A DNA stretch of 52,767 nucleotides from Eubacteriales bacterium (GTDB lineage Bacteria > Bacillota > Clostridia > Lachnospirales > Lachnospiraceae). Made by a program: the position numbers and the translations under genes. This document shows positions 1 through 52,767 of this stretch, in pieces (within the stretch, counting starts at the first letter, position 1; each line of letters begins with the position of its first letter). The notes under the pieces are model-generated. The model was given only the letters and a program-made list of their open reading frames with translations, made no database searches and was not told the DNA's origin. The stretch is taken from the NCBI GenBank assembly GCA_030524135.1, contig JAUNHA010000013.1:1-52767 (forward strand), in the 5' to 3' direction.

Positions 1-325
1 ACTGGCCGATCAGCAGTTCGATATTGCTCATGTAATACGCCCCGCTGTCCAGCAGTTCCACAAGGCCCAGCTTCAGGAAGATTTGCAAGGCTCTCTCCAC
101 GGTGCCGATCTGCTGGCGGGTGATGGTGGCAATCATCTGGGCAGTGTAGGGGATATTTTCGTCAAGCTGGAGCCGCCCGCCGTTTTTCAGCGATTTCAGA
201 TACAGCTTCAGCAGGATATTGGAATACAGCACACCGTCCTGCATACTCTCCAGCAGGACGATGGAATCATCGTCAAAGTAGTTCTCTTTGAGCTTCAGGT
301 AATAATATTTTCGATTGTCCGACAT
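1..325 (-). CDS. Replisome organizer N-terminal domain protein (partial, runs off left edge)
   Basis: The first 108 codons of a gene that continues beyond the window. The start ATG (complement of 323-325) has a strong AGGAGG site a few bases upstream. The protein begins MSDNRKYYYLKLKENYFDDD and continues with a winged-helix-like region containing TRQQIGTVERALQIFLKLGL. This matches the N-terminal domain of phage-type replisome organizers, which load helicase during initiation of replication. Such genes are common in mobilizable and conjugative elements of Clostridia and may support replication of the excised circle. It is the leftmost gene of the inner mobile element visible here. The C-terminal half, which would show the partner domain, is not in view. 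Confidence 0.8.
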   Translation of the reverse strand, partial: MSDNRKYYYLKLKENYFDDDSIVLLESMQDGVLYSNILLKLYLKSLKNGGRLQLDENIPYTAQMIATITRQQIGTVERALQIFLKLGLVELLDSGAYYMSNIELLIGQ

Positions 326-439
326 AGATTCCTCCTTATGGGTTCGTAATAGGCTTCTGTACGCCTTTTGAGGGCTGTTTTGTGGGCCAGAGGATAAATG
401 TATCACGCCCCCGCCGACACCCTTAAAAAAGTCCTTAAT

Positions 440-838
440 TTACAAGGGTCTTTTCCCCTCTAATTGTCCACGCTGCACCCTCCTTCGGCGCTCGCACTCG
501 GCCTTTTGCCGCCGGTGGACTTTCGGCGCGCACTCCGGGCAGTATTTGGCCCGGTTAGAGCCGGGGACAAACAAACCGCCGCAGACCGCGCACCGTTTCG
601 CATCCCGCCGGTAAAACAGGGCAGTTTCCAGTTCCCTGTCCAGCGGCAGCACCGCCGCCTGAAACCACCGGCACAGCAGGGAGTAGGAAATAGACTGGAC
701 GCAGACACATTCCTCCCCATCGTCCAGTGCGATACAGTTACCGCAGTCATAGTTACAGCACTCATGCACCAGCCGCCGCGCCCTGCGGTACTGACGGTAG
801 TCCATGACAGGGATGGGATTAGGAGTGTTTTTCTTCAT
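440..838 (-). CDS. Cysteine-rich VLP-domain mobile-element protein
   Basis: About 132 residues starting MKKNTPNPIPVMDYRQYRRA. Three cysteine clusters are visible: CCNYDCGNC, the pair in ECVCVQ, and CAVCGG with CPECAP. The last resembles a zinc ribbon and is followed by a very basic tail (RRQKAECERRRRVQRGQ). This pattern matches the Cys-rich VLP family found next to relaxase genes in Tn1549-like and related elements; its biochemical role is unknown. A longer frame starting at 886 exists, but it runs through the preceding gene in a low-complexity Ala/Gly stretch, so I prefer the start at 838. The start overlaps the end of the upstream small gene by 20 bases, suggesting coupled translation. Confidence 0.7.
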   Translation of the reverse strand: MKKNTPNPIPVMDYRQYRRARRLVHECCNYDCGNCIALDDGEECVCVQSISYSLLCRWFQAAVLPLDRELETALFYRRDAKRCAVCGGLFVPGSNRAKYCPECAPKVHRRQKAECERRRRVQRGQLEGKRPL

Positions 839-995
839 GCTGGCACTTCCCGCACCCGCCGCGGTTGCCGCAGCACTGGCAGGCATGGACTTCCGGCTCC
901 GGGTTTATGGGCGCGTCTGTCGATTCCGTCTGCAACAGAGTAAGGGGCAGGCGGATATTTAAGTGAACGGTGACAGGTAAAATAATCTGCTTCAT
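819..995 (-). CDS. Small Cys-rich mobile-element protein
   Basis: A 58-residue protein, MKQIILPVTVHLNIRLPLTL to a cysteine- and histidine-rich end (CQCCGNRGGCGKCQHEEKH). The start at 995 is chosen over 1013 because an AAGGAG site lies at the right distance before it. The terminal Cys/His cluster could bind a metal. I recognise this only as a recurrent unnamed partner of the Cys-rich VLP gene in conjugative elements. It lies between the relaxase and the VLP gene, is transcribed with both, and overlaps the VLP gene by 20 bases. Confidence 0.6.
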   Translation of the reverse strand: MKQIILPVTVHLNIRLPLTLLQTESTDAPINPEPEVHACQCCGNRGGCGKCQHEEKHS

Positions 996-1090
996 AGGGA
1001 AATCTCCTTCCATGAGTGAATGTTAATTGTTTTGTGCAAAGAGGTGTCGTGAAACACGACGCATCTAAAGTGTGCAAAACGCCGTACCCT

Positions 1091-2527
1091 TTATCGTTCC
1101 GGCCCCCGGTCATGGGACTTGTCCTTTTCCTGCCGGGCCAGTTGGTCGGCGGCCTTTTTCAGGCGTTCCACAGCTTTCAGTTCCTCCCGCATAGCCTTCA
1201 TGTCAAAGGTGCTGGCCTCATGCTTGATGGTCAGTTTCTCAAACTCACGCTGCCATGCTTTCGGGGTAATCTCTTCCCCGCTTTCTTTCAGGTCTTTCAG
1301 ATACCGGGTTGCCGCGTCATAGAGGATCAGCTCCCGGCTGTGCCGCTGCTCGAACAGCTCCCGCTTCTCCGGTTTCAATTTGGCAAGCTGCTTATGAATG
1401 GACTTGTACTCGTTGTACTGCCTCCACATCTCCCCGCGCTCGGTCAGAGCCTTCATCCGGCGCTCGGCCTTTACGATCTCGCCCCGCAGGTCATAGTACC
1501 GGGTGTTCAGGTCAGAGATTTTCTCGTGGAGCTGCTGCATGGACTGGATGCCGTTTGCCTGCAAAAAGCTGAACAGGGCGGCGCTTTCCTGTAAGGCCCG
1601 GATTCGTCCTGTGCGGGTGGTCGGCTGTTTTCGTTGCTGCTGCGCCTCCCATAGTTGGAGCATGGACGGAGCCGCTTCTGCCGGTTTCCCGGCTTCGGCC
1701 TTCGACCAGTTGTAGAGACGGGTCACGCGGGCCTTGATCTCCTTCAGCAGCTTGTTGTCTGCGGCGATCTGCCGGTTGACATCGCCTTTGTCGGTTTTGA
1801 TTCCTCGCTTCTCCATTTGGCTGGCCGCTGGCCCCAGATGGACAGAAGAGACTTTATCAATGCCCCGGCGCTTATAGCTGCGGTGGTCTACCAGAGCCGG
1901 TTGACCGGCGGCCTCCAATGCCCGGTTGGTATAGGCTGCCCATGCCGCCCGCCAAATTTCCACATTCCCTTTGTCGTTCCAGTCGGTAGTGTCCTCCCGA
2001 TGGTTCTTCCAGCCGCCTTTCCCGTCCGGGATACGCTGGCCGTTCTCGTCCAGGTCGTATGCCTTGCGGCACTTTGCGCCCCACGAGCCATCTTCTTTCA
2101 GGGGCCGGATGGTGAGCATGATATGGACATGAGGATTGCCGGTTCCCTTGTCGTGGATGGCAAAATCAGCGCACATCCCCTTGTCCACAAAGTTGTCCTT
2201 TACATAGGCCCGGACAAGGGCAAGCTGCTGTTCGCTTGTCAGTTCGCGGGGCAGGGCTGCCTCCACCTCGCGGGCAAGCTGGCTGTCCCTGGCCTTCTCG
2301 ATCTGCTCCACGCTGTTCCAGAGAGTGGAACGGTCTGCAAACTCTGGCGGGGCGTGGGCAGGCAGCATGATTTCCGCATGGATAATGCCGCCTTTTCGGG
2401 TGTAGTCATGGGTCAGGCCGTCCCATTCATTTGTCAGCTTCGTTCCGCTTCGGTAGGCGGCTGCGGCAACGGCAGACCGGCCCGCGCTGCGCTTGATGAT
2501 ACTGACGGGGATATGACAAAAATCTAT
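1091..2527 (-). CDS. MobA/MobL (MOBQ) relaxase
   Basis: The relaxase expected to nick oriT and lead the transferred strand during mobilization. The N-terminal domain is unmistakable: IDFCHIPVSIIKRSAGRSAV, AAAAYRSGTKL, and the metal-binding histidine motif NPHVHIML near residue 125. A long charged helical C-terminal part follows. Homology begins at 2527, where the codon is ATA with an AAAGGAGG site eight bases upstream. No in-frame ATG, GTG or TTG is well placed. The frame stays open up to 2794, but that part is low-complexity and overlaps the oriT, so it is probably not translated. The element therefore either uses a rare ATA start or has a weakened relaxase. The start is the only uncertain part of the call. 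Confidence 0.88.
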   Translation of the reverse strand: MDFCHIPVSIIKRSAGRSAVAAAAYRSGTKLTNEWDGLTHDYTRKGGIIHAEIMLPAHAPPEFADRSTLWNSVEQIEKARDSQLAREVEAALPRELTSEQQLALVRAYVKDNFVDKGMCADFAIHDKGTGNPHVHIMLTIRPLKEDGSWGAKCRKAYDLDENGQRIPDGKGGWKNHREDTTDWNDKGNVEIWRAAWAAYTNRALEAAGQPALVDHRSYKRRGIDKVSSVHLGPAASQMEKRGIKTDKGDVNRQIAADNKLLKEIKARVTRLYNWSKAEAGKPAEAAPSMLQLWEAQQQRKQPTTRTGRIRALQESAALFSFLQANGIQSMQQLHEKISDLNTRYYDLRGEIVKAERRMKALTERGEMWRQYNEYKSIHKQLAKLKPEKRELFEQRHSRELILYDAATRYLKDLKESGEEITPKAWQREFEKLTIKHEASTFDMKAMREELKAVERLKKAADQLARQEKDKSHDRGPER

Positions 2528-2680
2528 GGGGATCGCCTCCTTTCGGTGAGGGATATTCAGGCTCCGTGGAGCTGGACAGACGCGAAGCGGGTGTCTGGCT
2601 GCGCGGGGCGCACAAGGGGTTTGGGGAGTGTAGCTCCCCATCGCGCTCGGAGAGCACAAAAGCCCCCGGCAGGGCGCGCG

Positions 2681-2721
2681 GCACCGGTAACGGTGCATAA
2701 GTGCGCCCTTGTAACCAAGGG
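2681..2721 (+). other. Origin of transfer (oriT), RSF1010/MOBQ type
   Basis: A perfect 6-bp stem with 4-base loop (GCACCG at 2681-2686, CGGTGC at 2691-2696) is followed at once by ATAAGTGCGCCCTT. The sequence TAAGTGCGCCCT after an inverted repeat is the nick-region core of RSF1010/R1162-type origins, the cognate sites of MOBQ relaxases. A second perfect inverted repeat, CCCTTG-TAAC-CAAGGG, occupies 2706-2721. The site lies between the relaxase and DUF3847 genes, where an oriT is expected. The exact nick position is inferred from the family. Confidence 0.82.
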
Positions 2722-2723
2722 AC

Positions 2724-3020
2724 TTATGGCTTGTCCCCGGATTTCGGCAGTCCTGCGGCCAGTTTTGCCGCTCCCGGCAGACGGGAAAGGGCAATCAGGA
2801 ACACCTTGACTTCCTCGCCGGATAAGTCAGGGGGCAGAGGGAAAATCCCCTCCAAAATGGCCCCGCGCTCAATCAGGCGGCGGGTGCGTGCCTTGCGTTC
2901 CTCATTACGCTGCTTGTTCTCTAAAATCTTCTGGCGGTTCTCAAGCTGCCGGATCTCCTTCAGGATTTCCTTCTGCTCGTCTTTTTTCTGTTCCGTTTGA
3001 GTGGTACTGTTCTGGTGCAT
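2724..3020 (-). CDS. DUF3847 family mobile-element protein
   Basis: A 98-residue protein beginning MHQNSTTQTEQKKDEQKEIL. An N-terminal coiled coil rich in Lys, Glu, Gln and Arg is followed by a compact C-terminal part (GAILEGIFPLPPDLSGEEVK). The family accompanies relaxase genes in Clostridia elements and may be an oriT accessory factor, though that role is inferred. An AAAGGAG site 8 bases before 3020 supports this start. An alternative start at 3119 overlaps the stop of the sigma-like gene (ATGGCCTATGA) and would add 33 residues, MAYEKQSINLPQYHYPVLG and onward. The gene ends 3 bases from the oriT repeat. Confidence 0.72.
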   Translation of the reverse strand: MHQNSTTQTEQKKDEQKEILKEIRQLENRQKILENKQRNEERKARTRRLIERGAILEGIFPLPPDLSGEEVKVFLIALSRLPGAAKLAAGLPKSGDKP

Positions 3021-3108
3021 ATTGTTTTCTCCTTTGGCTGATTCATCCAGCCCTGCTTGCTTTCCCAAAACCGGGTAGTGGTATTGGGGGAGATTGATGC
3101 TTTGCTTT

Positions 3109-3573
3109 TCATAGGCCATACGTCCACTTTTGACGGTCAAAATACCGGCGCATCCGTCGCAGGCCGGAGCGAATGGATTTCCCCGCCTGAGATGGAGTAA
3201 TGCCCTCCATTTCAGCAACCTCTTTTATTTTCATCCCCAGCATATACCGGGCGTGAACACGCCGCGCCTGTATGGGCGTGAGAGTGGAAAGGGCCTCGTA
3301 AAGCCGCCTGATCCATTCCTCCCGTTCGGCCTGTTCTTCTCTTTCCACCAGATGATCCTCCGGCGATGGCTGCGCCCAGCCGATGGCAGAATTTTCGATC
3401 CCGTCCTCACAGTCAAGGGAGAAAAACGCCTTGTGATACCAGATTTTTCGGGCGTAGTTGTTTTCCTCCCGGAGCATGAGAAGCAGGGCCTCGGCCACCT
3501 CATCGGGAACCGTGATATAAGTGTCGGTGCGGTAAAGCGGGTAATAATATTTTTTCAGATTGATCGTCTGCAT
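3109..3573 (-). CDS. Sigma-70 region 4-like helix-turn-helix regulator
   Basis: A 154-residue protein. It starts MQTINLKKYYYPLYRTDTYI, has a Glu/Arg-rich middle, and ends in a region-4-like HTH: LSTLTPIQARRVHARYMLGM, KIKEVAEMEGITPSQAGKSI, then SGLRRMRRYF. There is no clear region 2, so it is probably a DNA-binding regulator rather than a full sigma factor. Such sigma-like proteins occur in tandem in Tn916/Tn1549-like elements, where they influence expression of transfer genes. It starts 10 bases after the stop of its paralogue (3583-4032), so the two are probably one transcript. Good family match; the regulatory target is unknown. Confidence 0.8.
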   Translation of the reverse strand: MQTINLKKYYYPLYRTDTYITVPDEVAEALLLMLREENNYARKIWYHKAFFSLDCEDGIENSAIGWAQPSPEDHLVEREEQAEREEWIRRLYEALSTLTPIQARRVHARYMLGMKIKEVAEMEGITPSQAGKSIRSGLRRMRRYFDRQKWTYGL

Positions 3574-3582
3574 AGGCCGCCC

Positions 3583-4032
3583 TCATTCGCTTTGGAGCGC
3601 CCCATAGTAGCGGCGCATATTCCGTAGGCCCCGGCGGATCGCAAGGCTGACATTGCTGGTGTGGACACACTCCAGACGGGAAATTTCCGGCTGACTGATA
3701 CCGGTGATATAGTGGGCAATGACACGGCGGCTCTGTGTGGGTGTAGCGCAGGAAAGAGCCTCTGGCTAGGCGGAAACAAGGCGGAGCCTGGCAGCTTGTT
3801 CCTCGCGCTCCAAAAGAATTTCCTCCGGCGATCTGCCATGTTCCAGAGCATAATTCTCCGTCCAGCTATATGCGTCCAGAGAGTACCAGGCGCGGTGATA
3901 GACCTTCCGGCGCTCATAGTTGTTCATCTCTCTCTGGGCCTGCCGCATGACCGCCCAGACTTCATCGCTGACCTCCACAAATACGTCCTGCCGGTAATGC
4001 GGATAAATCCACCGCAGATTGATAGTTTTCAT
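3583..4032 (-). pseudogene. Sigma-like HTH regulator with an in-frame amber stop
   Basis: A paralogue of the neighbouring sigma-like gene. The start at 4032 has a perfect AGGAGG. It reads MKTINLRWIYPHYRQDVFVE and on to EREEQAARLRLVSA, where a TAG codon (complement of 3766-3768) stops it. The same frame stays open beyond the stop: PEALSCATPTQSRRVIAHYI, TGISQPEISRLE, then RRGLRNMRRYYGALQSE to a TGA at 3583-3585. The downstream half is exactly the missing HTH. Full length would be 149 codons, close to the 154 of the paralogue. One nonsense change therefore separates the N-terminal part from the DNA-binding part. Amber read-through or a sequencing error are the alternatives. Confidence 0.8.
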
Positions 4033-4135
4033 AGGCTTACCTCCTGAAAATGGGAGAGGCGGGCAGCTTGTCCGCTGTCCGCCTCCCGCTGGGATAAGGG
4101 AATCAATCCCTTTCACTTGGTAGCCCGAAAAAGGG

Positions 4136-4549
4136 TTATTCGTATGGGTGGTTTCTCAAAATTTTTTGAAAAATTTTTCTGACCGCTTCAATCGAGCCTT
4201 GTACCGAACTTTTCGAGCAGCCGCAAAGGGCGGCAATCTCCGAAAAACTCAGCCCGTCCAGCGCGTAGAGCAGGAACCGGCGGCGCTGGGCCTCGGTGCA
4301 GGTGTCCAGAACGGCCATCAGCTCGTCCAGCGTTTCCATGCGGCAAAGATATTCCTCCGGCGTTTCATCGTAAATGCCTACGCCCTCGGTGGCGATTATG
4401 TACTCGTCAAACTCCCGGCCATCCCAATGCCTCCGCTGTTCGTGAGACAGGTTTTCGGTTTTGTGGTCGGCCCGGTCAAGATATTCATAGACTTCCAGCG
4501 TGACTTCGACAATCACAGCTTGTCCGTTGTAATGGATGGTGACTTCCAT
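4136..4549 (-). CDS. Sigma factor-like HTH protein
   Basis: A 137-residue protein with a beta-rich start (MEVTIHYNGQAVIVEVTLEV) and a C-terminal region-4-like HTH: AQRRRFLLYALDGLSFSEIA, ALCGCSKSSVQGSIEAVRKI. It is the third sigma-like regulator in the cluster and the most divergent. The start has GGAGGAAAGGCAG upstream. Directly before that site lies a perfect 13-bp inverted repeat (4561-4593) that would fold in the 5' end of the mRNA. It is the first gene of the run of sigma-like, DUF3847 and relaxase genes transcribed leftward, so it may set expression of the mobilization module. That function is inferred from the family and position. Confidence 0.75.
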   Translation of the reverse strand: MEVTIHYNGQAVIVEVTLEVYEYLDRADHKTENLSHEQRRHWDGREFDEYIIATEGVGIYDETPEEYLCRMETLDELMAVLDTCTEAQRRRFLLYALDGLSFSEIAALCGCSKSSVQGSIEAVRKIFQKILRNHPYE

Positions 4550-4560
4550 CTGCCTTTCCT

Positions 4561-4593
4561 CCGTTCAGATTTTTGCTTGGAAAATCTGAACGG
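4561..4593 (-). promoter_or_regulatory. Perfect 13-bp inverted repeat before the ribosome-binding site
   Basis: CCGTTCAGATTTT at 4561-4573 and AAAATCTGAACGG at 4581-4593 are perfect complements around a 7-base loop. In the minus-strand transcript the hairpin ends directly at the GGAGG of the 4136-4549 gene. It could act as an operator, a translational control hairpin or a small attenuator. It has no run of U on the 3' side. Confidence 0.5.
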
Positions 4594-4747
4594 GCGGCGG
4601 GGAGCGGCACCGGCGCGAAAGTTCGGGCCACACTGGCCCGACGTTACTTCTCCATAGGAACGCAAAAGCGCCCGGACAGCAGAAAGCTATTCGGACGCAA
4701 AAACTCCAATATTCACTTATAAAATGACAAATTTTGCACTGACCGCC

Positions 4748-4780
4748 AGACGGGAGTGATGGAGTGTCCCGTCTTTTTTT
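4748..4780 (+). terminator. Intrinsic terminator, plus strand
   Basis: AGACGGGA (4748-4755) pairs with TCCCGTCT (4767-4774) around an 11-base loop, followed by six more T. It points rightward although no rightward gene ends here. It may insulate the mobilization genes from the cargo or be left over from an earlier insertion. The rest of 4594-5024 holds no gene that I can support. Confidence 0.55.
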
Positions 4781-4889
4781 GACGGTAACACAAAGTCCAT
4801 CTGCATTTGTTGGCGATCAGGCAGTTTCATGGCGGCTCCCTCCTAAAGCCGCCGTATAAGAGCAAGGGAGAGTGACAGTTTGAGGGCAG

Positions 4890-4921
4890 AAAAAAACGGA
4901 GGCTTTGATGTCAAAACCGCC
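4890..4921 (-). terminator. Intrinsic terminator of the ECF/ABC/DtxR operon
   Basis: Read on the minus strand: GGCGGTTTT, a 6-base loop, AAAGCCTCC, G, then seven T. The stem has one mismatch and one G-T pair. It lies about 100 bases after the stop of the DtxR gene, the last gene of the leftward cargo operon. Confidence 0.6.
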
Positions 4922-5024
4922 GCAGGGGTAAAACCCTGAAATGAGCGCACGAAAAGCATCTGCCCCGACAACGGTTTTTTTCTTTCCCCGTCAGGCGGGG
5001 CAGGATGGCTTCTATGTATTCCGT

Positions 5025-5396
5025 TTAATCTTGCTGCTGTGCGGCTGTCTCTTTCAGCCGCAAAAAGCTCTCATTGCTGATGACGTGTTCGATCCGGCAG
5101 GCGTCAGCCTCCGCAGTCTTTGGGTCAACGCCTGCGGCGATAAGCTGCTCAGTAAAAAAGCAATGCCGCTCATAAATTTTTTCGGCAACTTCCCGGCCTG
5201 AATTGGTCAGATGGAGAAAGTGATCCTCGTCCATCGTGAGAAAACCGCCGTCCTGCAAAGTTGCTACCGCATGGCACACACTGGGTTTTGACACCTCCAT
5301 GTGCCGGGACACATCTACGGAGCGCACCATGCCTTGTTTCTTTTGGAGCATCAAGATGGCCTCCAAATAGTCCTCCCCAGACGCATGAAGTTTCAT
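5025..5396 (-). CDS. DtxR/MntR-family metal-dependent repressor
   Basis: A 123-residue regulator. The N-terminal winged helix reads GEDYLEAILMLQKKQGMVRS then VDVSRHMEVSKPSVCHAVAT. The dimerization and metal-binding part reads ERHCFFTEQLIAAGVDPKTA then EADACRIEHVISNESF, whose Glu, Cys and His are the usual metal ligands. No C-terminal SH3-like domain is present, so it is closer in size to MntR than to full-length DtxR. The start at 5396 is taken from AAAGGGGGG upstream and homology. It is the last gene of the transporter operon, 10 bases after the ABC gene, which suggests it represses the operon when iron or manganese is plentiful. The metal cannot be told from sequence. Confidence 0.85.
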   Translation of the reverse strand: MKLHASGEDYLEAILMLQKKQGMVRSVDVSRHMEVSKPSVCHAVATLQDGGFLTMDEDHFLHLTNSGREVAEKIYERHCFFTEQLIAAGVDPKTAEADACRIEHVISNESFLRLKETAAQQQD

Positions 5397-5406
5397 CTGC
5401 CCCCCT

Positions 5407-7143
5407 TTACTGAGCCAACTTCCAGCCGATAGCCTCCTGTCTGGCCGATACAAAGTCGGCATACAGGCCCTTCTGTTGGATCAGTTCCGCATGAGTGCCG
5501 CGCTGGACGATATGAGCGTTGTCCAGTACAAGGATCTGGTCGGCGTTGCGAACGGTTTTCAGCCGGTGGGCAATCATGATAATGGTCTTATCATGGGTCA
5601 GCGTCTCAATAGCCCGCTGCAATTCATCCTCATTTTCCGGGTCAACGCTGCTTGTTGCCTCGTCCAAAATAATGATGGGAGCATTTTTCAGCATGGCGCG
5701 GGCGATGGAAATCCGCTGTTTTTCACCGCCGGACAAAGTGCCGCCGCCCTCGCCAATCACAGTATCATAACCCTCCGGCAGAGCGGAAATAAAGTCATGG
5801 CAGCAAGCCTTTTTCGCCGTCTCAACCACCTGCTCATGAGTGGCGTTCGGGCGGCCAAACTTGATATTGTTCTCAATCGTATCTGCAAAAAGGTACACGC
5901 TCTGAAACACCATCGAGATATTCTTCATCAGGCTGTCCAGTTTGAAATCGCGCACATCCGTACCGCCTATGGTAATCTTCCCGGCGTTTACATCCCAAAA
6001 ACGGGCAATCAGGTTGCACATCGTTGTCTTACCTGCCCCGGAAGGGCCAACAATGGCCGTAGTCGTTTTTTCAGGAATGGTAAAGCTGACCTGATCCAGT
6101 ATTTTGCGGTCTGCGTAGGAAAAGTCCACCTTGTCAAACACGATCTCGCTGGACTTCGGCGTAATGTCAGTGCCATTTTCGTCCATTATCGGCGTGTCAT
6201 CAATGGAGTTTGCCGTATCCATCGAGGCCGCCAGCATTTGCAGCAGAGAGGCCATGTTCCCGGCATTCTCCAAATCGTTGAACACCATGAAAGAAGCAAT
6301 CACCAAAGTCAGGCCGTAGACCAGCGGCAGAGAGCCATCCAACCAGAACCAGACCGAAGTAAGCAACATCAGGGCGCTGAACACCCGAACAACAGCCTGT
6401 TTGATAACGTCATAGGGGATACTGGCTTTTGTCAATTTCAGATTGTCCCGGCAGCTTGCCTTGATCGCACTGTCGATAGACTGCGTGCTGTCCCGCTCCA
6501 GCCCGAAAGCTTTGACAACCCCCATGCCCTGAATGTACTCCAACACGGACTCCACAAGAGACTCCTGTGTGCGTTGGCGTATCCCGCTGAGTGTGGTGGA
6601 TTTACGAAGCGCCAGTTCCGCCACTGCGAGATAAAACAGGACACCAGCAGCGGCCACAAGCCCGATCCGCCAGTCAAAGACCAGCAGGACAATGACAAGG
6701 GCCACCGAGTTGAAAAATCCGCCCAGCACAGATACCAAAACGCGGGCTGCCGAGTTCTCTACATCGCCCAAAGTCGTCGTGACGATGGCGGTAATATTTC
6801 CAATGTTATTCTTGTTGAAGTAGCCCATTGGGATATATCGCAACCGATCTCCGATGTAGATACGCTTTTCCGCCACCATACAATAACCCGTCTCCGTCTG
6901 CTCCATCGTGGAGAAATAGGTCGTAATGATACGCCCAATGAGGGAAACGGCCATGATACCCAACGAAATCCAGATAAACTTTCCGTTCCGGTTGTCATAT
7001 ACTAGCGCACCGATCACCCCAAAGAGGGCGGCAAACTGCATGGCTGAAAACAGTCCGGATAGGAATGAAAACAACAGGGATTTTTTCAAAAGCCCTTTTT
7101 TGCTGCCTGCAAAAGCAAAGATTTTTTTCAATGTTCCATACAT
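5407..7143 (-). CDS. ABC half-transporter (exporter fold), ATP-binding/permease
   Basis: A 578-residue half-transporter with about six N-terminal membrane segments (LLFSFLSGLFSAMQFAALFG onward) and a C-terminal ATPase. The ATPase shows Walker A GPSGAGKT, signature LSGGEKQR, Walker B IIILDEAT and the switch His in IMIAHRL. It should pair with the next gene as a heterodimer. Half-transporter pairs next to DtxR-type repressors and ECF modules, as in IrtAB/YbtPQ-like or streptococcal Sia loci, are linked to siderophore or haem handling. Import of a metal chelate is therefore my first guess, though drug or peptide export is possible. The start at 7143 has AGGGGGTG upstream; the longer frame to 7260 runs into the partner gene. 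Confidence 0.88.
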   Translation of the reverse strand: MYGTLKKIFAFAGSKKGLLKKSLLFSFLSGLFSAMQFAALFGVIGALVYDNRNGKFIWISLGIMAVSLIGRIITTYFSTMEQTETGYCMVAEKRIYIGDRLRYIPMGYFNKNNIGNITAIVTTTLGDVENSAARVLVSVLGGFFNSVALVIVLLVFDWRIGLVAAAGVLFYLAVAELALRKSTTLSGIRQRTQESLVESVLEYIQGMGVVKAFGLERDSTQSIDSAIKASCRDNLKLTKASIPYDVIKQAVVRVFSALMLLTSVWFWLDGSLPLVYGLTLVIASFMVFNDLENAGNMASLLQMLAASMDTANSIDDTPIMDENGTDITPKSSEIVFDKVDFSYADRKILDQVSFTIPEKTTTAIVGPSGAGKTTMCNLIARFWDVNAGKITIGGTDVRDFKLDSLMKNISMVFQSVYLFADTIENNIKFGRPNATHEQVVETAKKACCHDFISALPEGYDTVIGEGGGTLSGGEKQRISIARAMLKNAPIIILDEATSSVDPENEDELQRAIETLTHDKTIIMIAHRLKTVRNADQILVLDNAHIVQRGTHAELIQQKGLYADFVSARQEAIGWKLAQ

Positions 7144-7156
7144 CTGATAACACCCC

Positions 7157-8902
7157 CTACATCTGGTCTTTCGCGCCGATGTGCGCCTGCCACATATCCC
7201 GGTAGAGAGGGCAGGTTTCCAGCAGTTTTTCATGCGTACCCTGTGCATGGACGGTTCCATTCTTCACCACAACAATGTTGTCCGCTCCAACAATGGTAGA
7301 CAGCCGGTGTGCAATCACAATCAGGGTCTTGCCGATAGTTAAAGCGGAAATTGCTTTCTGCACCAGCGCCTCATTTTCTGGGTCGATGTAGGCAGTTGCC
7401 TCGTCCAAAATGACAACCGGCGCATTTTTCAGCATGGCGCGGGCGATGGCAATCCGCTGGCGCTCCCCGCCGGAAAGGTGGGAACCGGCGCTGCCGACAA
7501 TCGTATCATAGTCATTGTCCAGCTTGCGGATAAAGGCATCGCAGCCGCTTTGTTTGGCGGCCTGTTCCACCTCCGCGTCCGTGGCACCGGGCCTTCCCAT
7601 GCGGATATTCTCCCGGATACTGCGGTTAAACAGGTAGTTGTCTTGGGATACATAGGAAATCTGATCTGCAATTTCAGACAGAGGTACATCCTTTAGCTCA
7701 TGGCCGCCGAGGGTGATGCTGCCAGATGTAACATCCCAATATCCGGCGATCAGTTTCGCCACTGTAGACTTGCCGGAGCCAGACGGTCCTACAAGGGCGG
7801 TCATGGTGCCGGGCTGGATGACAAGGTTCACATCATGCAACACCTCTGTTTTTTTGTCATAGGAAAACGACACAGACCTAAGAGAAATGTCGGTATCTTC
7901 CAGTTTGACTGGCGTGTTCTTATGGTTCAATTCTTCAACGTTCAGAAGTTGGCTGATTTCTTCCACATTTGTCCCCAGTACGGCCAAATCATCCGTAAAA
8001 GTAAAAGCCGCGATAATCGGCCCAATCAGCCCCAGCGAGAAAATTACAATGGACAGGAAGGTGGAAAGCTCCAGTCTGCCGGAGAGCCAAAACGCGAAGC
8101 CGCAGGGCAGCACACAAATTAGTACCGAGGGCAGGATGGCGTTGTAGGCGCTCATGGTTTTCTGGTTTTCTCTCATCCAGTCCACATAATAGTTGGCGTT
8201 ATAGTTCACCGCGTCCGAATATTTTTTGTAGGAACCGGCGGATTGGCTGAACGCCTTTACTACCTCGATTCCACCAATGTACTCCACAATGGCGTTTGTC
8301 ATCTGCTTGCCGGCCTTGACCGCGCCTTCCCATTTGACAGGATAATTCTTCATACCGGCAGACATGACAGCAAGGCCAACCACAAGTGTGACAAGGGACA
8401 GAAGCGCCATGCGCCAGTCCAAAAGGAATAGGTACACGGCGATCACAAGCGGCACCAGAACATTTGCGGTCATTTCCGGGAGCAGGTGTGCGAAGATTGG
8501 TTCCATCCCCTCCACGCGGTCTACAATCGTTGTTTTATACTGGCCGGACGGCGTATCTAAAATCGTCCCCATCGGGACGCGGGCTAGTTTTGCAGTGATA
8601 TTCTCCCGCAGATCACGCAGCGTGTAATAGGTCGCTGTGTGGGAGATGGTCGTAGATAGGTTGGAGAATATGACTTTTCCAAAATAACCAAAAAGCGCAA
8701 TCATACAAGCCACTATATAGTGAAAGAAATCTCGCTCTCCAGACAACATCAGCGTGACAATATGCGCCACACAAAAATAGGGTACCATCTGACAGGCTAC
8801 GCCTAACACCGCAAGGACAATGCTGCCAATGAATTTCCTATGATAGTTTTTGCCCCATCCCCACAAAACACCTATGGGTGATTCTTTTTTTTCTTTTTTC
8901 AT
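7157..8902 (-). CDS. ABC half-transporter (exporter fold), ATP-binding/permease
   Basis: A 581-residue protein, MKKEKKESPIGVLWGWGKNY onward, with a six-helix transmembrane domain and an ATPase: Walker A GPSGSGKST, signature LSGGERQR, Walker B VVILDEAT, switch motif VIAHRL. It is the likely partner of the 5407-7143 protein, which starts 13 bases after it. Its ATG overlaps the stop of the ECF ATPase gene (ATGA), so the exporter-type pair and the ECF transporter are translationally linked. That linkage argues that they act on the same substrate, for instance one taking a chelate across the membrane and the other a released ligand. This is inference. Confidence 0.88.
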   Translation of the reverse strand: MKKEKKESPIGVLWGWGKNYHRKFIGSIVLAVLGVACQMVPYFCVAHIVTLMLSGERDFFHYIVACMIALFGYFGKVIFSNLSTTISHTATYYTLRDLRENITAKLARVPMGTILDTPSGQYKTTIVDRVEGMEPIFAHLLPEMTANVLVPLVIAVYLFLLDWRMALLSLVTLVVGLAVMSAGMKNYPVKWEGAVKAGKQMTNAIVEYIGGIEVVKAFSQSAGSYKKYSDAVNYNANYYVDWMRENQKTMSAYNAILPSVLICVLPCGFAFWLSGRLELSTFLSIVIFSLGLIGPIIAAFTFTDDLAVLGTNVEEISQLLNVEELNHKNTPVKLEDTDISLRSVSFSYDKKTEVLHDVNLVIQPGTMTALVGPSGSGKSTVAKLIAGYWDVTSGSITLGGHELKDVPLSEIADQISYVSQDNYLFNRSIRENIRMGRPGATDAEVEQAAKQSGCDAFIRKLDNDYDTIVGSAGSHLSGGERQRIAIARAMLKNAPVVILDEATAYIDPENEALVQKAISALTIGKTLIVIAHRLSTIVGADNIVVVKNGTVHAQGTHEKLLETCPLYRDMWQAHIGAKDQM

Positions 8903-10371
8903 GCTTCAGACACCCCTTTTAGAAAAAAGTTTCTGATTTTTTTAAGACCAACCTCATTCATATGAAATTGGTCGATAATGGAACCGTCCTCGAAATGGAC
9001 AATATCTGTACAACAGTCTAATATCAACTCAAGGTCGTGAGTGATGACATACACAGTAATACCCGTGTCTCTGACTTGTCGCAGGACATTTGCAACCTCT
9101 TTCATGTGCCTATAATCAAGGCCACTGGTGGGTTCATCAAAAAATAAAATAGAACGCTTAGAAGCGATTGCCGAAGCAATCGCTACCCGCTGTTTCTGAC
9201 CACCGGAAAGGGACATGGGGTGTCTGTCTTTGAAGTCTGTTAAATCTAACTCGGCAAGGATTTTTTCTGCCTGCTCCCTGCTTTCTTCCTCCATACTAAT
9301 TAAAATCTCATCTAACACTGTTTCAGTAAAAAGCTGATGATTGACTTCCTGCATTACCATATAGCAGATATTCAATCTGTCTTTGGGGCGGTAGATTTTA
9401 CCATTCCATATAACTTCGCCGCATCTCTTTTCCAAACCACAGAAACACCGGGAAAAAGTCGATTTCCCAGCTCCATTATTTCCGATAATTCCTACAATAC
9501 GGTTTGCCGGAATTTTGTCTTCATGAATATGAAGCGTCTCCGGCTCATTTTTGTAGGCAAAACAGAGATTGCGAAGCTCCATTTGTTCTCCGATCAATGG
9601 TGATATTTCGGGCGGCTGCAAATCTTCAAGAATAAAGGCGCGCAGACCCATATCAGCTCTTTGCTGCTCTGTCAGTCGTTCAAATTCTTTCGCCGAATAA
9701 TCTTTTTCTATCTGTCCGGCAGTCATATAAATAAAACGATCCGCAAGACCTCGCAGATAGTAAAGCCGATGTTCTGACACGATAATTGTTTTTCCCTGTG
9801 ACTTCCAAAATGCAAGTATGGCTCTCAAATCGAGAATAGAGGAAGCATCCAGATTGGATGACGGTTCGTCCATAACAAACACATCCGGCTCCATGATTGA
9901 TACGCCGGCACAGGCAATTCTCTGTTTTTCTCCGCCAGAGAGATGAAAAATATTTCGCCCCATCAATTTTTCCAAACGGAAGTCCTGGACAGTCCTTTCT
10001 AACCGTTCTCGAATGCTCTGCTCCGATTGACCAAGATTTTCACACCCGAATGTGATTTCGCTGGTTGTGTCCACATTAAAAAATTGGGAACGGGGATTTT
10101 GAAACACACTGCCGACGTTTTTTGCAGTATCATAAAGGGGTCGCTCCGTAACTTTTCCCCCGTTCACCCACACTTCTCCGCTCATTTTTCCTTCATAGTA
10201 GTGAGGAATTAAGCCGTTGATCAGTCTGGTGATTGTCGTTTTTCCACAGCCGCTTTCACCGCAAAGCACGATAAACTGACCATCGTCTATGTTCAGATTT
10301 ATATCTTGAACACCACTGGTGTTCCCGTTTTCTTCCCCATAAGAGAAAGTTACATGGTCGATCCGTATCAC
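8899..10371 (-). CDS. ECF transporter energizing ATPase with two ABC domains
   Basis: About 490 residues containing two complete ABC ATPase domains. The first has GESGCGKTT, LSGGEKQR and VFVMDEPS; the second has GNNGAGKST, LSGGQKQR and ILFFDEPT. Tandem fused A and A' domains are typical of group-specific ECF transporters, where they power uptake by the T and S subunits. I chose the GTG at 10371 (VIRIDHVTFSYGEE), which lies 9 bases from GAGGGG. Another GTG at 10380 touches that site, and the ATG at 10422 lies inside the T gene. Its base composition is markedly more AT-rich than the relaxase and recombinase genes around it. Confidence 0.85.
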   Translation of the reverse strand: MIRIDHVTFSYGEENGNTSGVQDINLNIDDGQFIVLCGESGCGKTTITRLINGLIPHYYEGKMSGEVWVNGGKVTERPLYDTAKNVGSVFQNPRSQFFNVDTTSEITFGCENLGQSEQSIRERLERTVQDFRLEKLMGRNIFHLSGGEKQRIACAGVSIMEPDVFVMDEPSSNLDASSILDLRAILAFWKSQGKTIIVSEHRLYYLRGLADRFIYMTAGQIEKDYSAKEFERLTEQQRADMGLRAFILEDLQPPEISPLIGEQMELRNLCFAYKNEPETLHIHEDKIPANRIVGIIGNNGAGKSTFSRCFCGLEKRCGEVIWNGKIYRPKDRLNICYMVMQEVNHQLFTETVLDEILISMEEESREQAEKILAELDLTDFKDRHPMSLSGGQKQRVAIASAIASKRSILFFDEPTSGLDYRHMKEVANVLRQVRDTGITVYVITHDLELILDCCTDIVHFEDGSIIDQFHMNEVGLKKIRNFFLKGVSEA

Positions 10372-10384
10372 AAGGCTCACCCCC

Positions 10385-11125
10385 TCAAAACACAATTTGC
10401 TGCTGAAACAAAAATAGAACAAAACATAAGATACAAATCAGAAAGGCAATTACATCTTGAAAATGGAAGCCAATCTGACATACATTTGTGCGTTTAACGG
10501 GGGCACCAAGCCCCCGTGTCAATGCAGCAGCAGAAAGCTCATCGCCAATCTTTACAACGGATACCATTAAGGGAACCAGCCTGTATTCCGCCATCAACAA
10601 AGGATTTTTTCCGCCAAAACGGATACCCCGCATTTTCATCGCATCCCGTATTGCCTGATATTCTTCGCTGATCGTGGGAAAAAAACGGAAGATCACAGAC
10701 ATGGGAATCACAATTTTTTCAGTCATGTGCATACGTTCCATTGCACCGATAAACTCGCTAACTGAAGTTGAAGAAATCATCCAGGCACCTGTCATAATGC
10801 CGGGAGCGAATCTTGTCATAATGGATGAAACCGCCAGCACGATGAAAGAGAACAAACCACTTAAAGTTGTAAGGGCTATCCGTTCTAATAAAAAGCAGAC
10901 CGCATAGAGCAGCAAATACTTTCCTGCCGTTTTGAAACGACGCTCCGATAAAATCAGCACAAAAGGCACGAGACTTAAACAGGGCTTGATGATGTTCATG
11001 GTTCCTTCATTGCTGGTACTGAACATCAGTGTCGTAATAGTAATCAGGAGGACAAGCTTTGTGCGAGGGTCAAGCAATATCCCTTTTCTGTTTTCAGTCG
11101 TTGCAGAGAACGATACCCCGTTCAT
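10385..11125 (-). CDS. ECF transporter T component (transmembrane scaffold)
   Basis: A 246-residue membrane protein starting MNGVSFSATTENRKGILLDP. Several hydrophobic helices are followed by the coupling-helix motifs of EcfT, recognisable here as AMKMRGI and ALTRGL, which contact the two ATPase domains. It connects the S component to the ATPase. Its start codon overlaps the stop of the S gene, and it ends 14 bases before the ATPase start. Gene order S-T-A on one strand supports a dedicated transporter rather than the shared housekeeping ECF module. Confidence 0.85.
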   Translation of the reverse strand: MNGVSFSATTENRKGILLDPRTKLVLLITITTLMFSTSNEGTMNIIKPCLSLVPFVLILSERRFKTAGKYLLLYAVCFLLERIALTTLSGLFSFIVLAVSSIMTRFAPGIMTGAWMISSTSVSEFIGAMERMHMTEKIVIPMSVIFRFFPTISEEYQAIRDAMKMRGIRFGGKNPLLMAEYRLVPLMVSVVKIGDELSAAALTRGLGAPVKRTNVCQIGFHFQDVIAFLICILCFVLFLFQQQIVF

Positions 11126-11709
11126 TACACAATTCCCGCTTTGGCAAAATGCTTTTTCAGAAGCGCCTTACCCAACAGGCCACCCAAAATTGCAAAAACG
11201 AAAATTCCAGCAGCGACCAGAACAATACTCCACATAGGCATAGCAGCCATTACCTTGTCAGCGTATTCCTCTCCGAAGCTGGCTGCAAAACTTGCCCACG
11301 AATCTTCTACCATGAAATACATGGGAATATATGTGCCAATCATCCACAGACTAAATACTGCATAACCAATCAAACTTCTTCTGACACTTTTATATCCACC
11401 GGATTTTAAGATCCAATCACCCAGCAGGCCAAAGATTACTCCCATTGGCACACCCCAAAAACCCATACCAGTCAATCCCATCAGCAGGCCGCTTAAAATT
11501 CCCATGATTGTAACCATGCCGAATTTCTTCACTCTTGTCAAAAACAACATGAAAGGAATCCCTGTAATCAAAGACCACAATGCACCGAGGATCGGCAAAA
11601 AGATAGGAACAAACCCTACAGGAATAGCAACACAGCAGCCAATCACGAAGTAGAGAACAGTGAATAATCCAAGGTTGATCAGATCCTTTGCTTGTAACTT
11701 ATTACTCAT
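11125..11709 (-). CDS. MptD/Trep_Strep-family ECF substrate-binding (S) component
   Basis: About 194 residues with five or six hydrophobic helices (LFTVLYFVIGCCVAIPVGFV, GLLMGLTGMGFWGVPMGVIF and others). This resembles the MptD (Trep_Strep) family of putative ECF S components. S components bind the small-molecule substrate; the ligand of this family is not firmly known. By context (DtxR repressor, paired ABC half-transporters) a metal chelate, siderophore or haem-like ligand is plausible. The start at 11709 is preceded by GGAGG at the right spacing; the codon at 11724 is too close to it. This is the first gene of the cargo operon. Confidence 0.8.
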   Translation of the reverse strand: MSNKLQAKDLINLGLFTVLYFVIGCCVAIPVGFVPIFLPILGALWSLITGIPFMLFLTRVKKFGMVTIMGILSGLLMGLTGMGFWGVPMGVIFGLLGDWILKSGGYKSVRRSLIGYAVFSLWMIGTYIPMYFMVEDSWASFAASFGEEYADKVMAAMPMWSIVLVAAGIFVFAILGGLLGKALLKKHFAKAGIV

Positions 11710-11743
11710 GATGAGTACCTCCATTCATTTTTTGTTAACATTC

Positions 11744-11774
11744 GCTAACCTCTTTACAAGATAGCACAGTTAGC
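11744..11774. promoter_or_regulatory. Inverted-repeat operator candidate in the divergent promoter region
   Basis: GCTAAC (11744-11749) and GTTAGC (11769-11774) are complementary half-sites about two helical turns apart, just upstream of the S-component gene. They are a plausible site for the AraC-type activator or the DtxR-type repressor. I see no convincing leftward -35/-10 pair here, which would fit an activator-dependent promoter. Confidence 0.35.
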
Positions 11775-11830
11775 AATAGCTCTCTACAGCCAATCAGTTT
11801 TTTGGCTCCAAACAGCAACGAGTTTTTTTG

Positions 11831-11859
11831 TTGACTGACCTCCTCTGCAAAACTATAAT
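11831..11859 (+). promoter_or_regulatory. Sigma-A promoter of the araC-type gene
   Basis: TTGACT at 11831-11836 and a perfect TATAAT at 11854-11859 with a 17-base spacer, about 50 bases before the AraC-type start codon. Confidence 0.75.
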
Positions 11860-11911
11860 ATAATTAAAAACAGGGGTAAGAAATCATAGGGTCGGATGAT
11901 AGGAGCTGGAA

Positions 11912-12904
11912 ATGAAGATCGAGGATATTATAAGGAAATGTATTGAAATTCCTGGTATTTCAATAAGGCGCAGTGATTTCAGCGCAGAACTACTTATGAA
12001 AACCAAAGATGGCAAAGGTTCGATGACCTTTTTCCCGCTTTTTCCCGGGCTTACTATTGCTTATATCTTCGTAAATTCTCCTACATGGGCAGCACCCAAT
12101 TTTCGTGAAGACAGTTCCACTGAAAAAGGCCCATTACTTCTAAACTATTGTGTGACCGGGCGTTGTGAGATTATCTTGAATAACGAAAACTTTGTGTATG
12201 TGAAAGATAGAGAAATTTCTCTCACAGAGCGTTTCGCACAAAAACAATATGTCTATCCTCGCCGTATCTATGAGGGAATAGAACTTTTCGTTGATACTGA
12301 TACACTGACATCAGAAAGTGCATGGATACAAAAAGAGTTTGGTATTGACTTTCATAAAATCATTGAACTTTTTTGCCCTAATGGTAATACCTATATTTCG
12401 ACGGTTGCTCCTGAAGTCGAGGAAATATTGACAAAACTTTGGGATCTTTTGGATATTGCGCTCCCATTTTCAATCTTTCAAATGAAGGTCTATGTTCTGG
12501 CGCTTTTTTCACTTCTACAAAGCCTTAACGATATTCCTCCATCGCAAGCCTGCACATTTTTTACTGAAACGCAGGTAGATATTGCAAAACGAGTTGAAAA
12601 AATCATCACTTCTGACTTACGGCAACATCATCCGGCATGGGAATTAGCGGCGCAGTTTTCTGTCAGCGAAACCAGCTTAAAAAATTATTTTCGTGGCGTT
12701 TTTGGTCAAAATATTTCCATCTATCTGCGGGAAATCCGAATGAAAAAAGCTGCGGAGCTGCTTGTCGCCACGAGATTATCGGTAGCAGAAGTGGCAGAAC
12801 AAGTGGGCTATGTGAACCAAAGTAAATTTGCAGCCGTGTTCAAAAAGCAGTTTGGTCTTTCTCCTCTGGAATACCGGCGGTCAAAGAATTTGGAAAACCG
12901 ATAA
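11912..12904 (+). CDS. AraC-family transcriptional regulator
   Basis: A 330-residue regulator transcribed away from the ECF operon. The last 100 residues hold the double HTH of the family: HPAWELAAQFSVSETSLKNY, then LSVAEVAEQVGYVNQSKFAA, ending VFKKQFGLSPLEYRRSK. The N-terminal 200 residues would bind an effector. AraC-type activators of this shape control siderophore and haem uptake loci (YbtA is one) and usually respond to the imported ligand. The divergent position suggests it activates the transporter operon. GGAGCTGGAA precedes the ATG, and a consensus promoter lies at 11831-11859. It is the only plus-strand gene of the mobile region. Confidence 0.85.
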   Translation: MKIEDIIRKCIEIPGISIRRSDFSAELLMKTKDGKGSMTFFPLFPGLTIAYIFVNSPTWAAPNFREDSSTEKGPLLLNYCVTGRCEIILNNENFVYVKDREISLTERFAQKQYVYPRRIYEGIELFVDTDTLTSESAWIQKEFGIDFHKIIELFCPNGNTYISTVAPEVEEILTKLWDLLDIALPFSIFQMKVYVLALFSLLQSLNDIPPSQACTFFTETQVDIAKRVEKIITSDLRQHHPAWELAAQFSVSETSLKNYFRGVFGQNISIYLREIRMKKAAELLVATRLSVAEVAEQVGYVNQSKFAAVFKKQFGLSPLEYRRSKNLENR

Positions 12905-12908
12905 GAGC

Positions 12909-12948
12909 AAAGCCGGGATTTTTCCGCCAAGCGGTAAGTCCCGGCTTT
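12909..12948 (+). terminator. Stem-loop terminator of the araC-type gene
   Basis: AAAGCCGGGA (12909-12918) pairs perfectly with TCCCGGCTTT (12939-12948) 4 bases after the stop codon. A smaller CCGC/GCGG hairpin lies in the loop. The T tract is short. It may also work on the opposite strand for TnpV, whose gene ends at 12965. Confidence 0.6.
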
Positions 12949-12964
12949 ACTTATGCCTAAAATC

Positions 12965-13324
12965 TCATGTGTAAGCCAACTCTTGGAAAATCATTTCCTC
13001 CGCCTGCGCTTTCAGCGTATTCATCAGCCCCGCCCAGCGCATGGGGTCGCGGGCTTTCAATTCCTCGGTAACTCCCGCCGCCTCCATCATGTGGGACAAC
13101 ATAGCGTCCATGCGCTCCCGCGCCGTTCGGTCAATCTCCAACAGGTGCGGGTACAGCTTTTCGCTCAAAATCAAACTGCTGTAAAGGCCGGGCCGGTGTT
13201 CCTTCAGGTAGCGTTTCCGCATACGTCCATACTTGCCGATAGGGGCTTCCGGCTGCTCGGAAAGTTTCAGATCGGGGATGTAGTAATCCCCGCAGCGGGT
13301 ATAAGTCAATTCGCTCATATTCAT
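12965..13324 (-). CDS. TnpV family transposon-encoded protein
   Basis: A 119-residue protein with TRCGDYYIPDLKL near the start, then GKYGRMRKRYLKEHRPGLYS and an amphipathic C-terminal helix. This pattern matches TnpV, first known from the chloramphenicol-resistance transposons Tn4451/Tn4453 and common next to large serine recombinases in Clostridia. Its function is not established. It lies 20 bases after the recombinase gene on the same strand, so the two are probably co-transcribed and belong to the inner element. Confidence 0.82.
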   Translation of the reverse strand: MNMSELTYTRCGDYYIPDLKLSEQPEAPIGKYGRMRKRYLKEHRPGLYSSLILSEKLYPHLLEIDRTARERMDAMLSHMMEAAGVTEELKARDPMRWAGLMNTLKAQAEEMIFQELAYT

Positions 13325-13344
13325 TCTCCTTCACACTGTGACGG

Positions 13345-15225
13345 TTAAACTGCGGCGCCGGCCGGTAAGATGGCCCTCCGCGGTTCCTGCCTGGGTAACT
13401 GGCTGACAGTGGTAAAAACACCTTTCTCCATATCCTCGGCCCGGATCACGGCCTTTTCTGCCTCTATTTTAGCCTTGCGCTTAGCATGATAGCGTTCCTC
13501 CCATTCCTTCTGCTTGCCGTTTGCCTTGCGGCGCAAGTAGTTCTGGTGAAGCCTGTCCTTGCGTTCCTCTTTCTTACGCAGTTCTTCCAGTTCCTCCGGT
13601 GTGAGAGGAGTCGGCTGCATAGCGGGCGGGATATATCTGCCAACAAAATTGAAATAGATTTCAACCTCCTGTGTGGTGTCCTGGCTGCCTTTGCGGGCGC
13701 GTTCATGGACAAGGATTTTCTCAACAAACTCATTGAGCATGGTGTTTGTCAGCGTGTCGAAATTCTCATACTTGTCAATCAGGGCAATAAACTTCTCCGC
13801 AGACTTCCGGCTCTGCTCGTAGCCGATAACAGCTTGTTCCAGTTCTGCGATTTCCGCATTGAGGGCATCCTGCTCCTTGGCATACTGCGCATCCAGGACT
13901 GCATACCGGGCATCCGGCAGCTTGCCCAGGGCGTTGTCCTCATAAATTTTGCAAATCAGCTTTTCCAGTTCTCCGGCCCGCTTTTGAGCAACGGCAAGCC
14001 GTTTCCGCTTCTTGGAGATGTCGGCGGTCTGCTGGGCAGCCTGCGTTTCCTGAACCGTGCGGATAAATTCGGCCCGGTCATTCCTGGAATATTCTGCGAT
14101 AGCCCGGAGCATATCAGTTATCAGGGTCAGAACGGCCTCGGCCCGGATGCGGTGCTGAGTACCGCAAAGCGTCCCGCAGGGGATTTTACTGTACTGGCTG
14201 CAAGTAAATTGCGGGTCACGCTTGCCGTTATTGACGCGATGGACGTACATCTTTCCGCCGCAGTCAGCACAGTACAGCAAGCCGGTAAGAGAATGGGCCT
14301 TGCCCCAGCCGTCCGGGTATCGTTTCACATTCGCCCGGATACGCTGTACGTTATCAAAGGTTTTCTGGTCGATGATAGCCTCGTGGGTATTCTCAAAAAT
14401 CGTCCATTCGTTTTCATCGACATAGTGGCTTTTCTTGTCCTTAAAGTGCTTGCGGGTCTTGAAATTGACCGTATGCCCCAAATACTCCCGCTTTTTCAAA
14501 ATGCTCACGATGGTAGAAGAACTCCAGCCGCAGGGGTCTTTGACCGGCTTTGCCCTATTTACGCCCTCATTGAAGCGGGCCAGATGGACAGAGGGAATCT
14601 CTACTCGTTCCTCAGACAACAGCTTGGAAATCTGATATGGGCCACACCCTTCCATCGTCAGAGAGAAAATCCGGTGCACCACCTCGGCGGCTTCCTCGTC
14701 CACAAGCCAGTGTTCCCGTTTTTCGTCCCACAGATAACCGTAAATGACAGTGCCGGTCAGGTGCTTGCCGCTCATGCCCTTTGACTTGAACACGGAACGG
14801 ATTTTCCGGCTGGTATCGCGGGCATAAAATTCATTCATGATGTTGCGGAACGGGGTAAAATCATCATCGCCGTTCAGACTGTCTACGCCGTCGTTGATGG
14901 CGATCAGCCGGACGCCGCGCTGCCGCAGAATCTCCATGACCTGACCGACTTTCAGGTAGTCGCGCCCCAGGCGGCTCATGTCCTTGATAACAATGGCCTC
15001 CACCCGTCCCGCCTCGACTTCCTCCATCATGGCCAGAAAACCGGGCCGGTCGAAGCGGGTTCCCGATACGCCGTCATCGGTGAAGTGGGTAGGGTTCGGA
15101 AGTCCGTTCCGGCGGGCGTATTCCTCCAGCATTTTCTTTTGGTTCAATATGCTGTTGCTCTCGCCCTGTAATTCATCATCGCGGCTCAGGCGCTCATACA
15201 GCGGGGTGATCTTCGTTCTTGTCAT
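13345..15225 (-). CDS. Large serine recombinase (TnpX/TndX type) of the inner element
   Basis: A 626-residue site-specific recombinase. The catalytic resolvase domain is at the N-terminus: nucleophile Ser in YERLSRDDE, and DMSRLGRDYLKVG with the active-site arginines. It is followed by the recombinase domain (GYLWDEKREHW onward) and a zinc ribbon (CADCGGKMYVH, later CSQYSKIPCGTLCG). Then come a long coiled coil and a charged C-terminus with the DUF4368-like end. AGGAGG precedes the ATG. The gene starts next to the inverted-repeat junction at 15254-15310, beyond which the coupling-protein gene is truncated. It is therefore the recombinase that inserts and excises the inner element; members of this type recombine at short, often GA, dinucleotide cores. 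Confidence 0.92.
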   Translation of the reverse strand: MTRTKITPLYERLSRDDELQGESNSILNQKKMLEEYARRNGLPNPTHFTDDGVSGTRFDRPGFLAMMEEVEAGRVEAIVIKDMSRLGRDYLKVGQVMEILRQRGVRLIAINDGVDSLNGDDDFTPFRNIMNEFYARDTSRKIRSVFKSKGMSGKHLTGTVIYGYLWDEKREHWLVDEEAAEVVHRIFSLTMEGCGPYQISKLLSEERVEIPSVHLARFNEGVNRAKPVKDPCGWSSSTIVSILKKREYLGHTVNFKTRKHFKDKKSHYVDENEWTIFENTHEAIIDQKTFDNVQRIRANVKRYPDGWGKAHSLTGLLYCADCGGKMYVHRVNNGKRDPQFTCSQYSKIPCGTLCGTQHRIRAEAVLTLITDMLRAIAEYSRNDRAEFIRTVQETQAAQQTADISKKRKRLAVAQKRAGELEKLICKIYEDNALGKLPDARYAVLDAQYAKEQDALNAEIAELEQAVIGYEQSRKSAEKFIALIDKYENFDTLTNTMLNEFVEKILVHERARKGSQDTTQEVEIYFNFVGRYIPPAMQPTPLTPEELEELRKKEERKDRLHQNYLRRKANGKQKEWEERYHAKRKAKIEAEKAVIRAEDMEKGVFTTVSQLPRQEPRRAILPAGAAV

Positions 15226-15253
15226 ACTCGTTGACCTCCTTGACGAAAAATGC

Positions 15254-15310
15254 TCTAAATGACTGCTTCATTAACCATGAGAAAATCTCGTGATTAAGAA
15301 GTCATTTAGA
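15254..15310. repeat. Inverted repeat at the recombinase-proximal end of the inner element
   Basis: TCTAAATGACT (15254-15264) and AGTCATTTAGA (15300-15310) are perfect complements. Between them lies a second, smaller dyad (CATGAGA...TCTCGTG). The repeat lies between the recombinase start and the point where the virD4 frame leaves its homology. It is the likely recombinase binding region and end of the element, and may also hold the recombinase promoter. Confidence 0.6.
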
Positions 15311-16288
15311 ACATATATCACCCGCCGCCATCTTAAATTTCTTATATTGACGGACTGCAAAGTGGTTTGCGTCACGCTGCTCCAACTGCTCAAACAGCAG
15401 ATCCACCGCCGACTTAAAGTTTTCATCGTCCTCCCGGCACTCGCAGGCGTTGAGCATATCCAGTAGGGTGGTCATATTCTTTTCTTCTTCCGGGGCTTCA
15501 TAGTAGATGTAGGCGATCAGCGCCTGATACAACAGAGCCTCGGCCTTGCTCCAGAAATCGTCTCCGCCTTTGCCTTCCTTGCTCTGTGTGTTCTCCATGA
15601 TAACCGTCACCAAAGAGAGGATGTCGGTTTCACTGTGGAGATAGTGGAAGGGGTTATAGTGCATCGAGCAGTCAAAGTCAATGGTGTTCAGTATTTTTAG
15701 CTTATAGTGACCTTGCTGCACCAGCGCACGGCCTACCTCCTCCACAACCGTACCTTTCGGATCGGAGCAGACATAGGAGGCGTTCATCTGAAGCAGGTTG
15801 GGCTTGATGTGGTAGCGGGTTTTTCCGCTGCCGCTGCCCCCGATCACCAGGACGTTGAGGTTGACATTCCGCTTTTCCGGATCGGCAATCTTCCCAAGGG
15901 TCAACCGCTCCGTATCGGTCAACAGGATATTTTGGGAGAAATCGGAGCTGATGAACGGCGCTATATCTTTTTCGTTGCCCCATCGGGCCGTGCCGTATTC
16001 TTCTCCGTGCCGGTACTTTTTCGCATTCTTGATTTTCGACCAGACCACCAAACGCAGCAGCATGGCCGCCACTGCTCCCACCAGCAGGTCAAAGGGATGA
16101 ATGCTGGGAATTGGGTTTTGAAATACCAGCCCCAGCTTTGTAAAGGCTGCCAGCAGCCGGTCAATCACATCGCCGCCAGTGGTCAGCCGGTAGGCTTCAC
16201 CCAGCTTCGTGCAAAGCAGACCAGCAATCAGGTAGGGAAGGCTGGCTTTGAGTGCCTTTGCCGGATTGATTTTTGGCAGGTTCTTCAT
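15302..16288 (-). pseudogene. VirD4/TraG type IV coupling protein, truncated by the inner element
   Basis: Codes for 328 residues; Tn1549-type relatives have about 600. Seen here: two membrane segments (LLVGAVAAMLLRLVVW is one), the Walker A GGSGSGKT near residue 150, and the conserved SDPKGTVVEEVGR and DDFWSKAEALLYQAL blocks. After AVRQYKKFKMAAG the protein leaves its family and ends in five foreign residues, exactly at the inner-element end. The Walker B/DEFANIG half is absent, so this fragment cannot power DNA export. Its ATG overlaps the stop of the PcfB gene (ATGA). The 3' part should lie beyond the other end of the inner element, outside the window, and excision would restore the gene. 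Confidence 0.88.
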
Positions 16289-16767
16289 CGCGTCACCTCC
16301 TGCTGTTTGTTGTGGGAGAGTGACTGCGCCATTTTCCGGACAACCTCCTGAAGCTGTGTAAGCTGACGGTGAACCGACGGTTTTTCCTGGGACTGACGCT
16401 TTACCACCTTGCCGGAATATTCCGCAAAGGCGGCGGTCAGCGCATCTGCGTCCCGTGACTTGAAAAAGACCAGATAGCGGGGAGGCTGGCTTGTGGTGTC
16501 CTTTTTCAGTGCGAAATCAACGCCGTATTTACGGGCGACACGCTCAAAGGACTTGATGTTGCCATCTGTGATCTCGATGTTGGAAACGCCTGCGCCCTGC
16601 CGGACAAGGTGCTTCACGCTCTGCTTGCCCTTATAGATTTTCGGGTTCTTCTGGCTTTTGGCCATTTCCGCCAGGGCTTTTTCCAAGGCCTTCTTCAAGA
16701 GATTTGCGGTCAGCTTTCCCGCTTTAATGCTGATTGCCACAGATTTTTGTTCCAATTCTTCCTGCAT
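16285..16767 (-). CDS. PcfB family conjugation protein (DUF3801)
   Basis: A 160-residue protein, MQEELEQKSVAISIKAGKLT onward, with GKQSVKHLVRQGAGVSNIEI and RYLVFFKSRDADALTAAFAE. This matches the DUF3801/PcfB family, which sits immediately before the VirD4 coupling-protein gene in Tn1549-like ICEs. PcfB of pCF10 is an accessory factor for relaxosome docking to the coupling protein. The start at 16767 follows AAAGGAGG. The 4-base overlap with the truncated virD4 gene keeps the usual operon layout. Confidence 0.85.
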   Translation of the reverse strand: MQEELEQKSVAISIKAGKLTANLLKKALEKALAEMAKSQKNPKIYKGKQSVKHLVRQGAGVSNIEITDGNIKSFERVARKYGVDFALKKDTTSQPPRYLVFFKSRDADALTAAFAEYSGKVVKRQSQEKPSVHRQLTQLQEVVRKMAQSLSHNKQQEVTR

Positions 16768-16866
16768 AGGCTATCCTCCTTTCCGACAGGGTGGAAATGG
16801 AAAGCAGGATACTAAGGCGGCACCACCAAATGGTGCAGCAGGAAACGCAGCCGCCGGTGGAAGAAA

Positions 16867-17217
16867 TCAACGGGCTTCTTCATGCCCCTGGCTCCGGATT
16901 TTCAAAATACCGTCCAGTGTGGTAGCCGTAATGCCAAGCCGCTGCGCCACAGCAATATCGTTCTTTACGGCTTCGTCCACCTCGTCGCCGCAGACAATCA
17001 ACACATGGCTGCGCCGCAATAGCTCCCGCGCCATATCAATCCCGTCCTTGTGCTCGGCGGGGATAGAGTCATTGAGGAAGTGCGGCAGATAAAGGATAGG
17101 GCAGATCGGAGTAAAACCGGCCTGGTAGACCTTGCGGCAGTAGACCACCGCCTGGTCTGTATCGGTAAATTCCCGGCCGCTCCAGGCGGCAGAAATGTAG
17201 GCAAATGGTTTCTTCAT
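16867..17217 (-). CDS. Small SLOG/DUF4406-like protein of the ICE
   Basis: A 116-residue protein beginning MKKPFAYISAAWSGREFTDT, with AVVYCRKVYQAGFTPICPIL, a conserved ARELLRRSHVLIVCGDEVDE and NDIAVAQRLGI. The pattern resembles small Rossmann-like proteins of the nucleoside deoxyribosyltransferase/SLOG group (DUF4406 or DUF7768). They are widespread in conjugative elements and of unknown function. The start at 17217 is chosen because AAAGGAG precedes it; the frame to 17274 has no such site. It lies between RepA and PcfB on the same strand. Confidence 0.65.
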   Translation of the reverse strand: MKKPFAYISAAWSGREFTDTDQAVVYCRKVYQAGFTPICPILYLPHFLNDSIPAEHKDGIDMARELLRRSHVLIVCGDEVDEAVKNDIAVAQRLGITATTLDGILKIRSQGHEEAR

Positions 17218-17283
17218 GGGGTCGCTCCTTTCTCCGGCTTTGTGCCGGGTAGCAAACAAACGGCCCCGCGTCAAGAATAAAAT

Positions 17284-17304
17284 GAACGCGCACCGTGCGC
17301 GTTC
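17284..17304. repeat. GC-rich perfect inverted repeat in the RepA-downstream gap
   Basis: GAACGCGCA (17284-17292) and TGCGCGTTC (17296-17304) are perfect 9-bp arms around three bases. The hairpin lies in the 175-bp gap between repA and the SLOG-like gene. About 30 bases away, GGTAACCAAGGGCG resembles the sequence beside the inner oriT. It could be a regulatory hairpin or part of the ICE's own transfer or replication origin; nothing decides between these. Confidence 0.4.
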
Positions 17305-17392
17305 TTGACACAGTGCCGTTCATTTGCAGATTGGTAACCAAGGGCGGGCCGAATAAGACCGGCTCGTCGCCCTCATTTGAGTATGAAAACAG

Positions 17393-18298
17393 TTACCCAC
17401 TGCCGTACATATCGTGATTGACAAGTGCGGTGTAGTAACTGCTGATGGTAGTAGGCGCATTGTAGAGGGAAGTCAGTAGGTAGGCACGGATGTTTCGCAC
17501 CTTCGTCGTATTCTCATGCAGGCTGCTGATCACATACTCAATGTGGCCGGAGTTCAGCTTCAGCAGCCTGCTTTTTACAACCTCCTTTGGGTAGTCCTCG
17601 CCTCCAATGCGGATCATTTTTCGGGTGCTGCATACCGTGTCTACCAGAATGTCCAGAATTTCATCCAGCAGGTCGCAGTCATAGCCCAGGTTTTTCCGGA
17701 GAATGTCATACTCGATGCTCTCCTTCAAAATCTCCCGATAAGCCCGTATCGTATCCATCGCATCAGCCGCCGCAGGCGGTCTATCCTCCGAAGGCTGCGC
17801 CGCCGGATGGATAGATGGATCAGTATCGTTCCGATCAGTCTTATTCTTATCAGTATTGATTGTGTCCGATTTTCGGAAGTCAAGAGTTCCGGTTTCGGGA
17901 AGTGCAGACTTCCGGTTTTCGGAAGTCTTGACTTCCTCTTTCCGGATAAAGTTCTTGACGTAGATTTTTGTGGGGCGGCCCTGGCCCTGCTTCTTGCGCT
18001 CGATCAGGCCCACCTTGTCCAGTTCGGTGAACAGGGATACCGCCTTGTTATGACCGCAGCACATCGCGTCCATCGCTTCCTCCAATGTAAAGTAGATGAA
18101 TACGCGCTCCTGTTCGTCCAGCCAGCCGTTGCGCATAGACAGCCCCATGCGGTCTAACATCAGGCCGTACAGAATTTTCGCCTCTGCGGTTATTCGCCGG
18201 AAGCCAGGGTCGGTAAACAACACCTTCGGAATCCGGTAAAAGGTATATTGCTCTGCCTCCGTTCCGTAAAAGTAATCCAATACACCCGGCTCGGCCAT
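17393..18298 (-). CDS. Replication initiator protein A (RepA_N with DUF6017)
   Basis: A 301-residue protein. The N-terminal domain reads YTFYRIPKVLFTDPGFRRIT, AEAKILYGLMLDRMGLSMRN and CCGHNKAVSLFTELDKVGLI, typical of the RepA_N winged-helix initiators. A polar linker rich in Asp, Asn and Lys follows, then a C-terminal domain (YDCDLLDEILDILVDTVCST) of the DUF6017 type. It starts at 18298, preceded by GGGGG; the frame extends to 18463 but that part overlaps the rlmD 3' end. Such proteins are thought to support autonomous replication of the excised ICE. It is the first gene inside the rlmD junction. Confidence 0.85.
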   Translation of the reverse strand: MAEPGVLDYFYGTEAEQYTFYRIPKVLFTDPGFRRITAEAKILYGLMLDRMGLSMRNGWLDEQERVFIYFTLEEAMDAMCCGHNKAVSLFTELDKVGLIERKKQGQGRPTKIYVKNFIRKEEVKTSENRKSALPETGTLDFRKSDTINTDKNKTDRNDTDPSIHPAAQPSEDRPPAAADAMDTIRAYREILKESIEYDILRKNLGYDCDLLDEILDILVDTVCSTRKMIRIGGEDYPKEVVKSRLLKLNSGHIEYVISSLHENTTKVRNIRAYLLTSLYNAPTTISSYYTALVNHDMYGSG

Positions 18299-18402
18299 AT
18301 TTTCACCCCCTTTTCTCACAGACCGGAAAACAAAAGGCGCTGCCCGAAAGCAACACCTTTTGAAGTGATCGCCGTCCAAAAACGGCGTATTTATAAAATT
18401 TT

Positions 18403-20178
18403 TCAGATCATTTGAAAATGCTTTAATGCGTCCATAATCGCTGCCTCTTTCTCTGGCGGACACTGCGGCACTTTCGCATCTTCTTTTTTCGATACATTAT
18501 AATTTTTTCTTTCGATAATTCCACACTTTCTTTTTACCTGAGCGATGTAAAGCTGGCTTACTTTTAGTCCATACTTTTCCAAAACATAGGATTTAATCTC
18601 ATCGTAGGTTGCTTTGCTTTCCGCAGACGTTAAATCCAGCTCATCCATCCTAAGTTCTATTTCAATATGATGGTCGACTTTGAGTTTGGACAATAAACAT
18701 ACCGTCTCCACATGCACGGTCTGACCGAACATGTCACAGGCTCGCACCTTTCGCAGCGCATATCCGTTTTGGCACAGGAACCTGAGGTCTCTTGCGAGCG
18801 TTGCCGAATCACAGGAGACGTACACGATCCGCTCCGGCGCGAGCTTTACGATCGTCTCAAGGCATTTCTCATCACAGCCTTTTCTTGGCGGGTCCACGAC
18901 CACAACATCGATTTTCTCCCGCCGGTTTTCCCCGGTTTTCTCATACCATGCCGGAAGTACCTCTTCCGCCTTCCCCACAAAGAATTCAACGTTTTCAAAT
19001 CCGTTCCTTATGGCATTCTCCCTGGCGTTGTCGATTGCCTGCGGAATGACCTCGACACCGTATACCTTTTTGGCATGACGCGCAAGAAACAGCGAGATCG
19101 TTCCAATTCCGCAGTATACGTCCCAGACCGTTTCCCGGCCTGTAAGCCCCGCATATTCGAGGGCGGTACTGTAAAGGCGCTCCATCTGACCGGGATTCAC
19201 CTGATAAAATGCCAGCGGAGAGATCCGGAAGCGCACCGGCGGCTCCGCTGCGGGCGTGAAGCTTCCGTCCTCCGGATCGACGCAAAGCCTCCGGATGCTG
19301 TCTTCGATATATCCGGGACCGTACAGATTGACAAGCTCCCGGCCCAGAATCACGTTTGTCGCTTCCTGATTGATGTTATAGGAAATGGATGTGATCTGTA
19401 CCGCCGGCTCTCCGGCTTTCCGGAATGTTTCATTCAGCAAAAGCAGCTTCTCTGTGAGCGCCTCTGCCCCGGGAAGCTTCTTCGCATTGATCACAAGGCA
19501 GACCATGATCTGTCCGCTCGCATTGCCTTTCCGGATCAGTACGTGGCGCACCATGCCCCTGCCGTTCTCCTCCTCATACGGTTCTATGCCGTATTCCGTC
19601 ATCCAGCCGATGATACACTCCAAAACAGACCGGTTTTCCGTACAGCCAAGCAGGCAGTCCGTACACGCAATGATGCTGTGCGTCCTGCCCGCATAAAATC
19701 CCGCGATAATTCGTCCGTCTTTGTTTTTTCCGATCGGGTACTGCGCCTTGTTCCGGTAGCGGAAGGGATGTTCCATGCCGATCACAGGTTCCACAGTCAC
19801 CGCAGATGCAGTCCCTCCGGTCTTATCCTGCCCGGTCTTATCTTCCCCGATCTCAAATCCGCCGATCCGGCGAAGGTTGCCAAGCACCTTCCGCTCCTTA
19901 AACCGAAGCTGCGCCGCGTAGTTCATTGCCTGAAGCTGGCAGCCGCCGCACTGCCTTGCGATCGGACAGGCCGGATCTGTTCTGTCCGGAGATGGCGTTA
20001 TGACCCGTACAAGACGTGCAAAGCCGTAGTTTTTCTTTTCCTTTGTTACCGCCGCTTCCACATAATCGCCCGGCACGGTGTCCTTAACAAACCACACATA
20101 GCCTTCACGCCGTCCGATCCCGGCGCCGTCATCGCTGAGATCCGTGATCTCAAGCTCAAAGCTGTCATTTTTTTTCAT
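18403..20178 (-). CDS. rlmD: 23S rRNA (uracil-C5)-methyltransferase RlmD with ICE-encoded C-terminal tail
   Basis: A 591-residue hybrid. Residues 1-499 form a normal RumA/RlmD-type enzyme. They include an N-terminal TRAM domain, the iron-sulfur cysteine cluster (CPIARQCGGCQLQ and a later Cys), the SAM site VWDVYCGIGTISLFLARHAK, and the catalytic Cys in YVSCDSATLARD. It transfers methyl groups to C5 of a uracil in 23S rRNA. Residues from about 500 on (KVDHHIEIELRMDELDL, LYIAQVKRKCGI, PQCPPEKEAAI) do not belong to the family. I recall the same segment as a short separate gene at the end of related mobile elements. The ICE has thus replaced the native stop. All catalytic motifs precede the junction, so activity is probably kept. 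The gene begins 3 bases after the stop of yhaM. Confidence 0.88.
   Translation of the reverse strand: MKKNDSFELEITDLSDDGAGIGRREGYVWFVKDTVPGDYVEAAVTKEKKNYGFARLVRVITPSPDRTDPACPIARQCGGCQLQAMNYAAQLRFKERKVLGNLRRIGGFEIGEDKTGQDKTGGTASAVTVEPVIGMEHPFRYRNKAQYPIGKNKDGRIIAGFYAGRTHSIIACTDCLLGCTENRSVLECIIGWMTEYGIEPYEEENGRGMVRHVLIRKGNASGQIMVCLVINAKKLPGAEALTEKLLLLNETFRKAGEPAVQITSISYNINQEATNVILGRELVNLYGPGYIEDSIRRLCVDPEDGSFTPAAEPPVRFRISPLAFYQVNPGQMERLYSTALEYAGLTGRETVWDVYCGIGTISLFLARHAKKVYGVEVIPQAIDNARENAIRNGFENVEFFVGKAEEVLPAWYEKTGENRREKIDVVVVDPPRKGCDEKCLETIVKLAPERIVYVSCDSATLARDLRFLCQNGYALRKVRACDMFGQTVHVETVCLLSKLKVDHHIEIELRMDELDLTSAESKATYDEIKSYVLEKYGLKVSQLYIAQVKRKCGIIERKNYNVSKKEDAKVPQCPPEKEAAIMDALKHFQMI
18682..18716. 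other. Predicted attachment site: ICE-rlmD junction
   Basis: On the coding strand the last native codons spell HVETVCLLSKL, and the foreign tail begins at about 18681. The 3' end of rumA/rlmD is a known integration site of ICEs in Firmicutes. The core should lie within this segment and be repeated at the distant left end of the ICE. The exact core cannot be fixed without that end or an empty site. Confidence 0.5.
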
Positions 20179-20181
20179 AAC

Positions 20182-21132
20182 TTATATGCTCGTCTTCCTG
20201 ATATTTGAATCCAGAAGTTTATTGAATCCTACCCAACCGTCCTCATTCTGCGGCGGTTTCGAGTTAAGCGCCTCATACATCGTTTCAAGCTTGGCATCCA
20301 TGTTGTCCGCAAAGCTCAGGACCATCGCCTCCATAAGCGCAGGCTTCTTCGGAGACCCGTATTCGAGTTCTCCGTGGTGGGACAGAATCAGGTGGATCAC
20401 CTCATTGTGCAGCTTCTCGGGAAAGCCGTCGATTCCGCGGATCTTATCCTCCGCCATCTGCGCGCCGATGATGATATGGCCGAGGAGCTGTCCCGCATCG
20501 GTATAATCATTGGTCGGAAATGCGGAAAGCTCTTTTGTTTTTCCGATATCATGCAGCATGGCTCCCGTGATCAAAAGGTCCCTGTTCAGGTACGGATAGT
20601 GGCCTGCCGCAAGATCGCAGACCTGCGTCACACTCAGCGTGTGTTCCAGGAGCCCGCCGATAAAGCCATGGTGTACGGATTTTGCAGCGCTGTGTCTGCA
20701 GAAGCGCTTCGCAAACTCCACATCATCTATGAAAAATGCCTTGCAGAGCTTCTGCAGATACTGGTTCTGCATGCTCGTGATCAGCTTTTTCAGCTCCTGG
20801 TACATTTCTCCGAGGTTCCTGCTGCTCACCGGAAAATAATCCATCGGTGAGTACTCCCCTTCGGAGGCTCTGCGCACCCGGTTGATGTTGAGCTGGTTTG
20901 CATTGTTGAATACGGTTACATTGCCTTCGACCGCAACATAATCCATTGGTTCAAATTCCCCGATCCCGGGATTATTCAGATCCCAGATCTTCGATTCGAT
21001 CTGTCCCGTTTTGTCCTGCAGCACGACATTGCCGTATTCCTTGCCGTTTTTTGTCACAGCGATCGTCTTTGTTTTGCAGAGATACACCTCTTTGATATGC
21101 ATGCCGTCTCTCAGCGTCTCGATATATTTCAT
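20182..21132 (-). CDS. yhaM: 3'-5' exoribonuclease YhaM (OB-fold plus HD domain)
   Basis: A 316-residue protein. Residues 1-100 form an OB nucleic-acid-binding fold (YGNVVLQDKTGQIESKIWDL). The rest is an HD phosphohydrolase domain with HHGFIGGLLEHTLSVTQVCD, the metal pair in AMLHDIGKTKEL, and LILSHHGELEYGSPKKP. This is the architecture and usual length of YhaM, a 3'-5' exonuclease of low-GC Gram-positives involved in RNA end trimming. GGAGAAACAG precedes the ATG. Its stop is 3 bases from the rlmD start, so the two RNA-related genes are probably one transcript. Confidence 0.9.
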   Translation of the reverse strand: MKYIETLRDGMHIKEVYLCKTKTIAVTKNGKEYGNVVLQDKTGQIESKIWDLNNPGIGEFEPMDYVAVEGNVTVFNNANQLNINRVRRASEGEYSPMDYFPVSSRNLGEMYQELKKLITSMQNQYLQKLCKAFFIDDVEFAKRFCRHSAAKSVHHGFIGGLLEHTLSVTQVCDLAAGHYPYLNRDLLITGAMLHDIGKTKELSAFPTNDYTDAGQLLGHIIIGAQMAEDKIRGIDGFPEKLHNEVIHLILSHHGELEYGSPKKPALMEAMVLSFADNMDAKLETMYEALNSKPPQNEDGWVGFNKLLDSNIRKTSI

Positions 21133-21219
21133 CTGTTTCTCCAGTCATTTTCATTTTCAGGATTTTTAGATACCTGCACCTTCGATCATTGGATCATAGC
21201 ACAATTACCCGGCAAAAGT

Positions 21220-22749
21220 CTACCTTTCTCCCACCGTCAGGCTGAAAGAAAGCTCCCGGTATTCATTGTTTCCGGAGCCGCGCATTACGCGAAGCTCCAC
21301 TGTTTCTCCCGCGGAAAGCGCATGCACCGCTGATCTGTAGGCTTCCATGCTGCCGGTTTCCGTATCGCCGACCGCGATCACGATATCTCCGTTTTTAATC
21401 CCGGAAACATAGGCCGGGCTATCCTGACGCACCCCGTTTACATAGGCTCCCGCAGGAAGCCCCTCCCTGATCATTTCGGAGGATACAGTCCTGCCAAGAA
21501 TTCCGATATACGGTACGGCTCTTCCCTCAGACAGATAAGAAAGCACGCTCCTGATATGCGCCGCATTCATCATCGAAGTCTGCCCGCTGACCGCTGTATC
21601 CACACCCTCCGGACGTGCCATGCCGAGCAACGTCCCGTCAAGGCTCAGAAGGAAGGTTCCCTTTTCTTCATTTGAAGCGATATCCGTATAGATCACTTCC
21701 ATGCTGCCGTCCGCAGTCTGTTCGTCCTGCATGACATAGCCGATAAACCCTACGTCCATGGAATGGGTCACGCCCAGCGGCGATCCGAGCGCAAGCACCG
21801 GCTCTCCGATCTGATCCGTGCCAAAGCCGCCCAGCGGAACCGCGGAGATACTGGATAAAAACTCGCTTCCAAGCCGTTCTTTTGAAACCGCGAGAAGCGC
21901 CATTCCGTCAAGATGGCTTGTTTTTCGAAGCATCGCGTCTTCCACCGTCCCGTCACGGAACGTTACTGTCAGGCTGTCCGCGCTCTGCACCGCGTCTTCC
22001 GTTGTCAGGATCTGGATCTCGTCACTTGTGATCGCCGTAATGATGCCCGAGGCAAGCTGCGCCGTTTCAATGGGATCGTTAAACCATCCGGTATCCCGTT
22101 TTACCGCCTGCACGGAAACAATGTGCCTGTCCGCTTCCTTTGCCTCTTCCTTTACACGGGCAAAAAAGTTTTTCAGGTCCTTTCCGCTGAAGCTGTAGCG
22201 CTCCATCTCATCCCGTATAACGCCTTCGATGCCGTCTTTGTTTTCCTGATCAGCCGTACCACCGTTCTGCACGTGTTCCGAAGGTTCATCTGTTTCCGTT
22301 CCTCTTTCCTGCGCAGACTGTCCGGAAACCGCTCCGTCCTCCGCCGGATGAGAAGCCTGTCCCTGCGCCGCATCCTGTGATGTATCGCCGCCGGCATTTC
22401 CGGCATCCGTTTCCGGTGCGCCATTTCCTGTATTGTTATTGTCTCCGGTTTTCGTGCCGGTTTCTGTTCCGGTCCCCGCCGCGGCGTTTGCATCTCCCGC
22501 TTCGCCGTCTTCCTTACCCGGATGATCCGTTTCCGTAACGGTATTCTCCGTCCTGTTTCCGGTTTCCGCCGCCCGAAGCGCCGAAGTTCCGCGCGCACAG
22601 CTGAAAACGACCGCCGCCGTTATCCCGAACAGAATTCCGCAGGCGACCGCCAGTATAATATATTTCGTGGCATGGCGCAGCGTCAGCTCCCGCCCCACGA
22701 TTTTTTCACTGATAAATTTCTTTTTGTTCTTCTCTTGTTTTTCGTCCAT
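21220..22749 (-). CDS. HtrA/DegP-like membrane protein with PDZ domain, catalytically dead
   Basis: A 509-residue protein with a basic cytoplasmic start, one membrane segment (IILAVACGILFGITAAVVFS) and a long low-complexity linker of Thr, Glu, Gly, Asp and Ala (about 65-180). A trypsin-like double barrel (about 200-400) and a C-terminal PDZ domain follow (YIGILGRTVS, GAYVNGVRQDSPAYVSGIKN, GDIVIAVGD). At the three catalytic positions of S1C proteases the sequence differs: the usual TNNHVV block reads TTEDAV, the Asp block reads LDGMALLAV, and GNSGGPL reads NEEKGTFLL. It is probably a peptide-sensing or scaffold protein at the envelope rather than a protease. It is divergent from the sensor kinase gene. 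Confidence 0.82.
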   Translation of the reverse strand: MDEKQEKNKKKFISEKIVGRELTLRHATKYIILAVACGILFGITAAVVFSCARGTSALRAAETGNRTENTVTETDHPGKEDGEAGDANAAAGTGTETGTKTGDNNNTGNGAPETDAGNAGGDTSQDAAQGQASHPAEDGAVSGQSAQERGTETDEPSEHVQNGGTADQENKDGIEGVIRDEMERYSFSGKDLKNFFARVKEEAKEADRHIVSVQAVKRDTGWFNDPIETAQLASGIITAITSDEIQILTTEDAVQSADSLTVTFRDGTVEDAMLRKTSHLDGMALLAVSKERLGSEFLSSISAVPLGGFGTDQIGEPVLALGSPLGVTHSMDVGFIGYVMQDEQTADGSMEVIYTDIASNEEKGTFLLSLDGTLLGMARPEGVDTAVSGQTSMMNAAHIRSVLSYLSEGRAVPYIGILGRTVSSEMIREGLPAGAYVNGVRQDSPAYVSGIKNGDIVIAVGDTETGSMEAYRSAVHALSAGETVELRVMRGSGNNEYRELSFSLTVGER

Positions 22750-22890
22750 AATATATCCGCATTAAGGATTGCCTGAACCAGTTTAAAGTATTATGATATC
22801 AGAAAGTGCCGTCTCCGGCACGCCCGTGTTTGCCCGGATTTTCGTTCCGGCTGCAATATTTTTAATATACACTTTAAAAGTAAACAAACT

Positions 22891-22926
22891 ATGAAGAAAC
22901 AGGAATATAAAAACGACGGCTTATGA
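22891..22926 (+). other. Possible 11-residue leader peptide overlapping the kinase start
   Basis: ATG at 22891 opens a short frame, MKKQEYKNDGL, whose TGA overlaps the ATG of the kinase gene (ATGA). The kinase itself has no strong ribosome-binding site, so coupled translation from this frame is conceivable. It could equally be chance. Confidence 0.25.
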
Positions 22927-24326
22927 AAAAGTCCCTCTATTTCAAATTTATTTTCGGCTATCTCATCTTCGCATTTGCGGGGTTTCTTATGATCGCCACA
23001 GTCTCCTCCCGTCTTACCTATCGTTTTCAGGTAAGGCAGAACGCGGCCAAGCTCTACGACGAAGCCGTGCTTATGGCGGACACCTACACCAGCAGCTTTA
23101 ACTCCATCAGCGATATTGAAGAGACGGTCTCCGCCCAGCTTCGTCTCGTCGCGCGCTTCCTCGATGCCGATATCTGGGTCATGGACGACGACGGTCTCAT
23201 CGTACTGGACAGCAGCTCCCGTCATACCGGGACCGTCATTGAAGGGTTTTCTCCTGCCGACAGTCCTGACACCTACACGATCGGAAATTATTACGGAACC
23301 TTCCCGGAGGATATGCTGTCTGTCAATTCCCCCATTACGCAGGGCTACCGTACGACCGGATACATTGTCATTCATCTGCCGATGCAGCGTGTGCTCGCCT
23401 ATACGGACGGGTTCCTCAATATCGTCTATATCACGGGCGCTGTACTGTTTCTCCTGTCCCTTATTTTTCTTATCCTGTTCCACCGCGCGGTTTACCGTCC
23501 TCTAAAGAAAATCACGCAGGGCGCGATGGAATATGCGGATGGAAATCTGGATTACCACATCGATATCGACAACGTGCAGGACGAGATGGGGTATCTCGCA
23601 AATACGCTGAACTACATGTCCTCCGAGCTGTTTAAGCTGGAGGACTATCAGAAGAGCTTCATTGCCAACGTTTCCCATGATTTCCGCTCGCCGCTCACCT
23701 CGATCAAAGGATATCTCGAAGCTATTCTCGACGGCACGATTCCGCCGGAAATGCATGAAAAGTATCTTCATCGCGTGATTTCGGAAACAGAACGGCTCAA
23801 CAAGCTGACCGAGGGCATGCTCACGCTGAACTCCCTGGATTCGAAGGGCTTCCTGCGCCGGAGCAATTTTGATATCAACCGCACGATCAAGGAGATCTGC
23901 GCAGCGAACGAGGTTATATGCGAACAGAAAGGCATCTCCTTTGAACTGACCTTTGCAGAGGAGACGGAGATGGTCTATGCGGATTACGGCAAGATCCAGC
24001 AGGTGCTCTACAATCTGATCGATAACGCCATCAAATTTTCCGATCCGGATTCCACCATTTTCATCCGTACCACGCTCCGGCAGAAAAAAGTCTTTGTTTC
24101 CGTCAAGGATACCGGCTGCGGCATCCCGAAGGAAAGCATTAAAAAGATCTGGGACCGTTTTTTCAAAAGCGACACATCCCGCGGCAAGGATAAAAAGGGT
24201 ACCGGCCTTGGCCTTTCCATCGTGAAGGAAATCATTCAGGCGCACGGTGAAAACATCGATGTCATCTCAACCGAAAAAGTCGGCACGGAGTTTATCTTCT
24301 CCCTGCCGACAGCAAAAGAGGAATAG
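22923..24326 (+). CDS. Sensor histidine kinase (HAMP, HisKA, HATPase)
   Basis: A 467-residue membrane kinase. It has an N-terminal membrane segment (FIFGYLIFAFAGFLMIATVS), an extracytoplasmic sensing region of about 130 residues, and a second segment (ITGAVLFLLSLIFLILF). A HAMP linker follows, then the phosphorylatable His in ANVSHDFRSPLTSIKGYLEA. The ATPase boxes are LYNLIDNAIKFSD (N), VKDTGCGIP (G1), RFFKSD (F) and GTGLGLSIVK (G2). All kinase motifs are intact. The usual partner response regulator is not next to it: upstream is the divergent HtrA-like gene and downstream the convergent glucokinase. It may thus be an orphan, or pair with a regulator elsewhere. The HtrA-like neighbour could take part in envelope sensing. 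Confidence 0.9.
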   Translation: MKKSLYFKFIFGYLIFAFAGFLMIATVSSRLTYRFQVRQNAAKLYDEAVLMADTYTSSFNSISDIEETVSAQLRLVARFLDADIWVMDDDGLIVLDSSSRHTGTVIEGFSPADSPDTYTIGNYYGTFPEDMLSVNSPITQGYRTTGYIVIHLPMQRVLAYTDGFLNIVYITGAVLFLLSLIFLILFHRAVYRPLKKITQGAMEYADGNLDYHIDIDNVQDEMGYLANTLNYMSSELFKLEDYQKSFIANVSHDFRSPLTSIKGYLEAILDGTIPPEMHEKYLHRVISETERLNKLTEGMLTLNSLDSKGFLRRSNFDINRTIKEICAANEVICEQKGISFELTFAEETEMVYADYGKIQQVLYNLIDNAIKFSDPDSTIFIRTTLRQKKVFVSVKDTGCGIPKESIKKIWDRFFKSDTSRGKDKKGTGLGLSIVKEIIQAHGENIDVISTEKVGTEFIFSLPTAKEE

Positions 24327-24350
24327 GGATTTTCCCCATTCCTCTTTTTT
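24317..24350 (+). terminator. Bidirectional intrinsic terminator
   Basis: AGAGGAAT plus AGGG pairs with CCCC plus ATTCCTCT, flanked by A and T runs on both sides. It lies between the convergent kinase and glucokinase genes, overlaps the kinase stop, and can serve both strands. Confidence 0.8.
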
Positions 24351-24359
24351 CGTTTCTGA

Positions 24360-25307
24360 TCATTCTTCCAATGCGAGCTTTGCGGCTCCGTAGATTCCCG
24401 CGTCATTTCCAAGCTCTGCCAGTACGACATTTTTCGAATCGTCTTTGATGAGCGGCGTCAGTTCCCGCAGATAGGTCTGTATCATGTCTGTCAGGAAATC
24501 TCCCGCCTTTGATACGCCGCCGCCGATCACAAACAGCTTCGGATCCGTCCCAAGCGCTACATGTGACAGGATAAGAGCAAGCTTCTGCATGGAAAACCGG
24601 ATCGCCAGAAGCGCGGTCTCGTCGCCTTCTTTTGCACAGTCACAAACATTTTTTGCAGAAATATGCTCTCCGAACGCACGCATCGCTGAAGGCTTCGGGG
24701 TCTCTGCCAGCTTTCTCCTTGCCACGCGTGCAATACCGGTCGCGGATGCATACTGCTCGAGACACCCGTGTCCGCCGCAGTTGCATGCTTCCGGCTCATC
24801 GTCCACGACATGCATATGTCCGATCTCGCCGCCGGCTCCGTGAACGCCGGAGATCATCCTGCCCTCATTGACCAGGCCGCCGCCCACACCGGTTCCGAGC
24901 GTCACCATGCAGATGCTGTGATGTCCCTTTCCGGCACCCTGCCACAGCTCGCCAAGCGCCGCGACATTGGCATCGTTTCCGATCTCCACCTTCATGCCGC
25001 CGAGTGCTTCTGAAAGCTCCTTTGCCGGATAACATTTGTGCAGTCCGAGGTTCGGGCACAATTCCACATAGCCGTTTGCGACCACCGGTCCCGGCACGCC
25101 CATACCCGCTCCGATCACATCAGATTCAGCGATGCCATGCTGCAGCAGGTGCTCCCTGATGCTTGCAGCCGTATCAGCGATGAACTGTCTTCCGTCCTCA
25201 CCTTTTCTGGTCTTTATCTCCCATTTTTCAAGTAATCTTCCTTCTGCCTCAAAGATCCCGAGCTTTACGGTCGTTCCTCCGACATCCACTCCGACACAAT
25301 ATTTCAT
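24360..25307 (-). CDS. glk: ROK family glucokinase
   Basis: A 315-residue sugar kinase. The ATP-binding start is GVDVGGTTVKLGIFE; substrate and catalytic residues are in EIGNDANVAALGE; the phosphate loop is TLGTGVGGG. The ROK signature with the zinc-binding cysteines reads CNCGGHGCLEQYASATG. Length and motif order match the glucokinases of Clostridia and Bacillus, which phosphorylate glucose at the entry to glycolysis. Other hexoses or N-acetylated sugars cannot be ruled out. GAGGAAGCGG precedes the start. It follows the DUF5711 and nucleotidyltransferase genes on the same strand, 23 bases after the former. Confidence 0.88.
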   Translation of the reverse strand: MKYCVGVDVGGTTVKLGIFEAEGRLLEKWEIKTRKGEDGRQFIADTAASIREHLLQHGIAESDVIGAGMGVPGPVVANGYVELCPNLGLHKCYPAKELSEALGGMKVEIGNDANVAALGELWQGAGKGHHSICMVTLGTGVGGGLVNEGRMISGVHGAGGEIGHMHVVDDEPEACNCGGHGCLEQYASATGIARVARRKLAETPKPSAMRAFGEHISAKNVCDCAKEGDETALLAIRFSMQKLALILSHVALGTDPKLFVIGGGVSKAGDFLTDMIQTYLRELTPLIKDDSKNVVLAELGNDAGIYGAAKLALEE

Positions 25308-25330
25308 ACCGCTTCCTCTGCTTTCTAAAT

Positions 25331-26566
25331 TTATCTCATCTTCACCTTCATCAGACGTCCCTGACCGCCGAGGAGATATTCCCCGGGGAAGCCGCTTTTG
25401 CGCATCACCGATACCTGCATCGGAAAATCCGCAGAAACACGCTCCCTGCCGCGTATATCATAGACGCGGCAGCCTGATTCGTTGTAAAGCAGGATTTCAT
25501 TTCCGTCTATTTCAAATCCTGTATAGGCGAAATTAAACAGCGTCTCCGCAAGTCTTCCGCCATTCACCTTATAGATCACGAGCCTGTACGGCATTTCTCC
25601 GCCGTTCGTGTTTAAGATCACCGCCACATACTTGTCTGAATAGGCAATCGAATTGATCTCTTCCTCAAATTCGTCCCGGAACAGAAGCTCCGGGCTGGTC
25701 AGCACTTTCGTCGAGAAAAATGCGATCCCGCCGTCATAATATGCCTGTGAATATTCATTCGTCGAAAAATTCACCCGTCCGACCAGATGTCCGTCGAATT
25801 CTTCCGTAAATCCGCCGACGACCCGGCGCGCGTCAGCCGCTTTTCCCACTTCATCAAAATTGCGGAATATGACCTTCTGCACGACCTGACTGTTCTCGAT
25901 CGCCGCATAGGATGTCAGAAGCTCCGTTCCGTCCGGCGATACCGCGATGTCGATCGGATATCCGTCTCCCGTGATGATCGACTTGATACTCAGGTCTATA
26001 CCGCTCCCGTCCGCCTTAAACGCAGTAATATAATCCGCGCGGTCATCTTTCAAAATCGCATATACCACGCCTGTCCGGGAAATCGTTATACGACTCACCG
26101 GGAGTACGGTCGAAGCCACCCCGGTGTTGGCGCTGTCACTGAAAATATAAATGCTCTGCGCTCCCTGGTCTGCGATCGCCGCATAATTCCCGTTTACCGC
26201 CGCAATCGGATTCTGCATCTGATAGCTTCGCTCCCAGATCGTCCTGCCGTCACCGTTTACATACGAAGCGCCGTCCTTCGAATAGCGCAGAAAGCCCTTT
26301 GCAAACAGTTCATAACCGCGGAAGGATTCCGCGCTGCCGCCATCCTCCTGCGTCTCTTTCTCCCATACCGTTTCCAGCGTATCAAAAACCCTGTAGGAAA
26401 AATAGAAATAAATACCTGCCGCGATCAGCACTGCCAGAAGAACAGCGACAGGGAGCACCCGCCGTAAGACGAAATGCCCCTCTGTTCTTTCTTCGGCAGC
26501 CGCATCGATCACCTGCCGCTTCAGTTTTCGTTTTTGTGTTTCCCGACTTGAATTTCCGTTACTCAA
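25331..26566 (-). CDS. DUF5711 family membrane-anchored beta-propeller-like protein
   Basis: A 411-residue protein with a basic cytoplasmic start (SSRETQKRKLKRQVIDAA), one membrane segment (LPVAVLLAVLIAAGIYFYF) and a long outside domain. That domain has repeating short beta-type blocks (NGNYAAIADQGAQSIYIFSD, SRTGVVYAILKD, VAVSPDGTELLTSYAA-like). The pattern suggests a WD40-like propeller and matches DUF5711, a family of unknown function common in Lachnospiraceae. The start is a TTG at 26566, preceded by AAGGAG seven bases away and overlapping the end of the nucleotidyltransferase gene by 8 bases. Translational coupling suggests linked functions, perhaps at the cell surface; this is inference. 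Confidence 0.75.
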   Translation of the reverse strand: MSNGNSSRETQKRKLKRQVIDAAAEERTEGHFVLRRVLPVAVLLAVLIAAGIYFYFSYRVFDTLETVWEKETQEDGGSAESFRGYELFAKGFLRYSKDGASYVNGDGRTIWERSYQMQNPIAAVNGNYAAIADQGAQSIYIFSDSANTGVASTVLPVSRITISRTGVVYAILKDDRADYITAFKADGSGIDLSIKSIITGDGYPIDIAVSPDGTELLTSYAAIENSQVVQKVIFRNFDEVGKAADARRVVGGFTEEFDGHLVGRVNFSTNEYSQAYYDGGIAFFSTKVLTSPELLFRDEFEEEINSIAYSDKYVAVILNTNGGEMPYRLVIYKVNGGRLAETLFNFAYTGFEIDGNEILLYNESGCRVYDIRGRERVSADFPMQVSVMRKSGFPGEYLLGGQGRLMKVKMR

Positions 26567-27479
26567 ACAATTTCTCCTTGTACTTGCCCTCGTCGATCAT
26601 CTTCCGGAGCGCCTTTTCCACATAAACGCAGTCCTCGTGATAGGTCATCCCGTACCACCTGTCCTGCGTCGGGAGTACGGTAACCTCCGCCTTTCCCTCA
26701 TGAATGAGCTGATCGATCACTGTCGGAAGCAGATACTCCGCCTTCAGATCACCTGCCGGAACCGCATCAAGGAATGCCGGGAAGCGGTCCGAAAGTGTCT
26801 TTATGATCGAAGCCGGAAGGCCCCACATATTCATGGAAACCAGATCTGTTTCAGAGAGGGCGATCTCCGCCCCGTTTCTGAGACCATACACGCCTCCGTT
26901 ACGGCGTCCGACCTCATAGGTCTCCGTTACGGAAAGCAGGTGGTGCGCCGCGTCTTCCGCGCATACGCCCCTCGATACATTGCCGTTTTCGCTCAGCGTA
27001 TTCGCAAGCACAAAACCTGCCATGCACAGATCCAGCTTTTCCGTCCCCTCCTGCATATCATTTACCAGATAATCATGCACCTTCTTAAATCCGTCCGCGC
27101 CATAAAAATCATCCGCATTGATGACGATAAACGGGCAGTCGATCAGATCCCTTGCGGCAAGAATCGCCTGGGCGGTTCCCCACGGCTTTGTCCTGCCGTC
27201 CGGAAGCGAATATCCTTCGGGAAGATCATGCAGATCCTGATACGCATACTGCACCTTCGCGATCTTCTCGATCCGGTTTCCGATCACCTCTTTGAACTCC
27301 GCCTCGATATCCTTTCTGATGATGAATATGATCTTATCAAAGCCGGCCAAAAGCGCGTCATGGATGCTGTAATCCATAATGATTTCACCACCCGGTCCTA
27401 CCTTTGCGAGCTGCTTGATCCCGGTTCCGAAACGGGATCCGATGCCGGCGGCCATAATGACAAGTGCTGTTTCCTTCAT
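26559..27479 (-). CDS. Sugar-phosphate nucleotidyltransferase family protein
   Basis: A 306-residue protein with the nucleotidyltransferase signature at its start (ALVIMAAGIGSRFGTGIKQL), a second motif GTAQAILAARDLIDCPFIVI, and the metal-binding NADDFYG. These belong to the GlmU/RmlA-like fold that joins NTPs to sugar phosphates or similar alcohols. The substrate is not clear, and members of this subgroup are annotated only generally. I choose the ATG at 27479, ten bases from GGAGG, over the TTG at 27488. It heads a unit with DUF5711 and glucokinase, which would fit sugar activation for a surface polymer. Confidence 0.8.
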   Translation of the reverse strand: MKETALVIMAAGIGSRFGTGIKQLAKVGPGGEIIMDYSIHDALLAGFDKIIFIIRKDIEAEFKEVIGNRIEKIAKVQYAYQDLHDLPEGYSLPDGRTKPWGTAQAILAARDLIDCPFIVINADDFYGADGFKKVHDYLVNDMQEGTEKLDLCMAGFVLANTLSENGNVSRGVCAEDAAHHLLSVTETYEVGRRNGGVYGLRNGAEIALSETDLVSMNMWGLPASIIKTLSDRFPAFLDAVPAGDLKAEYLLPTVIDQLIHEGKAEVTVLPTQDRWYGMTYHEDCVYVEKALRKMIDEGKYKEKLFE

Positions 27480-27560
27480 AAAATTCAAACCTCCGATACA
27501 TGTTTTAAAAACAGTTCCAATGCTTACATTATAAGCTGTCGGCTGTCTTTCAGCAAGCAG

Positions 27561-27586
27561 AAAAGCAGGCGCATGCGCCTGCTTTT
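27561..27586 (-). terminator. 26-bp perfect palindrome, terminator of the V-ATPase operon
   Basis: AAAAGCAGGCGCA is followed directly by its own reverse complement TGCGCCTGCTTTT. It lies about 60 bases downstream of the last ATPase gene and 80 bases before the nucleotidyltransferase start. The stem is strong with short A/T tails on both sides, so it may work in both directions. Confidence 0.7.
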
Positions 27587-27648
27587 CAATTTAATCATGT
27601 AACCTTCTCTTTACACGGCGGTTTTGCTGTTGTCTCTCCGCCCGGGGC

Positions 27649-28344
27649 TTATGCCTCGATCTCGACCTTGTGCTCCGCCATCGTATCCGTTTTTTCGGAA
27701 TACTTATGCGCCTGCTCAAGCATCATATCCTTCACCTTCATCAGTCTGGTCTGGGAGCTTCTCTCCGCCTCATCCAGCTTCATCGTGATAAAGCGGATGC
27801 TTTCCTGGGTCTGCGGGATCATAACGTGCTCAAGCGCGTTTACGCGGCGTCTGGTCTTCTCGATCTCCGTCGCCATAAGCTGACAGGATTTTTCGCACTC
27901 CGCAAGCTTCAGCATGTCGGGAAGAATATCCGCAATGCTCTTTACCGCGCCGTCAAGGTCGGAAGACGTAAACGCCAGTCCGTAGGAATAAATATCATTC
28001 GTATCCGAAGTTCTCGTCTTATAGGTGAACTGCGGAATCTCGACGGACATGACATTTTTTGCGGATGCCTCAAGGTATACTTCCTGCTTCGGCGCCATCA
28101 GGGCGACGTTCAGGGCTTCCGCGCTCATGCCTGCTCTCGCAAGCACGAAATTACGGTTGCAGTCCTTGATGCTGGCTTCCACTTTTTCACGAAGGTCTTT
28201 ATTCTCCCTTACAAGAATCAGGAACTGCCTCATCAGCTCATCGCGCTTATCCTTAAGCAGCTTATGTCCGCGGGTCGCGGTCTTGAGCTTTCCCTTAAGG
28301 CGCGTAAGCTCCATTCTTGTAGGATTAACCTGTGTTTGTGCCAT
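27649..28344 (-). CDS. ntpD: V-type ATP synthase subunit D (central stalk)
   Basis: A 231-residue, mostly helical protein: NPTRMELTRLKGKLKTATRG, HKLLKDKRDELMRQFLILVR, and the C-terminal ALEHVMIPQTQESIRFITMK. These are hallmarks of the D subunit, the rotating shaft inside the A3B3 ring. AAAGGAG precedes the ATG. It is the last gene of the nine-gene operon, as in Enterococcus hirae, where further small genes may follow; none does here. Confidence 0.95.
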   Translation of the reverse strand: MAQTQVNPTRMELTRLKGKLKTATRGHKLLKDKRDELMRQFLILVRENKDLREKVEASIKDCNRNFVLARAGMSAEALNVALMAPKQEVYLEASAKNVMSVEIPQFTYKTRTSDTNDIYSYGLAFTSSDLDGAVKSIADILPDMLKLAECEKSCQLMATEIEKTRRRVNALEHVMIPQTQESIRFITMKLDEAERSSQTRLMKVKDMMLEQAHKYSEKTDTMAEHKVEIEA

Positions 28345-28365
28345 TCCACTACTCCTTTTTGGACT

Positions 28366-29745
28366 TTAATCCTCGTACGGTCTGTAATACTGCTCGATAA
28401 ATACGTCTTTGATACGCTTAAGCTCAGACTTCGGAAGGATGCCGAGGAGCTTCCAGCCAATCTCGAGCGTCTCCTCGATGTCGCGGTTTGTCGTATAGCC
28501 CTGGGAAACATACTGCTTCTCAAACTCATCCGCAAACTTTGCGTACAGCTTATCGATATCCGTAAGCGCTGCCTCACCGAGCACGACCATGAGTTCCTTT
28601 GCGTCCTTACCACGGGAGTAAGCTGCGAAGAGCTGGTTCATGGTATCCGCATGATCCTCACGCGTCTTGCCCTTACCGATACCCTTATCCTTCAGACGGG
28701 ACAGGGACGGAAGTACGTCGATCGGCGGTGCGATATTCTTTCTGTAAAGCTCACGGGCCAGAATGATCTGTCCCTCGGTGATGTATCCGGTAAGGTCCGG
28801 AATCGGGTGGGTCTTATCATCCTCCGGCATGGTCAGGATCGGAACCATCGTGATGGAACCGTTTCTGCCCACCTGGCGTCCTGCACGCTCGTACAGAGAT
28901 GCAAGGTCCGTGTACATATATCCCGGATAGCCGCGGCGTCCCGGAACCTCCTTACGCGCTGCGGAGACCTCACGAAGAGAGTCTGCGTAGTTCGTAATGT
29001 CGGTCAGGATAACGAGTACGTGCATATCCTTTTCGAATGCAAGATACTCTGCTGCCGTAAGTGCCATACGCGGCGTGGAAATACGCTCTACTGCCGGGTC
29101 ATTTGCAAGATTCAGGAACATAACGGCTCTGTCGATCGCGCCCGTCTCCTTAAAGGAGTTCATGAAGAAGTTCGCCTCCTCAAAGGTGATACCCATGGCG
29201 GCGAATACAACCGCGAACGGCTCTGTCGTGCCGCGCACCTTCGCCTGACGTGCGATCTGCGCCGCAAGGTTTGCGTGCGGAAGACCTGAGCAGGAGAAGA
29301 TCGGAAGCTTCTGTCCTCTTACCAGTGTATTCAGTCCGTCGATCGCGGATACGCCGGTCTGGATGAACTCGGACGGATAGTTTCTCGCCGCCGGGTTGAT
29401 CGGAAGACCATTGATATCCATACGCTTGTCCGGAAGGATATCCGGGCCGCCGTCGATCGGACGTCCCAGACCGTCAAACATACGGCCGAGCATATCCTCG
29501 GATACTCCAAGCTCCATACATCTTCCGAGGAAACGTACCTTCGAAGAATCCAGGTTGATACCCGTGGAAGCCTCGAACAGCTGTACAAGCGCATTTCCCT
29601 CATCGATCTCAAGCACCTTGCAGCGGCGCTTTGTTCCGTTTGATAACTCAATTTCTCCAAGCTCGTCGTAGGTAACACCTTCAACGCCTCTTACAAGCAT
29701 CAGAGGACCTGCAACCTCCTGTATTGTCCTATACTCCTTAGGCAT
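28366..29745 (-). CDS. ntpB: V-type ATP synthase subunit B (non-catalytic)
   Basis: A 459-residue protein with [20 protein letters not shown] at the start, [19 protein letters not shown] in place of a Walker A, and [20 protein letters not shown] toward the end. The missing P-loop is normal for B subunits, which shape the nucleotide site of the neighbouring A subunit. It begins directly after the A stop codon. The motifs and length are those of the family. Confidence 0.96.
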
Positions 29746-31518
29746 TTAGAAGTCCTCCTTTCTTGCAAGTGCTTCCGCGCATTCCTTCTTCAGGTCGCTT
29801 ACGATCTTATCGTACTCGGCTGAGATTCCGCTCTCTTCAACGTACTTGAAACGGCCGATCGCCTCACGGCACGGAAGATTTACAAGATCATCAACCTTTG
29901 CGCCTTCGGAAAGCGCATTCTTCGCCTCTTCATAATAATCCATAATAAGCTGCATCATCATATGCTGCTTATTCATGGAAGTGTAGGTATCCACGTCATT
30001 GAATGCGTTCTGGTGCAGATAGTCCTCACGGATGGAGCGTGCCGCCTCAAGCTTTAAGCGGTCAGGCGCGGAAAGCGCGTCCATGCCGACAAGCTGTACG
30101 ATCTCATTCAGCTCTGACTCATCCTGCAGAAGCGACATCAGCTCCGCACGAAGCTTTGACCAGTCCTCTGCCGCCGACTCATTGAACCACTTCTCCATGT
30201 TGTCGAGGTACAGAGAATAGGAGCTCAGCCAGTTGATCGCCGGGAAATGACGCTTATATGCAAGCGAGGAATCAAGCGACCAGAATACCTTTACGATACG
30301 GAGCGTTGCCTGCGTAACCGGCTCTGAGGTATCGCCGCCTGCCGGGGATACTGCTCCGATAACGGAAAGCGCACCCTCTCTGCCGTCTTTGCCAAGAGAA
30401 ACCACGCGGCCTGCTCTCTCATAGAACTGTGCGAGACGGGATCCGAGGTATGCCGGGTATCCCTCCTCACCAGGCATCTCCTCAAGACGTCCTGACATCT
30501 CACGAAGCGCCTCTGCCCAACGTGAGGTGGAGTCTGCCATGAGTGCTACCGAATAGCCCATGTCACGGAAATATTCCGCGATCGTGATACCTGTATAAAT
30601 AGATGCCTCTCGTGCCGCAACCGGCATATCGGAGGTATTTGCGATCAGTACGGTTCTCTCCATAAGAGACTTGCCGGTCCGCGGATCCTTAAGCTCCGGG
30701 AACTCGTTCAGAACGTCGGTCATCTCGTTTCCGCGCTCACCGCAGCCGATGTAGACCACGATATCCGCATCCGCCCACTTTGCAAGCTGGTGCTGTACGA
30801 CTGTTTTTCCTGATCCGAACGGACCCGGAACCGCCGCAACGCCGCCCTTTGCGATCGGGAAGAACGTATCGATAACACGCTGTCCCGTGATCAGGGGCAT
30901 GTCCGGAGAAAGCTTCTTCGCATAAGGTCTTCCGGTACGTACCGGCCACTTCTGCATCAGCTGGATCTTAGTCTCGCCCTTCTCTCCGGCTACAGCTGCA
31001 ACATCCTCGAGCACTGTATAATCGCCCTCGGAAAGGCCGCTGATCTTTCCCTTCACGCCATTCGGCACCATGATCTTGTGAAGTACGATATCCGTCTCCT
31101 GTACGGTTCCGATCACATCGCCGCTCTCCACCTCCGCACCGTTCTCCACGGTCGGAACAAAGTGCCATTTCTTATCCCGGTCAAGCGCCGGAACCTCAAC
31201 GCCTCTCTGCAGCAGATTTGACGCGGTCTTTTCCTTGATCTTCTCAAGCGGTCTCTGAATTCCGTCGTAAATACTGCTGATCAGGCCCGGTCCGAGCTCA
31301 ACCGACATCGGAACGCCGGTCGATACAACCGGCTCTCCCGGACCAAGTCCGGAGGTCTCCTCGTATACCTGAACGGAAGCGAGGTCTCCGTGCATCTCAA
31401 TGATTTCGCCGATCAGGCCCTGCTCTGAAACGCGAACCACGTCAAACATGTTCGCGTCGCGCATGCCCTTGGCAATAACAAGAGGTCCGGCCACTTTTTT
31501 AATAACGCCTTTACTCAT
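29746..31518 (-). CDS. ntpA: V-type ATP synthase subunit A (catalytic)
   Basis: A 590-residue catalytic subunit. It has the bulge region typical of V/A-type enzymes after the N-terminal barrel ([20 protein letters not shown]), Walker [37 protein letters not shown] with the catalytic Glu, and [26 protein letters not shown] precedes the ATG. Together with B it forms the ATP-hydrolysing ring on the cytoplasmic side. All active-site motifs are intact. Confidence 0.97.
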
Positions 31519-31541
31519 TTCTGTTTGATCTCCTTATCCTG

Positions 31542-31862
31542 TTATTCGTTTCCGAATATGATATCTGAACCGACTGCCTGCTCTACAGAACGTTTTACCG
31601 CCTGTATGCCCTTGCCCGTATTGCCGGAGATCCCCGGTATCAGGATTATGGCCGGAAGCCTTCTTTCAGAATAATAAAGAATTTCCTTTTCAAGCTTTGC
31701 TGCCAGCTCCTCAGTGATGTAGATCACGGCATAATTACCGTCTACAAGCTCGCGGAGCTTTGCCGCCGCCTCGTCAGCATCCGTGATCGGGAAGGGTTCA
31801 AGTCCCACTGCCGCGAAACCGTATATGCTGTCCCGATCGCCCATTACTGCTATCTTATACAT
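31542..31862 (-). CDS. ntpG: V-type ATP synthase subunit F
   Basis: About 106 residues: MYKIAVMGDRDSIYGFAAVG, LEPFPITDADEAAAKLRELV, YAVIYITEELAAKLEKEI, then LPAIILIPGISGNTGKGIQA. This is the F subunit, a Rossmann-like cap on the central stalk (NtpG in the E. hirae naming). I prefer the ATG at 31862; a GTG at 31871 gives three more residues but sits too close to the AAAGGG. The start overlaps the end of subunit C by 8 bases. Confidence 0.92.
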   Translation of the reverse strand: MYKIAVMGDRDSIYGFAAVGLEPFPITDADEAAAKLRELVDGNYAVIYITEELAAKLEKEILYYSERRLPAIILIPGISGNTGKGIQAVKRSVEQAVGSDIIFGNE

Positions 31863-32838
31863 AAGTTTCACGCACCCTTTCCCTGATCACATCCTCCGGA
31901 AAGCCGTTCTGTTTTCCGGAAAGGATGATCCTGACGGATTTAATTTCATTTTCTCTTGCTAAAATATATGCTGCAACAGGTCCAAGTCCGAACGAGTTAT
32001 ACAGTTCCTGCTTCATACGGCGGATCACAAGGTTGTCGCACCAGCGCTCAAAGGCTGTTGTGGACTTCTTAAGCTCCTCCACGGCTTCCGCGTAGTCGGT
32101 TGCCGCAAGATAGCTGCAGATCGCCTCTCTGCCCTGAAGCGCCGCGTTGGTCAGCGCATTGATATCAAGCGTTTCGCACTCCGCAAGCGCCTTCTTCAGG
32201 AACTCCCTGTCCTTTCCGGTCAGCGCCGCGCGTACCGCGATCTTGATATCCGCACTTGCCACGGAAAGCTCCGCGTACATCGCGATAAACTCATCCCCGC
32301 TTTCCTGTCCGGCCTTTAAAACCGCATCCAGGCAGGCACGGTCCACAAGAATATCACAGAGCTGCCCGTCACCCGTATGCAGGAATACTTCATGCGCTTC
32401 CCGCGCCACTTCCTGCATGCTGTCCGGAAGCGCACTGTAATTGCGCTCCTTGACCGCTTTCCGAATCAGCTCCGGCGATATCGTCGCCTCGCTGATATAA
32501 ATGCCCGGATAATCGAACTCCATAAGGGATTCCTTGATCGCCGCCTTCAGATTGTTGTAATCATTCGGCAGAAGGAACACATCAAAGATTTCCTTCTCCG
32601 GAACCAGCTCCTCCACGAGCGCCCATGTCTTTTCACGCTCGGCAGAAAGCACATCCTCCGGAGAGGTACTTTTTCCGTCCTCGCCCCAGCCCTTCTCAGA
32701 AAGAAGCCGGAGAACCTCTGTTGCATGTTTTGCCTGGATCAACTGTTCCATGGCATTCTGGTTCAGAAGCTTAAGCTCTGCCCCGCGGATCCGCGCTACA
32801 GCATATACATAGCCATTGTCTATATAAGCACCTGTCAT
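31855..32838 (-). CDS. ntpC: V-type ATP synthase subunit C (rotor adaptor)
   Basis: A 327-residue helical protein: DNGYVYAVARIRGAELKLLN, MEQLIQAKHATEVLRLLSEK, PNDYNNLKAAIKESL, and CDNLVIRRMKQELYNSFGLG. This is the C (d-type) subunit that connects the central stalk to the K ring. AAAAGGAG lies before the ATG. It overlaps the F subunit gene slightly and lies 42 bases after subunit E. Confidence 0.93.
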   Translation of the reverse strand: MTGAYIDNGYVYAVARIRGAELKLLNQNAMEQLIQAKHATEVLRLLSEKGWGEDGKSTSPEDVLSAEREKTWALVEELVPEKEIFDVFLLPNDYNNLKAAIKESLMEFDYPGIYISEATISPELIRKAVKERNYSALPDSMQEVAREAHEVFLHTGDGQLCDILVDRACLDAVLKAGQESGDEFIAMYAELSVASADIKIAVRAALTGKDREFLKKALAECETLDINALTNAALQGREAICSYLAATDYAEAVEELKKSTTAFERWCDNLVIRRMKQELYNSFGLGPVAAYILARENEIKSVRIILSGKQNGFPEDVIRERVRETYV

Positions 32839-32880
32839 TGTTTCTCCTTTTCGGCGGTGTTTTTCACCGTCTATGCTGTC

Positions 32881-33474
32881 TTACGCGAATAATACCTTCT
32901 GTACCTTATCCTGCAAAGTCTCGAGGCTTCCGTCGATCAGTGCCCCGAATGAGCAGTTCTCCTCAATGCCTCCGTAATTTAATACAAAGCCTCCGTCGAT
33001 GTCCGCCGCCTTTTCGGAAAGCTTCAGGCTTCCGCCCTTTTCCTTCGCCAGCGCCTGCAGACCCTCTACAAAGCCCGCCGGGAGCCGGTCAAGATCTTTC
33101 TGACTGAAAGAGATCTCTCCGTCCCTGCCCAGTACGTTCTTTGCAAACAGTTTTTTGATGACATCAAAGTAAGCCGATGTATCCAGACTGCCAAGGCGTT
33201 CTGCCGCCTTTGCGATCGTTTCGTTGATCAGCTCCTGTTTTTTCTCAAGGAGAAGCTGTTTTTTCTTTAATTCAGCCGAGGAATTTCCTCTGTCAAGGAT
33301 GCTCTGGACTTCTGCTTCGGATTTTTTGTTGATCCGGTCACACTCTGCTGCAGTCTTTTCCTCCGCATCTTTTTTGATGCTTTCAGCCTGCACATTCGCG
33401 TCATCGAGCAGCTTTTTTACTTCGCGCTCGGCTTCCGCGCTGATATGACCGATAATTTTATCAAGTCCGCTCAT
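32881..33474 (-). CDS. ntpE: V-type ATP synthase subunit E (peripheral stalk)
   Basis: A 197-residue protein. The first 110 residues are a long charged coiled coil (ISAEAEREVKKLLDDANVQA, SAELKKKQLLLEKKQELINE). A compact C-terminal head follows (VLNYGGIEENCSFGALIDGS). This is the standard layout of subunit E, which pairs with the NtpF coiled coil to form the stator stalks. GGAAGGAG precedes the ATG. Confidence 0.92.
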   Translation of the reverse strand: MSGLDKIIGHISAEAEREVKKLLDDANVQAESIKKDAEEKTAAECDRINKKSEAEVQSILDRGNSSAELKKKQLLLEKKQELINETIAKAAERLGSLDTSAYFDVIKKLFAKNVLGRDGEISFSQKDLDRLPAGFVEGLQALAKEKGGSLKLSEKAADIDGGFVLNYGGIEENCSFGALIDGSLETLQDKVQKVLFA

Positions 33475-33519
33475 CTTATTCTCCTTCCTCTCATTTTCCG
33501 TATCTTTTATTCAGACCGA

Positions 33520-36023
<2,504 letters not shown>

Positions 36024-36088
36024 ACCTTTTTCCTCCTCTCTTTCTTTTTTTCAAATTACTCATACAGGCTGTGCCTGTCCCCCTGAGA

Positions 36089-36400
36089 TCAGTCAAGCAG
36101 CTCGGCGAGCACGGCATCTACAGCCTGTTCCGCCTTATCCGCTACGGCTTTTTTCAATGCATCAATCTCAGTCTGCGCATCTGCGGAGGCCTTTTCCACC
36201 GCCTTCTGCGCCTGCTCCGATGCCGTCAGAGCTTTGGCCCGGGCAGCCGCCCCTGCTTCATCGATTTTCTTCTTTGAAGCTTCCTGTGCAAGACTTTTCG
36301 CATCTTTCACAAGCTTTTCGGCGTCCGCTTTCGCTTTTTCAAGCGCTTTCTGGCCTTCCATCTCTGCCTTTTTTACGGCATCGATAATTTCTTTTGCCAT
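36089..36400 (-). CDS. ntpF: V-type ATP synthase stalk subunit G (NtpF-like coiled coil)
   Basis: A 103-residue protein that is nearly all coiled coil, rich in Ala, Lys, Glu and Asp (KAEMEGQKALEKAKADAEKL, SEQAQKAVEKASADAQTEID). Its first place in the operon and composition match NtpF/subunit G, which pairs with subunit E in the peripheral stalks. GGGAGG lies before the ATG, and a consensus promoter about 35 bases further up drives the whole ntpFIKECGABD operon. Confidence 0.85.
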   Translation of the reverse strand: MAKEIIDAVKKAEMEGQKALEKAKADAEKLVKDAKSLAQEASKKKIDEAGAAARAKALTASEQAQKAVEKASADAQTEIDALKKAVADKAEQAVDAVLAELLD

Positions 36401-36434
36401 TTTCTACCTCCCCACTTACAGTCTTGGTAGACTC

Positions 36435-36463
36435 ATTATATTATCTTTAATTGTTTTTTTCAA
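36435..36463 (-). promoter_or_regulatory. Sigma-A promoter of the V-ATPase operon
   Basis: On the minus strand TTGAAA (complement of 36458-36463) and a perfect TATAAT (complement of 36435-36440) are separated by 17 bases, upstream of ntpF. No other promoter of this quality lies between the nine genes. Confidence 0.8.
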
Positions 36464-36784
36464 CGTGCAAAATATTTCGCGAGCGCATCTTTTTCAGCGA
36501 AATTACCAATAAAGCGCATTGTTTTTCCTTTATTTTTCTTGCCCGCGTCAATATCTTCGGCGGCACTAAATATACACAAATTTTAATCGATGATCACTAA
36601 TTACACACTCTATTTGACATTTTTTTATCAAATGCGAAATTTTCCTCTTTTCAATTTTGTTGATTTTTTCACAAAATAACATCCGATTACGATAAATACA
36701 GCCTCCCGTCATCCCGACGATTGGCTGTGTTTTAATTTCGCTATATGAACTTTTATTCATTTGTGAATCTTTTTTTACATTTTT
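36464..36784. other. AT-rich intergenic region with one stem-loop
   Basis: Between the V-ATPase promoter and the MATE stop codon I see no supported gene; a 64-codon frame at 36566-36760 lacks a ribosome-binding site and any family resemblance. ACAGCC (36699-36704) and GGCTGT (36723-36728) form a stem with a GC-rich 18-base loop, possibly the terminator of the MATE gene. Confidence 0.45.
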
Positions 36785-38131
36785 TTACAAGCGGGAGAGC
36801 ATTTTGCGGCCAAGCGTGATATACAGAATGACAGAAACACAGGGGCCCAGAATATCCGACACCGGTTCGCAGTAAAAAATCTCTTCCGCGCTGAAGATCA
36901 GCGGGATTGTGAATACACAGGCAAAATAAAGCACCTTCCTCCATGCAGAAAGCGCAAAGGCATATTTGAAAACGCCCATACCCGTAAATCCATCCACGAT
37001 CGTATACTGCACCGCGAGAAGCGGAACGCCGATCGTATAGAGGCGGATAATGTGCGCTGTCATCTCCACGTAAGCCGGCTCCCGTGTGAAGATGCGGATA
37101 AAGTACTGCGGCACGGTCTGTGCGATCAGAAACATACACAGACTGAACAAAAAGCTGACTGCAAGGATCCACTTCTGCGCGCGCATGATTTTATCAGGAC
37201 GTCTGGCACCGTAATTAAATCCGAGGATCGTCTGGGTCCCGCCCGTGATGCCGCCGAGCGGCATCGTAATGATCAGCATGAACGACTGGAGGATCGTATT
37301 GCAGGTCAGAAGCATATCACCGTCCGGCCCGCCATACTTTGTCAGCATCGCGTTCAGGGAGATCAGCATGACGTTGTCAAAGGCTATGATCAGAAACGGT
37401 GTAAGGCCGACCAGAAATACATTTTTAATGATCTTAAGCTCCGGACGGATAAAGCGTATTTTAAGCGCTGAATGCCTTCCGAACAGAAATGACAGTACAA
37501 ATATACAGCTTAAAAGCTGTGAGAGGATCGTTGCAAGCGCGGCTCCGGCGACCTTCATATTCAGAGCAAAAATAAATACGGGATCCAGTATGATATTTGC
37601 CGCCGCTCCGATCAGCACGGAACACATAGCCGTTTTTGAATAGCCCTGACAAATGATAAACTGATTCATCCCCGTAGAGAGCAGCGCAAAAAGCGTGCCC
37701 GCAAGATAGATCGTGAGATATTCATTTGCATAGGGGAAAATCGCCTCAGAGGCGCCAAACCACCAGAGAAGCTTTTCTTTTAAAAGCAATGAAATGATCA
37801 TTACCGCAACTGCGATCGCGCCAAGAAACCAGAAGCAGTTGGACATGATACGCTCAGCCTCTGCTTCCCGCTTCGCTCCGAGACGTATGCTCACAAGCGG
37901 ACCGCCCCCGATCCCGACCATGGAAGCAAACGCCGTGATCAACGTCACGATCGGACCGCAGATCCCGACCCCTGCGAGCGCGGTCTCTCCGATCTGCGGA
38001 ATGTTTCCGATATACATCCTGTCCACAATGCTGTAAAGAACACTGACAAACTGAGCGGCCATGCTCGGAAGCGCCAGCCCCAGAACAAGCCCGCGGATAT
38101 TGTCGCTGTCCAGTTTTGTCGTCATACCCAT
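36785..38131 (-). CDS. MATE family multidrug/sodium antiporter
   Basis: A 448-residue membrane protein with twelve predicted helices in two repeats. Typical MATE blocks are visible: LVLGLALPSMAAQFVSVLYS, IVDRMYIGNIPQIGETALAG, FIICQGYSKTAMCSVLIGAA, and GGITGGTQTILGFNYGARRP in the second half. These transporters export cationic drugs or metabolites in exchange for Na+ or H+. With a sodium V-ATPase next door, Na+ coupling is attractive but unproven. AGGGGGATTTTTTATT precedes the ATG. The promoter region holds a 9-bp inverted repeat that may be an operator. Confidence 0.9.
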   Translation of the reverse strand: MGMTTKLDSDNIRGLVLGLALPSMAAQFVSVLYSIVDRMYIGNIPQIGETALAGVGICGPIVTLITAFASMVGIGGGPLVSIRLGAKREAEAERIMSNCFWFLGAIAVAVMIISLLLKEKLLWWFGASEAIFPYANEYLTIYLAGTLFALLSTGMNQFIICQGYSKTAMCSVLIGAAANIILDPVFIFALNMKVAGAALATILSQLLSCIFVLSFLFGRHSALKIRFIRPELKIIKNVFLVGLTPFLIIAFDNVMLISLNAMLTKYGGPDGDMLLTCNTILQSFMLIITMPLGGITGGTQTILGFNYGARRPDKIMRAQKWILAVSFLFSLCMFLIAQTVPQYFIRIFTREPAYVEMTAHIIRLYTIGVPLLAVQYTIVDGFTGMGVFKYAFALSAWRKVLYFACVFTIPLIFSAEEIFYCEPVSDILGPCVSVILYITLGRKMLSRL

Positions 38132-38143
38132 AATAAAAAATCC

Positions 38144-38191
38144 CCCTGTCGGTATCGCCTCTCATTATAGCGAACCGACAGGGAAAATCAA
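38144..38191 (-). promoter_or_regulatory. MATE promoter overlapping a 9-bp inverted repeat and the hydrolase end
   Basis: CCCTGTCGG (38144-38152) and CCGACAGGG (38175-38183) are perfect arms. In the leftward direction TTGATT (complement of 38186-38191) and TATAAT (complement of 38164-38169) are 16 bases apart, so one arm lies in the promoter spacer and the other just after the start point. As RNA read through from the hydrolase gene, the same dyad followed by six T resembles a terminator. Confidence 0.55.
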
Positions 38192-39186
38192 TCCAGAAAA
38201 TCAAATACCGTGCTCCAGTAAAGCTCCGGTTCCCGCAGATACGACTCAACATGCCCTGCTCCGCCTACCGTAAGCAGCTTTTTATCTGCAGATGCACAGG
38301 CATCATAGTTTTCATACACCATCTCAAACGGAACAAAATTATCTTTATCTCCGTGGATAAAGAGCATCGGCACGCGGCATTTTGCAAGCTGCCGAAGCGA
38401 AGACGCTTCCTTAAAATGATAGCCTGCCCGCACCCCCGCCATCACATCAGCCATATAAAGAGCCGGAAATGCCGGAAGATGATACAGATAGCGAAGCTCT
38501 GAAGCAAATTCATCCCATACGGAAGTATATCCGCTGTCCTCCACGATCGCCTTCACCTGCTCCGGAAGCGCTTCTCCCGAAGTCATCATGACTGTCGCGC
38601 CTCCCATGGAGACGCCATGAAGATAAATTTCAGCCTGCGGGTCGAGACTTGTCAGGTAATCGATCCACTTCACAATGTCCAGACGGTCAAGCCAGCCCAT
38701 TCCGATGTACTGTCCTTCCGAACCGCCGTGCCCGCGGTTATCCGGGGAAAGTACCTGATAGCCGCGGCTCAGATACACGCTCACGATCTCCTGTGAGGAG
38801 GATGCTGTTCTCGAAGACGAATAGCCATGTACAAAAATGACCCACTGATGCTCCCGTTCACCCGCCTGCATATACCGGTCCGCTTCCAGCCTGAGCCCGT
38901 CATCAGAGGTGATCGTCACAACCTCTTTCCCGATTGCAGGATCGGAAAATACGTCCTCACGAAAGGTCTCATAAGCCGTCCGGGATGCATTGATGATTGC
39001 CTGATCTTCACCGCTCAGCGAATCCGCCGGTTCAATGTCCTCATTAAAACTGTCCTGCCGCAGGATCGCAAAATTCACAAAATAATTCCCGACAGCAACT
39101 GTAAGCACACCGGTCAGGATACACAGCGCGAGCAAAATGAGCAGGATACGCTTTCCCGCAGATTTTTTATGGTTCTGATGATTCAT
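38188..39186 (-). CDS. Membrane-anchored alpha/beta hydrolase
   Basis: A 332-residue protein with an N-terminal anchor (ILLILLALCILTGVLTVAVG) and an alpha/beta hydrolase fold outside. Seen are the oxyanion-hole region VIFVHGYSSSR, the nucleophile elbow HGVSMGGATVMM with Ser, an acid in HGDKDNFVPFEM, and the His in GGAGHVESY. The family (YqkD/BEM46-like) includes esterases and peptidases of unknown natural substrate. The Cys in the anchor could be a lipobox, but the context LLALC is weak. The ribosome-binding site is weak. It lies upstream of the MATE gene on the same strand. Confidence 0.85.
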   Translation of the reverse strand: MNHQNHKKSAGKRILLILLALCILTGVLTVAVGNYFVNFAILRQDSFNEDIEPADSLSGEDQAIINASRTAYETFREDVFSDPAIGKEVVTITSDDGLRLEADRYMQAGEREHQWVIFVHGYSSSRTASSSQEIVSVYLSRGYQVLSPDNRGHGGSEGQYIGMGWLDRLDIVKWIDYLTSLDPQAEIYLHGVSMGGATVMMTSGEALPEQVKAIVEDSGYTSVWDEFASELRYLYHLPAFPALYMADVMAGVRAGYHFKEASSLRQLAKCRVPMLFIHGDKDNFVPFEMVYENYDACASADKKLLTVGGAGHVESYLREPELYWSTVFDFLD

Positions 39187-39269
39187 TTCTCTTAAAACAG
39201 CTCTTTCTTTTATTTTACTTTTTTTCTTCTGTTGTTTATTTTCTGTTTTTCACATTTTTCCGGCACGGT

Positions 39270-40484
39270 CTACAGTTCATCCACAACCTGAAAAATATAA
39301 AACTTCAGATAATAAGACTCATCTGCCGCCCAGAGAATCGGATGATCCGGTGCCTGCTGCCGGAATTCCACCTGGCGAAGCCTCCGGTGTCCTGCACCGT
39401 TTGCCGCCTCACGAATGGTTTTTGTCATCAGCTCCGGAGTCAGAAAATGTGAGCAGGAGCAGGTCGCAAAGAAACCGCCGTTTTTCACAAGCCGAAGTCC
39501 CCGCATATTGATGTCCCGATAGCCCTTGACAGCCTGTTTGACAGTCTCTTTCGATTTCGTAAATGCCGGCGGATCAAGAATGACAACATCATATTTTTCG
39601 CCCGCCGCTTCCAGCTTCGGAAGCAGGTCAAATACATCCTCACAACGGAACTTTATAATAGAAGAAAGTCCGTTCAGCTCTGCATTTTTCTCTGCCTGCG
39701 CGATCGCTGTTTCCGAAATATCCACCGCTGTCACTTCAGAAGCGCCTGCCTGCGCCGCATTCAGCGCAAAGGTTCCGGTATGCGTAAAGCACTCCAGCAC
39801 GCGCTTATCCTTACACAGTCTCCGGATCGCCGCACGGTTATACTTCTGGTCGAGGAAAAATCCGGTCTTCTGCCCGTCCGCCACATCCACGAGGTACTTC
39901 ACACCATTTTCTTCAATTTCCACATTGGTATCGAAGGCTTCTCCAATAAAGCCCTTGCGAAGCTGCATTCCCTCCTTGAGGCGGACCCGGGCATCACTGC
40001 GTTCATAGATTCCCCGGATCGTAATACCGTCCTCAAGCAGCACCTTTTTGATCGCCGCGAGAATTTCCTCTTTCATACGGTCAATGCCGAGCGCCAGAGA
40101 TTCCACAACGAGCACATCTGAAAATTTGTCTACAACAAGACCCGGCAGGAAATCAGCCTCTCCGAAAATCAGCCTGCAGGCATTCGTATCCACCACACTT
40201 TTTCGGTATTCCCAGGCATTGCGGACCCTTTTTTCAAGAAACGCTTCGCCGGGAACGTCTTCCTTCCATCTTGAAAGCAGACGGACGGTGATTTTGGATG
40301 CAGTATTGATAAAACCCCATCCCATAAAATATCCATCAAAATCGTGTACTTCGATGATATCTCCATTTTCAAAATCGCCCTCTATTCTATCGATCTCATT
40401 GTCATAGACCCACATGCCGCCTGACTTTAACGTCCTGCCGCGTCCCTTGATCAGCCAAACTTTTGCGTCTGCCTTTCTTATCAT
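39270..40484 (-). CDS. rlmI: 23S rRNA (cytosine-C5)-methyltransferase RlmI-like
   Basis: A 404-residue class I SAM-dependent methyltransferase. It begins with a PUA RNA-binding domain (KVWLIKGRGRTLKSGGMWVY), has a middle EEHD-like domain, and a C-terminal Rossmann domain: VLECFTHTGTFALNAAQAGA (SAM loop), VVILDPPAFTKSK (motif IV) and GGFFATCSCSHFL with the catalytic cysteines. This is the RlmI architecture. The enzyme methylates a cytosine of 23S rRNA in E. coli; the exact target here is inferred. The start is supported by homology, with only a weak ribosome-binding site. Confidence 0.88.
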   Translation of the reverse strand: MIRKADAKVWLIKGRGRTLKSGGMWVYDNEIDRIEGDFENGDIIEVHDFDGYFMGWGFINTASKITVRLLSRWKEDVPGEAFLEKRVRNAWEYRKSVVDTNACRLIFGEADFLPGLVVDKFSDVLVVESLALGIDRMKEEILAAIKKVLLEDGITIRGIYERSDARVRLKEGMQLRKGFIGEAFDTNVEIEENGVKYLVDVADGQKTGFFLDQKYNRAAIRRLCKDKRVLECFTHTGTFALNAAQAGASEVTAVDISETAIAQAEKNAELNGLSSIIKFRCEDVFDLLPKLEAAGEKYDVVILDPPAFTKSKETVKQAVKGYRDINMRGLRLVKNGGFFATCSCSHFLTPELMTKTIREAANGAGHRRLRQVEFRQQAPDHPILWAADESYYLKFYIFQVVDEL

Positions 40485-40530
40485 GCGTTCCCGTTCTCAC
40501 TTTCCTATTTTCTGCAGTGCCGTTTACCAC

Positions 40531-40559
40531 ACAGAGGATCCCGTTACGGGATCCCCTGT
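40531..40559. other. Stem-loop between the DJ-1 and rlmI genes
   Basis: ACAG-A-GGATCCC and GGGATCC-C-CTGT pair with one mismatch around a 5-base loop. There is no T tract on either side. It lies 7 bases after the DJ-1 stop and could be a weak terminator or an mRNA-stabilising hairpin. Confidence 0.45.
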
Positions 40560-40565
40560 CTCAGC

Positions 40566-41120
40566 TTATATCTGATCGTACTGAATCGTCTGCTTCAGCG
40601 CTGCCGACTCCGTCTCAGAGCAAAGCAGACCTACAAGCTCAAGCCCCAGATCCAGCGCATAGCCGAGGCCGCGCGCTGTCGTTACATTTCCATCCGTCAC
40701 CACGCCTGTATGGCTGTATTCCGCGCCTGAAAGCTTCTCCTCAAATCCCGGAAAACAGGTTGCTTTCCGGCCTTTCAGAAATCCAAGCGCGCCAAGCACG
40801 GAAGGCGCAGCACAGATTGCAGCCACCCGCTTTCCGGCTTTATAGTGTCTGCGCAGAGCATCTGTGAGAACTTCACATTCCATCAGATGTGTGGTCCCCG
40901 GCATGCCTCCGGGAAGGAAGAGCACCTCTGCATCCGACAGACAGGCATCTGCAATCGTCGTATCGCACACAATGCGGATACCATGTGATCCGGTTACCTC
41001 ACATCCCTCATTGATTGAAACAAGTACCGTATCTATTCCGGCTCTGCGCAGCACGTCCACAACTGCCAGGCACTCTACCTCTTCCGAGCCGTTTGCAAGA
41101 AACGCATATACTTTTGCCAT
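40566..41120 (-). CDS. DJ-1/PfpI family protein
   Basis: A 184-residue protein: MAKVYAFLANGSEEVECLAV with the conserved Glu, VLFLPGGMPGTTHLMECEVL, and the nucleophile elbow VAAICAAPSVLGALGFLKGR with the reactive Cys. The end reads YALDLGLELVGLLCSE. It is the DJ-1/YajL/ThiJ type, linked with protein or nucleotide deglycation and oxidative stress, although the activity remains debated. GGAGGAGAGAA precedes the start. It lies 68 bases after the dehydrogenase gene on the same strand. Confidence 0.9.
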   Translation of the reverse strand: MAKVYAFLANGSEEVECLAVVDVLRRAGIDTVLVSINEGCEVTGSHGIRIVCDTTIADACLSDAEVLFLPGGMPGTTHLMECEVLTDALRRHYKAGKRVAAICAAPSVLGALGFLKGRKATCFPGFEEKLSGAEYSHTGVVTDGNVTTARGLGYALDLGLELVGLLCSETESAALKQTIQYDQI

Positions 41121-41188
41121 TTCTCTCCTCCTTATTCACGCATCATTTATGATACTGCACGCTTTCTCAGCTTCTATCCATCACCGGG

Positions 41189-42100
41189 TTATTCCGCCTG
41201 CTCATAATGCTTCAGCAGCGCCTGCGTACCTTCTGCCGCATGCCCGTCCTCTTCCAAATTCTTACAGATCTGCCGCACATGCTCAAGGATCTCAAGCGTT
41301 AACCCGTTTTCCTTTGCCGCCTCATCCGCAAGGGTCATATCCTTCACAAAATGCTTCATCATGAAGCCCGGCGCAAAGTCTCCTTCCATTCCCTTTTTCG
41401 CCACATTTGAAAGCTGGAAGCTTGCCGCGGCTCCCGTTCCGATCGTTTCAAGCATCTGCCCGGGATCAAGCCCTGCCGCTTTTGCATAACTGATCGCTTC
41501 ACATGCACCGGAAAGCGCGCCCGCGATTGCGATCTGATTGCACATTTTCACATGCTGGCCGCTGCCTGCCTTTCCAAAATGTACGATCTTTTTCCCCATT
41601 ACCGCAAAAACCGGCTCCATTGCTGCAAATGCCTCATCATCTCCGCCGACAAGGATCGTCAGAGTGGCAGCCTTTGCCCCGGTATCTCCTCCCGTTACCG
41701 GTGCATCCAGCGCATAAATTTCCTTTTCCTTTGCCGCTTCATATATTTTTGCTGCCAAAGCCGGAGAGGACGTTGTCATATCAGCCAGATACGCGCCTTT
41801 CTTTGCATGGGCCAGAATGCCGTCTTCACCGAGATATACTTCTTCCACATCTTTCGGATATCCAACGATCGTAATTACCGCATCCTGTCCTTCCGCACAG
41901 GCACCCGGAGTAGCGCACCAGCGCGCGCCGCGCCTGATCAGTTCTTCCGCTTTTTCTTTTGTTCTGTTGTAAACAGACAGCTCATAGCCTGCTGCCATGA
42001 GGTGTCCTGCCATCGCCGCTCCCATAATACCGGTTCCGATAAATCCGATTTTGTTGATCTTCGGAATGTTTGCATCCTGTATCAGATTTGCATTTACCAT
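41189..42100 (-). CDS. NAD(P)-dependent beta-hydroxyacid dehydrogenase (3-hydroxyisobutyrate/GarR type)
   Basis: A 303-residue enzyme. The nucleotide-binding start is KIGFIGTGIMGAAMAGHLMA, followed by the dinucleotide discriminator YNRTKEKAEEL, the substrate motif DAPVTGGDTGAKAATLTILV, and the catalytic Lys in GSGQHVKMCNQIAIAGAL. These define beta-hydroxyacid dehydrogenases: tartronate semialdehyde reductase, 3-hydroxyisobutyrate dehydrogenase and relatives. The Arg following the Tyr-Asn at the end of the second strand hints at NADP. No pathway genes lie next to it, so the substrate is open. AAGGGAG precedes the ATG. Confidence 0.88.
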   Translation of the reverse strand: MVNANLIQDANIPKINKIGFIGTGIMGAAMAGHLMAAGYELSVYNRTKEKAEELIRRGARWCATPGACAEGQDAVITIVGYPKDVEEVYLGEDGILAHAKKGAYLADMTTSSPALAAKIYEAAKEKEIYALDAPVTGGDTGAKAATLTILVGGDDEAFAAMEPVFAVMGKKIVHFGKAGSGQHVKMCNQIAIAGALSGACEAISYAKAAGLDPGQMLETIGTGAAASFQLSNVAKKGMEGDFAPGFMMKHFVKDMTLADEAAKENGLTLEILEHVRQICKNLEEDGHAAEGTQALLKHYEQAE

Positions 42101-42176
42101 AGTGTTTTGCTCCCTTCTTTTGCGCCCCGTTGATCCGGAAGCGCCTGCCGGTTCCCGTCAGAACCCCCGTTTTGAA

Positions 42177-42686
42177 TCACCTCTCAATATTAATCTGGCA
42201 CATCTGCATTGCTGAAAGCGCATTTTCATGACTTTCAGGCGTTACCCCTGCACATAGATCCGCATCAACACTTACTTCCTTCTCCGGATAATATGCCTTT
42301 AACAGCATTGCATTTGAAATGACACAGATATCCGTGCACAGCCCGCAGAGCTCGAACGCGTCATAATCCGCGCAAAGCTTCATGAGCTCCACCGACCCGA
42401 ACGTCGGCTTTTCAACGCATTTTTCTGCATATGGAAGCAGCGCATCGCATATTTCCCATCCAGGCGTCCCTTTTATACAGTGCGCGACCGGGAGCTTTCT
42501 CCCTTCCTGTGTACTCAGGTAATCATCGCCATGCGTATCCTGCGTGAAAATGATGCCCTCCCCCGATGCTTTTGCCTCCCGGCACCGCTTTTCTACAGCC
42601 GGCACGATTGCCTGCGCTTCTTTGGTACCAAGACTTCCGGTAATAAAATCATTTTGCATATCGATTACGATCAATACTTTTTTCAT
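42177..42686 (-). CDS. Cysteine hydrolase, nicotinamidase/isochorismatase family
   Basis: A 169-residue protein with the catalytic Asp in KKVLIVIDMQNDFITGSLGT, Lys in EKPTFGSVELM, and the nucleophile Cys in LCGLCTDICVISNAMLLKAY, i.e. the full catalytic triad of the family. IFTQDTHGDDYLSTQEGRKL carries the conserved metal-site Asp and His residues, a nicotinamidase-like feature. A role in NAD recycling is thus likely but not certain. GGAGGCATT sets the start at 42686; the frame to 42728 extends into non-coding sequence. Confidence 0.85.
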   Translation of the reverse strand: MKKVLIVIDMQNDFITGSLGTKEAQAIVPAVEKRCREAKASGEGIIFTQDTHGDDYLSTQEGRKLPVAHCIKGTPGWEICDALLPYAEKCVEKPTFGSVELMKLCADYDAFELCGLCTDICVISNAMLLKAYYPEKEVSVDADLCAGVTPESHENALSAMQMCQINIER

Positions 42687-42804
42687 AATGCCTCCAGACA
42701 CTGCAGTTCGGATCATGTACCATAACAAAGTATACTACAAACAGGGGGTTATGTCACTCGATGGTTTTCAGGGCTTGCGCACTGTGCCCCTGCTCTTTCG
42801 GTAA

Positions 42805-43491
42805 TCATGGTAAAGTAGACAGATAAAGTCCTTCCATATCTTCTATTTTTCTATTAAGTGCCAAATGATAAATTCTGTTTGCAACGATATCTGCAGCTCT
42901 GATCAATGTATTCTTACCGGAATCGCAGAACTGTAATTCTATTCCTTCCAGATTATCAAATAAAGGTGGAAAAAATGTATCATACCTGCAATTATACGTT
43001 CCATTCTTAAATTCCTGTTCTAATGCCTCTCTTAACTCATAGTGGCCATTCGTCGCTGTGCTGTGCTCATCATTATAAACATGGATATTGCACACTTCCT
43101 CCCGATTAATCTTATTTTCTTTTAACAAACGCTCTAACGCACGTTTTAATCCAATTTTATAAGCATAATCAAGATAGCGCTGTTTATCCTTTTTACTTTG
43201 AAATATCCGATCCAAAACCCTGTTTTGGTTTATGACCACCCCAAAACGTATCGCTTCATTTAAAGAACGATACAGTTTTCCTTTTTCCTTATTCGTAATT
43301 TTACAGGCTTTCAACTCTTCTTCCGCAGTGTATCCGCCATTAAAACGTATTATTTTTTCAGCCGCGCTGTATTTATGCGCATAATCATCTTTTTGTTTCT
43401 TACCTAAAAAGATTAATCCGCCAAATACATATATCTCATTATGAACTTTGTCAAACACACCAGACTCATCAGAATATACGAACAGATCCAT
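42805..43491 (-). CDS. DUF3800 protein downstream of the CRISPR array
   Basis: A 228-residue protein. The DUF3800 marks are the acidic start MDLFVYSDESG, the internal IHVYNDEHST, and the C-terminal block DSGKNTLIRAADIVANRIYH. The family is predicted to have an RNase H-like fold with acidic active-site residues, is scattered in genomic islands and phages, and is often taken as a defence or toxin-like function. No activity is established. AAAGAGG precedes the ATG. The gene follows the CRISPR terminator on the same strand, and the 100 bases before it fold into a stem enclosing the loop of a possible structured RNA. Its AT-rich composition matches the CRISPR locus rather than the core genes. Confidence 0.82.
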   Translation of the reverse strand: MDLFVYSDESGVFDKVHNEIYVFGGLIFLGKKQKDDYAHKYSAAEKIIRFNGGYTAEEELKACKITNKEKGKLYRSLNEAIRFGVVINQNRVLDRIFQSKKDKQRYLDYAYKIGLKRALERLLKENKINREEVCNIHVYNDEHSTATNGHYELREALEQEFKNGTYNCRYDTFFPPLFDNLEGIELQFCDSGKNTLIRAADIVANRIYHLALNRKIEDMEGLYLSTLP

Positions 43492-43509
43492 AGTTTACCT
43501 CTTTGGGAT

Positions 43510-43536
43510 AAAAAAAGCGCCGCCGAATGGCGACGC
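43510..43536 (-). terminator. Intrinsic terminator between CRISPR array and DUF3800 gene
   Basis: On the minus strand GCGTCGCC, loop ATTC, GGCGGCGC with one mismatch, then seven T. It would end the pre-crRNA, or a short RNA starting within 43540-43600, about 19 bases before the DUF3800 start codon. Confidence 0.8.
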
Positions 43537-43537
43537 C

Positions 43538-43589
43538 CTCGTGGTCGGTGCCAGCACATGACACTTAAACGTTAATTCGATTGCACGAG
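43538..43589 (-). ncRNA. Candidate structured RNA upstream of DUF3800
   Basis: On the minus strand CTCGTG (complement of 43584-43589) pairs with CACGAG (complement of 43538-43543), enclosing about 40 bases with further short pairings (TTAACGTTTAA, GTGC/GCAC). It is followed at once by the terminator hairpin at 43510-43536. Conserved RNA structures have been described upstream of DUF3800 genes in other bacteria. I cannot test here whether this is one of them. Confidence 0.4.
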
Positions 43590-43678
43590 TATACAGCGTA
43601 TCTCTACCTGCACCCTTACTTTAACATATTCCAGGTTTATTTTAAAGCCATAAATCGTTAATTTTCTATAAATTATAG

Positions 43679-44302
43679 GGATCAATTCACGGTCTCATCC
43701 GAGGCCGACCGAAAAAGGTTGACGTCGATATGCAGGACAACTACGTTTCAACTCACGGCCTCGGATGAGGCCGACCGGCAATGGGCGGATGGAAAACCGA
43801 TCAGGTCATGTTTCAACTCACGTCCTCGGATGAGACCGACCAACAATATTTTTTCCGTCATACGCAGCTATACTGTTTCAACTCACGTCCTCGGATGAGA
43901 CCGACCCGGATAAGATGGTCGGAACCGAAGACGGGCTGATGTTTCAACTCACGTCCTCGGATGAGACCGACCGCTTTCATCTCATACATAGACCTTAACA
44001 GAGTAGTTTCAACTCACGTCCTCGGATGAGACCGACCCTGTTCAGTTTTCTAAGCCAACAGTCAAATTCAGTGTTTCAACTCACGTCCTCGGATGAGACC
44101 GACCGCGTTGTGCATCGTATATAACTAAGTATATAACTGTTTCAACTCACGTCCTCGGATGAGACCGACCGACGGAGGTAGACCCGAAGTATTTCCTATC
44201 CCAAGTTTCAACTCACGTCCTCGGATGAGACCGACCGATACGGTTTGGCGAAAACCTGCTTGATCTCTCTGTTTCAACTCACGTCCTCGGATGAGACCGA
44301 CC
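43679..44302 (-). CRISPR. Type I-C CRISPR array, 10 repeats and 9 spacers
   Basis: The 32-base repeat on the minus strand begins GGTCGGTCTCATCCGAGGAC and ends GTGAGTTGAAAC. Repeat starts on the plus strand: 43679, 43745, 43810, 43875, 43941, 44006, 44073, 44139, 44205, 44271. Spacers are 33-35 bases. The eight repeats nearest cas2 are identical. The next (43745) has two changes that give a perfect 6-bp stem (GGCCTC/GAGGCC). The last (43679) is degenerate, with its hairpin core inverted. Degeneration at the far end places the leader at 44303-44472, next to cas2. Length and the handle ending TTGAAAC agree with type I-C. Confidence 0.97.
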
Positions 44303-44472
44303 GGCAAAATCTTACAATAATATTTAAGATTTCACCACACAATTTGCTAATTTTGTCAATTTTTCTATTATTAATTTTGGCAATAAACGCATAATAAACT
44401 ATTTTAATCTTTATTTCCGATAAAATCTCAGTGCGAATCTCCCATATATTTATGTACACTTTCTATTCGCAC
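44303..44472 (-). promoter_or_regulatory. CRISPR leader
   Basis: An AT-rich, gene-free stretch of 170 bases between cas2 and the first repeat, on the side where repeats are identical. A 9-bp inverted repeat (AGTGCGAAT at 44430-44438, ATTCGCACT at 44465-44473) begins at the cas2 stop codon. TTGACA near the middle could be part of an array promoter, but I see no well-spaced -10. Confidence 0.7.
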
Positions 44473-44763
44473 TTAAAACAGTAAAGGTTCTGATACATCA
44501 AATCCCGGTTTTGCACCTATATGCTCAACCTTATTTTTATATTTATCTCCCAAGTTATAAAACCTTAAACTATCCTTGTCTTTATCAATAATCATTTCCG
44601 GTATCTCCTTTATTTGACGATATTTTACAAGATCAACCTGACATTCAAATACAGAATTTTGCACTCGTTGCCCATAATTTACACACTGTTTAGCCACCTT
44701 TCGCAACCGTCTGCGCCCATCAGATGTCTCAGTATTGACATCATAAGTAATCAAAATCAGCAT
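44473..44763 (-). CDS. cas2: CRISPR-associated endonuclease Cas2
   Basis: A 96-residue protein. It starts MLILITYDVNTETSDGRRRL, with the conserved Asp at the end of the first strand. It continues KVAKQCVNYGQRVQNSVFEC and LRFYNLGDKYKNKVEHIGAK. The ferredoxin-like fold and length are typical for type I-C. Cas2 bridges two Cas1 dimers in the spacer-integration complex. Here its partner gene is broken, so Cas2 should have no adaptation role. It lies 8 bases after the cas1 remnant and next to the leader. Confidence 0.95.
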   Translation of the reverse strand: MLILITYDVNTETSDGRRRLRKVAKQCVNYGQRVQNSVFECQVDLVKYRQIKEIPEMIIDKDKDSLRFYNLGDKYKNKVEHIGAKPGFDVSEPLLF

Positions 44764-44771
44764 ATTACATC

Positions 44772-45804
44772 CTACTTCCAGAAAAAAGGCGGATATTCAT
44801 CTAAATCTCCTCTTAGACAACGTGCAAGAAGCATTGCCTGTACATGCGGTATTAATCCCCATTCCACTTTTTCATTTAAAAAGGGATGTGTAATCAATTC
44901 CTGCTTTCGCTCCTGCCACGCACTTAAGAACACGCTTCTTCCCTTTTCGTTTAAGACAACTGCTCCGCTCTCTGTTTTTATAAAAATCATCCGCGTTTAC
45001 AATTCGTTTATTAATCAATGTCAGAACAAACCGGTCCGCCAAAACGCCTCTCAGTTTCTCCATTAAATCCAACGCAAGAGAAATACGTCCCGGTCTGTCG
45101 GCATGAAAAAATCCCACATATGCATCCAAACCCACTGCTTCTAGCGCCGCTCCGCACATTCCTGCAAGCAAACTATACGCAAAAGAAAGCAATGCATTAA
45201 CATTATCAAGCGGAGGCCGCTTATTTCTTCCCTGAAAAGCAAATTCCTCTTTTTGTTGCAAAATCAATTCATCAAGAACAGAAAAGTATACGGATGCTGC
45301 CTCACCTTCAAGACCTAAAAGTGTTTTGCTGTTGTCGCATTCCCGAATCATTTAAAGACTTTGCTGCAAAATATTTGATTTTAACTTTATGCGTTCCACA
45401 TCAATACGCAATGGGTAATCTCTGATGGCTCTTTCTAGAATCCATCTGGAGTTATATACTTTTCCCAGAATAAAGTTTCTCGCCAACCTGATACTTCCTT
45501 CCGGATGTTCGCTCACTTTATACTGTTGTTTCCTCAGTGTCACATTCCCCCGTACTTCACCGGTGACCCGCGCCAGGAATCATCCATTTCCCGACATAAA
45601 AGTCAGCTCAATATTTCTCTGCGCACAAGCTCCCATCAAGGCCGGACTGGCCCCTGTATATCCAAATGATACAATCCCCTGAATATTATGTAGCGGAATC
45701 CCTCCAATTTCCTCCTGTTTTTCAGAAATGACTACATTTTCACCATCCAAAGAAAGCTATCTGTTTTTACCTGTAACATATAGAGTATTCAACAGTTGCT
45801 TCAT
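44772..45804 (-). pseudogene. cas1: cas1, inactivated by three stops and one frameshift
   Basis: Translating from the ATG at 45804, which overlaps the cas4 stop (ATGA), gives a clear type I-C Cas1. TAG replaces codon 16 (45757-45759, between KNR and LSLDG). TGA replaces codon 75 (45580-45582, between GNG and FLARV, where Arg is expected). TAA replaces codon 151 (45352-45354, between LQQSL and MIREC). An extra T in a T5 run (44982-44986 on the plus strand) shifts the frame after NADDF; the other frame continues IKTESGAVVLNEKGRSVFLS to the end. The total of 1,033 bases is one more than a 343-codon gene, as expected for a single insertion. The region keeps recognisable active-site blocks (LEGEAASVYF, GFFHADRPGRISLALDLMEK), so the loss is recent. 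Confidence 0.95.
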
Positions 45805-46469
45805 GGATTTATTCTCCCTTCATAAATCCTTCCGGATATGTATTCCTTTACAGATATATTTTTATTTAATACAGGCAAACAAATATCCTTCAGTGAACAT
45901 GCATTACAGCTTTTCTTCCACTTAACTTTTGGGGTATATCTCTGTTCATAATACTTATGCATTTCCCCAAACATGTTTTTGACTTTTTGACGTAATTCTG
46001 GATTAAATTCTATTCTTTCACGTCTTCTGATCTCTCCGTAGAAAATATAGCCAAATGCAACCTCACAACACAACATTTCTTCCAAACATAATGCCTGTGC
46101 TGTCAACTGCAGTGCATCTGCATCATGCGATTTCGGGCTTCCCCTTTTATATTCTATTGGAAACACACTATATTTTCCATCTCTTCCAGAAATTGAAATC
46201 CCATCCTCAGATCGATGAAATTCTACCACGTCACACTCGCCACTAATACCAATTTCGCGTGAATGTATAGGCATCGCCCGCACAATAATCAGATCCCCTC
46301 TTTTTTCTTTAATCGAGATATCATGAGCCTTTTCGTGGAGTATTCTTCCTTCCAGAGTTTTTACATTTTCCTGCCATTGCAATTCAATATAAGCCAATGC
46401 CCATTGCCTGCGGCAAAAAGCAAAATGCTGTATTCCGGATAGCTGAAGGAAATCATCTTCGCCGTACAC
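45801..46469 (-). CDS. cas4: CRISPR-associated exonuclease Cas4
   Basis: A 222-residue RecB-like nuclease with an iron-sulfur cluster. The first cluster Cys is in HFAFCRRQWALAYIEL; the remaining three are in CNACSLKDICLP near the end. The nuclease core shows GECDVVEFH and FPIEYKRGSPK. Cas4 trims pre-spacers and checks the PAM during acquisition in I-C systems, in complex with Cas1. The start is a GTG at 46469. With cas1 dead its usual role is gone, yet the frame is intact, which again suggests recent loss of cas1. It overlaps cas1 by 4 bases. Confidence 0.95.
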   Translation of the reverse strand: MYGEDDFLQLSGIQHFAFCRRQWALAYIELQWQENVKTLEGRILHEKAHDISIKEKRGDLIIVRAMPIHSREIGISGECDVVEFHRSEDGISISGRDGKYSVFPIEYKRGSPKSHDADALQLTAQALCLEEMLCCEVAFGYIFYGEIRRRERIEFNPELRQKVKNMFGEMHKYYEQRYTPKVKWKKSCNACSLKDICLPVLNKNISVKEYISGRIYEGRINP

Positions 46470-46484
46470 TCTTTCAACCCCGCT

Positions 46485-47330
46485 TTAAAGTATTTCAGGC
46501 TCTACGCATCCATCTGCTTTCCATTCAATTTCGTAATCTTCAAAAGATGTCGGACGAGCTATCTTTTTAATGTGAAATCCTCTCTGCAGCTCTCCACTGG
46601 AAATAGCCGGTGTTTTTTCCTTATGCTGCCACCAATACATTCTGCATACTTCCATACTTCCTTCAGGTCTTGCAGAAGATGCATCATTTTCAAATAATGT
46701 TCGAAGAGCTTCCTTTAAAAGTTCTGCATCTTCTTGTGAAAAGCCTGTTTTCTCTGCCAATTGTACATTGACACTTCCCATGATCTTATATACGCCATAA
46801 CCAATGCGATGTTTTGTTCCCATCGTATCTGAAGCTTTGCTTTCTTTACCTGCCTCACTATTGACACTTTTCGTGATTTGCATACTGATAACATCAACCG
46901 GAGACAAGCTTACAGCCTGATGAATAGAGACCGGACCACGTACGCCGAATGAAACCTCTTCACCCTTAAATGCGAATACCTGTCCAAAACTTCTAACATC
47001 TATCCATTCCTCACAGGCAATCTTTGCGCAAAGATCGCGATTTGCCTTTTTCTTCTTTGCAATCTCTTCTTTTAATTTAAGACACCCATCAGCTCTATCC
47101 TTCAGGCTTCCGTAACCATCGTCAGCCCTATCATCCGACTGTACAAATATTGTTTGTCCAAGATCCTGCAAACGGTTTCTAATCTTACGTTTAATACAAA
47201 CATCAGAAATTTCTCCATACCCATTCAGGCTAATTCTTGGACGGTTTCCATTTAAAGGATCGCCATTTGGATTAGCATTACAAACACTTACAAATAATGC
47301 AAAATCAATCTTTCCCTTTAACTCACTCAT
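46485..47330 (-). CDS. cas7c: Cas7 (Csd2), type I-C Cascade backbone
   Basis: A 281-residue RAMP protein, MSELKGKIDFALFVSVCNAN then PNGDPLNGNRPRISLNGYGE, with EVSFGVRGPVSIHQAVSLSP and IGYGVYKIMGSVNVQLAEKT. This is the Csd2 family, which polymerises along the crRNA spacer to form the effector backbone. It lies directly between cas8c (adjacent) and cas4 (15 bases). No damage is visible. Confidence 0.96.
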   Translation of the reverse strand: MSELKGKIDFALFVSVCNANPNGDPLNGNRPRISLNGYGEISDVCIKRKIRNRLQDLGQTIFVQSDDRADDGYGSLKDRADGCLKLKEEIAKKKKANRDLCAKIACEEWIDVRSFGQVFAFKGEEVSFGVRGPVSIHQAVSLSPVDVISMQITKSVNSEAGKESKASDTMGTKHRIGYGVYKIMGSVNVQLAEKTGFSQEDAELLKEALRTLFENDASSARPEGSMEVCRMYWWQHKEKTPAISSGELQRGFHIKKIARPTSFEDYEIEWKADGCVEPEIL

Positions 47331-49304
47331 TTATGCTTCCTCCATTTCTTTTGTCTTATAATTTTTGAATTCAAATGACTGACTATGAAATCCCAAAAGA
47401 TATCGCCCATCCAATGGATCATTATCCATAAAACTATCAACCTCAAATAATTGGCAAATACTGTCAATTATATTTTCATAATACTTTCGTTCATTCACAT
47501 TTAATTTATTTAAATAAGGCTGAATACTTTCTTCAATCAATTGCCATGTTTCAAAAGGTCTCCGTGCAAATACACTCATATAGCGTTTTGCATTCGTTAT
47601 CCTGCCACCATCTCCCTCTTTATCAAATGTCCGGTATTCAATCCTGTCTGCAACTGCCAATAACCTTCCATACAAATAATTTCTATCCGTGCAATTCGTA
47701 TTCAATGCCACGTTCCAATCCTCCTTATATATTTCATATCTGTGTTTTTTTACAAAAGAACATGCCAATGACAGCACACGTTCCCAATTATAACGTTTTG
47801 CGTACGACTGCGGAGAGGATGCCTTGTTTACAGCAATCTGAACAAGGTCATAGTGAATATTTCTCTTATCCCAAATACACGGAAGCAACCTCCTGCTTAT
47901 TTCTGCATACAGGCGTTTTCCATTTTTATCTCGTATTCTTAATGTCTTAACTGTATCAGCATCTCCCGATTCCGTTCCGTAGAGAATATCCGCAATTTCT
48001 TTTATTCCCGGTATTCCATAATACTGAATTCTTCTTCCATTTTTAAATTTTTCCTGTATCCATCCACCATGTTCATGCCAGTTTTGTATGTTCTCCAGAT
48101 ATCTCGTTGCTTCCAGCTGTTTATATTCTATCATTGATACCCGTCCTGACGTGGCAGCATCAAATGCCATTAATAGCATTCTAGATGTAAAATCTACTTG
48201 CCGCTTATACCCCACCATTGCTTGATAGAGTTGCTTTGCTGTAACCATGTTTTCATCTGATACAATGTTTCTTTCATTGCTCTCTTCTATTTCAGTGTAT
48301 TCGTCTTCCCCCCAATCATCCTCAGCACTTGTCTCTTCCTCTGTTTTATCCATGGAACTGATTTTTTCAGTATCTTCATCCCATTCAGGTAACCTGGCCA
48401 TCGACGTTTCCCATGAAACCATCTCCAACGTATCAAAACTATGCCCTTGTTTTCGAATAATCCATTTTAACGCATTGTGTATCTTTTGCGAAGTTTCACT
48501 TCCAATAGAAAACGCTTCTTCCTTAGAAACAAATCTTCCCCTAAAGGTAAAATTAGTACTATCATTTGATGAGATCAATTTTGCGCCATCTCCCTCATTT
48601 CGGATTTTTTTAGAATGAAGGTATGTTGGATATTCCATTCGTCCCGTCAAATAATCCAGCTCTTTTTTCTGATTCATAAAGCTGTAATAATCAATAAAAG
48701 CCTGATGCAAAGTTTGATCTTTCCAACATGTTTCTTCCAAAATATAATCTGTCAATTTCTGTCTTATAACAAATCTGATAAACACTTTTTCCTGTGGTAT
48801 ATTTTGTATTTTTACATTCTCATCTAACTTTCCATCTCCATCAAGAACAAGAATTTTACTACTTACCAGATCTTCAAACAAACACCTTTTCTTCAAATAA
48901 TAATAAACTGCATCAACTTTTTTATGTGTATAATTCGACAAATGCCACTGTTCCAAAGCACAAATGTAAAGATCATAGCTCTCTTCTGATCCATAACCTG
49001 TGAGATACTGCAAATTATCACACAAAGGATGGGGTGCTTTTCCTGCTGTCCTGCTTCCGGATTTTTCTGTTACCGGTATAATTGTCATCTTGTCATCTTC
49101 GGCAACTATTGATGCACTCAGAAAATTCCCGTCAGAATCAATTATAACCTCTAGCTGTGCAGTCACCGTTGTATGAAACGGCGGCAGCAACACATATGGG
49201 ATACGTTCTATTTTTCCATTATGCTTATACTCCTTATATTGAATCTGACCCGCTATCTCACTATTTCTTTCGTACAGATTCAGTAATTCTTCTGCCCAGC
49301 TCAA
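47331..49304 (-). CDS. cas8c: Cas8c (Csd1), large subunit of type I-C Cascade
   Basis: A 657-residue protein of the Csd1 family: MSWAEELLNLYERNSEIAGQ, RIPYVLLPPFHTTVTAQLEV, then DNLQYLTGYGSEESYDLYIC, and NKLNVNERKYYENIIDSICQ near the C-terminus. In type I-C it recognises the PAM and, by internal translation, also supplies the Cas11-like small subunit. An acidic insert (EDDWGEDEYTEIEESNE) precedes the C-terminal helical part that would correspond to Cas11c; an internal start near there (47331-47900 region) was not located with certainty. The ATG overlaps the cas5c stop. Confidence 0.95.
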   Translation of the reverse strand: MSWAEELLNLYERNSEIAGQIQYKEYKHNGKIERIPYVLLPPFHTTVTAQLEVIIDSDGNFLSASIVAEDDKMTIIPVTEKSGSRTAGKAPHPLCDNLQYLTGYGSEESYDLYICALEQWHLSNYTHKKVDAVYYYLKKRCLFEDLVSSKILVLDGDGKLDENVKIQNIPQEKVFIRFVIRQKLTDYILEETCWKDQTLHQAFIDYYSFMNQKKELDYLTGRMEYPTYLHSKKIRNEGDGAKLISSNDSTNFTFRGRFVSKEEAFSIGSETSQKIHNALKWIIRKQGHSFDTLEMVSWETSMARLPEWDEDTEKISSMDKTEEETSAEDDWGEDEYTEIEESNERNIVSDENMVTAKQLYQAMVGYKRQVDFTSRMLLMAFDAATSGRVSMIEYKQLEATRYLENIQNWHEHGGWIQEKFKNGRRIQYYGIPGIKEIADILYGTESGDADTVKTLRIRDKNGKRLYAEISRRLLPCIWDKRNIHYDLVQIAVNKASSPQSYAKRYNWERVLSLACSFVKKHRYEIYKEDWNVALNTNCTDRNYLYGRLLAVADRIEYRTFDKEGDGGRITNAKRYMSVFARRPFETWQLIEESIQPYLNKLNVNERKYYENIIDSICQLFEVDSFMDNDPLDGRYLLGFHSQSFEFKNYKTKEMEEA

Positions 49305-50038
49305 ACACCCACCCCCTCTTCTGTAAATTCCTTCAGCCCCGAAAAATTATCCTTTCCAAATTTTTTAACACTCATTTCTCTAATGAAACGTTTTTCCGTA
49401 CAGTCTTCCGGCCTGATAAATTCAATAAAACCACCTTTCTTCATTACCGGCCTCCAGAAATTCACCGTCATCTTACCTTTTTCTTCTGGCAAAACAGCTT
49501 CATCTGCATAGGTGATTCCGTGATACATAAAGCCATAGGAAACTTCGCCGGGCATATCATCATAATAACTAGGGCCTTCTCCAAATGTACATGCTTTAAC
49601 AAATGCCTGGCATTCCCGTGTTCCTAAAAAAACATCCCTGCGCCCCCCTCGCTTTGCCATTCTCATCGCAATGTTATGATGCTTATTTTCGTTTCGGTCT
49701 CCTTCCAGTTCAGGATGATTGTAGTTCCATTCAAAGTGTGCTCTTACCTGATAACTTACTTCTTTTAAATATGTATAGTAAGCAAGTTCATTTCCACCAT
49801 TATAGGAAAGCGGACGTACGCTCTTTGTTTCAGTTTGTATTGGCTTCATTACGCGAACTGCGTCTATAATCCACATAAACGTTGGCTTCCAATAAACGCT
49901 TTCCATAATCCCTTTCAATGCCTCATATGTCGGAATATGATAACTGGATTTTTCTCCCCCAACCCGGGTAACTGGATCTGCAAACAGCGCCTCTTTTCCG
50001 TATACTTCAAATTCTACCGTGTTTCTATATTTATCCAC
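49301..50038 (-). CDS. cas5c: Cas5c (Cas5d), crRNA-processing subunit
   Basis: A 245-residue RAMP protein: NTVEFEVYGKEALFADPVTR, ALKGIMESVYWKPTFMWIID, and NENKHHNIAMRMAKRGGRRD. In type I-C, which lacks Cas6, this protein cuts the pre-crRNA at the base of the repeat hairpin; Tyr, Lys and His form the active site in the Bacillus halodurans enzyme. A Tyr in the SVYW region and the KHH block are visible here. It stays bound to the 5' handle of the crRNA. It should therefore also process the repeat-like unit at 52659-52689 if that is transcribed. Confidence 0.95.
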   Translation of the reverse strand: MDKYRNTVEFEVYGKEALFADPVTRVGGEKSSYHIPTYEALKGIMESVYWKPTFMWIIDAVRVMKPIQTETKSVRPLSYNGGNELAYYTYLKEVSYQVRAHFEWNYNHPELEGDRNENKHHNIAMRMAKRGGRRDVFLGTRECQAFVKACTFGEGPSYYDDMPGEVSYGFMYHGITYADEAVLPEEKGKMTVNFWRPVMKKGGFIEFIRPEDCTEKRFIREMSVKKFGKDNFSGLKEFTEEGVGV

Positions 50039-50055
50039 AAGTTCACCTCCATCCC

Positions 50056-52494
50056 TTAAAAATTCAAAAATTGTTTTTTAGCCCGATCCAAAATTCCTTT
50101 TTTTAGATCATAAAAGTCCATATTCAAAATTAATATCCCTTTATCACTGATACTATGAAGTGCGTTTTTTAATTTTTCTTTTTTATAACACGAAATCCCT
50201 ACAGTATAACGCTGCAGTATCTGTAAGGCAGCTCTTTGTTCTGCCGGTGAAGTATACGCATTCTCCAATTTTGCAATCTGTTCTTTTGCTATATCATTGT
50301 ATGGAATAATCACTGATATATCAGCATTTTCAGAAATCACCTCGAACTTTTCTCCTGCAGTTTGAAACGCTTGTTTCAAAGTCCGTTTAGGCATTTTTTT
50401 CCCATATCGTCTTTCATACCTAAACGCTGCCAGATCGTTCTCCCCTAGCAGGTTTACCAAATTCGTCTCTAACTCCGGAACAGGAAATTTCGTTGTCGCC
50501 ATATCGAATTTATGAAAATAAAGTTCATAATAACGTTTAATCGAAGACTGTGATGTCAATCCCCCCTGAAACGCTTCCGGTTCCCGCTCATATTCATACA
50601 ATAATCTTTCACATGCAGACTGTGCCCGGCGGATTTCGCCTAATTTATCTACATTTTCAGCCTCATGCGACAACTTTACAATAAATACTTTCCCCATACC
50701 TTCCAGTTCCTTATGACGGTTACACCTTCCGGCAGCCTGAATCACATTATCTAATCCAGCCAAAGAGCGAATCACGCACGCAAAAGAAAAATCCACTCCT
50801 GCTTCAACCAGTTGTGTACTGACACAAATAACAGGTCTTTTTTGTTCTAAATCCCGTTTCAAAGCCTCTAATTCATCAGATTGATGTTCCGGACACATAT
50901 TTCTGCTTAAATGATAAAGCGCTTTATTATCCACGCATTCTTCCAATGCCTCATATAAATCATATGCCGTTTTTCTGGTATTCACAATTACTAATACCGA
51001 TCCATAAGTTCTGAATGAATCTAAAACAAAATCTTTCAAATTCTCAATCGACATGCCTCCAATTTCTGAACCTGTCCGATCTACTATCTCCACTCTGCGA
51101 AAAACTTCTTGATATTTTTTAGCTTCCCCTGACATTTCTTCACAATTTAATAAATTGTTTTCTCGAAGCCGGGCTAGAGACGGCTGGGTTGCAGAACAAA
51201 GGACCACTGTCGTATTACAGAAAAGTGTGAGGAAATTAACTGCAAGATTGAACAATTCTATACACGATACAGGAATGGCTTGTACTTCATCAAAAACCAT
51301 TACCGAATTACATAAATTATACATTCTTCTTATATTGGTCTTTTGTCCTGAAAACAACGAGTTCAATATTTGCACCGCTGACGTAACAACAATTAGAGAA
51401 TCTCCCCAATTTTCAGTCAATTTTCTATATTCTTCTTCACTCGCTTCATTTTCATATTGAACATTGCAATGATGCTCCAGAATATATTTCGAATTTCCAA
51501 CAGCTTTTCTGATCTCCTTGGCATTTTGTATCAAAATAGAGTTGTAAGGAGCTGCATAAAAAATTCTTTGTTTTTCATATTTCTGAGCATGATATAATGC
51601 AAATCGCAAACTGCTTAGCGTCTTCCCTGCTCCCGTAGGTACTGTAAGCCAATAACAACTTTCTGATTTCTGTGCCATCTGGTAACACCGCTTTGATATC
51701 TCGTTTCTATATTGATTCAATTTGCTTGCTTTCCCCGAGGCATTTAGCCTTTGCATATAGAGCTCATAGCTTTGAATCATATCTTTCCAGACAGCATCTC
51801 TTGTTTCCTGAGAAATTCCTTCCGGTAATGGAAGGCCATTTGAAAAACAAGCTGTATCAGTCCAATCACTATCGATTAATATCGATAAAAGAACTCTTTG
51901 ATACATTCCCTGATAAAACTCCAACCCATCCTTTACAGCATATTTATTCAACTCTACCTCAATGTCATCATAAACTGCCTTAAGATCCCTGCTCGCAGCT
52001 TTCATAAGATTTATGATTTCACTTTTATTATATAACTGGAAAAAAGCATCTGTTACCTCTTCAATTTCCGGATTGCCTTCTCTTCGTTTATCAGACAGTG
52101 TTTGACCTGTTTCCAAGTTTATACAATCGTACAGTCCATGATGTGAATACACCATAGTACCTACCACTTTCGAAACCAAACGATTTCCAGCCGTATTCTC
52201 TATAATAAGGCCACCTGCTGAAGAATGATCAATAAACCTTTTCGAAACTGCGTCGCCAAATTCCATAATCTCTTTCATATATGCCTGAAACTCCGAACAG
52301 AGCTTGCCGCAATCATGCAGCAGCGAAGCGATGCACACTATATTTATCAGCATTTTTAGGGGGCAGTTTTTTTTAGCCAGATACCTTACATTTTCTAAAT
52401 GAAATAACAACGGCTGTATTTCTTTTGTCTGAGGATTTATATGACCTGTATAGGAGATTTTATTTGTCACACTAGTTATGTACCCGCTCACCAT
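50056..52494 (-). CDS. cas3: Cas3 nuclease-helicase (HD plus SF2 helicase)
   Basis: An 812-residue fusion. The HD nuclease at the N-terminus shows FHLENVRYL, LLHDCGKLCSEFQAYMKE, DHSSAGGLI and VYSHHGLYDC. The helicase follows: TVPTGAGKTLSSLRFALYHA (Walker A), MVFDEVQAIP (a DEVQ variant of the DExH box), VVLCSATQPSLA (motif III) and IQAAGRCNRHKE (motif VI). All metal and ATP residues look intact. Cas3 is recruited to target-bound Cascade and degrades the DNA. AAAGGGGGTGTA precedes the ATG. It is the first gene of the operon, with a sigma-A-like promoter at 52540-52568. Confidence 0.96.
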   Translation of the reverse strand: MVSGYITSVTNKISYTGHINPQTKEIQPLLFHLENVRYLAKKNCPLKMLINIVCIASLLHDCGKLCSEFQAYMKEIMEFGDAVSKRFIDHSSAGGLIIENTAGNRLVSKVVGTMVYSHHGLYDCINLETGQTLSDKRREGNPEIEEVTDAFFQLYNKSEIINLMKAASRDLKAVYDDIEVELNKYAVKDGLEFYQGMYQRVLLSILIDSDWTDTACFSNGLPLPEGISQETRDAVWKDMIQSYELYMQRLNASGKASKLNQYRNEISKRCYQMAQKSESCYWLTVPTGAGKTLSSLRFALYHAQKYEKQRIFYAAPYNSILIQNAKEIRKAVGNSKYILEHHCNVQYENEASEEEYRKLTENWGDSLIVVTSAVQILNSLFSGQKTNIRRMYNLCNSVMVFDEVQAIPVSCIELFNLAVNFLTLFCNTTVVLCSATQPSLARLRENNLLNCEEMSGEAKKYQEVFRRVEIVDRTGSEIGGMSIENLKDFVLDSFRTYGSVLVIVNTRKTAYDLYEALEECVDNKALYHLSRNMCPEHQSDELEALKRDLEQKRPVICVSTQLVEAGVDFSFACVIRSLAGLDNVIQAAGRCNRHKELEGMGKVFIVKLSHEAENVDKLGEIRRAQSACERLLYEYEREPEAFQGGLTSQSSIKRYYELYFHKFDMATTKFPVPELETNLVNLLGENDLAAFRYERRYGKKMPKRTLKQAFQTAGEKFEVISENADISVIIPYNDIAKEQIAKLENAYTSPAEQRAALQILQRYTVGISCYKKEKLKNALHSISDKGILILNMDFYDLKKGILDRAKKQFLNF

Positions 52495-52539
52495 TACACC
52501 CCCTTTTCCAACTTCAATACATTTTTATCTGATACCCCT

Positions 52540-52568
52540 ATGTTAGCTTGTTTATAGTTTCTTGTCAA
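52540..52568 (-). promoter_or_regulatory. cas operon promoter
   Basis: On the minus strand a perfect TTGACA (complement of 52563-52568) and TAACAT (complement of 52540-52545) are separated by 17 bases, about 45 bases before the cas3 start. The stretch immediately upstream of the -35 box holds the 11-base match to the repeat-like unit's spacer. Confidence 0.7.
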
Positions 52569-52574
52569 TATTAT

Positions 52575-52585
52575 ATAGTAACATA
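52575..52585 (-). promoter_or_regulatory. Seed-match target upstream of the cas3 -35 box
   Basis: Minus strand ATGTTACTATA, six bases upstream of TTGACA, is identical to plus-strand 52690-52700, which directly follows the handle of the repeat-like unit. The three minus-strand bases before it are TTT, close to the TTC motif favoured by type I-C effectors. The match is 11 bases, extending to 12 if the last handle base is counted. Confidence 0.5.
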
Positions 52586-52658
52586 AATATTTTTAATTAA
52601 TGAGCTTTCTTAAGAAGTTCTTGTCTGATTTTTTTATATATGTTACCCTATTAGTGTC

Positions 52659-52723
52659 AAATGATACCTCATCATTTGTGAGTTGAAATATGTTACTATA
52701 AAAAAGGGGCTATCGGTTAATAT
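52659..52723 (+). ncRNA. Repeat-like crRNA unit (CreR-like candidate) divergent from cas3
   Basis: Plus strand: AAATGAT (52659-52665), loop ACCTC, ATCATTT (52671-52677), a perfect 7-bp hairpin. GTGAGTTGAAAT (52678-52689) follows and matches 11 of the 12 handle bases of the array repeats. Hairpin plus handle is the layout Cas5c recognises and cuts, while the hairpin sequence itself differs from the array. The next 34 bases would be the guide; its first 11 match DNA just upstream of the cas3 -35 box. I see no strong plus-strand promoter, but TTGTCT at 52621 is a possible -35. The 3' end is not defined, and a weak leftward terminator-like dyad (52705-52738) overlaps the guide. Confidence 0.5.
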
Positions 52724-52767
52724 CGAGTTTTGACCCCTAAACATGAAGAATGAGACAGATCTTGATT

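Follow-up and report, generated by a model that had tools for sequence, protein, structure and literature searches.

Upstream of cas3 in a type I-C CRISPR-Cas operon we found a single degenerate CRISPR repeat followed by a short guide that matches the cas3 promoter. Judged from the comparisons described below, this element probably evolved as a CreR-like cas-regulating guide RNA of the type I-C system (probability roughly 0.86), its function being a prediction. The window, that is, the whole stretch of 52,767 nucleotides analysed here, is an entire contig (C50) of a draft genome.

The type I-C locus

The window carries a type I-C cas3-cas5c-cas8c-cas7c operon (Table 1), recognised by profile matches for cas8c and Cas3 and by homology between loci for cas5 and cas7. 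On the minus strand the order is cas3, cas5c, cas8c, cas7c, cas4, a damaged cas1, cas2 and then an array of ten repeat units. The names cas5c and cas7c are presumed from the place of the genes in the operon. Cas5c is the crRNA-processing nuclease of type I-C systems. The reading frames of cas3, cas5, cas8c and cas7 are open in the window. Those of cas2 and cas4 are open as well, unlike that of cas1 (44775-45804, minus strand), in which homology along the protein is split over two frames and no open piece exceeds 159 aa. The broken cas1 lends some support to the statement in a first-pass annotation of this DNA that spacer acquisition is impossible at this locus. At the end of the array distal to the cas genes, the last copy (43678-43721) is degenerate, with 61% identity to the reference copy over 44 nt, and a gene for a DUF3800 protein (42805-43491, minus strand) lies just past the array.

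Table 1. Features of the type I-C locus and of the element upstream of cas3
Feature	Positions	Strand	Basis or remark
cas3	50056..52494	-	Pfam Cas3_HD, DEAD, Cas3-like_C
cas5c	49301..50038	-	ORF; homology to the gene at the equal position in other loci
cas8c (Csd1)	47331..49304	-	TIGR01863, PF09709
cas7c (Csd2)	46485..47330	-	ORF; homologs in other loci
CRISPR array	43678..44313	-	Ten repeat units of ~66 bp each; repeat end GTGAGTTGAAAC
Full-length degenerate I-C psi-repeat	52656..52689	+	Sequence, array repeat consensus, stem statistic
Native part of guide, ATGTTACTATAAAAAA	52690..52705	+	1-14 identical to the target apart from position 12
Protospacer-like target adjoining the cas3 -35 box on its upstream side	52571..52584	-	Guide-target comparison
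PAM-like TTT	52585..52587	-	Same trinucleotide at targets of L075, L081, L082, L100, L182, L184, L187
cas3 promoter, TTGACA-N17-TAACAT (10 of 12)	52540..52568	-	Promoter scan
Weak candidate unit promoter (TTGTCT ... TATGTTACCCT)	52621..52649	+	By eye
IS terminal repeat, interrupts unit	52706..52767	+	Start exact to a few bases; contig ends inside

A degenerate repeat with a crRNA-type handle

The psi-repeat consists of GTC (52656-52658), a stem strand AAATGAT, a loop ACCTC, a second stem strand ATCATTT and the 5′ handle GTGAGTTGAAAT. This is the layout of the whole locus repeat according to the array consensus. The hairpin spans 52659-52677 and has a 7-bp stem of new sequence. Within the handle, the 11-mer GTGAGTTGAAA (52678-52688, plus strand) has nine other exact copies in the window, all of them in the CRISPR array on the minus strand. 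The psi-repeat handle is identical to the array handle in these 11 bases, and a crRNA-type handle is supplied outside the array. The first-pass annotation had described this handle, with its 11 identical bases, and a 7-bp hairpin; both are present, but the repeat is of full length and also includes GTC. The start that it gave to the guide had to be shifted, since T52689 is the last base of the repeat and the guide begins at 52690.

In order to judge the hairpin, its stem was compared with control positions. Counted with the flanking C-G pair, the 8-bp stem was equalled at none of up to 60 sampled control positions in the same region. Plain RNA folding of a 40-nt piece favours two smaller hairpins over that of the psi-repeat. 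A search of 43600-52767 against Rfam found no known family; the sole match, n00280, was weak (E 0.18) and lay inside cas8c.

The guide matches the cas3 promoter

The target reads ATGTTACTATATAA on the minus strand (52584-52571). The guide matches it exactly over 11 nt, followed by a mismatch at position 12 and two further matches, or 13 of 14 positions. An 11-base seed identity upstream of the cas3 -35 box, claimed from the first reading of the sequence, was thereby confirmed and extends to 14 nt. The -35 box TTGACA begins two bases beyond the target, and the matched promoter lies ~45 bp ahead of the cas3 start codon and points towards the gene. When the 161-nt interval from cas3 to the unit was shuffled with dinucleotide composition preserved, 11 of 2000 shuffles attained the observed match anywhere and 1 attained it beside a YTY PAM. 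An equally good match to the guide was present in none of the 116 other I-C upstream regions, and by the flat score described below this spacer-like sequence, whose complementarity to the cas promoter is partial, ranked 0 of 116. For the window unit alone the chance statistics are good but not overwhelming, so the decision rests with the relatives.

The trinucleotide TTT that adjoins the target had been taken for a possible weak PAM. It does adjoin the target, but it need not be weak. The four unit-bearing loci with the Cas7 most similar to that of the window (L075, L081, L082 and L100; 71-82%) all show TTT as well, and TTT may therefore be the cognate PAM of the clade that includes these loci and the window.

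The remark that a rightward promoter for the unit is not obvious still applies. The plus-strand candidate in Table 1 is weak and was not returned by the promoter scan, which reported three plus-strand sites at 52529-52591 instead; the scan found 4 sites against a chance level of 1.5 in all, both strands included. A third copy of TATGTTAC at 52639-52646 lacks a YTY PAM; it may serve as the -10 element in the unit's promoter.

Guides and targets in related loci

In the family, 80 of 397 genomes contain Cas8c (TIGR01863), as do 61 of 391 genomes drawn from the class. We took 133 loci from these genomes; with the window, 117 of 134 regions were usable and 17 were dropped. Each region comprised at most 700 bp ahead of the cas3 reading frame. 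Using a flat score, which ignores the PAM and the place of mismatches, each stand-alone handle-like unit was tested against its own region and the other 116. For L044, L087 and L100, where the repeats were wrongly oriented, the handle was replaced by three common handles in this test.

There were 47 such units in 41 of the 117 regions. Thirteen ranked first and 18 had a rank of 0 or 1. A YTY PAM was present in 17 of these 18, and 21 of the 23 mismatches in the 17 top YTY units were at guide position 6, 12 or 18. The eighteenth, that of L114, ranked first yet has GAA in the PAM place and is mismatched at positions 3, 5 and 11. The L167 unit, with a handle, TTC as PAM and a mismatch at position 6, had rank 4; it fell under the pair-scan threshold and was left out of the count. 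Twenty-one of the 47 units ranked worse than 6 of 116. Consequently, many stand-alone handles either carry no guide of this type or are too weak to be judged.

Decoys were produced by permuting the handle. Four such handles yielded 38 units; 4 ranked first, none of them with a YTY PAM, and two of the four were one 24-nt tandem copy in L120. With 40 permuted handles we obtained 469 units, of which 16 had a rank of 0 or 1 and three of the 16 had a YTY PAM. These three correspond to the actual units of L081, L082 and the window, picked up since one permutation is similar to the handle. Even with the three real units included, 6 mismatches in the 16 top decoys were at multiples of six and 21 were elsewhere.

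These counts bear on the view that the unit is a stray repeat left by a decayed array and that its match to the promoter is due to chance. Some stand-alone handles lack a match (L037, L051), a degenerate second repeat lies 65 bp upstream of the L082 unit, and the 21 poorly ranked units would fit such an origin. Nevertheless, 13 of 47 units ranked first of 117 regions by a score that contains neither PAM nor periodicity, and the top-ranked decoys lacked the PAM. We regard a stray repeat as very improbable, and a chance match was rejected on the flat score, the pair scan, the shuffles and the decoys.

We also carried out a pair scan. Its score includes the PAM and the six-base periodicity, so it is no independent test of either; only the flat-score, decoy and related counts are. 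The scan matched 28 of the 117 regions. Four altered anchors matched 2, 4, 6 and 2 regions, a fifth, which fits one real handle, matched 8, and other PAM classes matched 1-5. Other periods gave 22-26 regions at the same threshold and 12-20 at the strictest, compared with 26. Mismatches occurred at position 6 in 14 of the 28 regions, at position 12 in 23 of 28 and at position 18 in 4 of 9, once each at positions 2, 5, 14 and 15, and at none of positions 1, 3, 4, 7-11, 13, 16 and 17. The PAM was TTC in 10 regions, CTC in 9, TTT in 5 (window, L075, L081, L082, L100) and CTT in 4, and the scored pairing in the relatives ended at position 14-22.

Among named genomes, 80 loci gave 66 usable regions, 9 already in the first set and 57 new. 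The scan matched 11 of the 66; three altered anchors matched 2 regions each, and other PAM classes matched 0-4. Three of the matches had already been counted (L172, L173, L174) and 8 were new, 6 of these with a handle; L216 and L225 passed the scan without a handle and were dropped by eye. Three of the six new units have TTT (L182, L184, L187). Among the named genomes with a unit are Coprococcus catus VPIC661, Hominifimenecus microfluidus CLA-AA-H215, Clostridium sp. C105KSO13 and Enterococcus rivorum LMG 25899. L082, which is Coprococcus catus VPIC661 by record L172, has a 17-nt exact match beside TTT and ahead of TTGACT.

In all, 34 of 174 I-C cas3-upstream regions have a stand-alone handle and a matching guide, in 27 guide clusters, and the search of at most 700 bp showed no unit in the other 140. 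The first-pass annotation had predicted, upstream of related cas3 genes, a unit of handle and hairpin with a seed that changes together with the cas promoter; the 34 units, with mismatches at every sixth position and a YTY PAM, bear this out. Two loci with close Cas proteins, L092 (G056) and L099 (G146), had no unit upstream of cas3 in the region searched; the cas3 of L092 is the most similar to that of the window (52%), though no unit was found there.

PAM class seems to go with the clade more than with the handle. The handle GTGAGTAGAAA occurs with CTT or CTC, GTGGATTGAAA with TTC or TTT, and GTGAGTTGAAA with TTT (window, L081, L082) or CTC (the L126 group).

Co-variation of guide and target

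Six loci (L124, L126, L127, L130, L131 and L132) share one guide family and allow guide and target to be compared directly. L126, L130 and L132 have the guide TTTAGAAATTATTATGT and the target TTTAGAAATTAATATGT; the corresponding pairs are TTTAAAAATTATTATAT and TTTAATAATTAATATAT in L131, TTTTAAAATTATTATAT and TTTTACAATTAATATAT in L124, and TTTAAAAATTATTGCAT and TTTAATAATTATTGTAT in L127. Compared by eye, positions 4, 5, 14 and 16 change on both sides while positions 6 and 12 drift; position 15 of L127 differs on one side only. Type I Cascade leaves every sixth base unpaired. This co-variation is what pairing by Cascade predicts, and not what a protein operator predicts.

An operator had been kept as an alternative in the first-pass annotation. 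According to this explanation the inverted repeat TATGTTACTATA binds a protein repressor, as the third TATGTTAC within the same 250 bp might indicate. The word varies among the loci of the relatives, however, and guide and target can be in direct orientation (L082, L101, L103, L115, L184); in addition, one copy follows a repeat handle and the mismatches fall at every sixth position. We therefore rejected the protein operator, since neither word nor orientation is conserved and the six-base periodicity is present, and consider it highly unlikely. Given 17 of 18 top units with a YTY PAM, 21 of 23 mismatches at 6, 12 or 18, and decoys without this pattern, neither a protein operator nor chance explains the PAM and the spacing of mismatches.

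Architecture of the units

The hairpin before the handle keeps its place while its sequence differs: 21 of 34 units reached a stem score of 5, compared with 137 of 1810 control positions. A new observation is that in most units the guide is followed by a terminator-like hairpin with a T-run. A score of 9 was reached by 29 of 34 units versus 611 of 1810 control positions, a rate that shows this score to be lenient. Under loose rules and with no control, 33 of 34 units (all but L115) had promoter-like pairs no more than 80 bp from the target. In the L124-L132 group the hairpin after the guide resembles a second repeat with a T-run behind it (for instance GTCGCGCCCCGTAAGGGGCGCGTGAGTTTTAT in L127), so the terminator of this group may have been derived from a second repeat. 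L083 has two tandem handles (GTGGATTGAAAAATAGTGTGGATTGAAGA), and the second carries a guide matching the promoter region. The further degenerate repeat of L082 (G049:C33) stands at array-like spacing from the unit.

An insertion sequence interrupts the unit in the window

In the window the native unit is cut after about guide nt 16 (the guide is native to ~52705) and its 3′ end is no longer native. The last 55 bases of the window recur unchanged at the start of contig C61, behind apt. In C61 (G000:C61:1-62) this IS terminal repeat lies within a few bases of the apt stop codon, the gene having been named by eye. Both C50 and C61 end in one IS terminal repeat; no further match is present in the assembly, which suggests a collapsed element. 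A stretch similar to the IS end occurs in 13 of 397 family genomes, the source genome included. In 4 of 7 loci of other genomes (L265, L266, L268, L269) the GGGGCT...TCGG end stands beside different flanks, so the stretch belongs to the IS. The query itself began at 52706, and the boundary, exact to a few bases, rests on the flanks. The two open frames tested beside the IS end (L265, L266) both encode DDE_Tnp_1_6 transposases, and we take the element to be IS1182-like. Searches for the IS end in viral contigs, in plasmids and in the genus outside the source genome (1 of 25), and for contigs across genomes with the Cas3 of the window, gave nothing informative. An earlier idea, that the window unit ends in a terminator stem broken by the IS, was dropped because the differing flanks assign this stretch to the IS.

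Hairpin scoring found no terminator-like hairpin in the window unit, since the IS end follows the guide. Any terminator has thus been displaced and the present activity of this copy is uncertain. We consider it quite possible, if short of probable, that the unit is CreR-like in origin but no longer functional, the IS having removed its 3′ part in a locus that, with a broken cas1, is decaying as a whole. The cut at ~52706, the contrast with the 29 of 34 units that have a terminator-like hairpin and the two-frame cas1 all point this way. On the other hand, the seed, PAM and psi-repeat are intact, the effector genes and cas3 are open, and pairing in the relatives ends at 14-22 anyway. With seed and handle retained, activity of the window copy is possible but not assured.

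DISCUSSION

We propose that the unit would act as follows. A short plus-strand transcript would carry the one degenerate repeat, and Cas5c would cut below the hairpin to leave a handle as on crRNAs. Cascade (Cas5c-Cas8c-Cas7) loaded with this RNA would recognise TTT and ~13 matching bases by the cas3 -35 box and would sit on the cas3 promoter, the pairing being too limited for Cas3 to be recruited. Free effector in surplus would thus shut the operon down, and derepression would follow once crRNAs or inhibitors had tied the effector up. All these steps are inferred, from transcription through processing and binding to repression and the purpose it serves.

CreR is named for types I-B, I-E and V-A in the available text of a review (PMC13131331) and is called widespread in type I and V-A in that of two further papers (PMC12737573; PMC12948488). 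As far as these texts describe CreR, our unit resembles it in being a crRNA-like unit in a cas locus whose guide has limited complementarity to a cas promoter. It differs in belonging to type I-C, in having one psi-repeat, in that processing would be by Cas5c, and in the terminator-like hairpin that follows most I-C units, although the copy in this genome is cut by the IS. CreA of CreTA consists, in the accessible part of its description, of one or two repeat-like sequences and a spacer-like sequence (PMC9458426); it likewise has a degenerate repeat and a guide partly complementary to a promoter, and works through Cascade. In contrast to CreTA, the promoter matched here drives cas3 and has no toxin gene under it.

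Solitary repeats that enter Cas complexes, the RNA anti-CRISPRs called Racr, are carried by phages and other mobile elements and inhibit by mimicry, and a type I-C case is reported in the available text of PMC10651486. The unit could in the same way be a repeat mimic that titrates Cas proteins, with an incidental promoter match. In that text Racr have no promoter-matching guide. The unit here lies in the cas locus, beside cas3, and carries a guide that matches the promoter, as in 33 other regions. We consider a mimic very improbable and favour the CreR-like guide RNA.

Among the matches listed in our literature search, no such type I-C unit was recognised from titles and the starts of abstracts. 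For many type I systems, a 2023 NAR survey of CRISPR-derived RNA regulatory elements by Shmakov (gkad495) reportedly predicts stand-alone repeats whose guides are directed at cas promoters, and it may predict I-C cases. With the reservation that this survey may cover I-C, the type I-C case would be a new form of CreR-type self-regulation.

More broadly, we lean towards the view that in Clostridia, and in at least one Enterococcus, type I-C systems repress themselves by means of a reduced guide with a single repeat. Its 5′ end would be made by Cas5c and its 3′ end by an intrinsic terminator, which in L124-L132 seems to be a second repeat turned terminator. Pairing would mostly cover about three Cas7 segments (1-5, 7-11, 13-17), and the guide would have been re-targeted many times.

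If this is true, crRNA-like self-repression extends to a major type I subtype without Cas6, in a design simpler than a two-repeat mini-CRISPR. The 34 natural guide-promoter pairs, with their evolved partial matches, could be used to gauge the pairing that Cascade needs without calling Cas3. The units may also let the PAM of uncharacterised I-C clades be read (TTT, TTC, CTC or CTT here). Finally, the proposal, if true, predicts how an I-C locus responds when crRNAs or anti-CRISPRs tie up the effector.
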